Shown in pieces: positions 1 to 46,261 of a stretch of 46,261 bases of DNA. A program made the position numbers and the translations under genes. The stretch comes from Trueperaceae bacterium (GTDB lineage: Bacteria; Deinococcota; Deinococci; Deinococcales; Trueperaceae): positions 1 to 46,261 of the forward strand of contig JAABTL010000022.1 in NCBI GenBank assembly GCA_011389865.1. The letters are read 5' to 3'. Numbering within the stretch: position 1 is the first letter of the stretch; every line of letters begins with the position of its first letter. The notes beneath the pieces were generated by a model. The model was not told the DNA's origin and did no database searches. It worked only from the letters and a program-made list of their open reading frames with translations.

Positions 1-1
1 C

Positions 2-430
2 CTGGCGCGACGCCGGCCCATCGAAGCGCTCGAGGACGGCCCGGTCGTCCTCGTTCCCGGACCGCGCCGAAGTGGGAAGAGCACGCTGGTCCGAGACGCA
101 GGCGATGCATCCGGGCGCACCTACGTCACCTTCGACGACGACGCGCTGCGGGCGTCCGCGAGCGCCGATCCGGTCGGCTTCGTGCGCGACCTACCCGCCT
201 GCGTCACGCTCGACGAGTCCAGCGCGTGCCGCAGCCGTTCACGACACTGAAGGCTGCCGTCGATCGCGATCGCACGCCCGGCCGCTTCCTCCTCACCGGC
301 TCCTTCGCCATCGGTCCGGTCGTTCGACCGGGCAGGCCGCTCCAGGATCGGATCGTGGCCGGCGGCTTCCCGCCCGCGCTGGCACGCCCGACGGGCGGTT
401 CTCATCTGGGGTACAACCGGCAAGCGGGCG
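2..430 (+). pseudogene. Decayed AAA_14/DUF4143-type ATPase remnant
   Basis: Reading from base 2, the frame gives a P-loop (GPRRSGKST), then RTYVTFDDD, ADPVGFVRDLP and VTLDE. This is the usual order at the start of AAA_14 ATPases that carry a DUF4143 domain. At about base 217 the frame is lost, and the next family motifs (VQRVP, then LKAAVDRDRTPGRFLLTGS) continue in the frame beginning at 217, as if one G had been deleted. After LLTGS the text jumps to DRIVAGGFPPALARP, which lies about 100 residues further on in normal members, so there is also an internal deletion. Nothing recognisable remains after about 430. The 5' end lies outside the window. These ATPases are often found in mobile or toxin-antitoxin-like contexts; here the gene is clearly dead. 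Confidence 0.75.
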
Positions 431-566
431 GTCTTCCGGGGCCGCTGCATGCTCTGCGTCCGCCGTCACGAAGGCCCGCCCACGACATCGGTCTCGGCGG
501 CGCGAAAAGCGACCCTATCGGCGGCCCGCAAGGCCTGGAGACCGACGATTCGAGGAGGAGTACCGG
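431..566. other. Non-coding stretch before small membrane protein gene
   Basis: No reading frame with recognisable protein content was found here. The only clear signal is a strong ribosome binding site, AGGAGGAG at 553-560, six bases before the ATG at 567. The bases before it are probably further debris of the decayed ATPase gene. Confidence 0.4.
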
Positions 567-887
567 ATGAAGGATGCCTGGGTGATCTTCTTGGTGGGCT
601 TGGCGGCGGGGTTGCTCGATCTCATACCCCTGGTGATGGTCGGTGCCCCCGCGTTCAACATGGTGGCCATCGTCGTCTTCTGGCTGGTGGCGGTGTTCTT
701 CATGGCGAAGACGAAGCTCTTCGCGAACCCGTTGCTGAACGGGCTGGCGGTGGCCGTGCTGATCATGCTGCCGGTGGTGCTCATCGTCTACACGGTGAAC
801 CCGAAGGACTTCCTCCCCATGCTCTCCATGGCGGTCATCCTCGGCCCCCTCTCGGGCGCCGCGCTCCACAGGGGGCTGCGCAAGTAG
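567..887 (+). CDS. Small integral membrane protein, unknown function
   Basis: A 106-residue protein made almost entirely of hydrophobic stretches: about residues 4-24, 29-49, 58-82 and 88-100, suggesting four short membrane segments. Charged residues are limited to the loops and the C-terminus (HRGLRK). The same frame runs open far upstream, but the ATG at 567 is preceded by AGGAGGAG at ideal spacing, and upstream residues look like random GC-rich sequence, so 567 is the start. No family is recognised. It lies between a dead ATPase gene and the tail of the convergent copper ATPase gene, and nothing in the context assigns a role. Confidence 0.75.
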   Translation: MKDAWVIFLVGLAAGLLDLIPLVMVGAPAFNMVAIVVFWLVAVFFMAKTKLFANPLLNGLAVAVLIMLPVVLIVYTVNPKDFLPMLSMAVILGPLSGAALHRGLRK

Positions 888-989
888 GGCAAGGGGCGAT
901 CGCGGGTGGCCGCCGGGCCGGCGAGCCGCCGGCCGCGGTCGGCGAGGCCGTGCGCGTGGCCATCGGCTCACCCCGGCCCCCGTCCGAAC

Positions 990-3026
990 TCACACCGTCA
1001 GATCGGCCCGCCGCAACAACTGCGCGTTGAGCGCCACGATCACCGTGCTGGCCGACATGAGCACCGCGCCGACCGCCGGCGTCAGCAGGATGCCGGCCCC
1101 GGCGAGGACGCCGGCCGCGAGCGGGAGCGCGACGACGTTGTAGCCGGCGGCCCACCAGAGGTTCTGCAGCATCTTCCGGTAGGTCGCGGCCGACAGCGCA
1201 ACGATCCGGACGACGTCGCGCGGGTCGGAGCGCACCAGGACGATGTGCCCGGCCTCGACCGCCACGTCGGTCCCGGCGCCGATCGCGATGCCGACGTCGG
1301 CCGTGGCGAGCGCCGGGGCGTCGTTGACGCCGTCGCCCACCATGGCCACGCGCTGCCCCTTCTCCTGCAGCTCGCGGATCTTGGCGGCCTTGTCGTCGGG
1401 GAGGACCTCGGCGAAGACGGTGTCGATGCCGAGCTCGCGGCCGACGGCGTCCGCCACGGCGCGGGCGTCGCCGGTCAGCATCGCGGCCTCGATGCCGCGC
1501 GCGTGCAGCGCGTCGATCGCCTCGCGGCTCTCCGGCCGGACGGCGTCGGCCACGGCGAAGACGGCGAGGGCTCGGTCCCCTCGGAGCAGGTAGATGGCGG
1601 CCTGCCCGCGCTCCGTCGCCTCGGCCACCGCCGCCTCGAGCCGCTCCGATGCAGCCGCGTCGGCCTCCCGTAGCAGGGCGGGGCCGCCGACCCGGTAGTC
1701 GGTCCCGTCGACCGTCGCCTCGACGCCGCGGCCGGCCAGCGCCCGGAACCCGTCGGCGTCGGGGACCTCGATCTCACGCTCCTGGGCCGTGCGCACGATC
1801 GCCCGCGCGATCGGGTGCTCGCTGCCGGCCTCGACCCCGGCTGCGACGCGCAGTGCCTCCTCCTCCGACACCTCCTCGGCGACGGCGGTGGCGACCACCC
1901 GGTGCTCGCCGAGCGTCAGCGTGCCGGTCTTGTCGAACACCACCACGTCGATGCGGCGCGCCTCCTCGAGGCCGCGGCGGTCGCGCACGAGCAGGCCGTT
2001 GCGCGCGCCGAGGGTCGTGGAGATGGCCACGACCAGGGGGACGGCGAGGCCCAAAGCGTGGGGGCAGGCGATGACGAGCACCGTCACCACGCGGATCATC
2101 GTGAAGTCGATCGTGGCGCCCAGCCACAGCCACGCGACGAGCGTCAAGGCACCGGCGCCGAGGGCGACGAAGGTGAGGAGCTGGGCCGCGCGGTCGGCCA
2201 GGTGCTGGGCCCGCGACCTGGAGGACTGGGCGTCCGCGACCAACCGCATGATGCCCGCGAGCTTGGTCTCGTCGCCGGTGCCCGTGACCTCGACGCGCAG
2301 GGCGCCGTCGCCGTTGATCGTGCCGGCGATGACCTCGTCGCCCTCGCCCTTCGTCGCCGGCCGCGACTCGCCGGTGACGAGCGCTTCGTTCACGGAGGAC
2401 GCGCCGTCCACGACGGTCCCGTCGGCCGGCACGCTCGCGCCGGGCCGCACGAGCACCCGGTCCCCCGCCTCGAGCTCGGTGACCGGCACCTCCTCCTCGC
2501 CGCCGTCGGTCAGGCGGGTGGCCGTGTCGGGCAGCAGCTTGGCGAGCTCCTGCAGGGCGCCCTGCGCCTGGGTGATCGAGCGCATCTCGATCCAGTGGCC
2601 GAGGAGCATGATCGTCACCAGGGTGGCGAGCTCCCACCAGAGCGGGCTGGCCTCGAGCAGGCCGAGCTGGACGATCCAGGAGAAGAGGAACGCCACCAGG
2701 ATCGCCAGCGAGATCAGGGTCATCATGCCGGGGCGCCGGTCGGCGAGCTCGCGCCAGGCGCCCTGCAGGAAGACGAGGCCGCCGTAGACGAAGACGACCG
2801 TGCCGAGGACGGGCGCGATCCAGGCGGAGCCCGGGAACGCCGGGGCCTGGAAACCGAGCAGTTCCTGGATGTGTTCCGACCAGATCAGGACCGGGATGGT
2901 CAGCAGCAGCGAGAGCCAGAACTTGGAGCGGAAGCCCTCGGGTGAGTGCCCGGCATGGGCGTCGTGACCGTCGTGGTCGTCGTGGTCGTCGTGTGAGCTT
3001 CGGTCTTCGCGGTGATGCTGGGTCAT
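990..3026 (-). CDS. copB: Copper-type P1B ATPase (CopB-like, CPH motif)
   Basis: A 678-residue heavy-metal P-type ATPase. The N-terminus (residues 4-27) is a His/Asp-rich tail instead of an HMA domain. The actuator loop has TGES at 218-221, the ion-channel helix has CPH at 321-323, the phosphorylation site is DKTGTLT at 365-371, an SEHP motif follows near 400, and the hinge GDGVNDAPAL lies near the C-terminus. The CPH motif plus a His-rich tail is characteristic of CopB (P1B-3) pumps that export copper or silver, in contrast to the CPC pumps of the CopA type. The start ATG at 3026 has GAGGTGA a few bases upstream. It lies in the same orientation as the DUF305 and SHOCT genes and near a two-component system with a Met-rich sensor, supporting a copper efflux role. 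The exact ion is inferred. Confidence 0.92.
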   Translation of the reverse strand: MTQHHREDRSSHDDHDDHDGHDAHAGHSPEGFRSKFWLSLLLTIPVLIWSEHIQELLGFQAPAFPGSAWIAPVLGTVVFVYGGLVFLQGAWRELADRRPGMMTLISLAILVAFLFSWIVQLGLLEASPLWWELATLVTIMLLGHWIEMRSITQAQGALQELAKLLPDTATRLTDGGEEEVPVTELEAGDRVLVRPGASVPADGTVVDGASSVNEALVTGESRPATKGEGDEVIAGTINGDGALRVEVTGTGDETKLAGIMRLVADAQSSRSRAQHLADRAAQLLTFVALGAGALTLVAWLWLGATIDFTMIRVVTVLVIACPHALGLAVPLVVAISTTLGARNGLLVRDRRGLEEARRIDVVVFDKTGTLTLGEHRVVATAVAEEVSEEEALRVAAGVEAGSEHPIARAIVRTAQEREIEVPDADGFRALAGRGVEATVDGTDYRVGGPALLREADAAASERLEAAVAEATERGQAAIYLLRGDRALAVFAVADAVRPESREAIDALHARGIEAAMLTGDARAVADAVGRELGIDTVFAEVLPDDKAAKIRELQEKGQRVAMVGDGVNDAPALATADVGIAIGAGTDVAVEAGHIVLVRSDPRDVVRIVALSAATYRKMLQNLWWAAGYNVVALPLAAGVLAGAGILLTPAVGAVLMSASTVIVALNAQLLRRADLTV

Positions 3027-3132
3027 GTCGTCACCTCGACGGGGGCTGGGGCCCTAGACGACCAGCGTAGGGCTCGACGGGGACGCGCCGTGTCGCGGGG
3101 AGCGGTGCGACCGGGCGGAGTGAGATGGACAA

Positions 3133-3166
3133 GGGGGTCGCGGCCGTCTGTCCGACCGCGACCCCC
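3133..3166. terminator. Strong GC hairpin after DUF305 gene
   Basis: GGGGGTCGCGG at 3133-3143 pairs perfectly with CCGCGACCCCC at 3156-3166 around a 12-base loop. It lies just downstream of the leftward DUF305 gene and upstream of copB, so it may end the SHOCT-DUF305 transcript or reduce read-through into copB. On the minus strand it is followed by CTTGTCC, a weak T-rich tail. Confidence 0.6.
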
Positions 3167-3199
3167 CGGGAGCCGCTCGCTGCGGGCTCGCTGTGCCCG

Positions 3200-4228
3200 C
3201 TACTCGGCGGGGGCCTCGCTGACCTCGCCCGTCTGGCCGTCGATGAGCAGGACGCCCGTCCGGTCGCCATGCTCGTAGGTGACCTCGTACGTCACGCGCG
3301 GTCCGGTGACCGCGACGACCGAGGCGCCGTCGTCCCGGCCCGCGAGGAAGGCGCGGGCCAGCGCCTCGGCCGCGGCGGGGCTCATCCCGTTCGCCACGCC
3401 GTGGCCGGCGAAGCCGCCCATGCCGCCGAAGCCCGGGTTCATCATGCCGCCGGGCATGCCGGACGGACCGTGCATCATGCCGAAGCCGCCCTGCGGGTCG
3501 CCCCACCCGCGCATCGGTCCGAAGCCAGCCTGCCCCGGCATCATGTCGAAGCCGCGCCGTGCGCCGGACGCGTCTTCGTCGCCCTGGCCGCCGGTGGCGC
3601 CGAACGGACCCTGGCCACCCATCATCCCCTGGCCGCCCATCATCCCGGGCATGCCCGAGACGCCGTACCAATCGGCCAGCCAGCCGCTCATCGTCCGCAT
3701 CTCGCTCGTCTGGCTGCTGACGATGTCGCGGGCCAGCGCCTCGACTTCCGGGTGCTCCGCGAAGCCGCGGGCGAGCAGCAGGCGGGCGTCGCGGACGGCC
3801 ATCATGTGGTGCATGAGCATGTCCTCGAGCCACACGCGTTCGCGGTCGGCCACGGTCGCGTCGTCGCCGAGGTCACGCATCATCGGGGTGTAGGACGCCT
3901 CGGGGTCGGCGCCGGGGTACCACTCGGCGATCCAGCCCTCCATGCGTTCGACCTCGTCCGTCTGCGTCTCGATCACGTTCTCCAGGAGGTCGCGGAGTTC
4001 CGGGCGGTCGGTCACCTCGAGCAGCGCCTCGGCGGTCTCGATCGCCTCGCGGTGGTGGGGGATCATGTGCTGGAGGAAGCCGAGTTCGTCGCTCGGCGCG
4101 GTCGTCGTCATGCCGGGCACGTTGCCGCGGGGGGTGCCGGGCTGGCCGGGCATCATGCCCTGCGTGATGCCGATGGCGGCCAGCGCCAGCAGTGATACGA
4201 GCGCGATGGTTCGTAGGGTGCCGTTCAT
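3200..4228 (-). CDS. Exported DUF305 protein with Met/Gly-rich linker
   Basis: A 342-residue protein starting with a hydrophobic signal segment (about residues 5-22). Two DUF305-like four-helix repeats follow: the first contains FLQHMIPHHREAIETAEAL, the second LEDMLMHHMMAVRDARLLL. In DUF305 proteins these paired His/Met residues are thought to bind metal. Residues about 190-275 form a linker very rich in Met and Gly (repeated GMMGGQG). The last 70 residues resemble a PepSY-like beta module (VVAVTGPRVTYEVTYEHGDRTGVLLID). The open frame extends upstream to 4540, but ATG at 4228 has AAGGAG seven bases before it and starts the signal peptide. It overlaps the stop of the SHOCT gene as ATGA, so the two are translationally coupled. 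An extracytoplasmic copper-binding role is inferred from composition and neighbours. Confidence 0.85.
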   Translation of the reverse strand: MNGTLRTIALVSLLALAAIGITQGMMPGQPGTPRGNVPGMTTTAPSDELGFLQHMIPHHREAIETAEALLEVTDRPELRDLLENVIETQTDEVERMEGWIAEWYPGADPEASYTPMMRDLGDDATVADRERVWLEDMLMHHMMAVRDARLLLARGFAEHPEVEALARDIVSSQTSEMRTMSGWLADWYGVSGMPGMMGGQGMMGGQGPFGATGGQGDEDASGARRGFDMMPGQAGFGPMRGWGDPQGGFGMMHGPSGMPGGMMNPGFGGMGGFAGHGVANGMSPAAAEALARAFLAGRDDGASVVAVTGPRVTYEVTYEHGDRTGVLLIDGQTGEVSEAPAE

Positions 4229-4479
4229 GTGGGTTCTCCTTGGTGTTCGTGTCGCAGGTTGGCGCGGCGGTGGAGGTACTCCGCCTCGTCGATCTCGCCC
4301 TTCGCGTAACGGCTTCGCAGGACGTCGAGGGCGACGTCGTCTTGGTCGGGGCTCCGTGGCTTCGGCAACAGCGCGCGCACCAACGCCACCCCCCCGAGCA
4401 CGGTCAGGGCCAGGAGCAGCAGCATCCACAGCGCCCCCCAAGCGCCGCCCCAGGCCATGCCGAATGGGTACATCATCAT
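4225..4479 (-). CDS. SHOCT-domain single-pass membrane protein
   Basis: About 84 residues. A Met/Trp-rich N-terminus leads into one transmembrane helix (GALWMLLLLALTVLGGVALV), then a short C-terminal helix pair containing DVLRSRYAKGEIDEAEYLHRR, the hallmark of the SHOCT motif. The frame can begin at GTG 4488, but ATG at 4479 has GAGGTG six bases upstream and is preferred. A TACGCT hexamer at 4503-4498 (minus strand) could be the -10 element. The stop overlaps the DUF305 start (ATGA). SHOCT proteins of this size commonly accompany metal-stress genes; the molecular role is not known. Confidence 0.82.
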   Translation of the reverse strand: MMMYPFGMAWGGAWGALWMLLLLALTVLGGVALVRALLPKPRSPDQDDVALDVLRSRYAKGEIDEAEYLHRRANLRHEHQGEPT

Positions 4480-4613
4480 CTCGATCACCTCGCCAGCAGC
4501 GTAGGCGGTGGCCGTTCAGCGCACGTGCCGGACGTGTCAAGCTGCCGTCAAGGTCGGACGCCGGCCGGATGACCGTGCCACTCCGGAGGCGTCCGCGGAA
4601 CGGGGATGGGTTC

Positions 4614-5294
4614 GTGCCACAGACCGTGCTGATCGTCGAGGACGACGCGGACGTCGTGCGCGTCGTGCGCGCCTACCTCGAGCGCGAGGGCTTCGCGGTG
4701 GCGGTCGAGTCCGACGGCGAGGCCGGCCTGCGGCGCGCGCTGGCCGACAAGCCGGCGCTGGTCGTGCTCGACTGGATGCTCCCGCGCCTGTCGGGCCTGG
4801 AGGTGCTGCGCGAGTTGCGGCGCGAGCGGCCGACGCCCGTCATCCTGCTGACCGCGCGCACCGACGAACTCGACCGCATCATCGGCCTGGAGGTCGGGGC
4901 CGACGACTACGTCGTCAAGCCCTTCAGCCCCCGGGAGCTGGTCGCCCGCGTGCGCGCCGTCTTGCGCCGCAGCGAGGGGGCCGCCGCGCCGCCGGCGGAC
5001 GAGGTCGTCGAGCACGGCGGCCTGCGGCTCGACGTGGCGCGCCGGCTCGCGTTCGTCGACGGGCAGGAGTTGTCGCTGACGACGCTCGAGTTCGACCTGC
5101 TGCTCGCCTTCGCCCGCGCGCCCGGACGGGTCTTCGGACGGGACGCCCTCATCGAGCGGGTGTGGGGACCCGAGTTCGACGGCGTCGACCGGGTGGTGGA
5201 CGTGCACGTGTCCAACCTGCGGCAGAAGCTCGCGGCGGCCGGCGCCGAGGACCTGCTGCGCACGGTGCGGGGCGTGGGCTACGCCCTCGGATGA
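4614..5294 (+). CDS. OmpR-family response regulator
   Basis: 226 residues: a receiver domain (about 1-118) with acidic pair ED at 9-10, phospho-acceptor Asp53 (VVLDWMLP), Thr80 and Lys102, followed by an OmpR/PhoB winged-helix domain ending in DLLRTVRGVGYALG. The frame also has ATG at 4569; GTG at 4614 is preferred because it puts the usual TVLIVEDD at the N-terminus and has GGGGAT upstream. It is divergent from the SHOCT-DUF305 genes across about 130 bp and overlaps the histidine kinase gene by ATGA. The likely targets are the neighbouring metal-resistance genes, by proximity. Confidence 0.93.
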   Translation: MPQTVLIVEDDADVVRVVRAYLEREGFAVAVESDGEAGLRRALADKPALVVLDWMLPRLSGLEVLRELRRERPTPVILLTARTDELDRIIGLEVGADDYVVKPFSPRELVARVRAVLRRSEGAAAPPADEVVEHGGLRLDVARRLAFVDGQELSLTTLEFDLLLAFARAPGRVFGRDALIERVWGPEFDGVDRVVDVHVSNLRQKLAAAGAEDLLRTVRGVGYALG

Positions 5295-6514
5295 CCGTGC
5301 CAGGGCGCCGCCGGTCGCGCAGCCTGGTATGGCGCGTGTTCGGCTCGTACATCGTGGTGGTCGCCGTGGCGACCGTCGGCGCGCTGGTGGCCGGCGAGGC
5401 CTTCGCGCCGTTCCTGCTCGAGCGGCACATGCGCTCGATGGGCCCGATGATGGGCCAAGGCGGCGATCCGATGGCGGCGATGACGGCGGACCTGGCGGAC
5501 GCCTACCGCAGCGCGCTCACGCAATCGCTGGCGTGGGCGGCCCTGGTCGCGACCGCCGCGGCGGCCCTCGTCGCCTGGTGGGTGACGCGGCGCCTGGTCG
5601 GTCCGCTCGCCGACCTGCGCGAGGCGAGCGGGGCCATCGCCACGGGGAACTACCAGCGCCGGCTCGATGCGGACGCGCCCGGCGAGATCGGCGACCTCGC
5701 GGGCAGCTTCAACACGATGGCCGAGGCCCTCGAGCGGGGCGAGGCGATCCGCCGCCAGCTGCTCAGCGACCTCTCGCACGAGCTGCGCACGCCGCTGTCG
5801 AACCTCCGGGGGTACCTCGAGGCCCTCGAGGACGGGGTGTTCGCCCTCGACGCCCCCACGTCGGCGGCGCTGGGGCAGCAGGTGGAGCGCCTCGAGCGGT
5901 TGGTCGCGGACCTCAGCCTGCTCGCCGGCCTGGAGGCGGGGCAGGTGGCGGTCGTGGTCGCGCCCATGGACCTCGCCGACCTGGTGGGCGACAGCGCAGC
6001 GGCCTTCCGGACGCGTTTCGACGAGCGCGGCGTGGACTTGGCGGTCGAGGCGCCGACCGGGCTGGTCGTGCGGGCCGACGCGAACCGCGCCGCGCAGGTG
6101 CTCGAGAACCTGCTCGACAACGCGCTGCGGCACACGCCGGCGGGGGGCAGGGTGACCGTGCGCGCGCGTCCGGACGGCGCGTTCGCCCGCGTCGAGGTGC
6201 GCGACACGGGCCCGGGTGTGCCCGAGGCGCTGCGCGAGGCGGTCTTCCGCCGGCTCTACCGGGGCGACCCGGCGCGCGCCGCCGCGCAGGGCGAGGGGAG
6301 CGGCATCGGCCTGACGATCGCGCGCGAGCTCGTCGTGCGCCAGGGCGGCGACATCTGGGTCGAGGATGCGGACCCGCAGAACGCGGGCGAGGCACGCGAC
6401 GGCGCCCCCGCCGGGGGCGGGGGCGCCTGCTTCGTGTTCACCCTTCCGCGGTCGCCTGCGACCGCGCGCGGTCAGCGTGCGACCGCGCGCGGTCGGGACG
6501 CCGGCGCGGCCTGA
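5291..6514 (+). CDS. Sensor histidine kinase with Met-rich sensor loop
   Basis: 407 residues. Two transmembrane helices (about 13-35 and 80-98) enclose a short extracytoplasmic loop of about 45 residues that contains HMRSMGPMMGQGGDPMAAM, an unusual run of methionines that fits Cu(I) or Ag(I) sensing. A HAMP domain follows (about 99-150), then the dimerisation helix with phospho-acceptor His163 (LSHELRTPLSN). The ATP-binding domain has N277 (ENLLDNALRHTP), DTGPGV at 305-310 and GSGIGL at 336-341. The start overlaps the regulator stop (ATGA), a standard coupled pair. The last 20 residues contain a tandem ATARG repeat encoded by two palindromic DNA copies. Confidence 0.92.
   Translation: MTVPGRRRSRSLVWRVFGSYIVVVAVATVGALVAGEAFAPFLLERHMRSMGPMMGQGGDPMAAMTADLADAYRSALTQSLAWAALVATAAAALVAWWVTRRLVGPLADLREASGAIATGNYQRRLDADAPGEIGDLAGSFNTMAEALERGEAIRRQLLSDLSHELRTPLSNLRGYLEALEDGVFALDAPTSAALGQQVERLERLVADLSLLAGLEAGQVAVVVAPMDLADLVGDSAAAFRTRFDERGVDLAVEAPTGLVVRADANRAAQVLENLLDNALRHTPAGGRVTVRARPDGAFARVEVRDTGPGVPEALREAVFRRLYRGDPARAAAQGEGSGIGLTIARELVVRQGGDIWVEDADPQNAGEARDGAPAGGGGACFVFTLPRSPATARGQRATARGRDAGAA
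6457..6494. repeat. Tandem palindromic repeat in kinase gene tail
   Basis: A 17-base unit, TGCGACCGCGCGCGGTC, occurs at 6457-6473 and 6478-6494 with a 4-base spacer, giving a 21-base (seven-codon) period. Each unit contains the perfect palindrome GACCGCGCGCGGTC. The repeats sit at the very end of the kinase gene, 24 bases before the stop of the convergent fabF gene, and could act as a two-way transcription stop. Confidence 0.6.
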
Positions 6515-6517
6515 GCC

Positions 6518-7747
6518 TCACACCCGCCCGAACACCACCGTGGCGTTCTGCCCGCCGAAGGCGAAGTTGGTCGACAGCGCGACGTCGACTTGCTGCTCGC
6601 GGGCGGTGTGCGGGATGTAGTCCAGGTCGAGCTCGGGGTCGGGGTCGTGGAGGTTGCGCGTCGGCGGCAGCACGCCGTGGTGCAGGGCCTGCACGGTGGC
6701 GATGGCCTCGACGCCGCCCGCGGCGCCGAGCATGTGGCCGGTCATCGATTTGGTCGACGACACGGGCGGCACCGCGTCCGCCGAGCCCCACACGGCCTTG
6801 AGGGCCAGCGTCTCGTTGAGGTCGTTGGCGGGCGTGCTGGTGCCGTGCGCGTTGACGTAGCCGACCCGCTCGCGGTCGAGCTTGGCGTCGCGCAGGGCCC
6901 ACTCGATGCAGCGCACCGCGCCCACGCCGCCGGGGGCGGGGGCGGTGATGTGGTGGGCGTCGGCGCTGGTGGCGCCGCCGAGCACCTCGGCGTAGATGCG
7001 CGCGCCGCGCGCCTTGGCCCGCTCGTACGACTCCAGCACCAGCATGCCGGCGCCCTCGCCGGCGACGAAGCCGTCGCGGCTGGCCGCGAAGGGGCGGCTG
7101 GCGGCCGCGGGGTCGTCGTTGCGGGTCGACAGCGCCTTCATGATCGCGAAGCCGCCGATGCCCATCGGGGTGATCGGGGCTTCGGCGCCGCCGGTGACCA
7201 TGATCTCGGCCTCGCCGCGCTGGATGACGCGCATGGCGTCGATGATCGCGCCCGAGCCGGAGGCGCAGGCGGTGACGACCGAGCTCGACGGGCCGGTCAG
7301 GCCGAAGCGCATCGCCACGTGGCCACTGGCCATGTTGGCGATGACGCTGGGGATGAAGAAGGGGCTCATGCGCATCGCGCCGCGCTCGGCGCGGATCAGC
7401 GACTGCTGCTCCCAGCTCCACAGGCCGCCGACGCCGCTGCCGATGCAGGTGCCGGCATGCTCGCCGCGGACGTCGTCCTCGCTGAGGCCGGCGTCGGCGA
7501 TGGCCAGCTCGCTGCCGATGAGGGCGTACTGCACGAAGCGGTCGAGGCGGCGGGCCTCCTTGCGCTCGATGTAGGCCTCGACGTCGACGTCGACCTCGCC
7601 GGCGATGTGCACGGTCAGGTCGCTGGTGTCGAAGCGCGTGATCGTGCGAATGCCGTTGCGCGCCTGGTGCTGGCCCTCGAGGAAGGCGTCGGCGCCGATC
7701 CCGATCGGGGTCACGGGACCGATGCCAGTCACGACGACTCGCTGCAT
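6518..7747 (-). CDS. fabF: 3-oxoacyl-ACP synthase II (KAS II)
   Basis: 409 residues, normal length for FabF. It condenses malonyl-ACP with acyl-ACP in fatty-acid elongation. The Cys-His-His triad is visible: Cys161 (TACASGSGAI), His301 (NAHGTSTPAND) and His338 (TGHMLGAAGG), with conserved Lys333 just before the second His. The start ATG has GGAGGTGA seven bases upstream. It is the last gene of the leftward fatty-acid set, 107 bp after acpP, and converges on the histidine kinase gene with only three bases between the stops. Confidence 0.97.
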   Translation of the reverse strand: MQRVVVTGIGPVTPIGIGADAFLEGQHQARNGIRTITRFDTSDLTVHIAGEVDVDVEAYIERKEARRLDRFVQYALIGSELAIADAGLSEDDVRGEHAGTCIGSGVGGLWSWEQQSLIRAERGAMRMSPFFIPSVIANMASGHVAMRFGLTGPSSSVVTACASGSGAIIDAMRVIQRGEAEIMVTGGAEAPITPMGIGGFAIMKALSTRNDDPAAASRPFAASRDGFVAGEGAGMLVLESYERAKARGARIYAEVLGGATSADAHHITAPAPGGVGAVRCIEWALRDAKLDRERVGYVNAHGTSTPANDLNETLALKAVWGSADAVPPVSSTKSMTGHMLGAAGGVEAIATVQALHHGVLPPTRNLHDPDPELDLDYIPHTAREQQVDVALSTNFAFGGQNATVVFGRV

Positions 7748-7854
7748 GTGGGTCTCACCTCCGTCCGCGGCAGATCTCGGCCGTTTCGGACGCCCGCGGG
7801 TGCCCGAAGGAGCACGAACTCGTGTGGCGGACGCGAGGCGTCCCCCAGGCTACG

Positions 7855-8094
7855 TCAGTTCCGCGCCGCGATGAACCGGACGGCGTCGCCGACGGTGCGG
7901 ATGCCCTCGGCCTCTTCGTCGCTGATCTCGATGCCGAACTCGTCCTCGAGCCCCATGATCAGTTCGACGACGTCGAGCGAGTCGGCGCCCAGGTCGTCGA
8001 CGAACGAGGCGCTGTCGACGACGTCGGCGGGGTCGGCGTCGAGCTTGTCGGCGACGACTTCCTTGATCTTGTCCAGGATGGCGGCTTCGTCCAC
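7855..8094 (-). CDS. acpP: Acyl carrier protein
   Basis: 79 residues, acidic, with the phosphopantetheine attachment serine at Ser39 in [10 protein letters not shown]. It carries the growing acyl chain for FabD, FabH, FabF and FabG. The open frame extends about 57 codons upstream, but the extension is not ACP-like; GTG at 8094 is preceded by GGAGGAGG five bases before and gives the standard ACP length. It is separated from fabG by 205 bp holding a promoter and hairpins, so acpP is probably also transcribed on its own. Confidence 0.96.
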
Positions 8095-8141
8095 GGGATC
8101 CTCCTCCAGGCGGGCCTTGGCGTGCTGCTCGGGTCCCGCGC

Positions 8142-8147
8142 ACTGTA
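8142..8147 (-). promoter_or_regulatory. Possible -10 element for acpP
   Basis: The minus strand reads TACAGT here, about 50 bases before the GTG of acpP, within a locally AT-richer patch. No convincing -35 was found. High ACP demand makes a separate promoter plausible. Confidence 0.4.
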
Positions 8148-8253
8148 GCACTTCGATTTTCACTGCGGTCGCGCGAGGTCGCTCGGGGTAGGTCGACGCG
8201 CGGCGGTGTCGGTCGGCGCCGGGCGTGGCCACCGGGATGATGGCACACTCTCC

Positions 8254-8290
8254 CCGACGCCGCAAGGCGTCGGCCGACGCCGCAAGGCGA
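8254..8290. terminator. Two adjacent GCAA-tetraloop hairpins after fabG
   Basis: CCGACGCC-GCAA-GGCGTCGG at 8254-8273 is an 8-bp stem closed by a GNRA loop when read on the plus strand. A second, shorter copy with the same core (GACGCCGCAAGGCG) follows at 8276-8289. They begin ten bases after the stop of the leftward fabG gene, in the place where a terminator or mRNA-stabilising hairpin would lie. There is no T-run on the minus strand. Confidence 0.5.
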
Positions 8291-8299
8291 GGGCGGACG

Positions 8300-9121
8300 T
8301 CAGGGCATCACCATGCCGCCGTCCACCGTCAGCGTCTGGCCGTTGACGTAGGCGGCGTCGTCCGACACGAGGTAGGCGATGGCGGCGGCGACCTCCTCGG
8401 GGCGGCCGAAGCGGCCGACGGGGATCTGCTTCAGGTAGGCGTCGCGCAGCTCGTCGGACAGGCCGCCGGTCATGTCGGACTCGATGAAGCCGGGCGCGAC
8501 GGCGTTGACGGTGACGCCCTTGCCCGCGTACTCGCGGGCGAGGGCCTTGGTCAGGCCGATCAGGCCGGCCTTCGCCGCGACGTAGTTCGCCTGGCCGACG
8601 TTGCCCATCAGCGCCACGACCGAGCTGACGTTGACGATGCGCCCCCAGCCGGCGCGCAGCATGCCGCGCAGGGCCGCCTTCGACAGGTGGAAGGCCGACG
8701 AGAGGTCGGTGTCGATCACCGTCTCCCAGTCCTCGCGCTTCATGCGCAGCGCCAGCGTGTCGCGGGTGACGCCCGCGTTGTTGACCAGCACGTCCAGGCG
8801 GCCGAGCTCGGCCGCCACGCGCTTGATGAGGTCGGCGCAGGCATCGGGGTCGGCGACGTCTGCGCCGAACGCCTGGGCGTTCCCGCCGGCGGCGGCGATC
8901 TCGCGGACGACCTCGGCCGCGGCGGCCTCGCCGCGGGCGTAGTGCACGGCCACGGCGTGCCCGCGGGCGGCCAGCATGAGCGCGGCGGCGCGGCCGAGGC
9001 CGCGGCTCGAGCCGGTCACGAGCGCCACGCGCTGCTCGGGGGCCGCGCTCGGTTCGCGCGCCGCGTGAGCATCACGCGCCGCGCGATCATCACGCGACGG
9101 GGTCTTTGGGGTCGGGCTCAT
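8300..9121 (-). CDS. fabG: 3-oxoacyl-ACP reductase
   Basis: 273 residues. A short-chain dehydrogenase/reductase with the NADPH-binding [10 protein letters not shown] at 36-45, NNAG at 114-117, and catalytic Ser167, Tyr180 and Lys184 (YVAAK). It reduces 3-oxoacyl-ACP in each elongation cycle. The start ATG overlaps the fabD stop (ATGA). About 30 residues precede the first beta strand, rich in Ala, Asp, Arg and His, which is longer than in most FabG proteins; because of the overlap this extension is probably real. Confidence 0.95.
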
Positions 9122-10179
9122 GCGGTCGCCTCCTCCTGGTCATCGCCGGTGCCGCCGTCGGGTCCCCCGCGCGGCGCCGGCGCCGCGCGCGAGGTCGCCC
9201 GGACGGCCGCCGCGACGCCGTCGGGGTCGGGGGCGGCATGGGCCTCGACGTCGTCGCCGGTCAGCGTGCGCCCCACCAGGCCGGTCAGGACGCTCCCGCC
9301 GCCGAACTCGACGAAGCGGCGCACGCCGAGCGCGTGCAGGCGCTGCAGCGTCTCGACCCAGCGCACGGGCGCCGTCACCTGCTCGAGCAGCAGGCCGCGC
9401 TCGACCTCCGGGTCCTCGACCACCTCGGCGGTGACGTTGGCGACCAGGCGCGCCGCGAGCGGGCGCAGCTCGACGCCGGCCAAGTGGGGCTGCAGGGCGT
9501 GCGCGGCCGGGAGCATGAGGCGGCAGTGGAAGGGCGCGGAGACCTTGAGGGGGAGCGCCCGCCCGCCGGCGGCCTTGAGCCGCTCGGCGGCGGCGGCCAC
9601 CCCGGCGGCGCTGCCGGAGATCACCGTCTGCTGCGGGGCGTTGAGGTTGGCGACGTCGACGACCAGGCCCTCGGCCCGCACGGCGGCGACGGCGGCCTCG
9701 ACCTCGTCGCGGCCGAGCTTGACGATCGCCGCCATGGCGCCTTCGCCCTCGGGAACGGCCGTCTGCATGGCCTCGCCGCGGGCGCGCACCAGCCGCACGG
9801 CGTCACCGATGGCCAGCGCGCCCGCGGCCACCAGCGCGGTGAACTCGCCGAGCGAGTGGCCCGCGACGTACGTCGCCGGCTGGCCGCCCGCCTCGAGGTA
9901 GGCGGCGTAGGCGGCGGCGCCGGCGGCCACCAGGGCGGGCTGCTGGTGGGCGGTCAACTGCAGCGTCTCGGCCGGGCCCTCCCACATGAGCGCGAGCAGG
10001 CCCGGAAGGGCCGCCTCGGCGGCCTCGAGGGCCGCGCGGGCGGCCGGGCTGGTGTCGTAAAGCGCCCGGGCCATGCCGACGGCCTGCGAGCCCTGGCCGG
10101 GGAACAGCGCCGCGAAGGGCGGGTCCGCGCCGACCGGCGCGAACGCGCCGACCGGCGCGGACACGGGGTCGAGCGTCAC
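9118..10179 (-). CDS. fabD: Malonyl-CoA:ACP transacylase
   Basis: 353 residues. It moves malonyl from CoA to ACP. The N-terminal FPGQGSQ motif is at 26-32, nucleophile Ser109 is in GHSLGE, and catalytic His218 is in APFHCRL. GTG at 10179 overlaps the fabH stop as GTGA. The frame is open further upstream inside fabH but carries no FabD-like residues there. No clear ribosome binding site precedes this GTG, so translation probably depends on coupling to fabH; later in-frame GTG codons are possible alternatives. Confidence 0.95.
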   Translation of the reverse strand: MTLDPVSAPVGAFAPVGADPPFAALFPGQGSQAVGMARALYDTSPAARAALEAAEAALPGLLALMWEGPAETLQLTAHQQPALVAAGAAAYAAYLEAGGQPATYVAGHSLGEFTALVAAGALAIGDAVRLVRARGEAMQTAVPEGEGAMAAIVKLGRDEVEAAVAAVRAEGLVVDVANLNAPQQTVISGSAAGVAAAAERLKAAGGRALPLKVSAPFHCRLMLPAAHALQPHLAGVELRPLAARLVANVTAEVVEDPEVERGLLLEQVTAPVRWVETLQRLHALGVRRFVEFGGGSVLTGLVGRTLTGDDVEAHAAPDPDGVAAAVRATSRAAPAPRGGPDGGTGDDQEEATA

Positions 10180-11198
10180 GCGCTCGGGACGGGGATCGGC
10201 GACGGGGTGGGCGCGGTCCACGGGCCCCAGGTCAGGACCGCCGACGCCCAGGTCAGGCCGGCGCCGAAGCTGACGAGCAGGAGGTGGTCGCCGGGTGCGA
10301 TGCGGCCCGCATCGAGCGCGTGCGCGAGCGCGAGCGGGATCGACGCGGTGGAGTTGTTGCCGTACTCGTCGACCGTGACGATCACGCGGTCCGAGGCGAG
10401 CCCGAGCCGCTCGCGGGCCGCCTCGATGATGCGCAGGTTGGCCTGATGCGGCACGAACAGCGAGATGTCGTCCGCGTTGAGCCCGGCCTTCTCGACGGCC
10501 TCGATGGTCGCGGTGTTCATCACCCGCACCGCGAACTTGAAGACCTCGCGGCCGTTCATGTGGAGCTTGTCGGAGAGCCGCGTGCCGTCGGGCAGGCAGC
10601 GGCCGACCGAGCCGAGGTGGAGCAGACCGCCGCCGTTGCCGTCCGCGCCGATGATCAGCGAGCGCAGCCCGTACGCGTCCGGCACCGCCTCGACGACGAC
10701 CGCGCCGGCGCCGTCGCCGAAGAGCACGGCGGTCGCGCGGTCCTCCCAGTTCATCACCTTGGTGAGGGCCTCGGCGCCGATCGCCAGCACCCGGCGGGCC
10801 TGGCCCGACTGCACGTACGCCTGCGCGACCGACAGCGCGTACAGCCATCCCGGGCAGGCGGCGAGCAGGTCGAAGGCGGCGGCCTTCAGGCCGAACTTGG
10901 CCTGCACCAGCGCGGCGGTCGAGGGGAAGAGCGCGTCGGGCGTGTTGGTCGCGACCAGCACCAGGTCGACGCCTTCGAGCGCCGCCTCGCCGTGCCGGCG
11001 CACGAGGTCCTCGACCGCGCGGAAGGCGAGGTCGCTGGTGTACTCGTCGTCGGCCGCCACGTGGCGCCGCTTGATCCCCGTCCGGGTGGTGATCCACTCG
11101 TCCGAGGTGTCCATGATCTTCTCGAGGTCGTGGTTGCTGACGACCTTCGGGGGCGCATAGACGCCCAGGGCGGTCACGCCCGCGCGCGGCCGCGTCAT
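10176..11198 (-). CDS. fabH: 3-oxoacyl-ACP synthase III (KAS III)
   Basis: 340 residues, normal for FabH, which starts fatty-acid synthesis by condensing acetyl-CoA or branched acyl-CoA with malonyl-ACP. Catalytic Cys115 (LLAACPGWLYAL), His251 (VPHQANLRI) and Asn281 (EYGNNSTAS) are all present. The start lies 13 bases after rpmF, and the stop overlaps fabD, so rpmF-fabH-fabD-fabG form one transcript. The order is the common bacterial one linking ribosomal L32 with fatty-acid genes. Confidence 0.96.
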   Translation of the reverse strand: MTRPRAGVTALGVYAPPKVVSNHDLEKIMDTSDEWITTRTGIKRRHVAADDEYTSDLAFRAVEDLVRRHGEAALEGVDLVLVATNTPDALFPSTAALVQAKFGLKAAAFDLLAACPGWLYALSVAQAYVQSGQARRVLAIGAEALTKVMNWEDRATAVLFGDGAGAVVVEAVPDAYGLRSLIIGADGNGGGLLHLGSVGRCLPDGTRLSDKLHMNGREVFKFAVRVMNTATIEAVEKAGLNADDISLFVPHQANLRIIEAARERLGLASDRVIVTVDEYGNNSTASIPLALAHALDAGRIAPGDHLLLVSFGAGLTWASAVLTWGPWTAPTPSPIPVPSA

Positions 11199-11211
11199 CC
11201 GGTGGGACCGC

Positions 11212-11394
11212 TCAGGCTTCGACGACTTGGCGGCCGGCGTACGAGCCGCACTCGGGGCACACCTGGTGCGGCGGCTTCATCGCCTTGCACGAGGGGCACT
11301 CGACCAGCGTCGGCGGCGTCAGCGCGTGGTGGCTGCGGCGCGCGTCGCGACTGCTCTTCGACGTCTTCTTCTTGGGGACGGGATGTTTGGCCAT
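11212..11394 (-). CDS. rpmF: Ribosomal protein bL32
   Basis: 60 residues with the basic N-terminus [17 protein letters not shown] and a zinc ribbon formed by Cys33, Cys36, Cys46 and Cys49 (CPSC and CPEC). It is a structural protein of the 50S subunit. It lies 37 bases after the YceD/DUF177 gene, the usual bacterial pairing, and is followed by fabH. Confidence 0.98.
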
Positions 11395-11431
11395 CGGGGG
11401 CTTCCTTTCGGCGCAGGGACGGGCTGGGCGC

Positions 11432-12007
11432 TCAGTCCTGCAGGTCGAGGTCCTTCAGGGCCGCGAAGGGCGACGCTTTCTCGCTCCGGGCGTCGCTCGC
11501 GGCGGCGTGCTCGGGGTGTTCGTTGAGGTTCACGCCGTCGAGCGAGAGCCCCCTGCAGTCCTCGCGGCAGAGCGCCGTGAGGGGTACTTCGATCGCCAGC
11601 ACCTGCACCAGGAGCGGCGCGAAGTCCACGACCGGCTGGCCGAAGACCAGCACGTCGTCGTCGCCGGCCTCCTCGGCGAGCACGATCTCGGCGTCGTCGG
11701 ACGGCCGGTAGCTCATCGGGTAGAGGAGCTCTGCGTGCACCGGCACCGGCACGTCGACCAGGCAGCGGCGGCACTCCATCACCACCTCGCCAGCGACCTC
11801 GCCCTCGACCAGGAAGTCGTCCTCGTCGCCGCCGATGCGTCGTACCGTCAGCGACCAGGACAGCGGTCGGGCCAGCCGCAGGCCGTCCGCGGCGAGCAGT
11901 TCGGCGGTAGGCTCCAGCAGTCCCTCGTCGACCACTTCGTCGTCGGACCCGGGGGCCTGACGCAGCAGCGCCGTGAGGTTGAGGCTCGCGTCCCGCCGAG
12001 CGACCAT
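11432..12007 (-). CDS. YceD/DUF177 family protein
   Basis: 191 residues. It has the DUF177 pattern of a beta-rich core with [13 protein letters not shown] in the middle, and [16 protein letters not shown] near the C-terminus. The family is almost always encoded directly before rpmF, as here, and has been linked to 23S rRNA processing or stability. The open frame continues upstream to 12235, but ATG at 12007 follows TATACT by eight bases, so the transcript probably starts almost at this ATG (leaderless), and the upstream residues are shadow of the opposite gene. Confidence 0.92.
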
Positions 12008-12015
12008 CCCGTCAA

Positions 12016-12021
12016 AGTATA
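12016..12021 (-). promoter_or_regulatory. -10 element of the yceD-rpmF-fab operon
   Basis: The minus strand reads TATACT, a near-consensus -10, with eight bases between it and the ATG of the DUF177 gene. Transcription would start within about two bases of the start codon, a leaderless layout. Confidence 0.7.
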
Positions 12022-12086
12022 GGGGCGGCGGAGCCGCTGTCAAGGAAGCCGGCGGACGGCGCCACTCGCGTACCATGGGGACCGAC

Positions 12087-13070
12087 ATGGCGACGAGAGC
12101 ATCGGACGAAACCCGCGCCGCGAGCGATCCCGCGTCCGGCGACCGCGGGCAGGCTCCCTTGGTCCTGGCCGTCGACGACGACGAGGCGGTCCTGGCGCTC
12201 GTCGGGAGCGTGTTGGCGGCGTACCGCGTGGTCACCTTCGTGCGGCCCGACGAGGCGCTCGCGGCGCTGCGCGGCGGCCTGCGTCCGGACCTGATCCTGA
12301 GCGACGTGCAGATGCCGGGGATGTCGGGGTTCGAGTTGCACGTCGAGCTCAGGCGGCTGGCGCCGCTGCGATCGGTCCCCTTCCTCTACCTCACCGCGCT
12401 CGATCGCCGTGACGACGTGCGCCGTGGCATGGAGCTCGGCGCCGACGACTACTTGACGAAGCCGTTCCACCCGGACGAGCTGCGCGAGGCGGTGCGGGTG
12501 CGTCTTCAGCGCAGCCGCGCGCTGCGGTCCCCGCAACCGGCGCCGGAGGGTCTGGTCCTGAGCACGCTCGGCGGCCTGACGCTGGCGTACGGCGACCGCC
12601 GGCTCACCTGGGAGGCCAAGCGGGTGGTGCTGCTGCTGGCCTACCTGCTCGAGGAGGGCGAGGTCGTGCCGGCAGCGCGCGTACGCGCCGACGTGCTCGA
12701 GCCGGGCGTGGGCACGAACCACCTGCACGTGCTCGCCAGCCGGCTGCGCAAGACGCTGGGCGACCTCGGGACCGTCACGGTCGTCGACGAGGAGGTCCGC
12801 CTGGCGCTGCGGACGCGGGTCGCCTGGGACGCGGCGACCTTCCGGCGGGTGGCGCAGCGGGCGCTGGACGCGGGCGACGCCGGCGCCATCGAGGCCGCGC
12901 TGGCGCTGTACGCGGGGCCGTCGCTCGATGCGTTCGACGGCCCCTGGGTCGACGGCCACCGCGGCGTGCTGGAGAACCTCCAGCTGACGCTGCTCGAGGC
13001 CGCGGTCGAGCGCGCGCCGGATCCCGCCGCCAGGCAGCGGGCGGTGCAGCGGCTCGAGGCGTCCCTCTAG
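12087..13070 (+). CDS. Response regulator with SARP-like output domain
   Basis: 327 residues. Residues about 25-140 are a receiver domain with Asp30-Asp32, phospho-acceptor Asp73 (LILSDVQMPGMSG), Thr103 and Lys125 (TKPF). Residues about 178-270 form a winged-helix domain that begins LSTLGGLTLAYGDRRLTWEAKR and includes NHLHVLASRLRKTLG, similar to the SARP/AfsR-type DNA-binding region; the last 60 residues are a shortened BTAD-like helical part (ALALYAGPSLDAFDGPWVDG). No partner kinase is adjacent. ATG at 12087 follows TACCAT (12071-12076); ATG 12075 is in frame as an alternative. It is divergent from the DUF177 gene across about 80 bp. Confidence 0.82.
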   Translation: MATRASDETRAASDPASGDRGQAPLVLAVDDDEAVLALVGSVLAAYRVVTFVRPDEALAALRGGLRPDLILSDVQMPGMSGFELHVELRRLAPLRSVPFLYLTALDRRDDVRRGMELGADDYLTKPFHPDELREAVRVRLQRSRALRSPQPAPEGLVLSTLGGLTLAYGDRRLTWEAKRVVLLLAYLLEEGEVVPAARVRADVLEPGVGTNHLHVLASRLRKTLGDLGTVTVVDEEVRLALRTRVAWDAATFRRVAQRALDAGDAGAIEAALALYAGPSLDAFDGPWVDGHRGVLENLQLTLLEAAVERAPDPAARQRAVQRLEASL

Positions 13071-13142
13071 CCGCCCGCCGAGCCGGCGGTCGCTCCCGCC
13101 GCCGTCGCGCCGCGCGATGCGCCGGTCGCCGGGGCGTTCGGC

Positions 13143-13148
13143 TAGACT
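13143..13148 (+). promoter_or_regulatory. -10 element placed for a leaderless transcript
   Basis: TAGACT with exactly seven bases to the ATG at 13156. No -35 match. This is the layout described for leaderless promoters in Deinococcus and would start the mini-ORF-antiporter-hisA-mutM-thioesterase operon. Confidence 0.6.
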
Positions 13149-13155
13149 CCTCGGC

Positions 13156-13239
13156 ATGACGATGCGCCTCTCTCCCTACCGGCCCCACCCGCGGCGAGCC
13201 CGCGGCCGCGGTCACCGGCCGAGCGTAGGGACGCCGTGA
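13156..13239 (+). CDS. Leaderless 27-residue upstream ORF
   Basis: An ATG seven bases after TAGACT opens a 27-codon frame encoding a very basic, Pro/Arg-rich peptide (begins MTMRLSPYRPHPRRA). Its stop TGA at 13237-13239 overlaps the GTG start of the antiporter (GTGA), so ribosomes finishing the peptide are placed at the next start. It is most likely a leader peptide that allows translation of the antiporter from a leaderless mRNA. It may have no function as a protein. Conservation could not be tested. Confidence 0.5.
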   Translation: MTMRLSPYRPHPRRARGRGHRPSVGTP

Positions 13240-15023
13240 TCGACGCCTTCCTGTTCCAACTGGTCCTGGTGCTGCTCGCCGCCTGGGCCGCCGGCAACCT
13301 CATCTCGCGCCTCGGCTACCCGGCGGTGCTGGGGGAGATCGGCGTCGGCATCCTGCTCGGGCCGCCGCTGCTCGGCCTGCTGCGGCCGGTCGACGGGCTG
13401 CAGGTGGTCGCCGAGCTGGGCGTCATCCTGATGATGCTCTACATCGGCCTCGAGATCGACCCGCGCGAGGTCGGGCGCGCCTCGCGCGTCGGCCTGCTCG
13501 CCGCCATCGGCGGCTTCGTGGTGCCGTTCGCGCTGGGCTACGGCGCGGTGATCCTCATGGGGGGCAACGCCTGGGAGGCGGTCTTCGTCGCGATGGCGAC
13601 CGGGGTGACCTCGCTGGCCACCAAGTCGCGCATCCTGCTCGACCTGCGCGTGCTCGACACCCGCATCGCCCACGTGATGATGGCCGGCGCCCTGCTCGCC
13701 GACACGCTGTCGTTGGTCGTGTTCGCGGGGCTGTTCGGCGTGTGGACCGCGGGTTCGCTGGAGCTGACGACCCTCGGTCCCGTCCTCGGCGGCATCGCCG
13801 TCTTCGTGGCCGGCGCCTGGGTGGTGGGCGCCTACGGGCTGCCACGGCTGTACCGCTTCCTCGAGCGCCGCGGCCTCACGGGCCGCACCTTCCACCTCAC
13901 GCTGGCGCTGGTGATCGGCCTGAGCTTCGCGGAGGGCGCGGAGCTGGCCGGGCTGCACGGCATCCTCGGCGCGTTCGTGGCCGGCATGTTCCTGCGCGAG
14001 AGCTACCGCGCGCGGCGCCTGTCGCACCGCGTCACCGAGGCGATCGGCGACGTCTCCGTCGGCTTCCTCGCGCCGGTGTTCTTCGTGACCGCCGGCTACG
14101 CCGTCACCTTCTCGGTCTTCCGCGAGCAGCTGGGGCTGCTGCTGGTGATCGTCGCGGTGGCGACGATCGGCAAGATCCTGGGGACGGTCCTGTTCTACCT
14201 GCCCTCCGGTTACGGCTGGCGCGAGGGCATGGTGGTCGGGTTCGGCATGAACGGCCGCGGCGCGGTCGAGATCATCATCGCGGGCATCGGCCTGGACCTC
14301 GGCATCATCGGGCCGGAGGTCTTCTCCATCCTGGTGTTCATGGCGATCTTCACGACCGCGTCCGTGCCGGTGCTGCTCAAGTGGGGCGTCGGCTGGCTCG
14401 AGCGGCGCGACGAGCTGGTGCGCGCCGACGACAGCAGCAAGCCGGTGTTGGTCGTGGGCGCCGGCTCGCTGGCGCGTCGCGTCGCGCTGCAGCTGTCCGC
14501 CGGCCGCCCCGTCCGGCTGCTCGACCTCAACGCCGCCAACGTCGCGGCGGCGCGGGCCGAGGGCCTCGACATCGTCCAGGGCGACGCGCTCGACCGCGCC
14601 ACGCTGCGCTCGGCGGGGGCGGAGGAGTGCGGCACGGTGCTGGCCATCACCCCGAACCCCGCCGTGAACGCGTTGGTCGCGCAGCGCGCCCGGGAGGACT
14701 TCCTGGTGCCGACCGTGCGGGCGATGCTGAAGCCCGACAGCGACGGCGGCCTGTTCGACGTGGTGGCGGCCCACGGCGCCTCGCCGCTGTGCGGCGCGCC
14801 GTTCGACTTCGCGCGCTGGGAGGCGGTGGCCCGGCGGAGCGGCGAGGAGCTCGTCGAGCTGACCGCCGCCGAGGCCCGCGAGCGCCTCGGCGAGGTCGAT
14901 CCGGACGTCGGGGCGCGCGACCTGCTGCCGCTGCTCGTTCGCCGCGGGAGCGTGGTCCGCCTCTTCGCGGGGGTGGAGAAGCTCCAGGAGGGGGACCGTG
15001 TCCTTGCCATCCGAGATGCCTGA
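13236..15023 (+). CDS. CPA2-family cation/proton antiporter with RCK_N domain
   Basis: 595 residues. About 12 membrane helices span residues 5-385, with the Na+/H+ exchanger core LGYPAVLGEIGVGILLGP near the N-terminus and the GLHGILGAFVAGMFLRE segment in the middle. Residues from about 400 form a Rossmann RCK/TrkA-N domain (VLVVGAGSLARRVALQL, then QGDALDRATLRSAG), as in KefB/KefC and related potassium or sodium antiporters, followed by a TrkA-C-like end. It exchanges Na+ or K+ for protons and is probably gated by nucleotide binding; ion specificity cannot be read from sequence. GTG at 13236 overlaps the mini-ORF stop; hisA starts inside its 3' end. Confidence 0.9.
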   Translation: MIDAFLFQLVLVLLAAWAAGNLISRLGYPAVLGEIGVGILLGPPLLGLLRPVDGLQVVAELGVILMMLYIGLEIDPREVGRASRVGLLAAIGGFVVPFALGYGAVILMGGNAWEAVFVAMATGVTSLATKSRILLDLRVLDTRIAHVMMAGALLADTLSLVVFAGLFGVWTAGSLELTTLGPVLGGIAVFVAGAWVVGAYGLPRLYRFLERRGLTGRTFHLTLALVIGLSFAEGAELAGLHGILGAFVAGMFLRESYRARRLSHRVTEAIGDVSVGFLAPVFFVTAGYAVTFSVFREQLGLLLVIVAVATIGKILGTVLFYLPSGYGWREGMVVGFGMNGRGAVEIIIAGIGLDLGIIGPEVFSILVFMAIFTTASVPVLLKWGVGWLERRDELVRADDSSKPVLVVGAGSLARRVALQLSAGRPVRLLDLNAANVAAARAEGLDIVQGDALDRATLRSAGAEECGTVLAITPNPAVNALVAQRAREDFLVPTVRAMLKPDSDGGLFDVVAAHGASPLCGAPFDFARWEAVARRSGEELVELTAAEARERLGEVDPDVGARDLLPLLVRRGSVVRLFAGVEKLQEGDRVLAIRDA

Positions 15024-15765
15024 GGCCGGAGCTCGCGAAGCGCCCGCGCGCGGCGGCTTCGCCGTCGTGCCGTGCGTCGACGTCCAGGGGGGCCGCGCCG
15101 TGCGCCTGACGGAGGGCGACCCGACGCGTGAGACCGTCTACTACCCGGATCCCGTCGCCGCCGGCGGTCACTGGCTGAGCCTCGGTGCGCGCGAGCTGCA
15201 CGTCGTCGACCTCGACGCGGCGCTCGGCGCCGGCGACAACCGCGGCGTGATCGAGGACCTGGCCGCCCTGGCGGCGCAGCGCGGCGCGCGCGTCGAGGTG
15301 GGTGGCGGCGTCCGCTCGCTCGCGGCGGCGGACGCCTGGCTGGCGCGGGTGCAGCGTGTGGTGCTCGGCACGGTCGCGGTCACCGACCCGGCGCTGGTGG
15401 GGCGCCTCGTGGAGCGCTACGGGCCCGAGCGGATCGTCGTCAGCGTCGACGCCCGCGACGGCCGGGTGGCGGTGCGTGGCTGGGTGGAGACGTCGGCGGT
15501 CGAGGCGACCGAGCTGGCGCGGCGCATGGACGAGATCGGCGTCCGGGAGCTGATCTACACCGACGTCAGCCGGGACGGCACCCTGCAGGGCGTCGATCCC
15601 GAACCGGTGGCGCGCGTGCGCGAGGCGTTCCCGCACCGCCTGATCGCCGGCGGCGGCGTGGCGGTCGACGCCGACCTCGACCTCTACGAGCGCCTGGGGC
15701 TCGACGGCGCGATCGTCGGCCGGGCGCTGTACGAGGGGACGGTCCGCTATCCCCGAGCTCCCTGA
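14998..15765 (+). CDS. hisA: HisA: phosphoribosylformimino-AICAR isomerase
   Basis: 255 residues, a TIM barrel. Motifs: [19 protein letters not shown] with the first catalytic Asp, EVGGGVRS for phosphate binding, [14 protein letters not shown] with the second catalytic Asp, and IAGGGV and [11 protein letters not shown] at the C-terminal phosphate site. It catalyses the Amadori isomerisation of ProFAR to PRFAR in histidine synthesis. GTG at 14998 has AGGAGG ideally placed (14987-14992) and overlaps the antiporter gene by 26 bases. About 20 residues precede the first strand. No other his genes are nearby. Confidence 0.93.
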
Positions 15766-16678
15766 GGTCGAGACCGTCCGCCGCGAGCTGGCGCCCTGGC
15801 TGACGGGGCGCACGGTGCTGGCGGTCGAGCGCGTCGACGCGCCGATCGGTCCCAAGACGGCCGGCCTGGAGCGGGCCATCGGCCAGCGGATCGAGGCGGT
15901 GACCCGTCGCGGCAAGTTCCTGCTGCTCCCGCTGCGACCGGCGTCGGCGTGGACGTCGCCCCTGCCCGCGGGCACGGCCGCGGACGCGGACGCGGGCGGC
16001 GACGAGCTGGTGGTGCACCTCGGCATGACGGGCGTGCTTTCGCCGCGACCGCCCGTGGCGCACCTCAGGCTCCTCCTCCGCCTCGACGGCGGGCGGCCCG
16101 ACGTGCTGTACGTGCAGGACGCTCGTCGCTTCGGTCGCGTGCTGGTCGTTCCGAGGGGCGACTACCGCGCGCTGCCGACGCTCGCCGCGATGGGCCCCGA
16201 GCCGCTCGGCGACGCGTTCACGGTCACCGCCTTCGCGGCGGCGCTGGCGCGCTCCGCGCAGCCCGTCAAGGCCTTCCTGCTGTCGCAGCGACCGGTGGCG
16301 GGGGTGGGGAACATCTACGCCGACGAGGCGCTGTGGCGTGCCCGCGTGCACCCGGCGTCGCCGGCCCGCGCGCTGTCGCGCCCGAAGGTCCGCGCACTGC
16401 ACGCGGCGATCCGCGAGGTCCTGGCGGCGGCGGTGGAGCTCCAGGGCACCACGCTCTACGATTACCGGACCGTGAACGGCGAGGTCGGCGCGTACCTGGA
16501 GAAGCTCGATGCCTACGGCCACGACGGCGACCCCTGCCCGCGCTGCGGCACGCCGCTCGTGCGCAGCGTGGTCGGGCAGCGCGGCACGCACCACTGCCCG
16601 CGCTGCCAGCGGCGGGCGCGGTCCGACGCTTCCGCCCGCCGACGGCGCGATCGTTCGATGCCGGGGGGCGCGCGGTGA
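15749..16678 (+). CDS. mutM: Formamidopyrimidine-DNA glycosylase with AUC start codon
   Basis: 309 residues if translation begins at ATC 15749. Fpg/MutM removes 8-oxoguanine and cuts abasic sites using its N-terminal proline (Pro2). The reading frame shows [13 protein letters not shown] directly after ATC at 15749-15751, and no ATG, GTG or TTG lies at that position. Later motifs are intact: Lys56 (RRGKFLLLPL), HLGMTG, the VAGVGNIYADEALW loop, and the zinc finger CPRCG...GQRGTHHCPRCQ. The only nearby canonical start (GTG 15815) would delete Pro2 and Glu3 and kill the enzyme. GAGGGGAC at 15733-15740 could be the ribosome binding site. The frame overlaps the hisA end by 17 bases and the thioesterase by GTGA. 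A small loop insertion (residues about 65-85) and a basic C-terminal tail make it longer than usual. Confidence 0.9.
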   Translation: MPELPEVETVRRELAPWLTGRTVLAVERVDAPIGPKTAGLERAIGQRIEAVTRRGKFLLLPLRPASAWTSPLPAGTAADADAGGDELVVHLGMTGVLSPRPPVAHLRLLLRLDGGRPDVLYVQDARRFGRVLVVPRGDYRALPTLAAMGPEPLGDAFTVTAFAAALARSAQPVKAFLLSQRPVAGVGNIYADEALWRARVHPASPARALSRPKVRALHAAIREVLAAAVELQGTTLYDYRTVNGEVGAYLEKLDAYGHDGDPCPRCGTPLVRSVVGQRGTHHCPRCQRRARSDASARRRRDRSMPGGAR

Positions 16679-17157
16679 GCGGCGACCTGCTGCACGTCAC
16701 GCCGATCCAGGTCCGCTTCGGCGATACCGATCGCTTCGGGCACATCAACAACGCCAGCTTCGCCACCTACTCGGAGAGCGCCCGCATCGAGCTGATCACC
16801 TCGCTCGGCTACCCGCTCGGGGGGATGATCCTGGCGCACATGGCGATCGACTTCCGGCGGCAGCTCCACGTGGGCGACCCGCTGCTGGTGCTCAGTCGGA
16901 TCGACCGCATCGGCCGCAGCTCGATCGGGATGCGCCAGGCGCTGCTGCGGCCGGGCGCGCCGGAGGCCGGCCACGGGCCCGCGCGGGCCGTGGCCTTGGT
17001 CGAGGCGCCGCGAGGCGAGGTGGTCGCCGACATCGCCACCGTGGTCGTGACGTACGACTACCGCGAGGAGCGCTCGGTGCCGCTGCCCGAAGACCTGCGA
17101 GCGCGTCTGGAACCGTTCTGCGGTCCCCTGCCGGGCGGCGGAGGGGCGGAAGGGTAA
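16675..17157 (+). CDS. Hotdog-fold acyl-CoA thioesterase (4HBT type)
   Basis: 160 residues with the 4HBT signature VRFGDTDRFGHINNASFATY: Asp and His-Asn as in YbgC/FcbC-type thioesterases. It probably hydrolyses an acyl-CoA; the substrate is unknown. GTG at 16675 overlaps the mutM stop (GTGA). It is the last gene of the operon, followed by a 7-bp hairpin. Confidence 0.88.
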   Translation: MSGDLLHVTPIQVRFGDTDRFGHINNASFATYSESARIELITSLGYPLGGMILAHMAIDFRRQLHVGDPLLVLSRIDRIGRSSIGMRQALLRPGAPEAGHGPARAVALVEAPRGEVVADIATVVVTYDYREERSVPLPEDLRARLEPFCGPLPGGGGAEG

Positions 17158-17167
17158 CACCCCGAAA

Positions 17168-17185
17168 TCGGGACGAATGTCCCGA
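17168..17185. terminator. Short hairpin after thioesterase gene
   Basis: TCGGGAC at 17168-17174 and GTCCCGA at 17179-17185 pair around GAAT, ten bases after the thioesterase stop. It has no T-run, and lies about 20 bases before the -10 of the downstream RNA. Confidence 0.45.
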
Positions 17186-17190
17186 CCTCC

Positions 17191-17221
17191 CCTGGGGGGC
17201 GTCGCTAACCTGGAGTTGCAC
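17191..17221 (+). promoter_or_regulatory. Promoter with G-run block and TAACCT -10
   Basis: CCCTGGGGGG followed after six bases by TAACCT (17206-17211) and then GGAG. The same arrangement (C-run, GGGGGG, six bases, TAACTT, then GAG) recurs at 27263-27290, which suggests a shared promoter or operator type. A start near 17218 would feed the structured RNA. Confidence 0.5.
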
Positions 17222-17505
17222 AGAAGGTGGTTCGCGCGCCGATTAGATCGCTCCGGTGGACCGGAGGGTCAAGAAGGAGCCCCACCCGACGTGCCGTCGT
17301 CGAGCGGCGTCACCCTGAACCCGAGGGGCGTGGAGCGCAAGGCTCCTCGGGCCACAGGACGCGAGAGACCCGCAAGGCAGCGCTGGGATGGGCCCGGCGC
17401 GGGGTGACCCCCCGACGGCGAGACCGTTCGACGGGATGCACCACGCAAGACGCATCCCGTGCAACCAGACCCCGCGACGCGTACGGTCGCGGGGTCTGGT
17501 GGTTC
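17218..17505 (+). ncRNA. Putative structured non-coding RNA, family unknown
   Basis: About 285 bases lie between the rightward thioesterase gene and the leftward MFS gene with no plus-strand gene to regulate. The stretch is full of hairpins: CTCCGG-TGGA-CCGGAG near 17251-17266, AGGAGCC at about 17275 that can pair with GGCTCCT at about 17341, ACGGGATGC/GCATCCCGT (17431-17439 with 17452-17460, nine perfect pairs) and a final 15-bp terminator stem. A promoter-like block precedes it. I looked for core motifs of RNase P RNA, tmRNA, SRP RNA and common riboswitches and did not find them. A 38-codon GTG frame at 17291 exists but looks like random GC-rich sequence. Confidence 0.45.
17464..17500. terminator. 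Perfect 15-bp terminator hairpin
   Basis: ACCAGACCCCGCGAC (17464-17478) pairs perfectly with GTCGCGGGGTCTGGT (17486-17500) around GCGTACG. On the plus strand it ends the putative RNA and is followed by GGTTCGTG; on the minus strand it lies 47 bases after the MFS stop and is followed by TTGC. It can serve both directions. Confidence 0.75.
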
Positions 17506-17547
17506 GTGTGACGGCGAGCGGCCCGGCCGGAGCCAGGGTCGCAAGCT

Positions 17548-18831
17548 TCAGCCGCGCGTCGGCGATCCGGCGTGGCGTCGCGCCTGCGGCGGCCGCAGCG
17601 CGATGGCGCAGATCAGCGCGAGCGCCAGCGGCACCGGGATCAGAGCCCACAGCGTGGGCAGGTAGCCGCCGAGGAGCTCCGGTCCCCAGGCCAGCAGGAC
17701 CGGCCCGGCCGCGGCGCCGGCCACCGACAGCGTCTGGGCGGTGCCCTTGATGCCTCCGATCGCCGCGCGCCCGAAGAAGCGCGCGAACGCGGTCCCGGAG
17801 ACGTTGCCCATGACGCCCTGCGTCACCCCGATGACGATCCCGTACAGCGGCAGCGTCACGGCCGTCACGTGGCCGGCGAGCAGCAGCGCGACCGCCTGCA
17901 GCACGAGGCCCGCCACCACGGGCACGCGCGGGTCGAGCCGGTCGGAGAGCGCGCCGATGCCGAGGTGGGTCATCGCGATCACCCACGCGAGCCAGGCGAA
18001 GGCCGTGGTGGCGGTCGCCCGGTCGATCCCGCGCGCGCCCATGAGGTCGTAGTGGTGGAAGATCAGACCGGTGCCCAGCGCGCTGATGCAGGCGACCGCG
18101 CCCGCGAGCAGCCAGAAGGTCAGCGTGCCGCGCGCCTCGGCCGCGGTGAAGCGCGGCTCGGGAGGCAGCGTCCTCACCTTCGCGGACGCTGGTGCGCGGC
18201 CGTCGGGCAGTGCGCCGAAGCGTTCCGGGTGGCCGCGGAAGAAGGCGATGCCCAGCGGCAGGATCGTGGCCGCCACCAGCGCGCCCAGCCCGGCGTACGC
18301 GACCCGCCAGCCGAACGCGCCGATCCATGTTTCGATCAGCCAGGGGAAGCCGGCGGTGGCCAGCGCCATGCCCACGCCGGTCACGCCCACGGCGAGGCCG
18401 CGCCGGCTGACGAACCAGACGTTGATCACGTGCAGGCTGACGAGGCCCAACGCGCCCTGGCCGAGGCCGCGCAGGAGCACGAACCCCAGCGCCAGCGCCG
18501 GCAGCGAGCTCACCGTCGCCATGAACACGCAGGCGGCGGCGAGGCCGGCGGCGATCCAACCGACCGCCAGGCGAGGACCGCGGCGGTCGATCGAGCGACC
18601 GACGAAGGGCAGCGCCAACGCCCCGGCCAGCGTGCCCAGCGTGTACATCAGCGAGACCGTCTGCCGCGTCGTGCCGAGCTCGTCGATGATCGGATCGAGG
18701 AAGACGGAGACGCCGACCGTCTGCCCCGGGGTCGTCATCATCAGGCCCAGCGTCCCGACGACGAGGATCACCCAGCCGTAGTGGACCGGCGACCGTTCGA
18801 TCGTGCGGGAGCGGAGGGTGGGTTCGGGCAT
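17548..18831 (-). CDS. MFS transporter (12 membrane helices)
   Basis: 427 residues with 12 predicted helices and a central loop around residues 195-225. The N-terminus HYGWVILVVGTLGLMMTTPGQTVGVSVF and the loop LPFVGRSIDRRGPRLAV (motif A-like) place it in the major facilitator superfamily, near the group of monocarboxylate/oxalate-type carriers; the substrate is not known. The open frame runs upstream to 19743, but ATG at 18831 follows TACGGT by six bases (leaderless layout) and starts the natural N-terminus. It shares no operon with neighbours. Confidence 0.87.
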   Translation of the reverse strand: MPEPTLRSRTIERSPVHYGWVILVVGTLGLMMTTPGQTVGVSVFLDPIIDELGTTRQTVSLMYTLGTLAGALALPFVGRSIDRRGPRLAVGWIAAGLAAACVFMATVSSLPALALGFVLLRGLGQGALGLVSLHVINVWFVSRRGLAVGVTGVGMALATAGFPWLIETWIGAFGWRVAYAGLGALVAATILPLGIAFFRGHPERFGALPDGRAPASAKVRTLPPEPRFTAAEARGTLTFWLLAGAVACISALGTGLIFHHYDLMGARGIDRATATTAFAWLAWVIAMTHLGIGALSDRLDPRVPVVAGLVLQAVALLLAGHVTAVTLPLYGIVIGVTQGVMGNVSGTAFARFFGRAAIGGIKGTAQTLSVAGAAAGPVLLAWGPELLGGYLPTLWALIPVPLALALICAIALRPPQARRHAGSPTRG

Positions 18832-18837
18832 CACGCC

Positions 18838-18843
18838 ACCGTA
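18838..18843 (-). promoter_or_regulatory. -10 element of leaderless MFS transcript
   Basis: The minus strand reads TACGGT, six bases before the ATG at 18831. Confidence 0.5.
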
Positions 18844-18878
18844 CCGCCGCTCGCTGGGCGTGGGCGAGGCGTCGCCGC

Positions 18879-19688
18879 CTAGGGGTCGGCGAGCATGGCG
18901 AGGAACGCGTCGACCGCCTCGGGGTCGAACTGGCGGCCCCGCTCGGCGCGCAGGTGTGCGTGGACCTCGTCCTCGGTCCACGCGCGGCGGTACGGTCGGT
19001 CGCTCCGTAGCGCGTCGTACACGTCGACGACGGCGAAGATGCGGGCGAGCCGGGGGATCGTCTCGCCGGCGAGGCCGTCCGGGTAGCCGCCCCCGTCCCA
19101 GCGCTCGTGGTGCGAGCGCACGACGGTCGTCGCCTCGCGCAACTCCGGCAGGCCGAGCAGCAACTCGTGCCCCAGCACGGTGTGGTGGCGCATCTCCGTC
19201 CACTCGTCCTCGTCGAGCGGCCCGGGTTTGCCCAGCACCGCGTCGCGCACGCCGATCTTGCCCACGTCGTGCAGCAGCGCGCCGTGCCGCAGGTTCTCCA
19301 ACTCCTCGCGGCCGAGCCCGAGCCGCTGCCCCAGCCGCTGCGCGAGCTCGGTCACCCGCCGCGCGTGCCCGCCGGTCTCGTGCTCGCGCAGATCGAGGGC
19401 CCGCGCCCAACCCTCGATCGCGGCGTCGTACGCCTGCCGCTGCGTCGCGAGCGCCTGGCGATGGCGGCGGGCCATCCACAGCTCCAGCAGGAACACCAGG
19501 CCCGCCGCCACGACGACGTACGCCCACCCCTTCACCGTCTGCCACTCGGTCAGGGTGACGGGGTCGCCGGCGATCCGCAGCAGCCAGCGGTCCGAGAACA
19601 GGATGTAGGGGATCGACAACACCAGCAGCACCAGGGAGATGGTGCCCGGCCGCTGCAGCCGAACGCGCGGGCGTGGTCTCGGCGTCAC
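18879..19688 (-). CDS. Membrane-anchored HD-GYP domain protein
   Basis: 269 residues. Two membrane helices (about 17-35 and 53-72) are followed by a short linker and an HD-GYP domain: HARRVTELAQRLG, the HD pair in LLHDVGKIGVRD, HHERWDGGGYPDGLAG for the GYP motif, and VVDVYDALRSDRPYR. Such domains hydrolyse cyclic di-GMP or related second messengers. It lacks a receiver or sensor domain. GTG at 19688 follows TAGGCT by six bases. Confidence 0.9.
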   Translation of the reverse strand: MTPRPRPRVRLQRPGTISLVLLVLSIPYILFSDRWLLRIAGDPVTLTEWQTVKGWAYVVVAAGLVFLLELWMARRHRQALATQRQAYDAAIEGWARALDLREHETGGHARRVTELAQRLGQRLGLGREELENLRHGALLHDVGKIGVRDAVLGKPGPLDEDEWTEMRHHTVLGHELLLGLPELREATTVVRSHHERWDGGGYPDGLAGETIPRLARIFAVVDVYDALRSDRPYRRAWTEDEVHAHLRAERGRQFDPEAVDAFLAMLADP

Positions 19689-19694
19689 CCGACC

Positions 19695-19700
19695 AGCCTA
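19695..19700 (-). promoter_or_regulatory. -10 element of leaderless HD-GYP transcript
   Basis: The minus strand reads TAGGCT six bases before the GTG at 19688. Confidence 0.5.
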
Positions 19701-19821
19701 GCGGCGGCCCGATGCCCGGCGCGTGATGCGCTCCACGGGTCACGGGCCGCGATGCGTGCGTCGCGGCCCGGCTCGTCGGCCGTGGTCCGCGGCGCTACGA
19801 TGGTAGTCCAGGAGGCTTCTC

Positions 19822-20034
19822 ATGGTCCGTAACGAGAGCACCATCGACCGCACGCTGCGCGCCGTCATCGGCGCCGCGCTCCTCATCGCCTGGATCGCCG
19901 GCTGGCTCAGCGGCGCGCTGGCCGTCGTGCTCGGCATCGTCGGGCTCGTGCTGGTGGCCACGGCGATCGTCGGCTTCTGCCCGCTCTACCGGGTGCTCGG
20001 CATCTCGACGGCCCCGGGGCCGACGAGGCGCTGA
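19822..20034 (+). CDS. DUF2892 small inner membrane protein
   Basis: 70 residues: [21 protein letters not shown], then two closely spaced membrane helices and [11 protein letters not shown], the full DUF2892 pattern (also found at the end of YgaP-type rhodanese proteins). The function is unknown. ATG is preceded by AGGAGG seven bases upstream and by TACGAT at 19796-19801 as a likely -10. A hairpin terminator follows. Confidence 0.9.
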
Positions 20035-20050
20035 GCCCAACCCGAACGCG

Positions 20051-20084
20051 GCCCCGCCTCGGGCCTCGCGTCCGCGGGCGGGGC
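20051..20084 (+). terminator. Terminator hairpin after DUF2892 gene
   Basis: GCCCCGCC (20051-20058) pairs with GGCGGGGC (20077-20084), followed by TGTTAT. It begins 16 bases after the stop and abuts the -10 of potD. Confidence 0.65.
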
Positions 20085-20087
20085 TGT

Positions 20088-20093
20088 TATCAT
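20088..20093 (+). promoter_or_regulatory. Likely -10 element of the potD transcript
   Basis: TATCAT, about 115 bases before the potD ATG. A start near 20100 gives a leader of about 108 bases that holds the tandem hairpins. Confidence 0.5.
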
Positions 20094-20117
20094 TCACACT
20101 TCGTGGGGAGCCGGAAC

Positions 20118-20155
20118 CCGGGTCCGGTGGACCCGGCCGGGTCCGGTGGACCCGG
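20118..20155 (+). repeat. Perfect tandem 19-base hairpin repeat in potD leader
   Basis: The unit CCGGGTCCGGTGGACCCGG occurs twice with no spacer (20118-20136 and 20137-20155). Each unit folds into an 8-bp stem with a GGT loop. Because the two copies are identical, the left arm of the first can also pair with the right arm of the second, giving two mutually exclusive folds. Confidence 0.8.
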
Positions 20156-20207
20156 AGGCCCGTGCCTCGTCACCCGACGCGCAACGCCCCCGGTCGAGAG
20201 GAGCGCC

Positions 20208-21287
20208 ATGTCGCCACGTGCCCTTCTGAACGCCGCCGTCGCCGCAGCCCTCGCGCTCGGCGCCGCCGCCCACGCCGAGTCCGAATGGACCTGCCCCTCC
20301 GGCTTCGCCGGCCAGACCCTGTCCGTCTACAACTGGACCACCTACATCGCCGACGACACCGTGACCAACTTCGAGGCCGCCTGCGGCGTCCGCGTCATCT
20401 ACGACACCTACCCCGGCGAGGACGACATGCTCGCCCGGATGCGACAGGGGAACCCCGGCTACGACATCGCGGTGCCCTCCGACCGGGTCGTCGCCATCAT
20501 GATCGAGGAGGGCCTGCTCGTGCCGGTCGACCTCGACCTGATCCCCAACTGGGGCAACCTCGACCCCACCTTCCTCGACCTCGACTTCGACCCCGGCAAC
20601 CGTTACTCGGTCCCCTACCAGTGGGGCACCCTCGGCATCGGCTACCACGTGGGTCGGGTCGGTTTCGAGGTGACCAGCTGGATGGACATGTTCACCTACG
20701 ACGGTCCCGTCAGCTGGATCGAGGACATCCGCGCGATGATGGGCTCCGCCGCCGTCGCGATGGGCATCGACCCCAACACCGGCGACCCCGAGGAGATCGA
20801 CGCCATCCAGCGCTTCATGATCGACCACGGCAGCAACGTGGTCTACATCAACCAGGACGACGGCCAGGAGCTGCTGCTGCGCGGCGAGGTCGACATCGTG
20901 GTCGAGTACTCCGGCGACATCTTCCAGATCATGGACGAGTGCGAGTGCGACGACTTCGCCTTCGTGATCCCGGCCGAGGGCGCCAACTTCTGGGTCGACA
21001 ACCTCGTCATCCCGGTCGGCGCCAGCAACGTCCCGCTGGCCCACGTCTTCCTCGACTACCTGCTCGATCCGGTCGTGGCGGCGGACATCGCCAACTACAC
21101 CGCCTACGGCAGCCCCAACCAGGCGGCCGTGGACGCGGGTCTGATCGACGAGGAGCTGCTGACGAACCCCGGCATCTACCCCGACGCGGAGACCGAGGAG
21201 CGGCTGTTCCGCGTGCTGCAGGACAGCACCCTCGAGCAGCGCTACAACGACGCCTGGGACGAGCTGAAGATCTTCGTCGGGCGGTGA
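20208..21287 (+). CDS. potD: Polyamine ABC transporter substrate-binding protein
   Basis: 359 residues. A signal peptide (about 1-25, [12 protein letters not shown]) is followed by a PotD/PotF fold: [19 protein letters not shown], then [38 protein letters not shown] and [13 protein letters not shown]. These are the strands that form the polyamine pocket. It delivers putrescine or spermidine to PotBC. ATG 20208 has GAGAGGAG seven bases upstream; the open frame before it is non-coding leader. There is no lipobox cysteine at the signal cleavage site, so it is probably a free periplasmic protein. Confidence 0.93.
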
Positions 21288-21290
21288 CTG

Positions 21291-21317
21291 GCGCTTGCGC
21301 GCGTAGCGCGCGAGCGC
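21291..21317 (+). promoter_or_regulatory. Hairpin between potD and potA
   Basis: GCGCTTGCGCGC (21291-21302) pairs with GCGCGCGAGCGC (21306-21317) around GTA, with one U-G pair in RNA. Such hairpins after a binding-protein gene commonly protect its mRNA and lower expression of the following ATPase gene. A second smaller GC palindrome follows at about 21321-21335. Confidence 0.6.
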
Positions 21318-21351
21318 ACGCGCGCCAGGCGCGCTCCCCGCGGTCGGGCGG

Positions 21352-21357
21352 TAGACT
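21352..21357 (+). promoter_or_regulatory. Possible internal -10 element before potA
   Basis: TAGACT ten bases before the potA ATG. It may give potA and the genes after it a second, nearly leaderless transcript. Confidence 0.4.
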
Positions 21358-21367
21358 CGTGCCCAGC

Positions 21368-22525
21368 ATGGCGACCCCCGCCGTCGAGGTGCGTCGGCTG
21401 ACCAAGGAGTTCGTGGACCGCCGCGGCCACGTGGTCCGCGCGGTCGACGACGTCTCGTTGGCCGTGCGCGAGGGTGAGTTCTTCGCCCTGCTGGGCCCCT
21501 CGGGCTGCGGCAAGACGACCACCCTGCGGGCGATCGCCGGCTTCGAGGACCCCACCTCCGGCGAGGTCCTCCTGCGCGGTCGGCCCGTGCAGGGCGTGCC
21601 GCCCTTCCACCGGCCGGTCAACACCGTCTTCCAGGACTACGCCCTGTTCCCGCACATGACCGTGCGGCAGAACGTCATGTTCGGCCTGCGCATGGCTCGG
21701 GTCGCCGCCGACGAGGCCCGCCGCCGGGCCGACGAGGCGCTCGACCTGGTGCACCTGCCCGGCGTCGGCGAGCGCCGCCCGGGCCAGCTGTCCGGCGGGC
21801 AGCGGCAGCGCGTGGCGCTGGCGCGCGCGCTCGTCAACCGCCCCGCGGTGCTCCTGCTCGACGAGCCACTCGGCGCCCTCGACCTCAAGCTGCGCAAGGC
21901 GATGCAGTACGAGCTCAAGCAGTTGCAGCAGCAGGTCGGCATCACCTTCGTCTACGTCACGCACGACCAGGAGGAGGCGCTGACGATGGCCGACCGGATC
22001 GCCGTGATGTCCGCTGGTAAGGCGCTGCAGGTCGGCCCCCCGGACGCGGTGTACGAGCGCCCCTCCAGCCGCTTCGTCGCCGACTTCATCGGCGAGACCA
22101 ACTTCATCGACGGCGTGCTCGAGGCGCGGGAGGGGGCGCTGGGGATCGTGCGGCTGGCGGACGGCCGGACGCTGCGCGCCCCGCTGCGCGACCCCGATGC
22201 CGCCGTCGCGGGCGCCGTCGCCGTCGCCGTCCGTCCCGAGAAGATCGACCTGGCTCCGACGTCCGGTCCCGCCGCGCAGGCCCGCCGCGATGCCGCGGCG
22301 AGCGGCCCCACCGGCGGTCCGGACATGCGCCTCAGCGAGCTGCGGGGCCGCGTCGTCGAGGCCCACTACATCGGCACCGACACCCGCTACCGGATCGACG
22401 GCGGCGATGGCGTAGCGCTCGTCGTGCGGGTGCAGAACCAGCTCGCGGGCTTCGAGGGCATGCTGCCGCGCGGCACCGAGGTCGTCGCCCGCTGGCGGGT
22501 CGACCACGCGTCGGTGCTGGCGTGA
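21368..22525 (+). CDS. potA: Polyamine ABC transporter ATP-binding protein
   Basis: 385 residues. Walker [11 protein letters not shown]-loop [13 protein letters not shown], signature LSGGQRQR, Walker [12 protein letters not shown] and H-loop VTHDQEEA are all present, and the C-terminal 130 residues form a TOBE domain ([25 protein letters not shown]), as in PotA. It powers import through PotB and PotC, whose genes are on the opposite strand at 25228-27095. The stop overlaps the start of the C45 gene. Confidence 0.94.
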
Positions 22526-23640
22526 TGGACCTCCCCATCCTCGACGTCGCCGGCAGCCCGGAGGACATGGGCGCCGAGCACGGGCGCGTCGCGAGGGCGC
22601 AGTTGCGCGCGTTCGCCGAGGAGCGCGTGCGGCTCGCCGGCACGACCGCGTGGACCGGTCGCGAGCTCGACCGCGCGCAGGTGCTCGCTCTGGGCGAGCG
22701 CTGCCTCGACGCCCACCGCGCCTACGCCCCCGACCTCGCGGCCGAGATCGCCGCGATGGCGGAGGCCGCCGACCTCACGACCGCCGAGGTGCTGATCGTC
22801 AACGGCTTCACCGACTTCGTCGACACGGTGTACGCGATCGGCGGCGGGTCGCAGCGCGTGGCGGCGCCGCCGCCGGCCGCGGCGCCGCCACCCGAGGAGG
22901 CGATGGACTGCACCGCGTTCCTCGTGCCGAGCACCCGCAGCGCGGACGCCCACGCGATGCTCGGCCAGACGTGGGACATGCACGAGTCGGCGACCGAGCA
23001 CGTGATCGTCCTGCGCGGCGCGCCCGCCCACGCGCCGGCCTTCGTCGCGTTCACCACCGTCGGCTGCGTCGGCATGATCGGCATGAACGAGCACGGCGTC
23101 TGCGTCGGCATCAACAACCTCTCGGCCGGCGACGGCGACGTCGGGGTCACCTGGCCCTTCGTCGTGCGCAAGGCCCTGCAGCAGCGCGACCTGGACGGCG
23201 CCCTCCGCTGCCTGACCGAGGCGCGCCTCGCGGGCGCGCACAACTACCTGCTGCTCGACCGCCACGGGCGCGGCGCCAACGTCGAGGCGACGACGACCCG
23301 CACGGTGGTGACGCCGCTCGAGGGCGACGCGCTGCTGCACACCAACCACTGCCTGATCGGCGAGACGATCGCGCTGGAGCGGCCACGCGACGACGCCGCG
23401 GTCGCCAGCAGCGCCAGGCGGCTCGCGCGCGGCGTCGCGCTGCTCGATCGCGACGGCCTCACGCCGGAGGACCTCCAGGCGGTGACCCGCGACGGCGAAG
23501 CGATCTGCTACCGCGGGGTGCCACCGCGCCACGTCGCGACCTGTGGGGCCGTGGTCATGCGGCCCGCCACCCGCGACTTCTGGGCCGTCCGCGGGCTCCC
23601 CAACCAGTCGCCATTCTCCCGGGTGCCGCTTCCCGGATGA
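22525..23640 (+). CDS. C45-family Ntn-hydrolase (acyltransferase/amidohydrolase)
   Basis: 371 residues. The order of motifs matches the AAT/peptidase C45 family: an N-terminal pro-segment (GSPEDMGAEHGRVARAQLRAF, NGFTDFVDT), the nucleophile in MDCTAFLVP (Cys129, exposed by self-cleavage in the family), GQTWDM, TTVGCVGMIGMNEHGVCVGINNL and LLHTNHC. Family members cleave or transfer acyl groups on small amides. An unusual Pro/Ala insertion (about residues 108-125) precedes the cleavage site. It starts on the potA stop (TGATG; GTG 22522 is an alternative) and its stop overlaps the GNAT gene, so it is fully embedded in a polyamine transport operon. A role in deacylating an imported or acetylated amine is an inference. 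Confidence 0.85.
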   Translation: MDLPILDVAGSPEDMGAEHGRVARAQLRAFAEERVRLAGTTAWTGRELDRAQVLALGERCLDAHRAYAPDLAAEIAAMAEAADLTTAEVLIVNGFTDFVDTVYAIGGGSQRVAAPPPAAAPPPEEAMDCTAFLVPSTRSADAHAMLGQTWDMHESATEHVIVLRGAPAHAPAFVAFTTVGCVGMIGMNEHGVCVGINNLSAGDGDVGVTWPFVVRKALQQRDLDGALRCLTEARLAGAHNYLLLDRHGRGANVEATTTRTVVTPLEGDALLHTNHCLIGETIALERPRDDAAVASSARRLARGVALLDRDGLTPEDLQAVTRDGEAICYRGVPPRHVATCGAVVMRPATRDFWAVRGLPNQSPFSRVPLPG

Positions 23641-24347
23641 GCACCCCGGCCCCCGAGCAGTCGAACCCCGACGATCGCCGCCCCGACCTGGCCGGCGGCG
23701 TCCGCATCGTCCCCTCCGAGGCGTGGCACGCCCCGCATCTCGAGGCGTTGCAGGTGACCTGCTTCCCCGACCTCGGCCCGCAGGAACTCATGCGCGCCGA
23801 GCACTTCCTGCGCCACCGGGAGGTCTTCGCCGAGGCCGACCTGGTGGCCGAGGCCCACGTCGCCCCCTCTGGCGCGCCGCTGGGCGCCCCGCGGGTGGTC
23901 GGCCTCGGTTCCGGTTTCTTCACCGACTTCGACTTCGATCACCCCGACCACACGTTCCGCGACATGATCGACGACGGCTGGTTCGGCCACCACGACCTCG
24001 ATGGCGCCTGGTACTACGGCGCGGACGTCTCGGTGCACCCGGACTACCGCGGCCGGGGCCTCGCCCGCCGCCTCTACGACGCCCGCAAGGCGCTGGTGCG
24101 ACGGCACGGGAAGCGCGGCATCGTCGCCGGCGGCGCCCTCCCCGGCTACCCGCGCTACCGCGACGGCCTCTCCATCGAGGACTACGTCGCCCGGGTCGTC
24201 GCGGGCGAGCTGTTCGATCCCACGCTCACGGTCCAGCTGCGCAACGGCTTCGCCGTCGAGGGCCTGCTGCGTGGCTACCTCGAGGACCACGCCACCGGCG
24301 ACTGCGCCACCCTGATCGTGTGGCGCGACCCGGCGTTCGCGGAGTAA
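23637..24347 (+). CDS. GNAT acetyltransferase (nitrilase-associated type)
   Basis: 236 residues. The acetyl-CoA motif A is VHPDYRGRGLARRLYDARK, preceded by WYYGADVSV. The C-terminal part VAGGALPGYPRYRDGLSIEDYVARVV, then LTVQLRNGFAVEGLLRGYL and ATLIVW, is characteristic of the GNAT domain found fused to carbon-nitrogen hydrolases. Here it stands alone. It is a paralogue of the GNAT at 27511. ATGA overlap with the C45 gene means coupled translation. The acceptor is probably an amine, given the transport genes, but the sequence does not prove it. Confidence 0.85.
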   Translation: MSTPAPEQSNPDDRRPDLAGGVRIVPSEAWHAPHLEALQVTCFPDLGPQELMRAEHFLRHREVFAEADLVAEAHVAPSGAPLGAPRVVGLGSGFFTDFDFDHPDHTFRDMIDDGWFGHHDLDGAWYYGADVSVHPDYRGRGLARRLYDARKALVRRHGKRGIVAGGALPGYPRYRDGLSIEDYVARVVAGELFDPTLTVQLRNGFAVEGLLRGYLEDHATGDCATLIVWRDPAFAE

Positions 24348-24609
24348 GTGCGTTCGGCGCGTGCCGCACCTCCGAAGCCAGTCGTCGCGCCGCCGCTGGG
24401 GGGCGGTACCGTCATGAGCGAAACGCTGCGACCGAACGGGCCACGCCGGCGTGTTCCGGTGGTCGCGCGTGAGCCATCGTGTTGGCGACGAATTGGTGCT
24501 TCGTCAAGTACACAACCGATGGAACCGCTCCAGGAAGTAACCTGAGCTCACGATGACGAGGTCGTATAACGCAAGTTCCCAGTTTCGTCACGTGTAAGGT
24601 GGATTCCTG
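24348..24609. promoter_or_regulatory. Regulatory gap before the MarR gene
   Basis: 262 bases, AT-richer than the surroundings. It holds three possible -10 elements: TAACCT at 24538-24543 (followed by GAGCTC, like the two G-run promoters), TATAAC at 24565-24570, and TAAGGT at 24595-24600, nine bases before the MarR ATG. No gene was recognised; a 65-codon frame here starts directly at the GNAT stop and has no protein-like features. Confidence 0.4.
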
Positions 24610-25047
24610 ATGGCTGCTACCTCAGACCTCCTCGAGCTCTTCCGCTTGGTCCTCCAGTCCGCCCGCGACACCGATCGGCTGCTCAACGAGTGGCTCGAGA
24701 CGGAGGCTCGCTTGACGGTCCAGGACCTCTCCGTCCTCCATGCGATCGACGTCGGCGTCGCCTTCCCCACCGACATCGCCGTGCGCCTCAACCAGGCCTC
24801 GCCGACCGTGTCGCACGTGATCAGCCGGCTCGTCGCCCGCGGGCTCATCGAGCGCTCGCGCGCCGACGACGACGGCCGCAAGCGCCGCCTCACGCTCACC
24901 GACGCGGGGGCCGAGACCCTGGCCCGCAGCCGCGAGGTCATCGAGCGCGGCCTCGCCGACGGTCGCTACAAGCTCACCGACAAGGACGTCGCGCGCACCC
25001 AGAAGGCGATCGAGAAGTACATGAAGATCATGCGCTTTGGGTCCTGA
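24610..25047 (+). CDS. MarR-family transcriptional regulator
   Basis: 145 residues with the MarR winged helix: LTVQDLSVLHAIDVG, then FPTDIAVRLNQASPTVSHVISRLVARGLIERSRADDDGRKRRLTLTDAG. The recognition helix and the DDDGRK wing are clear. It sits between the two halves of the transporter, so control of the pot genes and amine genes is plausible. The ligand is unknown. Its stop codon lies inside a 16-bp inverted repeat. Confidence 0.9.
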   Translation: MAATSDLLELFRLVLQSARDTDRLLNEWLETEARLTVQDLSVLHAIDVGVAFPTDIAVRLNQASPTVSHVISRLVARGLIERSRADDDGRKRRLTLTDAGAETLARSREVIERGLADGRYKLTDKDVARTQKAIEKYMKIMRFGS

Positions 25048-25068
25048 GCGGAGCTCAGGACCCAAAGC
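25034..25068. terminator. Perfect 16-bp inverted repeat over the MarR stop
   Basis: GCTTTGGGTCCTGAGC (25034-25049) and GCTCAGGACCCAAAGC (25053-25068) with a GGA loop; the TGA stop is inside the left arm. With the next hairpin it separates two convergent genes, so it probably stops transcription in both directions. Confidence 0.75.
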
Positions 25069-25070
25069 AT

Positions 25071-25135
25071 GGCAGTTCGGGGCGCCCGAAAGGGCGCCCG
25101 GAAACTGCCGCGTGTAGCAGGAGCTCAGGACCCGA
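25071..25135. repeat. Further palindromes between marR and potC
   Basis: GGGCGCCC-GAAA-GGGCGCCC at 25080-25099 is flanked by GGCAGTT and AACTGCC, extending the stem imperfectly. A third copy of the GAGCTCAGGACCC motif follows at about 25121-25133 and again runs into AAACTGCC. The cluster looks like a small REP-like palindromic element. Confidence 0.6.
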
Positions 25136-25227
25136 AACTGCCGCTTGAACACCGAGCCGCGACGCCGGCGTGTTGGCGTGCGGGGCCCTTTGGACACCCA
25201 AGCTGGCGGGTGGAGGCGGCGCGTCGC

Positions 25228-26163
25228 TCAGGTCTCGCTCCTGCGGGCGCCGCGGCGTTGGAGGACCAGAGAGAGCGCGACCAGCACGATCGAGGCGACG
25301 ATCATCAGCGTGCTCACGGCGTTGATCTCCGGCGGCACGCGCTGCTTCAGCAGCCCGTACACGAACAGCGGCAGCGTGGTCGTGCCGACGCCGGCGGTGA
25401 AGAAGGTGATGACGAAGTCGTCGAGCGACAAGGTGAACGCCAGCAGCGCGCCGGCCAACACCCCCGGGAAGAGGATCGGGAAGGTGATGCGCCAGAACGC
25501 CTGCCAGTCGTTGGCGCCCAGGTCGCGCGCGGCTTCCTCCAGCGACGGGTCCATGGTCGCCAGCCGTGCCCGCACCACGATCGCCACGTAGGCGACGTTG
25601 AACGCGACGTGCGCGATGATGATCGTGCCGAAGCCCGACACCAGCCGCATCCCCGTCCACTGCTGCCATGCCTCGAACACGATGCGGAAGAACACCGCGA
25701 GCGAGACGCCCATCGTGATGTCGGGGATGACGACCGGTAGGTAGAACAGGGCGTCGAACAGCTTGCGCCCCGGAAAGCGCCCGCGCGCCACGGCGAGCGC
25801 GAACATCGTGCCCAGCGTCGTGGCGATCACGGTCGACACGCCCGCCACCCACAGCGAGTTCATCACCGAGCGCAGGAGCAGGTCGGTCTGGAAGCGCGAG
25901 CCGCCGCCGGCGAGGCTCGAGAACACGTTCTCGTACCAGCGCAGGCTGAACCCACGCCACGTCGAGACCGAGGCGGCGTCGTTGAACGAGAACCCCACCA
26001 GCACCGCGATCGGCAACCACAGGAAGGCGAGCGCGACGAGCGGCACCGCCCACCCGAGCACGCGGCCGAGCCGGCGGGTGGCGAGGTCGCGCCGCAGCGC
26101 GTCGCGGCGCTCCTCCGGGACGCCGTCGCGCGCGGGGTCGCGATCTGGGGCCGCGCGCGTCAC
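25228..26163 (-). CDS. potC: Polyamine ABC transporter permease PotC
   Basis: 311 residues with six membrane helices. The cytoplasmic coupling motif EAARDLGANDWQAFWRITFPILFPG is the binding-protein-dependent transport signature. The N-terminus WAVPLVALAFLWLPIAVLVGFSFND fits PotC. GTG at 26163 overlaps the potB stop (GTGA) and has GGGGAGA upstream; the longer open frame inside potB is a shadow. Confidence 0.93.
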   Translation of the reverse strand: MTRAAPDRDPARDGVPEERRDALRRDLATRRLGRVLGWAVPLVALAFLWLPIAVLVGFSFNDAASVSTWRGFSLRWYENVFSSLAGGGSRFQTDLLLRSVMNSLWVAGVSTVIATTLGTMFALAVARGRFPGRKLFDALFYLPVVIPDITMGVSLAVFFRIVFEAWQQWTGMRLVSGFGTIIIAHVAFNVAYVAIVVRARLATMDPSLEEAARDLGANDWQAFWRITFPILFPGVLAGALLAFTLSLDDFVITFFTAGVGTTTLPLFVYGLLKQRVPPEINAVSTLMIVASIVLVALSLVLQRRGARRSET

Positions 26164-27095
26164 GGATCTCCCCGCTCGCCCCAGCGGGCGTACACGAGCA
26201 CCCCCACGAACACGATCACCAGCAGCACCATCGAGATCGCGGACCCCAGCGGAACGTTGCCGCGACCGCGGAACTGCGACTGCACCAGGTTGCCGATCAT
26301 CAGTCCGCCGGTGCCGCCCATCAGGTCGGGGGTGACGAAGGCGCCGATCGCGGGGATGAAGACCAGCATCGAACCGGCCACCACGCCCGGCAGCGTCAGC
26401 GGCCAGATCACCCGCCAGAAGGCGCGCCAGTCGTTCGCGCCGAGGTCGTTCGCCGCCTCCACGTAACGCCGGTCGAGGCGTTCGACGGCCGCGTAGATCG
26501 GCAGCACCATGAAGGGCAGGTAGCCGTACACCAAACCGAGCACCACGGCCGTTGGCGTGAACAGCATCTGGACCGGGTCCTGCACGAGCCCGAGACGGAC
26601 GAGCCACTCGTTGAGCAGGCCTTCGCGCTGGACGATGGTGATCAGCGCGTAGGTGCGCACCAGGAAGTTCGTCCAGAAGGGGAGCAGCACCAGGAAGAGC
26701 AGCACCAGCCGCACGGCCGGCCGCTGGCGCGAGGCGATGTACATGGCGGTCGGGTAACCGACCATCAGGCACAGCGCGGTCGTCAACGCCGCGAAGCCCA
26801 GGGTCCGCCAGATGACCGGGCCGAACACGTCGAAGGTGCGCTGGTAGTGATCGAGCGTCCACGGCTGGATCGGCTGGCCACCCGCGCCGCGCGTCATGAA
26901 GCTGGCGACGCCGACGAAGAGGAGCGGCAGCAGGAAGAAGAGCACCAGCCACGCCATCGCCGGCGACGCCAGCCAGAACGCGCTGGCCCGGCGCCTCGAG
27001 GCCGCGCTGCGGCTGCGTGGCGGTTTCGCGGGCCGCGGACCGGGCTGCCCGAGCGGTGCGCCGGCTGTCTCGGTCGCGGGCGGTTCGGGCGGCAC
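26160..27095 (-). CDS. potB: Polyamine ABC transporter permease PotB
   Basis: 311 residues from GTG 27095, with six helices after a Pro/Arg-rich N-terminal tail. The coupling motif is EAANDLGANDWRAFWRVIWPLTLPG. The open frame allows TTG at 27158, but the minus strand has TACACT at 27106-27101 just five bases before GTG 27095, the leaderless layout, so 27095 is preferred. It pairs with PotC as the membrane channel for PotD and PotA, encoded 5 kb away on the other strand. Confidence 0.92.
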   Translation of the reverse strand: MPPEPPATETAGAPLGQPGPRPAKPPRSRSAASRRRASAFWLASPAMAWLVLFFLLPLLFVGVASFMTRGAGGQPIQPWTLDHYQRTFDVFGPVIWRTLGFAALTTALCLMVGYPTAMYIASRQRPAVRLVLLFLVLLPFWTNFLVRTYALITIVQREGLLNEWLVRLGLVQDPVQMLFTPTAVVLGLVYGYLPFMVLPIYAAVERLDRRYVEAANDLGANDWRAFWRVIWPLTLPGVVAGSMLVFIPAIGAFVTPDLMGGTGGLMIGNLVQSQFRGRGNVPLGSAISMVLLVIVFVGVLVYARWGERGDP

Positions 27096-27100
27096 GCGCC

Positions 27101-27106
27101 AGTGTA
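27101..27106 (-). promoter_or_regulatory. -10 element of leaderless potBC transcript
   Basis: The minus strand reads TACACT five bases before GTG 27095. If used, it sets the potB start 21 codons inside the longest frame. Confidence 0.5.
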
Positions 27107-27158
27107 CCCAGGCGCCCGCGGAGCGCACGGGTGCACGCGCATCGGACCGCGTGGCCAA

Positions 27159-27510
27159 GCGTAAAGCAGCCCGGCCGAGCGGCTTGGGTAACGTCCTGGA
27201 CGGGCTAGACGAGCTGTGTACCGCGCTTGTGTACTCGTGAAGGTGACGTCCGCGCTTGCCGAACCCCCGGGGGGTCGTGCTAACTTTGAGCTACCAAACG
27301 GGTGAAGAGGAGCGTGAGAAGCTTTCGAGACAACCCTACAGTGTGAGTTCAGACCGATCGTGCCCCATCTGGGTCTCGGGAGGAAAGGCTCTCGCGTGAA
27401 GGTTGTGGAGATAAGCACACGGGCTTGGGTCCGCGCGACGCCTGACCTCGTTGTTTGTATCCCCCTTTCCGAACTTGCACACCTCGGCAGGCGTTGCTCG
27501 CAACGACGTT
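27159..27510. other. Divergent control region, potBC versus amine catabolism genes
   Basis: The region is AT-richer than the rest of the window. It contains the G-run promoter, about 100 bases of leader, and a short ORF with a strong ribosome binding site. No known riboswitch motif was recognised. Confidence 0.4.
27256..27296 (+). promoter_or_regulatory. Promoter with G-run palindrome and TAACTT -10
   Basis: TTGCCG (27256-27261) and TAACTT (27281-27286) are 19 bases apart. Between them is an imperfect dyad, CGAACCCCCGGGGGGTCG, with one mismatched pair. Long 19-base spacers with a central dyad are known from MerR-type promoters; whether that applies here is not known. It resembles the block at 17191-17221. 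Confidence 0.5.
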
Positions 27511-27530
27511 ATGAGAGGCACAACCCGTAG
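27396..27530 (+). CDS. Possible 44-residue leader ORF
   Basis: GTG at 27396 is preceded by GGGAGGAAAGG with seven bases spacing, one of the best ribosome binding sites in the window. The 44-codon frame (starts MKVVEISTRAWVRATPDLVV) ends at 27530, overlapping the start of the GNAT gene at 27511, which itself lacks a binding site. It could be a leader peptide coupling translation to that gene. No homologue is recognised. Confidence 0.35.
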   Translation: MKVVEISTRAWVRATPDLVVCIPLSELAHLGRRCSQRRYERHNP

Positions 27531-28440
27531 TACCTCATCCGACGAACGTCCCGGTCTGGATCGAAGTCCGCGCGCCGATCGGCGTCCCGCCCAGGACCGC
27601 GATCGGTACCGCCCCACCGACCTCCAACTCGACGTCGAAGTCGTCCCGACCGAGGCCCGCCACGGGCCGGGATCGTTCGACGTCATCCACCTGGCCAACG
27701 GCTACCCGCTCGACGCCGGGCGCCGGCGCCTGCACGCTCGGCGCATCGAGGAGCAGCTCGAGCGCTTCCCCGAGGGCCAGTTCGTCGCCGTCTTGCGCAC
27801 GCACGACGCAGGGACGCATGAGGACGGCACCGAGATCGTCGTCGGCACGGCCACCACCATGCGGACGAAGCGGCCGCCCGACGCACCGCCGCTCGGCTGG
27901 ACCGCGGTGATCGGCGACTACGGGCTGCCCAACCACGACCCCGAGGGCGACTGGCTCTACGGCGTCGAGATCGCCGTCCACCCCGACTACCAGCGGCGCG
28001 GCATCGCCACCGCGCTCTACCGCGCGCGCCTCGCCCTCGTGCCCGAGTTGGGCCTGAAGGGTTGGTACGCCGGTGGCATGCTCATGGGCTACCACCGCTA
28101 CGCCGACGTGCTCACGCCGCGCGCCTACGCCGAACGCGTCATCGCGAGCGAGCTCGTCGACCCGACCGTCAGCATGCAACTGCACCGCGGACTGCAGGCA
28201 CGCGGCATCATCGAGGACTACTACCCCGAGCCGAAGGCCGGCAACTGCGCCGTGCTGCTCGTGTGGCAGCCGCCGGTGGCCGCCCCCGCCAAGGGGATCG
28301 CGCAGGCGGGATCTGGCGCGCGCCTGCGACGCGCCACCGCCACGCCGGGCCGCGCGCAGCCGGCGCCGGTGGCCGCGGCGACCGGCGCCGGCCGGCAGAG
28401 CGCCAAGCCGGTGACGCGCCCCGGCGACGCCGGGAACTGA
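27511..28440 (+). CDS. GNAT acetyltransferase, second paralogue
   Basis: 309 residues. Same architecture as the GNAT at 23637: WLYGVEIAVHPDYQRRGIATALY for acetyl-CoA binding, then YAGGMLMGYHRYADVLTPRAYAERVI, VSMQLHRGLQARGIIEDYYPEP and AVLLVW, typical of nitrilase-associated GNATs. The N-terminal 40 residues are charged and disordered; the C-terminal 50 are a low-complexity Ala/Pro/Arg tail. The start is uncertain: ATG 27511 has no ribosome binding site and may be coupled to the small upstream ORF. It is the first gene of the amine catabolic set. Confidence 0.8.
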   Translation: MRGTTRSTSSDERPGLDRSPRADRRPAQDRDRYRPTDLQLDVEVVPTEARHGPGSFDVIHLANGYPLDAGRRRLHARRIEEQLERFPEGQFVAVLRTHDAGTHEDGTEIVVGTATTMRTKRPPDAPPLGWTAVIGDYGLPNHDPEGDWLYGVEIAVHPDYQRRGIATALYRARLALVPELGLKGWYAGGMLMGYHRYADVLTPRAYAERVIASELVDPTVSMQLHRGLQARGIIEDYYPEPKAGNCAVLLVWQPPVAAPAKGIAQAGSGARLRRATATPGRAQPAPVAAATGAGRQSAKPVTRPGDAGN

Positions 28441-28450
28441 GGCGGGGGCG

Positions 28451-29794
28451 GTGGGCGCCGATGACCGCGACGCCCCCCGCGCTGCGCACGGTGGGGGCGC
28501 GCGCGGCGCGCCGACCGCGGACGTCCTCGTCCTCGGCGGCGGCGTCGCCGGCCTGAAGGCCGGCCGCGACCTGCGCGCCGCGGGGCTGCGGGTGGTGGTG
28601 CTGGAGGCGCGCGACCGCGTCGGCGGCCGGGTGTGGACCGACCGCTCCCTGGCGCCGCACCCGGTGGAGCTGGGCGCCGAGTTCGTGCACGGCGATCGCG
28701 CCGACACCTGGGACCTGATCCGCCACCTCGGGCTGGCCACCCGGCGGTGGCCCAAATCGGACGAGAGCCTGGTCCAGCTCGAGGACGACCGCGTCCTGAC
28801 GATGCGCGCCGCCCGCGCGGCCGACCCCGGCTTCGACGCCACCCGCACGATGGCGCTGCCCGCCGTCGAGCCGGGAAGCCACGAGGACCTGGATGCCTAC
28901 CTGGGGCGCGTCGGCTGGACGGCCGACCAGCGCCGCCACGTTCGCCGCGCCTTCGCCAACGCCGCCGGCGACGACCCGCAGCGGCTCTCGGCCGCCGCGA
29001 TCGTCGACGGGCTGGCGACGGACGACGCCGGCGAGGGCGACCACCGCCTCCCCGGCGGCTACGAGGCGCTGCCACTCGCGCTGGCCGACGGCCTCGACGT
29101 GCGGCTCGGGCAGGCGGCGACCCGCGTGGCGGCCGGGCCCGAGGGCGTGGAGGTCGACACCGTCCCCGCCGGCAACCCCCCGGGGCCGGTGACGCGCTGG
29201 CGCGCCCGCGCCGCCGTGGTCGCGCTGCCGCTCGGCGTGCTGCAGGCGGGCACCGTCGAGTTCGAGCCGGGCCTCGACGCCCTCAAGGGCGACGCCCTCG
29301 CGGGCCTGCGCATGGGCCCCGTGATCAAGCTGGTCTACCGCCTGACCGCGCCGCCCTTCGAGCCCGACGCCGGCGTCGAGGCCGTCTACGCCCGTGGCGC
29401 CCCGCCGATGTGGTGGACCTCGTCCCCCCCGGGCGCGGAGACCCCGGTCTGGACGGGCTTCGTCTCCGGCGCCGCGGCCGCCGACCTGCTGCGGCTGGAG
29501 CCCGAGGCGGCGCTCCGGCGGGCGCTGGCGGCGCTCGAACAGGCCGCCGGACGGCCGCTCGCGTTCGACCGTGGCCGCGTGGTCGCCTGGCCCGACGATC
29601 CCTGGGCGCGCGGCGGCTACAGCCACGTCGTCCCGGGCCACCGCGGCGCGCGCGAGAAGCTGGCGGCGCCCACCCCGCCGCTCTACTGGGCCGGCGAGGC
29701 CACCGCCCCCGAGGGTTGTGCCGCCACCGTGCACGGCGCGTTCCGCAGCGGTGCGCGGGCGGCGCGGGAGGTGCGCGCGGTCCTCGGGGCGTAG
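28451..29794 (+). CDS. Flavin-containing amine oxidase
   Basis: 447 residues. The FAD-binding GGGVAGLKAGRDL and EARDRVGGRVWTDR motifs follow a 20-residue tail, LGAEFVHG is the next family block, and the C-terminal YWAGEATAPEGCAATVHGAFRSG is the second FAD contact, as in monoamine and polyamine oxidases. It would oxidise a primary or secondary amine to an aldehyde with release of H2O2. GTG 28451 lies ten bases after the GNAT stop; the order with aminotransferases and a dehydrogenase supports polyamine breakdown. The exact substrate is inferred. Confidence 0.88.
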   Translation: MGADDRDAPRAAHGGGARGAPTADVLVLGGGVAGLKAGRDLRAAGLRVVVLEARDRVGGRVWTDRSLAPHPVELGAEFVHGDRADTWDLIRHLGLATRRWPKSDESLVQLEDDRVLTMRAARAADPGFDATRTMALPAVEPGSHEDLDAYLGRVGWTADQRRHVRRAFANAAGDDPQRLSAAAIVDGLATDDAGEGDHRLPGGYEALPLALADGLDVRLGQAATRVAAGPEGVEVDTVPAGNPPGPVTRWRARAAVVALPLGVLQAGTVEFEPGLDALKGDALAGLRMGPVIKLVYRLTAPPFEPDAGVEAVYARGAPPMWWTSSPPGAETPVWTGFVSGAAAADLLRLEPEAALRRALAALEQAAGRPLAFDRGRVVAWPDDPWARGGYSHVVPGHRGAREKLAAPTPPLYWAGEATAPEGCAATVHGAFRSGARAAREVRAVLGA

Positions 29795-29824
29795 CATGGG
29801 CGCCACACCCTCCGGAGGACCCGC

Positions 29825-31156
29825 ATGACCCGCGACGCCGACCCGCTGCGTTTCCTCGCGCCCGTCACCCCGCGCCTGAGTGGCCTGAGCCCCGTGCGCG
29901 GCGAGGGCGTCCACCTCTTCGACGACGAGGGCACGCGCTGGACCGACTTCACCTCCGGCATCGGCGTCGTCAACACCGGCCACGCGCACCCGCGGGTGGT
30001 CGCCGCGCTGCGCGCGCAGGCCGAGCGCCTGCTCTTCGCGCAGATCGGGGTGGCGACGTCGCCGCTGACGGGCGAGCTGGCGGAGCGGCTCGTCGGCCTG
30101 CTGCCCGGTAGTCTCGATCGCGTCTTCTTCACCAACTCGGGCGCCGAGGCGACCGAGGCCGCCGTGAAGCTCGCGCGCCACGCGACCGGCCGGCCGAAGG
30201 TCGTCGTCTTCCAGGGGTCGTTCCACGGCCGCACCCACCTGACGATGGCGATGACGACGTCCAAGACGATCTACCGCCACCGCTACCCCGACCTCGCCGG
30301 CGGCATCGTCGTCGCGCCCTTCCCCCACGCCCTCCGCTGGCGCATGGCCGAGGAGGCCGCCGTCGACTTCGCGCTCGCCGAGCTCGACGTGCTGCTGAAG
30401 GGCCAGAGCGCGCCCGACGAGACCGCGGCCTTCGTCATCGAGCCCGTGCTGGGCGAGGGCGGCTACCTGCCGGCGCCGCGCCGCTTCCTCGAGGGGCTGC
30501 GTGCGCGGGCGGACGCCACCGGCGCCCTGCTGGTCATCGACGAGGTGCAGACCGGCTTCGGGCGCACGGGGCGCCTGTGGTGCTGTGAGCACCACGGCGT
30601 CCGCCCCGACGTCCTGATCATGGCCAAGGGCCTCGGCTCGGGCCTGCCGATCAGCGCCGTCGCGGCCCGCGCCGAGACGATGGCGCGCTGGGAGAGCGGG
30701 ACGCACGGCGGCACGTACGGTGGCGGCTCGACGCTGCCGCTGGCGGCCGCGCTCGCCACGATCGACGTCATGCTCCACGAGCGGCTGCCGGAGAACGCGG
30801 CCGCCCGCGGGCGGCGCCTGACGGCGGGCCTGCGCGAGCTCCAGGCGCGCGAGCCCGCGATCGGCGACGTCCGCGGCCCCGGGCTGATGATCGGCGTCGA
30901 GTTCGTCGACCGGGACGGCCGCCCGGACGCGGCGCGCACCAGGGCGGTGCAGCGCGCCTGCCTGGGCGAGCGCCTGCTGCTGCTCACCTGCGGCACCTTC
31001 GAGAACGTCATCCGCTGGATCCCGCCGCTGGTCGTGACCGACGAGCAGATCGACGACGCACTGGCGGTGTTCGCGCGCGCGTTGCGGCACACGGCGCCCG
31101 CCGAAGTCGCGAACGCGGCCGCCATGGCGCCCGCGGTCGCTGGAGAGGGAGACTGA
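29825..31156 (+). CDS. Class III aminotransferase (putrescine/GABA-type)
   Basis: 443 residues. PLP motifs: NSGAEATEAAVKLAR, FHGRTHLTMAMT, Asp239 in LLVIDEVQTGFGRTG, and the PLP lysine Lys268 in IMAKGLGSGLP. This is the omega-amino-acid family that includes putrescine, 4-aminobutyrate and acetylornithine aminotransferases. ATG has CGGAGGA upstream. The stop overlaps the next aminotransferase gene (TGATG). Two such enzymes in a row suggest one acts on the diamine and the other on the product amino acid. Confidence 0.9.
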   Translation: MTRDADPLRFLAPVTPRLSGLSPVRGEGVHLFDDEGTRWTDFTSGIGVVNTGHAHPRVVAALRAQAERLLFAQIGVATSPLTGELAERLVGLLPGSLDRVFFTNSGAEATEAAVKLARHATGRPKVVVFQGSFHGRTHLTMAMTTSKTIYRHRYPDLAGGIVVAPFPHALRWRMAEEAAVDFALAELDVLLKGQSAPDETAAFVIEPVLGEGGYLPAPRRFLEGLRARADATGALLVIDEVQTGFGRTGRLWCCEHHGVRPDVLIMAKGLGSGLPISAVAARAETMARWESGTHGGTYGGGSTLPLAAALATIDVMLHERLPENAAARGRRLTAGLRELQAREPAIGDVRGPGLMIGVEFVDRDGRPDAARTRAVQRACLGERLLLLTCGTFENVIRWIPPLVVTDEQIDDALAVFARALRHTAPAEVANAAAMAPAVAGEGD

Positions 31157-32523
31157 TGGCCACCATCCGGCTCGTCACCGAGGTCCCCGGTCCGAAGAGC
31201 CGCGCGCTGGTGGCGCGGCGAGAGGCCGTCGCCGCCCGCGGCGCCGGCCGGCTGACCGACCTGGCCGTCGTCCGCGGCCACGGTGCGGCCGTGGAGGACG
31301 CCGACGGCAACGTGCTGCTCGACTTCGCCGGCGGCATCGGCGCCCTGGCGGTGGGGCACACGCCCGACGCGGTCGTCGCGGCGCTGCGCGCTCAGGCCGG
31401 CGAACTCATTCACCTGTGCGCCATCGTCGGCAGCTACGAGCCGTACGTCGCGCTGCTCGAGCGGCTGGTGGCGATCGCCCCCGGTGACGGGCCGAAGAAG
31501 GCGGTGCTGCTCAACTCCGGCGCCGAGGCGGTCGAGACCGCCGTCAAGATCGCGCGCGCGTCCACCGGTCGGCAGGCGGTGTTGGTGTTCGAGGGCGCCT
31601 ACCACGGCCGCACCAACCTGACGCTGGCGATGACGAGCCGCTACGCCGCCTTCAAGCACGGCTTCGGGCCCTTCGCGCCCGAGGTCTACCGGCTCCCCTT
31701 CCCCGACCTCTACCGCCGCCCGCGCGGCATGACGGAGGACGCGGTCGTCGAGCAGGCGATCGCGGGCCTCGAGCGGGCGTTCGTGGCCCAGGTCGACCCC
31801 GGGGCGCTGGCCGCCGTCGTCATCGAGCCGGTGCAGGGCGAGGGCGGCTTCGTGCCCGCGCCGCCGGCGTTCCTGCGGGCGTTGCGCGATGCCTGCACGC
31901 GCCACGGCATCGTGCTGGTGTTCGACGAGGTGCAGTGCGGCATGGGCCGCACAGGCCGGCTGTGGGCCTCGCAGCACGCCGGCGTGGTGCCCGACCTGAC
32001 CGTGACCGCCAAGTCGCTCGGCGCCGGCATGCCCATCGCCGCGGTCGTCGGCCGCGCCGACGTCATGGACGGCCCGCACCCCGGCGGCCTCGGCGGCACC
32101 TACTCGGGCAACCCGCTCGCCTGCGTGGCGGCGCTGGCCGCCATCGACGCGATCACCGCCCCCGGCTTCCTCGATCGCGCCCACGCCGTCGGCACCCGCC
32201 TGCGCGAACAGCTGGAGACGCTGCACGCCCGCTACGGGCCGGTCGGCGACGTCCGCGGCCTCGGCCCCATGCTGGCGATCGAGCTGGTCCACGATCGCGC
32301 GAGCAAGCGGCCCGCGCCAGAGCTGGTCCAGCGCGTCACGTCCGAGTCGCTGGCCCGCGGGCTGATCGTGCTGCGCTCCGGGCTCTACGGCAGCTGCGTC
32401 CGCCTGCTGCCGCCGCTCGACCTCTCCGACGACGAGCTCGACGAGGGCATGGGCGTGCTCGCCGCCGCGGTCGCCGCCGCCCTGGCCCCGGCCGCGGCCC
32501 CGACCGCGGAGGGCGCGGCATGA
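31156..32523 (+). CDS. gabT: Class III aminotransferase, GabT-like
   Basis: 455 residues. The N-terminal VTEVPGPKSRALVARRE is typical of 4-aminobutyrate aminotransferases. PLP motifs: NSGAEAVETAVKIAR, YHGRTNLTLAMT, Asp257 in VFDEVQCGMGRTG and Lys286 in TAKSLGAGMP. It would convert GABA and 2-oxoglutarate to succinic semialdehyde and glutamate. It overlaps the genes on both sides (TGATG and ATGA). Related omega-amino acids such as 5-aminovalerate cannot be excluded. Confidence 0.85.
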   Translation: MATIRLVTEVPGPKSRALVARREAVAARGAGRLTDLAVVRGHGAAVEDADGNVLLDFAGGIGALAVGHTPDAVVAALRAQAGELIHLCAIVGSYEPYVALLERLVAIAPGDGPKKAVLLNSGAEAVETAVKIARASTGRQAVLVFEGAYHGRTNLTLAMTSRYAAFKHGFGPFAPEVYRLPFPDLYRRPRGMTEDAVVEQAIAGLERAFVAQVDPGALAAVVIEPVQGEGGFVPAPPAFLRALRDACTRHGIVLVFDEVQCGMGRTGRLWASQHAGVVPDLTVTAKSLGAGMPIAAVVGRADVMDGPHPGGLGGTYSGNPLACVAALAAIDAITAPGFLDRAHAVGTRLREQLETLHARYGPVGDVRGLGPMLAIELVHDRASKRPAPELVQRVTSESLARGLIVLRSGLYGSCVRLLPPLDLSDDELDEGMGVLAAAVAAALAPAAAPTAEGAA

Positions 32524-34010
32524 CGCCGGACGCCGCCAAGGCGGCGGACGCGGGGCCCGCGCACGCCCTCGAGGCCCGCCTGCTGATCGACGGCCGCTGG
32601 CGCGACGCGGCCGACGGCGGCCGCTGGCGCCTGATCGACCCCGGGCGTGGGGAGGTGATCGCCGAGGTCCCCTACGCCCGCGCCGACGCCGCCGCCGCCG
32701 ACGCCGCGGCTGCCGTCGACGCCGCGCAGCGCGCGTTCGCCACCTGGTCGCGGTCGTCGCCCTACCAGCGGGCGGAGGTGCTGGAGCGCGCCGCGGCCTG
32801 GATCCGCGCACGCGCCGACGCCCTCGCACGATGCACCACCGAGGAGTCCGGCAAGCCCCTGGGTGAGGCCAAGGGCGAGTGGCTCTCGGCCTGCAACTAC
32901 CTCACCTGGTTCGCGGCCGAGGGCGCCCGCGCCTACGGCCGCACGATCCCGGCGCGCACGTCGTCGCGGCGCATCGAGGTCATGCTGCAACCGGTCGGCG
33001 TGGTCGCGACGATCACCGCCTGGAACTTCCCCGTCTACAACGTCGTGCGCAGCCTCGCGGCCGCGCTCGCCGCCGGGTGCGCCGTCGTGGTGCGGCCCAG
33101 CGAGCTCACGCCGCGCTCGGCGATGGCGCTCGCGCAGGCGCTGCACGAGTCGGGCGCGCCCGCCGGCGTGGTCAACCTGGTCAACGGCGACCCGGAGCCG
33201 ATGGCGCGCGTCTTCCTCGACGACCCGCGTGTGCGGCAGCTGGCCTTCACGGGCAGCCCGCGGGTCGGCAGGCTGCTCATGGACGGTGCCTCGCGCACGC
33301 TCACGCGCCTGACGCTCGAACTCGGCGGCAACGCGCCGGTGTTGGTGTTCCCCGACGTCGACGTCGTCGAGGTCGCCCGGCAGTTCGCCAGCTGGAAGCA
33401 GCGCAACGCGGGGCAGGTGTGCGTGGCGCCGCAGCGGTTGCTGCTACACGAGGACGTCGCCGATGCCTTCACGGAGGCGCTGGTCGCCGAGACCGCCAAG
33501 CTGCGTATCGGGCACGGGCTCGAGGACGGCACGCAGGTGGGACCGCTGATCACCGCGCGGCACCGCGAGCGGGTCGCGGACCTGGTGTCGCGCAGCGTCG
33601 CTGCTGGCGCCCGCGTGCTCGCCGGCGGCCAACCGCTCGAGCGTTCCGGCTTCTTCTACGCGCCGACCGTGCTCGATGCTGCGCCCGACGGCGCGCCGGT
33701 GCTGACCGACGAGATCTTCGGGCCGGTCGTGCCGATCCAGCGCTTCCGCACCCTGGACGAGGCGTTGGCGCGGGCGAACGACACGGAGTACGGCCTGACC
33801 GCCTTCGTCATGACGCACGACCTGAACACCTCGATCAAGGCGAGCGAGCGGCTCGAGTTCGGCATGGTCTGCGTGAACGACTGGCTGCCGGCGACGCCGG
33901 AGGCGCCGTTCGGCGGTGTCAAGGGCTCGGGTCTGGGCCGCGAGACGGGAGCCGAGGGGATGCTGGAGTACATGGAGCGGAAGACGGTGTTCACGGGCAA
34001 CGTGCGCTGA
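32520..34010 (+). CDS. gabD: Aldehyde dehydrogenase, succinic-semialdehyde type
   Basis: 496 residues. The NAD(P)-dependent ALDH fold is complete: ITAWNFPVYNVVRSLAAALAAG with Asn169, FTGSPRVG, catalytic Glu267 (LELGGNAP) and Cys301 (NAGQVCVAPQR), then EIFGPVVPIQ and PFGGVKGSGLGRETG. The ATGA overlap with the GabT-like gene points to succinic semialdehyde as substrate, giving succinate. ATG 32520 lies well inside a longer open frame, but the upstream part is a shadow of gabT. Confidence 0.88.
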   Translation: MTPDAAKAADAGPAHALEARLLIDGRWRDAADGGRWRLIDPGRGEVIAEVPYARADAAAADAAAAVDAAQRAFATWSRSSPYQRAEVLERAAAWIRARADALARCTTEESGKPLGEAKGEWLSACNYLTWFAAEGARAYGRTIPARTSSRRIEVMLQPVGVVATITAWNFPVYNVVRSLAAALAAGCAVVVRPSELTPRSAMALAQALHESGAPAGVVNLVNGDPEPMARVFLDDPRVRQLAFTGSPRVGRLLMDGASRTLTRLTLELGGNAPVLVFPDVDVVEVARQFASWKQRNAGQVCVAPQRLLLHEDVADAFTEALVAETAKLRIGHGLEDGTQVGPLITARHRERVADLVSRSVAAGARVLAGGQPLERSGFFYAPTVLDAAPDGAPVLTDEIFGPVVPIQRFRTLDEALARANDTEYGLTAFVMTHDLNTSIKASERLEFGMVCVNDWLPATPEAPFGGVKGSGLGRETGAEGMLEYMERKTVFTGNVR

Positions 34011-34083
34011 TGCCGAGCCGCCCGCGGCCGGCGCCGACCACCCTCGCCGCGGGCGCGCGGCGGTCACCGTGGCCGGGCCTCGG

Positions 34084-35934
34084 TCACGGCACGCCGCCGG
34101 CCGCCCGCCACGGCGTCGGACCGTCCGCGCCGGTCCTGAAGCCGAGCCGGACCGTGCCGTCCACCAGGTCGACGCCGAGATCGAGCTGCAACTGGAAGGG
34201 GAGCAGGCCGACGACGCTTCCCTCCAGGGTGACGCCGAGGCCGATGCCGGCGCGCGTGCGGGCGTCGTGGCGCACGACGTCGAGGAACGCGCGGCCGTGG
34301 GTGGTGAGTTCCGCTGCCTCGCTCAGCCACGCGGGGTCGTGCAGCGTGGTGCGGAACTCGACGCTGCCGCCGACGAGCGCGCGCGTGATGGCGGTCGCCG
34401 AGGCGCTGCGGTAGCGCACCGGGTCGACGTGGATGGCGTAGGGGTCGGGCGTCGCGCCGCTCGCCGCCAGCGCGAACAGGCGAACGCCGACCTCGGGGGC
34501 GCCGCGGCCGATGGCGGCGCTGCCGATCGCGCCGCGGGCGTCGACGCCCGCGCGGGCCCAGCGTCCGGCCTGGCCGGCGATCTCGGCGTCGATCCACACG
34601 TGGTCGGGGCGGTAGCTGGCCGACGCTTCGGTCACGCCGCTCAGGACGTCGTGGACGATGCCCAGCGTGAGGCCCGGGGCGGCCTCCCGCAGGACCCCCA
34701 GCCGTAGGCTCGGCCCGCGAGCCAGTTGAGCGCTGATGCTGGCGTGCAACTCGGTGTCGTCGCGGAGTCGGACGCCGAGGCGCAGCGCGAGCAGGTTGGC
34801 GTGCGGCTCGTTGCCGCGCCCCAAAGCGACGCCGATGGACGCCCGCTGCAGGGGCCCGCCGCTGACGGTGAGCGCGACGCCGAGCCGGTCGCTGAGGCGG
34901 GTGGGCGCGCGGGTGAGTGCGGTGGTGGCGTTCATGCGCAACGCGAGCCGGATCGGCGGCTGCTCGTCGTCGAGCGTGGCGCCCGCGACGCGGTCGCGCC
35001 AGTCGACGTTGATCGGATGATCCCGGTGGGGGTCGCCGCCGGGCCGGAGCGGGACGCCGCGCCGCGACAGGTCCGCGCGGATGGTGGGTAGCAGGTCGAG
35101 GGTGGCGCGCCGCCCGGCGTCGATGTACGCCGCCCGGTGGTCGAAGTCCATGCGCGGCGCGTCCTGCAGCGACGGGCGGATCACGACGTCGGCCTCGCGC
35201 AGGCTCGCCTCCGTGTACGGCCGGATGAGGCCCCCGAGCGTCAGGGAGGCCGTGCTCTGGATCGACGCGGGGTCGACGACGACGCTGCGCCCCAGGTCGA
35301 CGGCGATGACGTAGTCGGCGCCCAGGCGACGCGCGGTCTCCGTCGGGATCAGCTGTTTGAGGCCGCCGTCGATGTAGCTGTGGTCGCCGATCGCGACGGG
35401 ATTGAACAGGATAGGCACCGCCGCCGAGGCCTGCAGTACGAGGGCCAGGGGCGCGTCGTCGGGCGCGTGCGGCTCCCCCGTCACCAGATCGGTGACGATG
35501 CCGCGGAACGGGATGCGCGTGTCCGCGACCCGGCGGTCCTCGAAGACGGCGGCGAGGATGCGACCGAGCGGGGCGTTGTCGAGAACCCCGCCCCGCAGGG
35601 GGAACTGCGAACGCGCCGTGGCGGCGGGGTCGACGAAGGCCAGCAACTCGGGAAGCTCGTCCGCGGCGAAGCCGGCGGCGTAGAGGCCGCCGACGATGGC
35701 GCCGATGCTGGTGCCGACGATCATGTCGAGCGGGACGCCCCCGGCCACCAGCTCCTGGATGACGCCGACGTGGGCGGCGCCGCGCGCGGCGCCGCCGCTC
35801 AGGACCAGGGCCACCCGTGGCCGCCCTTCGGGCGTGGCTGCCGCAGCCTGCGAGTGCGCAGGCATGCCCGCCAGGGCCGACCACAGCAGGACGGCCATGG
35901 TGATCACGACGCGGCGTGCGCGCAGGGGTTGCAC
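34084..35934 (-). CDS. Patatin-like phospholipase with C-terminal barrel-like region
   Basis: 616 residues. A signal peptide (about 1-30) precedes the patatin domain (about 38-235): oxyanion motif LSGGAARGAAHVGV, nucleophile Ser76 in GTSIG, and Asp189 in the DGG motif of the Ser-Asp dyad. Residues from about 300 to the end alternate polar and hydrophobic residues in many short strands, as expected for an outer-membrane barrel of the PlpD (type Vd) kind. A POTRA domain is not clear. GTG at 35934 has GGAGGAGG upstream. Lipid hydrolysis at the cell surface is a family-based inference. Confidence 0.85.
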   Translation of the reverse strand: MQPLRARRVVITMAVLLWSALAGMPAHSQAAAATPEGRPRVALVLSGGAARGAAHVGVIQELVAGGVPLDMIVGTSIGAIVGGLYAAGFAADELPELLAFVDPAATARSQFPLRGGVLDNAPLGRILAAVFEDRRVADTRIPFRGIVTDLVTGEPHAPDDAPLALVLQASAAVPILFNPVAIGDHSYIDGGLKQLIPTETARRLGADYVIAVDLGRSVVVDPASIQSTASLTLGGLIRPYTEASLREADVVIRPSLQDAPRMDFDHRAAYIDAGRRATLDLLPTIRADLSRRGVPLRPGGDPHRDHPINVDWRDRVAGATLDDEQPPIRLALRMNATTALTRAPTRLSDRLGVALTVSGGPLQRASIGVALGRGNEPHANLLALRLGVRLRDDTELHASISAQLARGPSLRLGVLREAAPGLTLGIVHDVLSGVTEASASYRPDHVWIDAEIAGQAGRWARAGVDARGAIGSAAIGRGAPEVGVRLFALAASGATPDPYAIHVDPVRYRSASATAITRALVGGSVEFRTTLHDPAWLSEAAELTTHGRAFLDVVRHDARTRAGIGLGVTLEGSVVGLLPFQLQLDLGVDLVDGTVRLGFRTGADGPTPWRAAGGVP

Positions 35935-36106
35935 CGGTTCCTCCTCCGGGGGAGGGGCCGCGCCACGTCAGCCGCCGGCGTTGGGCTGCTCGGCGCGGCG
36001 CGCGAGCGGTCGCGGAGGGCGAACGACGGAATCCAGGTCCAGCCTAGGGCATCGGGGACGCGGGCGCGGCTCAGCGGTTACCGTAGACCCCGAGAGGGGG
36101 CCCACG
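35935..36106. promoter_or_regulatory. Divergent gap between patatin and PPK2 genes
   Basis: 172 bases. TACCGT at about 36079-36084 could be the -10 for PPK2. No gene was found. Confidence 0.35.
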
Positions 36107-37015
36107 GTGAGCGACGATCGCAAGAACGGCAAGCGCAAGGCGAAGACCAAGGCCAAGGCCAAGAAGGTCGAGTCGACCGATGCCCCCGCCCAGGCCACGG
36201 AGCCGGCCGCGGCCACGCCGCCGCCGGTCGCCGCGGACGGTCGACTCGACAAGAAGACCTACGAGCGGGAACTCGCCAAGCTGCAGGTGGAGCTCGTCAA
36301 GCTGCAGGCCTGGGTGCAGCACGAGGGGCTTCGGGTCGTGGTGATCTTCGAGGGGCGCGACGCCGCCGGCAAGGGCGGCACGATCAAGCGCATCACCGAG
36401 AGCCTCAACCCGCGCGCCTGTCGGGTGGTCGCGCTGCCCAAGCCCACCGAGCGTGAGGCCACCCAGTGGTACTTCCAGCGCTACGTCGAACACCTTCCCG
36501 CCGCAGGCGAGATCGTGATCTTCGACCGCAGCTGGTACAACCGCGCCGGCGTCGAGCGGGTGATGGGCTTCTGCACCGAGGAGGAGGTGCAGGAGTTCTT
36601 CCGCAGCTGCCCCGGGCTCGAGCGCATGCTGGTGCGCGCCGGCATCATCCTGATCAAGTACTGGTTCTCGGTCTCGCCGGAGGAGCAGGAGCGGCGCTTC
36701 CAGGATCGGCTGGAGAACGTCACCAAGCACTGGAAGCTCTCGCCGATGGACCTGGAGGCGCGGCAGCACTGGGTGGCCTACTCGCAGGCCAAGGACGCGA
36801 TGTTCGCCTTCACCGACGTCAAGACGTGCCCCTGGTACGTCGTCGACGCCGACGACAAGCGGCGAGCGCGGCTGAACTGCATCCACCACCTGCTGACGAT
36901 GTTCCCCTACGAGGACGTCATCCCGCGGGTGGCCGAGTTGCCGGAGCGCGAGGGCGAGGGCGCCTACGTGCGCCCGCCGATCAACGAGCAGACGTTCGTG
37001 CCGGAGAGGTACTGA
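36107..37015 (+). CDS. ppk2: Polyphosphate kinase 2 (PPK2)
   Basis: 302 residues. A Lys/Ala-rich N-terminal tail (about 40 residues) precedes the PPK2 core: Walker A FEGRDAAGKGGTIKR, Walker B-like IVIFDRSWYNRAGVERVMGFC, the lid arginines in EQERRFQDR, and CPWYVVDADDKRRARLNCI. It transfers phosphate between polyphosphate and nucleotides. GTG at 36107 is preceded by GAGAGGGGG. PPK1, the main polyphosphate-making enzyme, is encoded 4 kb further on. Confidence 0.93.
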   Translation: MSDDRKNGKRKAKTKAKAKKVESTDAPAQATEPAAATPPPVAADGRLDKKTYERELAKLQVELVKLQAWVQHEGLRVVVIFEGRDAAGKGGTIKRITESLNPRACRVVALPKPTEREATQWYFQRYVEHLPAAGEIVIFDRSWYNRAGVERVMGFCTEEEVQEFFRSCPGLERMLVRAGIILIKYWFSVSPEEQERRFQDRLENVTKHWKLSPMDLEARQHWVAYSQAKDAMFAFTDVKTCPWYVVDADDKRRARLNCIHHLLTMFPYEDVIPRVAELPEREGEGAYVRPPINEQTFVPERY

Positions 37016-37068
37016 GCCAACCGGTGGCCCGCGCGCCGCGCGCCGCCCGGCCGTAGACTGCGGGCTGC

Positions 37069-38445
37069 ATGGCCGCCGCCCCTCTGCCCCCTCCGCCCGG
37101 CTCGTTCGCCCGCCTGACCGACCTCGACCTCGGCACCCGGCAGCAGGTGCGCCGCACCATGCGCCTGTCGGTGCTCGAGGGCTCGCTGACCCAGACGTTC
37201 CTCAATTGGACCTCGGGCAGCGTGTTGATCGGCTTCATGCTGCACCTGGGGGCGTCGCCGGCCGAGATCGCCCTGGTGGGCGCGGTGCCGCTGCTGTCGC
37301 AGGTCGCCAGCCCCGGAGCCGCCTACCTCGCCGCCGCGCTGGGCCGGCGCAAGCTGCTGACGGTGGCGATGGCGTTGATCTCGCGGCTGACCTGGCTGTT
37401 CGCCGCGTCGCTCCCGCTGGTGCCGATGCCCGACACCTGGCGCCCGTCGGTGCTGATCCTCGTGGTGTTGACCAGCAGCTTCTTCCTGGCGGCGAACGGC
37501 ACGCTGTGGACCGCCTGGATGGGTGACGTCATCCCCGAGCGCGAGCGTGGGCGCTACTTCGGCCTGCGGGCCGGCATCGTGGGCGTGATCGCCATGGTCG
37601 CGAACCTGGCGGCCGGCGCCTTCCTCGACCGCGTCGGTGCGCCGTTCTCGTTCCAGGCGGTGTTGGTCGCCTCCGTGGTCATCGCGCTCGCGGGCGTCGG
37701 CATCTACCTGCTGCAGCTCGACCCGCCCACCGAACACGTGCGCGTGCGTTGGGGCCAGCTGCTGACGCTGCCGTGGCGCGACGCGGGGTTCCGCAACTTC
37801 CTTCGTTTCGCGCTGTACTGGCAGTTCGTGGTGCTGCTCGCGGCGCCGTTCGTCTTCCCCTACTTCCTCGACGAGCTGCGCCTGACCTTCACGCAGGTGG
37901 CGATCTGGTCGTCGATCGCGGCGCTGACCGCGCTCGCGACCACCTACATGTGGGGCCGGGTGGCGGACCGAACCGGCAACAAGGGCGTGCTGGCGATCGG
38001 CACCTTCCTCGCCGGCCTGCTGCTGCCGAGCAGTTGGATCGCGGCGGGCATCACCGGCGACGTCGGCTGGATCTGGCTCTCGGCCGTGTTCGACGCGATC
38101 GCCTGGGGGGCGATCGGCCCGGCGATCTTCAACCTCGCCCTGGTCTCCGCGCCGCGCGCCAACCGGGTCGTGTTCATCGCGATGTACTCCCTCGGCACGG
38201 GCGTCGCCGGGTTCGTCGGCGGCGTCCTGTCGGGTCCCCTGCTCGTGTTCCTGAGGAACTTCGAGACCCAGGCCTTCGGCGCCACCTGGTCCGCCTACCA
38301 CTGGCTGTTCGTGATCTCGGGCGTGCTGCGGATGCTGGCCTGGGTCTGGCTCCGCTCGGTGCCCGAGGTAGAGGCCTGGCGCACCCGCGACCTGCTGCGC
38401 AGCATGCGGACCGGGTGGAAGGGGATGGGTTTCCCCTGGAGGTGA
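37069..38445 (+). CDS. MFS-type membrane transporter
   Basis: 458 residues, about 12 helices. The N-terminal SVLEGSLTQTFLNWTSGSVLIGFML and the loop WMGDVIPERERGRYFGLR (motif A-like) mark an MFS permease of the uncharacterised type often seen in Deinococcota and Chloroflexota genomes. The substrate is unknown. TAGACT at 37054-37059 lies nine bases before the ATG. It is followed by a HicB remnant and a methyltransferase on the same strand. Confidence 0.82.
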   Translation: MAAAPLPPPPGSFARLTDLDLGTRQQVRRTMRLSVLEGSLTQTFLNWTSGSVLIGFMLHLGASPAEIALVGAVPLLSQVASPGAAYLAAALGRRKLLTVAMALISRLTWLFAASLPLVPMPDTWRPSVLILVVLTSSFFLAANGTLWTAWMGDVIPERERGRYFGLRAGIVGVIAMVANLAAGAFLDRVGAPFSFQAVLVASVVIALAGVGIYLLQLDPPTEHVRVRWGQLLTLPWRDAGFRNFLRFALYWQFVVLLAAPFVFPYFLDELRLTFTQVAIWSSIAALTALATTYMWGRVADRTGNKGVLAIGTFLAGLLLPSSWIAAGITGDVGWIWLSAVFDAIAWGAIGPAIFNLALVSAPRANRVVFIAMYSLGTGVAGFVGGVLSGPLLVFLRNFETQAFGATWSAYHWLFVISGVLRMLAWVWLRSVPEVEAWRTRDLLRSMRTGWKGMGFPWR

Positions 38446-38455
38446 GGGAGCCCAC

Positions 38456-38614
38456 GTGAGGTACGCGGTCATCGTCGAGGAAGGCGAGACGAGCCTCGGC
38501 GCACGCGTTCCGGATCTTCTCGGGTGCGTTGCGGTGGCGCCGACACGGGCAGAGGCGCTGTGGCTCATCCGCGGGGCCGCGGCGTGCCGCGCGGGTAGCC
38601 TGGTACCCCGGTGA
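38456..38614 (+). pseudogene. HicB-like antitoxin remnant (52 residues)
   Basis: GTG at 38456 has GGAGGTGAGGGAG upstream. The peptide begins VRYAVIVEEGETSLGARVPDLLGCVAV and continues TRAEALWLIRGAA, which is the N-terminal half of HicB/UPF0150 proteins (RYAV-I-GE-S-GA-VPDLPGCVA, then TREEAL-LIREAI). The C-terminal DNA-binding half and any HicA toxin are missing. The TGA overlaps the methyltransferase GTG (GTGA). It may be a decayed gene that now only passes ribosomes on, or a short expressed protein. Confidence 0.6.
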
Positions 38615-39405
38615 GCGACGACCGCGCCAGCCTCGTGCCGGGGACGCGAGCGGGCAGGACGCAGGGCGACTACGCTGCGCTGGCCGAGTTCTGGACCTGC
38701 TTCTTCGGTGATCGCGGTCCCGAGGTCGAGGCCTGGGCGACGCTGGCGCGGCCCTACGGGCGGCGCGTGCTGGCACCGATGGCGGCCGTGGGGGAGCTGG
38801 CCCACGGGCTCGCACGCGCCGGTTTCGAGGTGGTCGCGGTCGACCGCTCGGCGGCGATGGTGCGCGAGGGCCGTCGCCGCTTCCCGCCGGACGAGGCGCT
38901 GACCTGGATGCGCGGCGACGTCCGGCGCTTGCGGCGGGCCGACATGCCGTTCGACTTCGCCTTCCTCGCGAACGGCGACCTCCACCACTTCGATGGGTTC
39001 GAGGCGCAGGCGCGCGTCCTGGCGAGCGTGGCGGGCGCACTGCGGCCGGGTGGGGCGGTCGGTCTCGAGCTCTTCGCGCCGGCGGGCGCCTCGTGGGCGA
39101 CGCCGCCGCGGCGCTTCGAGCCGCTGCGGCCGCCGCCCGGGGGCGCGCGCATCTGGAAGGACGGCGCCACGCGCTTCGACGCGGCGACGCTGCGGCTTGA
39201 GATCGAGCAGACCCTGCACGTGCAGCGCGCCGGCCAGCGGGAGCGCCATCCGCACCGGCTCACGCTGCAGTTGCTCGAGCGCGACGCGCTACCGGCGCTG
39301 CTCGAGCGGGCCGGTCTGCGGTGGCTGGCCGAGTACGGCGGCTACGACCTCGCCCCCTGGGCGCCGGGGGCCGCGACCTGGATCGTGTTGGCGGAGAAGG
39401 CCTGA
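38611..39405 (+). CDS. SAM-dependent methyltransferase-like protein
   Basis: 264 residues, class I methyltransferase fold: VVAVDRSAAMVREGRRRF (motif after strand 2), MRGDVRRL, FDFAFLANGDLHHF and LRPGGAVGLELF. The usual glycine-rich motif I is replaced by VLAPMAAVGELAHGLA, so the AdoMet loop is atypical, though it retains the overall pattern. The substrate is unknown. GTG 38611 overlaps the HicB remnant; TAGCCT nine bases upstream could also give a nearly leaderless transcript. Confidence 0.8.
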   Translation: MSDDRASLVPGTRAGRTQGDYAALAEFWTCFFGDRGPEVEAWATLARPYGRRVLAPMAAVGELAHGLARAGFEVVAVDRSAAMVREGRRRFPPDEALTWMRGDVRRLRRADMPFDFAFLANGDLHHFDGFEAQARVLASVAGALRPGGAVGLELFAPAGASWATPPRRFEPLRPPPGGARIWKDGATRFDAATLRLEIEQTLHVQRAGQRERHPHRLTLQLLERDALPALLERAGLRWLAEYGGYDLAPWAPGAATWIVLAEKA

Positions 39406-39429
39406 GCTGGGCGGGCCGCCTGCGCGGGC

Positions 39430-40053
39430 TCAACCAGCGCCGGCGATGGCCCTGATCCCGCCCGGGGTCAGCAGGTGCGTCATCGGCGCGTCGTGCGGCT
39501 CCGTCGGCAGCAGCTCGACGACCAGCGCGTCCAGGGTGACGCCCACCCTGGGCACGTGTCCAGGGAGCGTCGGCAGCAGCCGGTCGTAGTGGCCCTGTCC
39601 GTGGCCCAGTCGGGCACCATGGGCGTCGAAGGCGAGGCCCGGCACCAGCACCAGGTCGATCTCGCCCGGGGCGACCGGCGGCGCGTCGGGGCGCGGCTGC
39701 AGGAACCCGTACGGGTGGCGCTCGAAGGGCTCGACCCAGGCGCGCAGCTGCAGCGGCTCGCCGGGGCCGACCGTGCGGGTGGTCGCGAGCGTGGGGGCCG
39801 GGCCGGGGCGCATCCAGGGCGCGATCGGGTCGGGCTCGTCGCCGAACGCCACGTAGGCCAGCGCCGTCCGGGCCCGACGCCACGCGTCCCAGGCGGCGAG
39901 CAGCGCCTGCAGCGCGGCCTCGTCGTCGGCGCGCCGCCGGGGATCGGCGGCCCAGGCGCGGCGCACGACCTGGGCCCAGGTTCGCCAGGCGGGCTTGCCG
40001 GCGTCCGGCGCCGGCGGGGCGACCGCGCCGCCGTTAGGTTCGCTGGCCCTCAC
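39430..40053 (-). CDS. 5-formyltetrahydrofolate cyclo-ligase
   Basis: 207 residues. The C-terminal half has the family order: DLVLVPGLAFDAHGARLGHGQGHYDRLLP (usual form LGYGGGYYDR) and VGVTLDALVVELLPTEPHDAPMTHLLTPGG. It uses ATP to convert 5-formyl-THF to 5,10-methenyl-THF. GTG at 40053 follows TAGCGT (minus strand) by six bases. The gene is divergent from osmC with only 32 bases between start codons. Confidence 0.88.
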   Translation of the reverse strand: MRASEPNGGAVAPPAPDAGKPAWRTWAQVVRRAWAADPRRRADDEAALQALLAAWDAWRRARTALAYVAFGDEPDPIAPWMRPGPAPTLATTRTVGPGEPLQLRAWVEPFERHPYGFLQPRPDAPPVAPGEIDLVLVPGLAFDAHGARLGHGQGHYDRLLPTLPGHVPRVGVTLDALVVELLPTEPHDAPMTHLLTPGGIRAIAGAG

Positions 40054-40059
40054 GCGCGC

Positions 40060-40079
40060 ACGCTACCGCACCGTAGTCT
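40060..40079. promoter_or_regulatory. Back-to-back leaderless promoters
   Basis: The 32-base gap holds TAGCGT on the minus strand (40065-40060), six bases before the GTG at 40053, and TAGTCT on the plus strand (40074-40079), six bases before the ATG at 40086. The two -10 elements are 8 bases apart, so the two polymerases would compete. Confidence 0.65.
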
Positions 40080-40085
40080 GGGGCC

Positions 40086-40523
40086 ATGCCCGAGACCACC
40101 CAAGCCACCCTGCACCACCTCGTCGACAAGCGCTTCGTGGGGACGATCCCCGATGGCCGTCAGGTCCTGATCGACGGCACCAAGGAGCACCCGCTCGGCA
40201 TGGGCCCCATGCAGCTCGTCCTCAACGCCTGGGGCGGCTGCGTCGCGTACGACGTCGTCGAGATGATCAAGAAGCGGCGCGTGGACGTGATCAGCTACCG
40301 CGTCGAGCTCGAGGGCGACCGCAACGACGGTGTCCCCGCTTTCTACACGCGCCTGCGCGCCCGCCACGTCATCGACGCGCCGGGCCTCGACCGCAAGACG
40401 TTCGAGCGCTTCGTCGACCTGGCGATGAACAAGTACTGTTCGGTCGGCATGAGCCTCAAGGCCGAGCAGAGCTTCGAGGTGGAGCTGCTGCACGAGGGGG
40501 CCGAACCGGTCGACGCCGGCTGA
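40086..40523 (+). CDS. OsmC/Ohr-family protein
   Basis: 145 residues. It has the OsmC fold pattern: VLIDGTKEHPLGMGPMQLVLNAWGGCVAYDVVEMIKKR with the family cysteine (Cys53), and NKYCSVGMSLKAE with the second cysteine (Cys119). Such proteins reduce organic peroxides with this cysteine pair. The final residues (VDAG) and stop codon are encoded within the first copy of a 27-base tandem repeat. Confidence 0.9.
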   Translation: MPETTQATLHHLVDKRFVGTIPDGRQVLIDGTKEHPLGMGPMQLVLNAWGGCVAYDVVEMIKKRRVDVISYRVELEGDRNDGVPAFYTRLRARHVIDAPGLDRKTFERFVDLAMNKYCSVGMSLKAEQSFEVELLHEGAEPVDAG

Positions 40524-40601
40524 TCACCGACGTCGGTCGACGCCGGCTGATCTCCGACGTCGGTCGACGCCGGCTGATCACCGACGTCGGTCGACGCCGG
40601 C
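40508..40601. repeat. 27-base tandem repeat, about 3.5 copies
   Basis: Copies at 40508-40534, 40535-40561, 40562-40588 and a 13-base partial at 40589-40601. Each starts GGTCGACGCCGGCTGATC; copy 2 differs from copies 1 and 3 by one base (A to T). Each contains palindromes GTCGAC, GCCGGC, TGATCA and GACGTC. The first copy covers the osmC stop codon. The rest lies between osmC and ppk1. Confidence 0.85.
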
Positions 40602-40676
40602 CGGCGGTCGACGCCCGGAGGTCGCCGGAGGCGCCGCCCCGTTCAGGTTCATGACGAAGGGGCCGCGCCCGCCTGG

Positions 40677-40682
40677 TAATCT
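40677..40682 (+). promoter_or_regulatory. -10 element of leaderless ppk1 transcript
   Basis: TAATCT with exactly seven bases to the ATG at 40690. Confidence 0.6.
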
Positions 40683-40689
40683 CGCCTCG

Positions 40690-42762
40690 ATGCCCCAGCA
40701 GGTCGATCTGGCGGACCCGTCGCTGTACTTCAACCGCGAGCTCAGTTGGCTGGCGTTCAACAGGCGCGTGCTCGAGGAGGCGCAGGACGCCTCGCAGCCG
40801 CTGCTGGAGCGGCTGAAGTTCCTGGCGATCTTCGCGAGCAACCTCGACGAGTTCATGATGATCCGCTACGCGGGCCTCAAGGAGCAGCAGGCGGCGGGCG
40901 TCACCGCCCGTTCGTTCGACGGCTTGACGGCGGCGGAGCAGTTGGCGGCGGTCTCCGCGGCCCTGCATCCGATGGTGCTCGAGCACCGGCGCGTGCTGCG
41001 CGAGGACGTGTTGCCGGCGCTCGCCCGCCATGGGGTCGTCATCCGCGACGTCGGCGGCCTGAACGAGGCCGAGCGCGCGGCGGTCGACGCCTTCTGGCGG
41101 GAGGAACTGTTCCCGGTCCTCACGCCCCTGGCGATCGACTCGGGCCACCCCTTCCCGCGGTTGCCGAACCAGTCCTTCGCGCTGCTCCTGGAGGTGGTCG
41201 ACGAGGAGACCGGCGTCATCAGGTCGGCCATCGTGCAGGTCCCCTCGGTGCTCCCACGCTTCCTGCGGTTGCCCGGCGACGGGCACGACTTCGTCGTGCT
41301 GGAGGACGTGATCCGAGATCGGGTGGCCGAGCTGTTCCCCGGCCACGCGGTGCGCGGCGTGCACGGCTTCCGCATCACCCGCGACGCCGACATCGAGATC
41401 GCCGAGGACGAGGCCGGCGACCTGCTGCGGGCGGTCGCGGACGAGGTGCGCCGCCGCCGATGGGGCGACGCGGTGCGGCTGGAGGTCCTGACGGGCATGC
41501 CCGTGGGTTGGGTCGAGCGCCTGCGGCAGACGCTCAAGCTGCTGCCCGAGGACGTGTACGAGGTCCCCAACCACCTCAACGTGGTCGACTTCATGGAGTT
41601 GGCGCAGCTACCGATCCCAGAACTGCGCGACCCGCCGTTCAACCCGCGCCTGCCGCGGGAGTTGCATCGCCACGCCACGGTGTTCGACGCCGTGCGCGAG
41701 CGCGACGTGCTGCTGCACCACCCCTTCCACGCCTTCGACGCGGTGCAGCGTTTGCTGGACGACGCCGCCGACGACCCGGACGTGTTGGCGATCAAGCAGA
41801 CGCTCTACCGCGTCGGCCGCAACTCGCCGGTGGTCGCCGCCCTGGAGCGGGCCGCCGGCAATGGCAAGCCGGTCACGGCGATGGTGGAGCTCAAGGCGCG
41901 CTTCGACGAGGAGAACAACATCGTGTGGGCGCGGGAGCTCGAGCGTGCCGGCGTGCACGTCGTGTACGGGCTACCTGGGCTGAAGACGCACGCCAAGGCG
42001 CTGCTGGTCGTGCGCCGCGAGCGCGGCGCCGATGGCGCCAGCGTCATCCGCCGCTACATGCACCTGGGCACCGGCAACTACAACGCCGGGACCGCGGTCG
42101 TGTACACCGACATGGGCCTGTTGACCTGCGATCCCGATCTGGGTGCCGACGTCTCGGAGCTGTTCAACCTGCTCACGGGCTTCAGCAAGCAGCGCACCTG
42201 GCGCAAGTTGTGGGTGGCGCCGGAGACGCTGCGCGGCGCGCTGATGGCGGCGATCGAGCGGGAGACCGAGCACGCCCGCGCCGGCCGGCCCGCGCGCATC
42301 GCCGGCAAGATGAACTCGCTGGTCGACCCGCGGGTGATCCAGGCGCTCTACCGCGCCTCGCAGGCGGGCGTCGAGATCGATCTCATCGTGCGGGGCGTGT
42401 GCTGCCTGCGGCCGGGGGTGCCCGGGGTGTCGAAGCGCATTCGGGTCCGCTCGATCGTGGGCCGCTTCCTGGAGCACGCGCGCATCTTCTACTTCGAGGA
42501 CGGTGGCGCGGGCCGCCTCTACCTGGGGTCGGCGGACTGGATGCAGCGCAACCTCAACGCCCGCATCGAGTCGCTGTTCCCCGTCGAGGAGCCGCGCGTG
42601 CGGCGGGAGATCATGAAGGTGCTCGACCTGGGCCTGCGGGACAACGTCAAGGCGCGTGAGTTGCAGTCCGGCGGCGACTACGTGCGCGCGCGCCGGCGTC
42701 CGGGACAGCGGCGGCTGGACAGCCAGGCGCACCTGCTCGAGCGCTCGCGGCGCAAGGGCTAG
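40690..42762 (+). CDS. ppk1: Polyphosphate kinase 1
   Basis: 690 residues. The N-terminal LADPSLYFNRELSWLAFNRRVLEEA and SNLDEFMMIR, the middle LLHHPFHAFDAVQRLL and AIKQTLYRVG, and the two phospho-enzyme histidines, His458 in RYMHLGTGNYN and His596 in LEHARIFYF, are all present. It makes polyphosphate from ATP. ATG 40690 follows TAATCT by seven bases; the open frame begins earlier but is not PPK-like. Together with the PPK2 gene it suggests active polyphosphate storage and use. Confidence 0.96.
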   Translation: MPQQVDLADPSLYFNRELSWLAFNRRVLEEAQDASQPLLERLKFLAIFASNLDEFMMIRYAGLKEQQAAGVTARSFDGLTAAEQLAAVSAALHPMVLEHRRVLREDVLPALARHGVVIRDVGGLNEAERAAVDAFWREELFPVLTPLAIDSGHPFPRLPNQSFALLLEVVDEETGVIRSAIVQVPSVLPRFLRLPGDGHDFVVLEDVIRDRVAELFPGHAVRGVHGFRITRDADIEIAEDEAGDLLRAVADEVRRRRWGDAVRLEVLTGMPVGWVERLRQTLKLLPEDVYEVPNHLNVVDFMELAQLPIPELRDPPFNPRLPRELHRHATVFDAVRERDVLLHHPFHAFDAVQRLLDDAADDPDVLAIKQTLYRVGRNSPVVAALERAAGNGKPVTAMVELKARFDEENNIVWARELERAGVHVVYGLPGLKTHAKALLVVRRERGADGASVIRRYMHLGTGNYNAGTAVVYTDMGLLTCDPDLGADVSELFNLLTGFSKQRTWRKLWVAPETLRGALMAAIERETEHARAGRPARIAGKMNSLVDPRVIQALYRASQAGVEIDLIVRGVCCLRPGVPGVSKRIRVRSIVGRFLEHARIFYFEDGGAGRLYLGSADWMQRNLNARIESLFPVEEPRVRREIMKVLDLGLRDNVKARELQSGGDYVRARRRPGQRRLDSQAHLLERSRRKG

Positions 42763-42770
42763 GCTGCCTC

Positions 42771-42788
42771 CGCGTCCCACGGGACGCG
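42771..42788. terminator. Hairpin between convergent ppk1 and small gene
   Basis: CGCGTCC and GGACGCG pair around CACG, nine bases after the ppk1 stop. No T-run. It can act for both strands. Confidence 0.5.
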
Positions 42789-42825
42789 CGCCGACGATCG
42801 GGGCACCGTGACCGGGCCCGCAGGA

Positions 42826-43077
42826 TCAGGCCTGAATCGGGCCGGGGCCGCCGCTCGGCATGTCGTCGCCCGCGCGCCCGGCGGCGAAACCGGTCTGCAG
42901 GCCCATCAACCAGCCGAGCTTGAGCATGAACAGCAGCGTGTCGGCGTCGCCCTCGGCGACGCGCCGGCGAACGTACTCCAGGGTGCCCTCGGGAAGGCCC
43001 ACGGCGTCGACCTCTTGCGCGTACCGCCGGCGCATCTCGTCGAGGAAGGTCTGGATCAGTCGCTCTCGCTCGTCCAT
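42826..43077 (-). CDS. Small helical protein, unknown function
   Basis: 83 residues: MDERERLIQTFLDEMRRRYAQE, then a second helix and a hydrophobic third helix (ADTLLFMLKLGWLMGLQTGFAAG), ending in a Gly/Pro tail. No family is recognised. Codon use and length look like a real gene. TACCAT lies 11 bases before the ATG. It follows pxpBC on the same strand after 45 bases and could be transcribed with it. Confidence 0.65.
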   Translation of the reverse strand: MDERERLIQTFLDEMRRRYAQEVDAVGLPEGTLEYVRRRVAEGDADTLLFMLKLGWLMGLQTGFAAGRAGDDMPSGGPGPIQA

Positions 43078-43122
43078 GTCGTAGCGCCATGGTAGCCGAC
43101 CGGGCGCGTCGCACCGCGTCGG

Positions 43123-44754
43123 TCAGCTTGCGGCGGGCTCGAAGACGACCGCCGAACCCGTTCGGGCCTGCGCCAGGCCGGCCAGGTCGCGCGGGTCGAC
43201 GATGCCCGCGAGGGCGTAGCCGCCCGTCCGGCCACGGTCGTTGAGGAGCACGACCGGTCGGCCGTCGGCCGGGAGCTGCACCGCGCCCAGCGGGACGCCT
43301 TCGGAGTCGACGTCGGGCCGGTGCGCCCGGATGCGGGGGCCCTCGAGCCAGGCGCCCATGCGATCGCGGGCGCCCAGCGCGAACGCCTTCGCCAGCAGCG
43401 CGGCGTACGCGGCGTCCTCGCCGTCGGGCCCCGCGTGCAGGCGCAGCGACAGGCGCGCGGCGTGGTGCACCCTCCCCTGCCAGCCGAGATCCGGCGGCCG
43501 CGGGTCGCTCGCGAGGCACAGCGCGTCGCCGGCGCGCAACGCGCGCCCGAAGCCGCCGACGCCGGCCCGGGCGTCGGTGCTGCCCTCGCCCACCAGGTCC
43601 GGGTGGCCGACCGGACCGGCCGCGGGCGCCAGCCCGCCGCCGACCGCCAGCACGGCGTGCGCGCCGCTCGCGCGGGGATCGGGCCGCACCTCGAGGTGGG
43701 CGCCGGCCGGCCAGCTGAAGGGTCTACCGAGTGGCTGCGGCCGGCCTTCGAGGCGCAAGCGCGCGCCGCCACCGGTGCAGGCCGCGGTCAGCGGGCGCTC
43801 CGCCCGCAGCGTCGCGTGGGGCACCGCCAGTTCGAGGGCCGGGGCGCCGAGCGGTGCCCCGGCGAGGCGGGCGGCGCTGACGAAGGCGCGGGCGTCGAGC
43901 GCGCCGGCCTGGGCCATGCCCAGGTGGCCGACGCCGCCCCGCGGTCTGCCCTGCAGCGAGACGGCGCCGGGCCAGGACTCGATCAGCGTCAGGGCGGGGT
44001 CCTCGACGCGGTCGGCCGCCCCAGCGGGCCCGTTCGTGGCGCCCGCGACCGCGGCTGGCCGCTCCGCCAGCGCCTCGAAGCGGACCTCATCGCCGGGCAG
44101 CAGCGCGGTCGGCGCGGCGCGCCAGGGGTCGAACAGCGGGACCGGCGTCGTCCCGAGCACCCACCAGCCGCCGGGGCCGGCGCTCGGGTAGACGCCGGCA
44201 CGCCCGTCGGCGATCGCCACAGCCCCGGCCGGCAGTGACCGCGGTGCGGACCGGCGAGGCAGGGCCAGGGCGGCGGGGAGCCCGTGAAGGTAGGCGAACC
44301 CCGGCGTGAACCCGAGGAAGGCCACGCGGTACGCGGCCGCCTCGTGGCGGCCGACGACCTCGCGCCAGGGGAGGCCGAGCAGCGATTCGAGGTCGGCACG
44401 ATCGGCCCCGTCGCCGTAGGCCACCGGCAGCGTGACGCGTCGCTGCTGGATGGCGCCCAGCGCGGCCTCGTGGGTGGCGGTGTGCAGCGCGGCGGCGGCC
44501 GGCGCCAGCGGCGCGCCGATCCGCAGTTCGGCGGTGAGGGCGCGGTAGCCGACGATCAGGTCGCGCAGCGCCGGTGGACGCGTCCTCCAGGCGACGGCGC
44601 GCACCGCGGCCAGGCGGGCCGAGAGCTCGGCCGAGGGCTCGTCGTCGGCGACCAGCCGCAACGCGGCGGGGCCGAGGCGCGTGAGGCGCCAGCCGAGGCC
44701 GTCACCCGCGACCCAGGAGGCGGGCGTGCCGAGATCGCCGCGGCGGCGGGTCAA
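43123..44754 (-). CDS. pxpBC: 5-oxoprolinase subunits B and C, fused
   Basis: 543 residues. The first part (about 1-225) is PxpB/KipI-like with LPVAYGDGADRADLESLLG and the marker GFTPGFAYLHGLP. The second part (about 250-543) is PxpC/KipA-like: SWPGAVSLQGRPRGGVGHLGMAQAGALDARAF, then CTGGGARL and VSAARL. With PxpA the enzyme opens 5-oxoproline to glutamate using ATP. Fusion of B and C is known in other bacteria. The start is uncertain: TTG at 44754 is the first sensible codon after the pxpA stop (25-base gap); the longer frame inside pxpA is a shadow. Confidence 0.88.
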   Translation of the reverse strand: MTRRRGDLGTPASWVAGDGLGWRLTRLGPAALRLVADDEPSAELSARLAAVRAVAWRTRPPALRDLIVGYRALTAELRIGAPLAPAAAALHTATHEAALGAIQQRRVTLPVAYGDGADRADLESLLGLPWREVVGRHEAAAYRVAFLGFTPGFAYLHGLPAALALPRRSAPRSLPAGAVAIADGRAGVYPSAGPGGWWVLGTTPVPLFDPWRAAPTALLPGDEVRFEALAERPAAVAGATNGPAGAADRVEDPALTLIESWPGAVSLQGRPRGGVGHLGMAQAGALDARAFVSAARLAGAPLGAPALELAVPHATLRAERPLTAACTGGGARLRLEGRPQPLGRPFSWPAGAHLEVRPDPRASGAHAVLAVGGGLAPAAGPVGHPDLVGEGSTDARAGVGGFGRALRAGDALCLASDPRPPDLGWQGRVHHAARLSLRLHAGPDGEDAAYAALLAKAFALGARDRMGAWLEGPRIRAHRPDVDSEGVPLGAVQLPADGRPVVLLNDRGRTGGYALAGIVDPRDLAGLAQARTGSAVVFEPAAS

Positions 44755-44779
44755 GCGTCGGACCCGGCGGCCTTCGCGC

Positions 44780-45553
44780 TCACGGCAGCGGCGCGCCGGC
44801 CGCCGGGCGGACCTGCACCCCCGCGCGCTCCAGAGCGTCGCGGACGGCGCGCGCGACGCGGGCGGAGTTGAGGCCGTCGCCGTGCACGCACAGGGTGTCG
44901 GGACGCAGCTCCAGCGTCTCGCCATCGAAGGCCCGGACCACGCCGTCGACCGCCAGCGACAGCGCCCGCTCGACGATCTCGCCGGCGTCCTCGAGGACGG
45001 CGCCTGGCCGCCCGCGTGGCAGGAGCCGCCCGTCCGGCTGGTAGCCGCGGTCGAGGAAGGCCTCGAACACCAGCAGGAGCCCGGCGTCCTCGAGGGTGCC
45101 GAGGGTGGCGGCGTGGGCCGGCACCACCAGCGGCAGCCCGGGGTCGAAGGCGGCCACCGCCTCGGCGACGGCCGACGCGACGTCGGGGTCGCCGGCGACA
45201 GCGTGGTACAGCGCACCATGGGGCTTCACGTGACGGAGCGTGGCGCCCTCGGCCCGACAGATCGCGTGCAGGGCCCCGAGCTGGTACAGGACGTCGTCGC
45301 GCACGACCGGCGGTGGCAGCGCCATCGGCGTGCGGCCGAACCCGCGCAGGTCAGGGAAGCTGGGGTGGGCGCCGATCGCCAGACGGTGCCCGTCGGCGGC
45401 CACGACGGCGGCCCGCATCGTGGTCGGGTCGCTGGCGTGGAAGCCGCAGGCGAGGTTGACGGAGCTCAGCGCCGGCAGGAGTTCGGCGTCCTCGCCCAGC
45501 CGCCAGAGGCCGTACGACTCGCCGAGGTCGCCGTTGAGGTCGATCGCGGGCAT
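44780..45553 (-). CDS. pxpA: 5-oxoprolinase subunit A (LamB/YcsF)
   Basis: 257 residues. It starts MPAIDLNGDLGESYG and continues VNLACGFHASDPTTM, IGAHPSFPDLRGFGR, HVKPHGALYH and LVFEAFLDRGYQPDG, all hallmarks of the family. It works with the fused PxpBC encoded just downstream. ATG 45553 follows TACGAT (minus strand, 45564-45559) by five bases, a leaderless layout. Confidence 0.95.
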   Translation of the reverse strand: MPAIDLNGDLGESYGLWRLGEDAELLPALSSVNLACGFHASDPTTMRAAVVAADGHRLAIGAHPSFPDLRGFGRTPMALPPPVVRDDVLYQLGALHAICRAEGATLRHVKPHGALYHAVAGDPDVASAVAEAVAAFDPGLPLVVPAHAATLGTLEDAGLLLVFEAFLDRGYQPDGRLLPRGRPGAVLEDAGEIVERALSLAVDGVVRAFDGETLELRPDTLCVHGDGLNSARVARAVRDALERAGVQVRPAAGAPLP

Positions 45554-45658
45554 GCGGCATCGTACGCCATCTGCCGTCCAGGACGCGCGTCACGGGGCCG
45601 CGCGGCAACCGCGCGGGGCATGGTGGGGCGGTACTCGGGTGCCGGCGTGCACTGGGGC
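45554..45658. other. Spacer between pxpA and the rRNA promoter
   Basis: Contains the leaderless pxpA -10 (45559-45564, minus). Nothing else recognised. Confidence 0.4.
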
Positions 45659-45688
45659 TTGACATGGTCCGATCAGGAGATGTACTCT
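45659..45688 (+). promoter_or_regulatory. Probable 23S rRNA promoter
   Basis: A consensus TTGACA (45659-45664) and TACTCT (45683-45688) are 18 bases apart, the best -35 in the window. Transcription would start near 45695 and give a leader of about 200 bases. Confidence 0.65.
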
Positions 45689-45818
45689 GATTTTTGCCGC
45701 TCGCGAGAGTGGCGCGCTTCTTGACAGCGGAATAGGAAGCATGAGCATCCAATACGCGCGGGTGTTCCGCGCCGTCCTGTACGGCAACGACACCAGCGCG
45801 ACACGTGATCCTGTTAAG

Positions 45819-45838
45819 TTCGATCGGAAACGATCGAG
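45819..45838 (+). promoter_or_regulatory. boxB-like hairpin in rRNA leader
   Basis: CGATCG-GAAA-CGATCG (45821-45836) with one or two further pairs on the outside. A GNRA-capped hairpin upstream of a boxA-like sequence is the arrangement of rRNA antitermination sites. Confidence 0.5.
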
Positions 45839-45862
45839 GTACGCGAGATCGCGGGTCTGAAA

Positions 45863-45875
45863 TCACTCTTACACA
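45863..45875 (+). promoter_or_regulatory. boxA-like element
   Basis: TCACTCTTACACA shares the CTCTT core and terminal CA of bacterial boxA (NusB/S10 binding site in rRNA leaders). It lies about 20 bases before the 23S start. Confidence 0.4.
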
Positions 45876-45893
45876 CGTACGAACACGAACGAT

Positions 45894-46261
45894 GGTTACG
45901 TTAATAAGGGCACACGGTGGATGCCTTGGCTGCAGAACCGATGAAGGACGTGGCTACCTGCGATAAGCCTCGGGGAGCTGGAAGCAAGCTTTGATCCGGG
46001 GATGTCCGAATGGGGAAACCCACACGAGCGAACCTCGTGTACCCATGCGTGAATCCATAGCGCATGTGGAGGGAACCTAGGGAACTGAAACATCTAAGTA
46101 CCTAGAGGAAAAGAAAGAAACATCGATTCCCCCAGTAGTGGCGAACGAAAAGGGAAGAGCCCAAACCGCGGTCTACGGACCGCGGGGTTGTAGGACCAGC
46201 AACATCGACTCGAGAGTCTAGCCGAAGCGCACTGGAAAGGCGCGCCATAGTGGGTGAAAGC
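45894..46261 (+). rRNA. rrl: 23S ribosomal RNA, 5' part
   Basis: The sequence GGTTACGTTAATAAGGGCAC followed by ACGGTGGATGCCTTGGC is the conserved 23S 5' end. Further domain I landmarks are GCGATAAGCCTCGGGGAGCT, GAATGGGGAAACCC, GGAACTGAAACATCTAAGTA and CCCAGTAGTGGCGAACGAAA. The gene runs off the window. The exact 5' end is set by homology, to within a few bases. The gene before it is pxpA, not a 16S or a tRNA. Confidence 0.95.

Follow-up and report, generated by a model that had tools for sequence, protein, structure and literature searches.

FnrS of E. coli, activated by FNR, is a stand-alone RNA co-regulated with respiration genes. Its promoter is of the class II activator type: the N4-spaced palindrome is placed at -42.5, and 19 of the 23 promoters activated by FNR in E. 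coli carry the site at -41.5 +/- 4 (PMC3688515). The DosR-activated RNA DrrS (MTS1338) of M. tuberculosis, which is processed at about nucleotide 108, has an activator site overlapping the -35 region, resembling class II promoters (PMC5360333). For OsdR, a Streptomyces relative of DevR, the listed predicted sites include GGGGACGATCGTCCCC (PMC5069765). Within the phylum of the DNA studied here, the Deinococcus radiodurans stress sRNAs OsiA, OsiR, dsr11 and DnrH are reported as regulatory RNAs (PMC6843392, PMC7247583, PMC7022480, PMC6798082). A literature search for small RNAs of Truepera returned no relevant paper.

The locus described here lies in a contig of a Trueperaceae bacterium; "window" indicates the whole stretch of DNA analyzed, 46,261 nucleotides, at the end of which a 23S rRNA gene starts (45894-46261). 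Judged by the fpg gene, the nearest named relative is another Trueperaceae genome, a MAG. Like FnrS, the predicted RNA stands alone behind an N4-spaced palindrome near -41.5 from its putative start, with no -35 box, and shares its promoter pattern with genes of respiration. It differs in the half-site (GGGAC here, TTGAT for FnrS), in being about 290 nt long with two structured domains, and in matching no Rfam model. DrrS has a similarly placed activator site, but it undergoes processing and belongs to another phylum, and homology to the Trueperaceae RNA was not detected. The best explanation is an RNA which may work like FnrS or DrrS/MTS1338, being homologous to neither.

Locus, fold and conservation

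The RNA occupies the intergenic gap between the stop codon of a thioesterase gene, at 17157, and a converging MFS transporter gene. Its start was placed at about 17217-17218, from the position of the -10 element and of a conserved TGCAC. The features of the region, with the evidence for each, are the following:

14998-15765, + strand: hisA/hisF-like gene, upstream of the RNA
15815-16678, + strand: fpg/mutM gene (DNA repair), upstream of the RNA
16675-17157, + strand: thioesterase gene, upstream of the RNA
17170-17183, + strand: activator-type palindrome GGGACGAATGTCCC, centred at about -41.5 from the putative start
17206-17211, + strand: -10-like hexamer TAACCT (TACCCT in most relatives), at an aligned position in relatives
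about 17217-17508, + strand: structured RNA, about 290 nt (conservation and covariation; predicted transcript)
17218-17294, + strand: domain I, a rod-like hairpin closed by GCAC/GUGC, with helices GGUGG/CCACC and GCGCC/GG-GC (model helices 1-4)
17246-17270, + strand: P2, apical hairpin of domain I, GAUC-G-CUCCGG/CCGGAG-GGUC
17270-17277, + strand: purine-rich unpaired motif (A/G)AGAAGG of domain I (near-invariant alignment columns)
17296-17420, + strand: domain II, a three-way junction inside closing helix P3 (17296-17302 with 17413-17420)
17320-17351, + strand: P4 hairpin with conserved GCGUGGAG loop (model helix 8)
17380-17400, + strand: P5 hairpin, GCGCUGGG-AUGGG-CCCGGCGC (model helix 9)
17430-17462, + strand: pre-terminator hairpin GACGGGAUGC/GCAUCCCGU (alignment with genus relatives)
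17465-17499 (core), + strand: terminal GC-rich hairpin with a 15-bp stem
17548-18882, minus strand: MFS transporter gene, converging on the RNA from the right

The segment 17208-17510 has a folding energy of -159.9 kcal/mol (z = -3.2), and none of 100 shuffled sequences was equally stable. Since the genome is GC-rich, folding energy by itself is indecisive, and it is the comparison with relatives that decides. Relatives were first found by a DNA search within the family, and a covariance model was then built from eight of them. Among 111 genomes of the order, the model matches 11, all Trueperaceae and belonging to three genera (g1, g4, g14); matches are full-length in ten, while the eleventh runs off a contig end. 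The other 72 genomes of the order, which belong to other families, gave no match to the model; in this the RNA appears to differ from the D. radiodurans stress sRNAs.

In the ten genomes, both partners have changed, with pairing kept, in 17 of the 48 model base pairs. Against 0.163 for shuffled alignments, the covariation score is 0.280, a value reached in none of 500 shuffles; sliding the partners by one column lowers the paired cells from 94.7% to 41-47%. Conservation of the helices in relatives was one of the two points on which the preliminary description had let its proposal, a structured, free-standing RNA belonging to no recognised family, stand or fall; with covarying helices, a conserved promoter of its own and no Rfam match, the proposal stands, and we regard a real, conserved structured RNA as almost certain. 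The excess of G-U over A-C cells in the alignment (28 versus 8) fits an RNA read from the + strand, with which the orientation of the promoter agrees.

Single helices behave in the same way. P2 was left out of the covariance model and its pairing was compared separately: in relatives it reads CUCGCG/CGCGAG or CCUGCG/CGCAGG, and all positions are paired in nine genomes, with several double changes. In P3, six of ten pairs are changed on both sides; P5 features compensatory changes of G-C to A-U and of U-A to C-G. The pre-terminator hairpin is found in genus relatives as GGCGGGACGC/GCGUCCCGU and AACGGGGCGC/GCGUCCCGU. Of the unpaired segments, the near-invariant ones are rich in purines (AGAAGG, GUGGAG, AUGGG). 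The apical loops GCGUGGAG and AUGGG are conserved, each on a rigid stem. The size of domain II varies between genera, from about 80 to 126 nt. The 15-bp terminal stem, already pointed out as a terminator, is real, and relatives in g4 and g14 have such a hairpin too, though its sequence differs there. Its tail is poor in U and a consensus terminator scan of the locus gave no match; intrinsic termination of the RNA at this hairpin is probable, and the hairpin may also terminate the converging MFS gene.

The Rfam scan suggested in the preliminary description was run: no family matched in the window or in eight relatives. At a loose threshold, two chance-level matches appear in the window and none in the relatives. 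CrfA (RF01527), whose gathering score is 38, reaches 15.3 bits here (E = 3.7), a chance match whose sole likeness is a weak similarity of GC-rich hairpins. RNase P RNA (RF00010) has no match in the window and is encoded on another contig of the genome (258.7 bits); tmRNA (RF00023) has none at the RNA locus and is found on contig C22 (130.7 bits). Models of 6S RNA, SRP RNA and riboswitches did not match even at the loose threshold. The earlier exclusion, by eye, of RNase P RNA, tmRNA, SRP RNA and riboswitches is thus confirmed. The RNA is a family of its own within Trueperaceae, with no match in the RNA family libraries searched; a family with strong covariation is thereby added for a little studied group of bacteria.

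In g1, g4 and g14 genomes the RNA is located directly 3' of fpg; in g1 and g4 the MFS gene comes next and converges on it, so that the absence of a downstream gene on the same strand, observed before in the window, extends to both genera. The fixed place beside fpg made a search by position possible in further genera. In five g8 genomes and one g11 genome, the region 3' of fpg has a promoter of the same type and, behind it, a more divergent RNA whose domain II is similar, a strong closing helix GCUUCCGG(G)/CCCGGAAGC surrounding the hairpin CCGGGA-CCCGG. The first model, from g1, g4 and g14, gives weak scores on these loci (best E 0.02-0.2); a second one, built from g8 and g11, recovers its own members and nothing else. 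Position, promoter and architecture make homology of the two groups likely, short of proof since their models do not find each other significantly. In the remaining genera whose fpg locus could be read, including the complete genome G036 (3,260,398 bases), no box is present 3' of fpg; in G015, of the same genus as G036, the contig stops just past fpg and the missing match is uninformative. In three g8 genomes (L081, L082, L211) a short-chain dehydrogenase gene in the same orientation comes straight after the RNA variant, no evident terminator separating the two. At L078, L083 and L062 the RNA is succeeded by a hairpin which is GC-rich and resembles a terminator.

Promoter and genes sharing its box

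At 16 of 17 RNA loci, GGAC-N4-GTCC is found 23-25 bases 5' of a TANNNT hexamer, while the four central bases of the box and the spacer between box and hexamer are variable. A scan of the RNA locus found no sigma-70 -35/-10 pair. The promoter-like block noticed previously is real, but of a different kind: instead of a sigma-70 pair, it comprises the activator-type palindrome and the -10-like TAACCT. The interval first proposed, 17191-17510, misses the palindrome, which is the main element of control. It is highly probable that the RNA has its own activator-type promoter.

The box is not confined to the RNA. GGGACN4GTCCC has 11 sites in this genome, versus one for the reversed pattern; in 39 genomes of the family, the full promoter pattern has 35 sites, versus six for the reversed control. 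The pattern is followed by a class III multihaem cytochrome gene in the genome under study and in G014, G016 and G033, the class being confirmed by Pfam for two of the four genomes and assigned by sequence likeness in the others. The corresponding box sites are G000:C11:142131-142175 (L111), L112, L113 and L105. In g1, a second protein follows the cytochrome, suggesting the gene order of alternative complex III; judged from the sequence, the cytochrome genes behind the box appear to head an alternative complex III operon. The pattern also precedes genes for the small subunit of NiFe hydrogenase (G013, G016; L093, L095) and for di-haem cytochrome c peroxidase (G017, G022, genus g8; L096, L098), one or two of each being confirmed by Pfam and the rest labelled by sequence likeness. 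A DUF302 protein gene is found behind it as well, and several other genes so placed are not obviously respiratory.

At two further sites, L107 (G035) and L114 (G017), box promoters are followed by hairpin-rich stretches with no obvious gene close by (about 1500-1800 in the turned locus). These stretches, which do not match the covariance model of the RNA, might encode additional short RNAs belonging to the regulon.

The activator box and the link to respiration genes are new with respect to the preliminary description. Membership of the RNA in a respiratory or redox regulon seems fairly probable: the promoter motif ties it to cytochrome, hydrogenase and peroxidase genes, and both the proposed respiratory regulon and its RNA arm become directly testable.

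Proposed function and alternatives

The reading we prefer, to which we assign a probability of about 0.5, is that the RNA stands alone, is switched by an activator as part of a respiratory or redox regulon, and regulates in trans. A dimeric activator, responsive to a respiratory or redox signal, would bind GGGAC-N4-GTCCC at about -41.5 and recruit RNA polymerase to a promoter devoid of a -35 box. In the transcript of about 290 nt, a rod-like 5' domain would be followed by one with a three-way junction and then by the GC-rich terminator. Acting in trans, its unpaired AGAAGG, GUGGAG and AUGGG would most likely pair with mRNAs of the same response, where purine-rich segments could meet pyrimidine-rich stretches. 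For base pairing as the mechanism of a regulatory sRNA we see roughly even odds. Typical base-pairing sRNAs are shorter and have simpler folds, a hint that antisense pairing is perhaps not the main job of this one. A large RNA under the same respiratory promoter might instead work through its fold, as the partner of a protein, as a binder of RNA polymerase similar to 6S in function, or as a scaffold. Its length, the two covarying domains with their three-way junction and the conserved loops on rigid stems agree with such a role; the free variation in size of domain II would be unusual for a conserved RNP core, and no Rfam family, 6S and SRP included, matched at the loose threshold. This alternative is rather unlikely, and slightly more doubtful still is its specific form, a large two-domain RNA (RNP, polymerase regulator or sensor) unlike any known RNA class, its synthesis induced by a respiratory regulator of the family which is itself undescribed.

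Regulation in trans has also to be weighed against explanations which would deprive the RNA of an independent role. If the RNA were a leader acting in cis on the gene behind it, as a riboswitch or attenuator, this would fit the short-chain dehydrogenase arrangement of the three g8 genomes. Against it, the neighbouring gene in g1 and g4 is convergent, leaving nothing downstream for the RNA to control, and terminator-like hairpins follow the RNA at L078, L083 and L062; a leader is very improbable. The hairpin at 17465-17499, with converging genes on either side, could end the transcripts of both, and the region would then be no more than a terminator and 3' UTR common to the fpg-thioesterase and MFS operons. 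This is hardly a credible account: 5' of the hairpin lie a promoter box and covarying helices extending over 200 nt, which are conserved separately. Least probable is a small protein gene, with hairpins as a by-product of GC-rich coding sequence. Reading frames are often open, as expected from the high GC content, and a GTG (17291) follows AAGGAG at a plausible distance; yet the core changes in length by 8, 7, 2 and 1 nt, none of them divisible by three, there is no one frame that is conserved, and double compensatory changes track the helices.

Candidate proteins for the box

The GGGAC half-site resembles the listed OsdR sites, the example given at the beginning having the same form as the box. 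LexA was rejected as the binding protein, the LexA-like genes retrieved having no GGAC-N4-GTCC box in front. None of the Crp/Fnr and NarL-type regulator genes examined in this genome has the palindrome nearby. The genome encodes eight GerE-domain proteins. One of them is a lead for the box-binding protein, the NarL-type response regulator at L236 (G000:C3:5891-6058): its recognition helix, EKTVRN, is one that we take to be close to the recognition helix of DosR.
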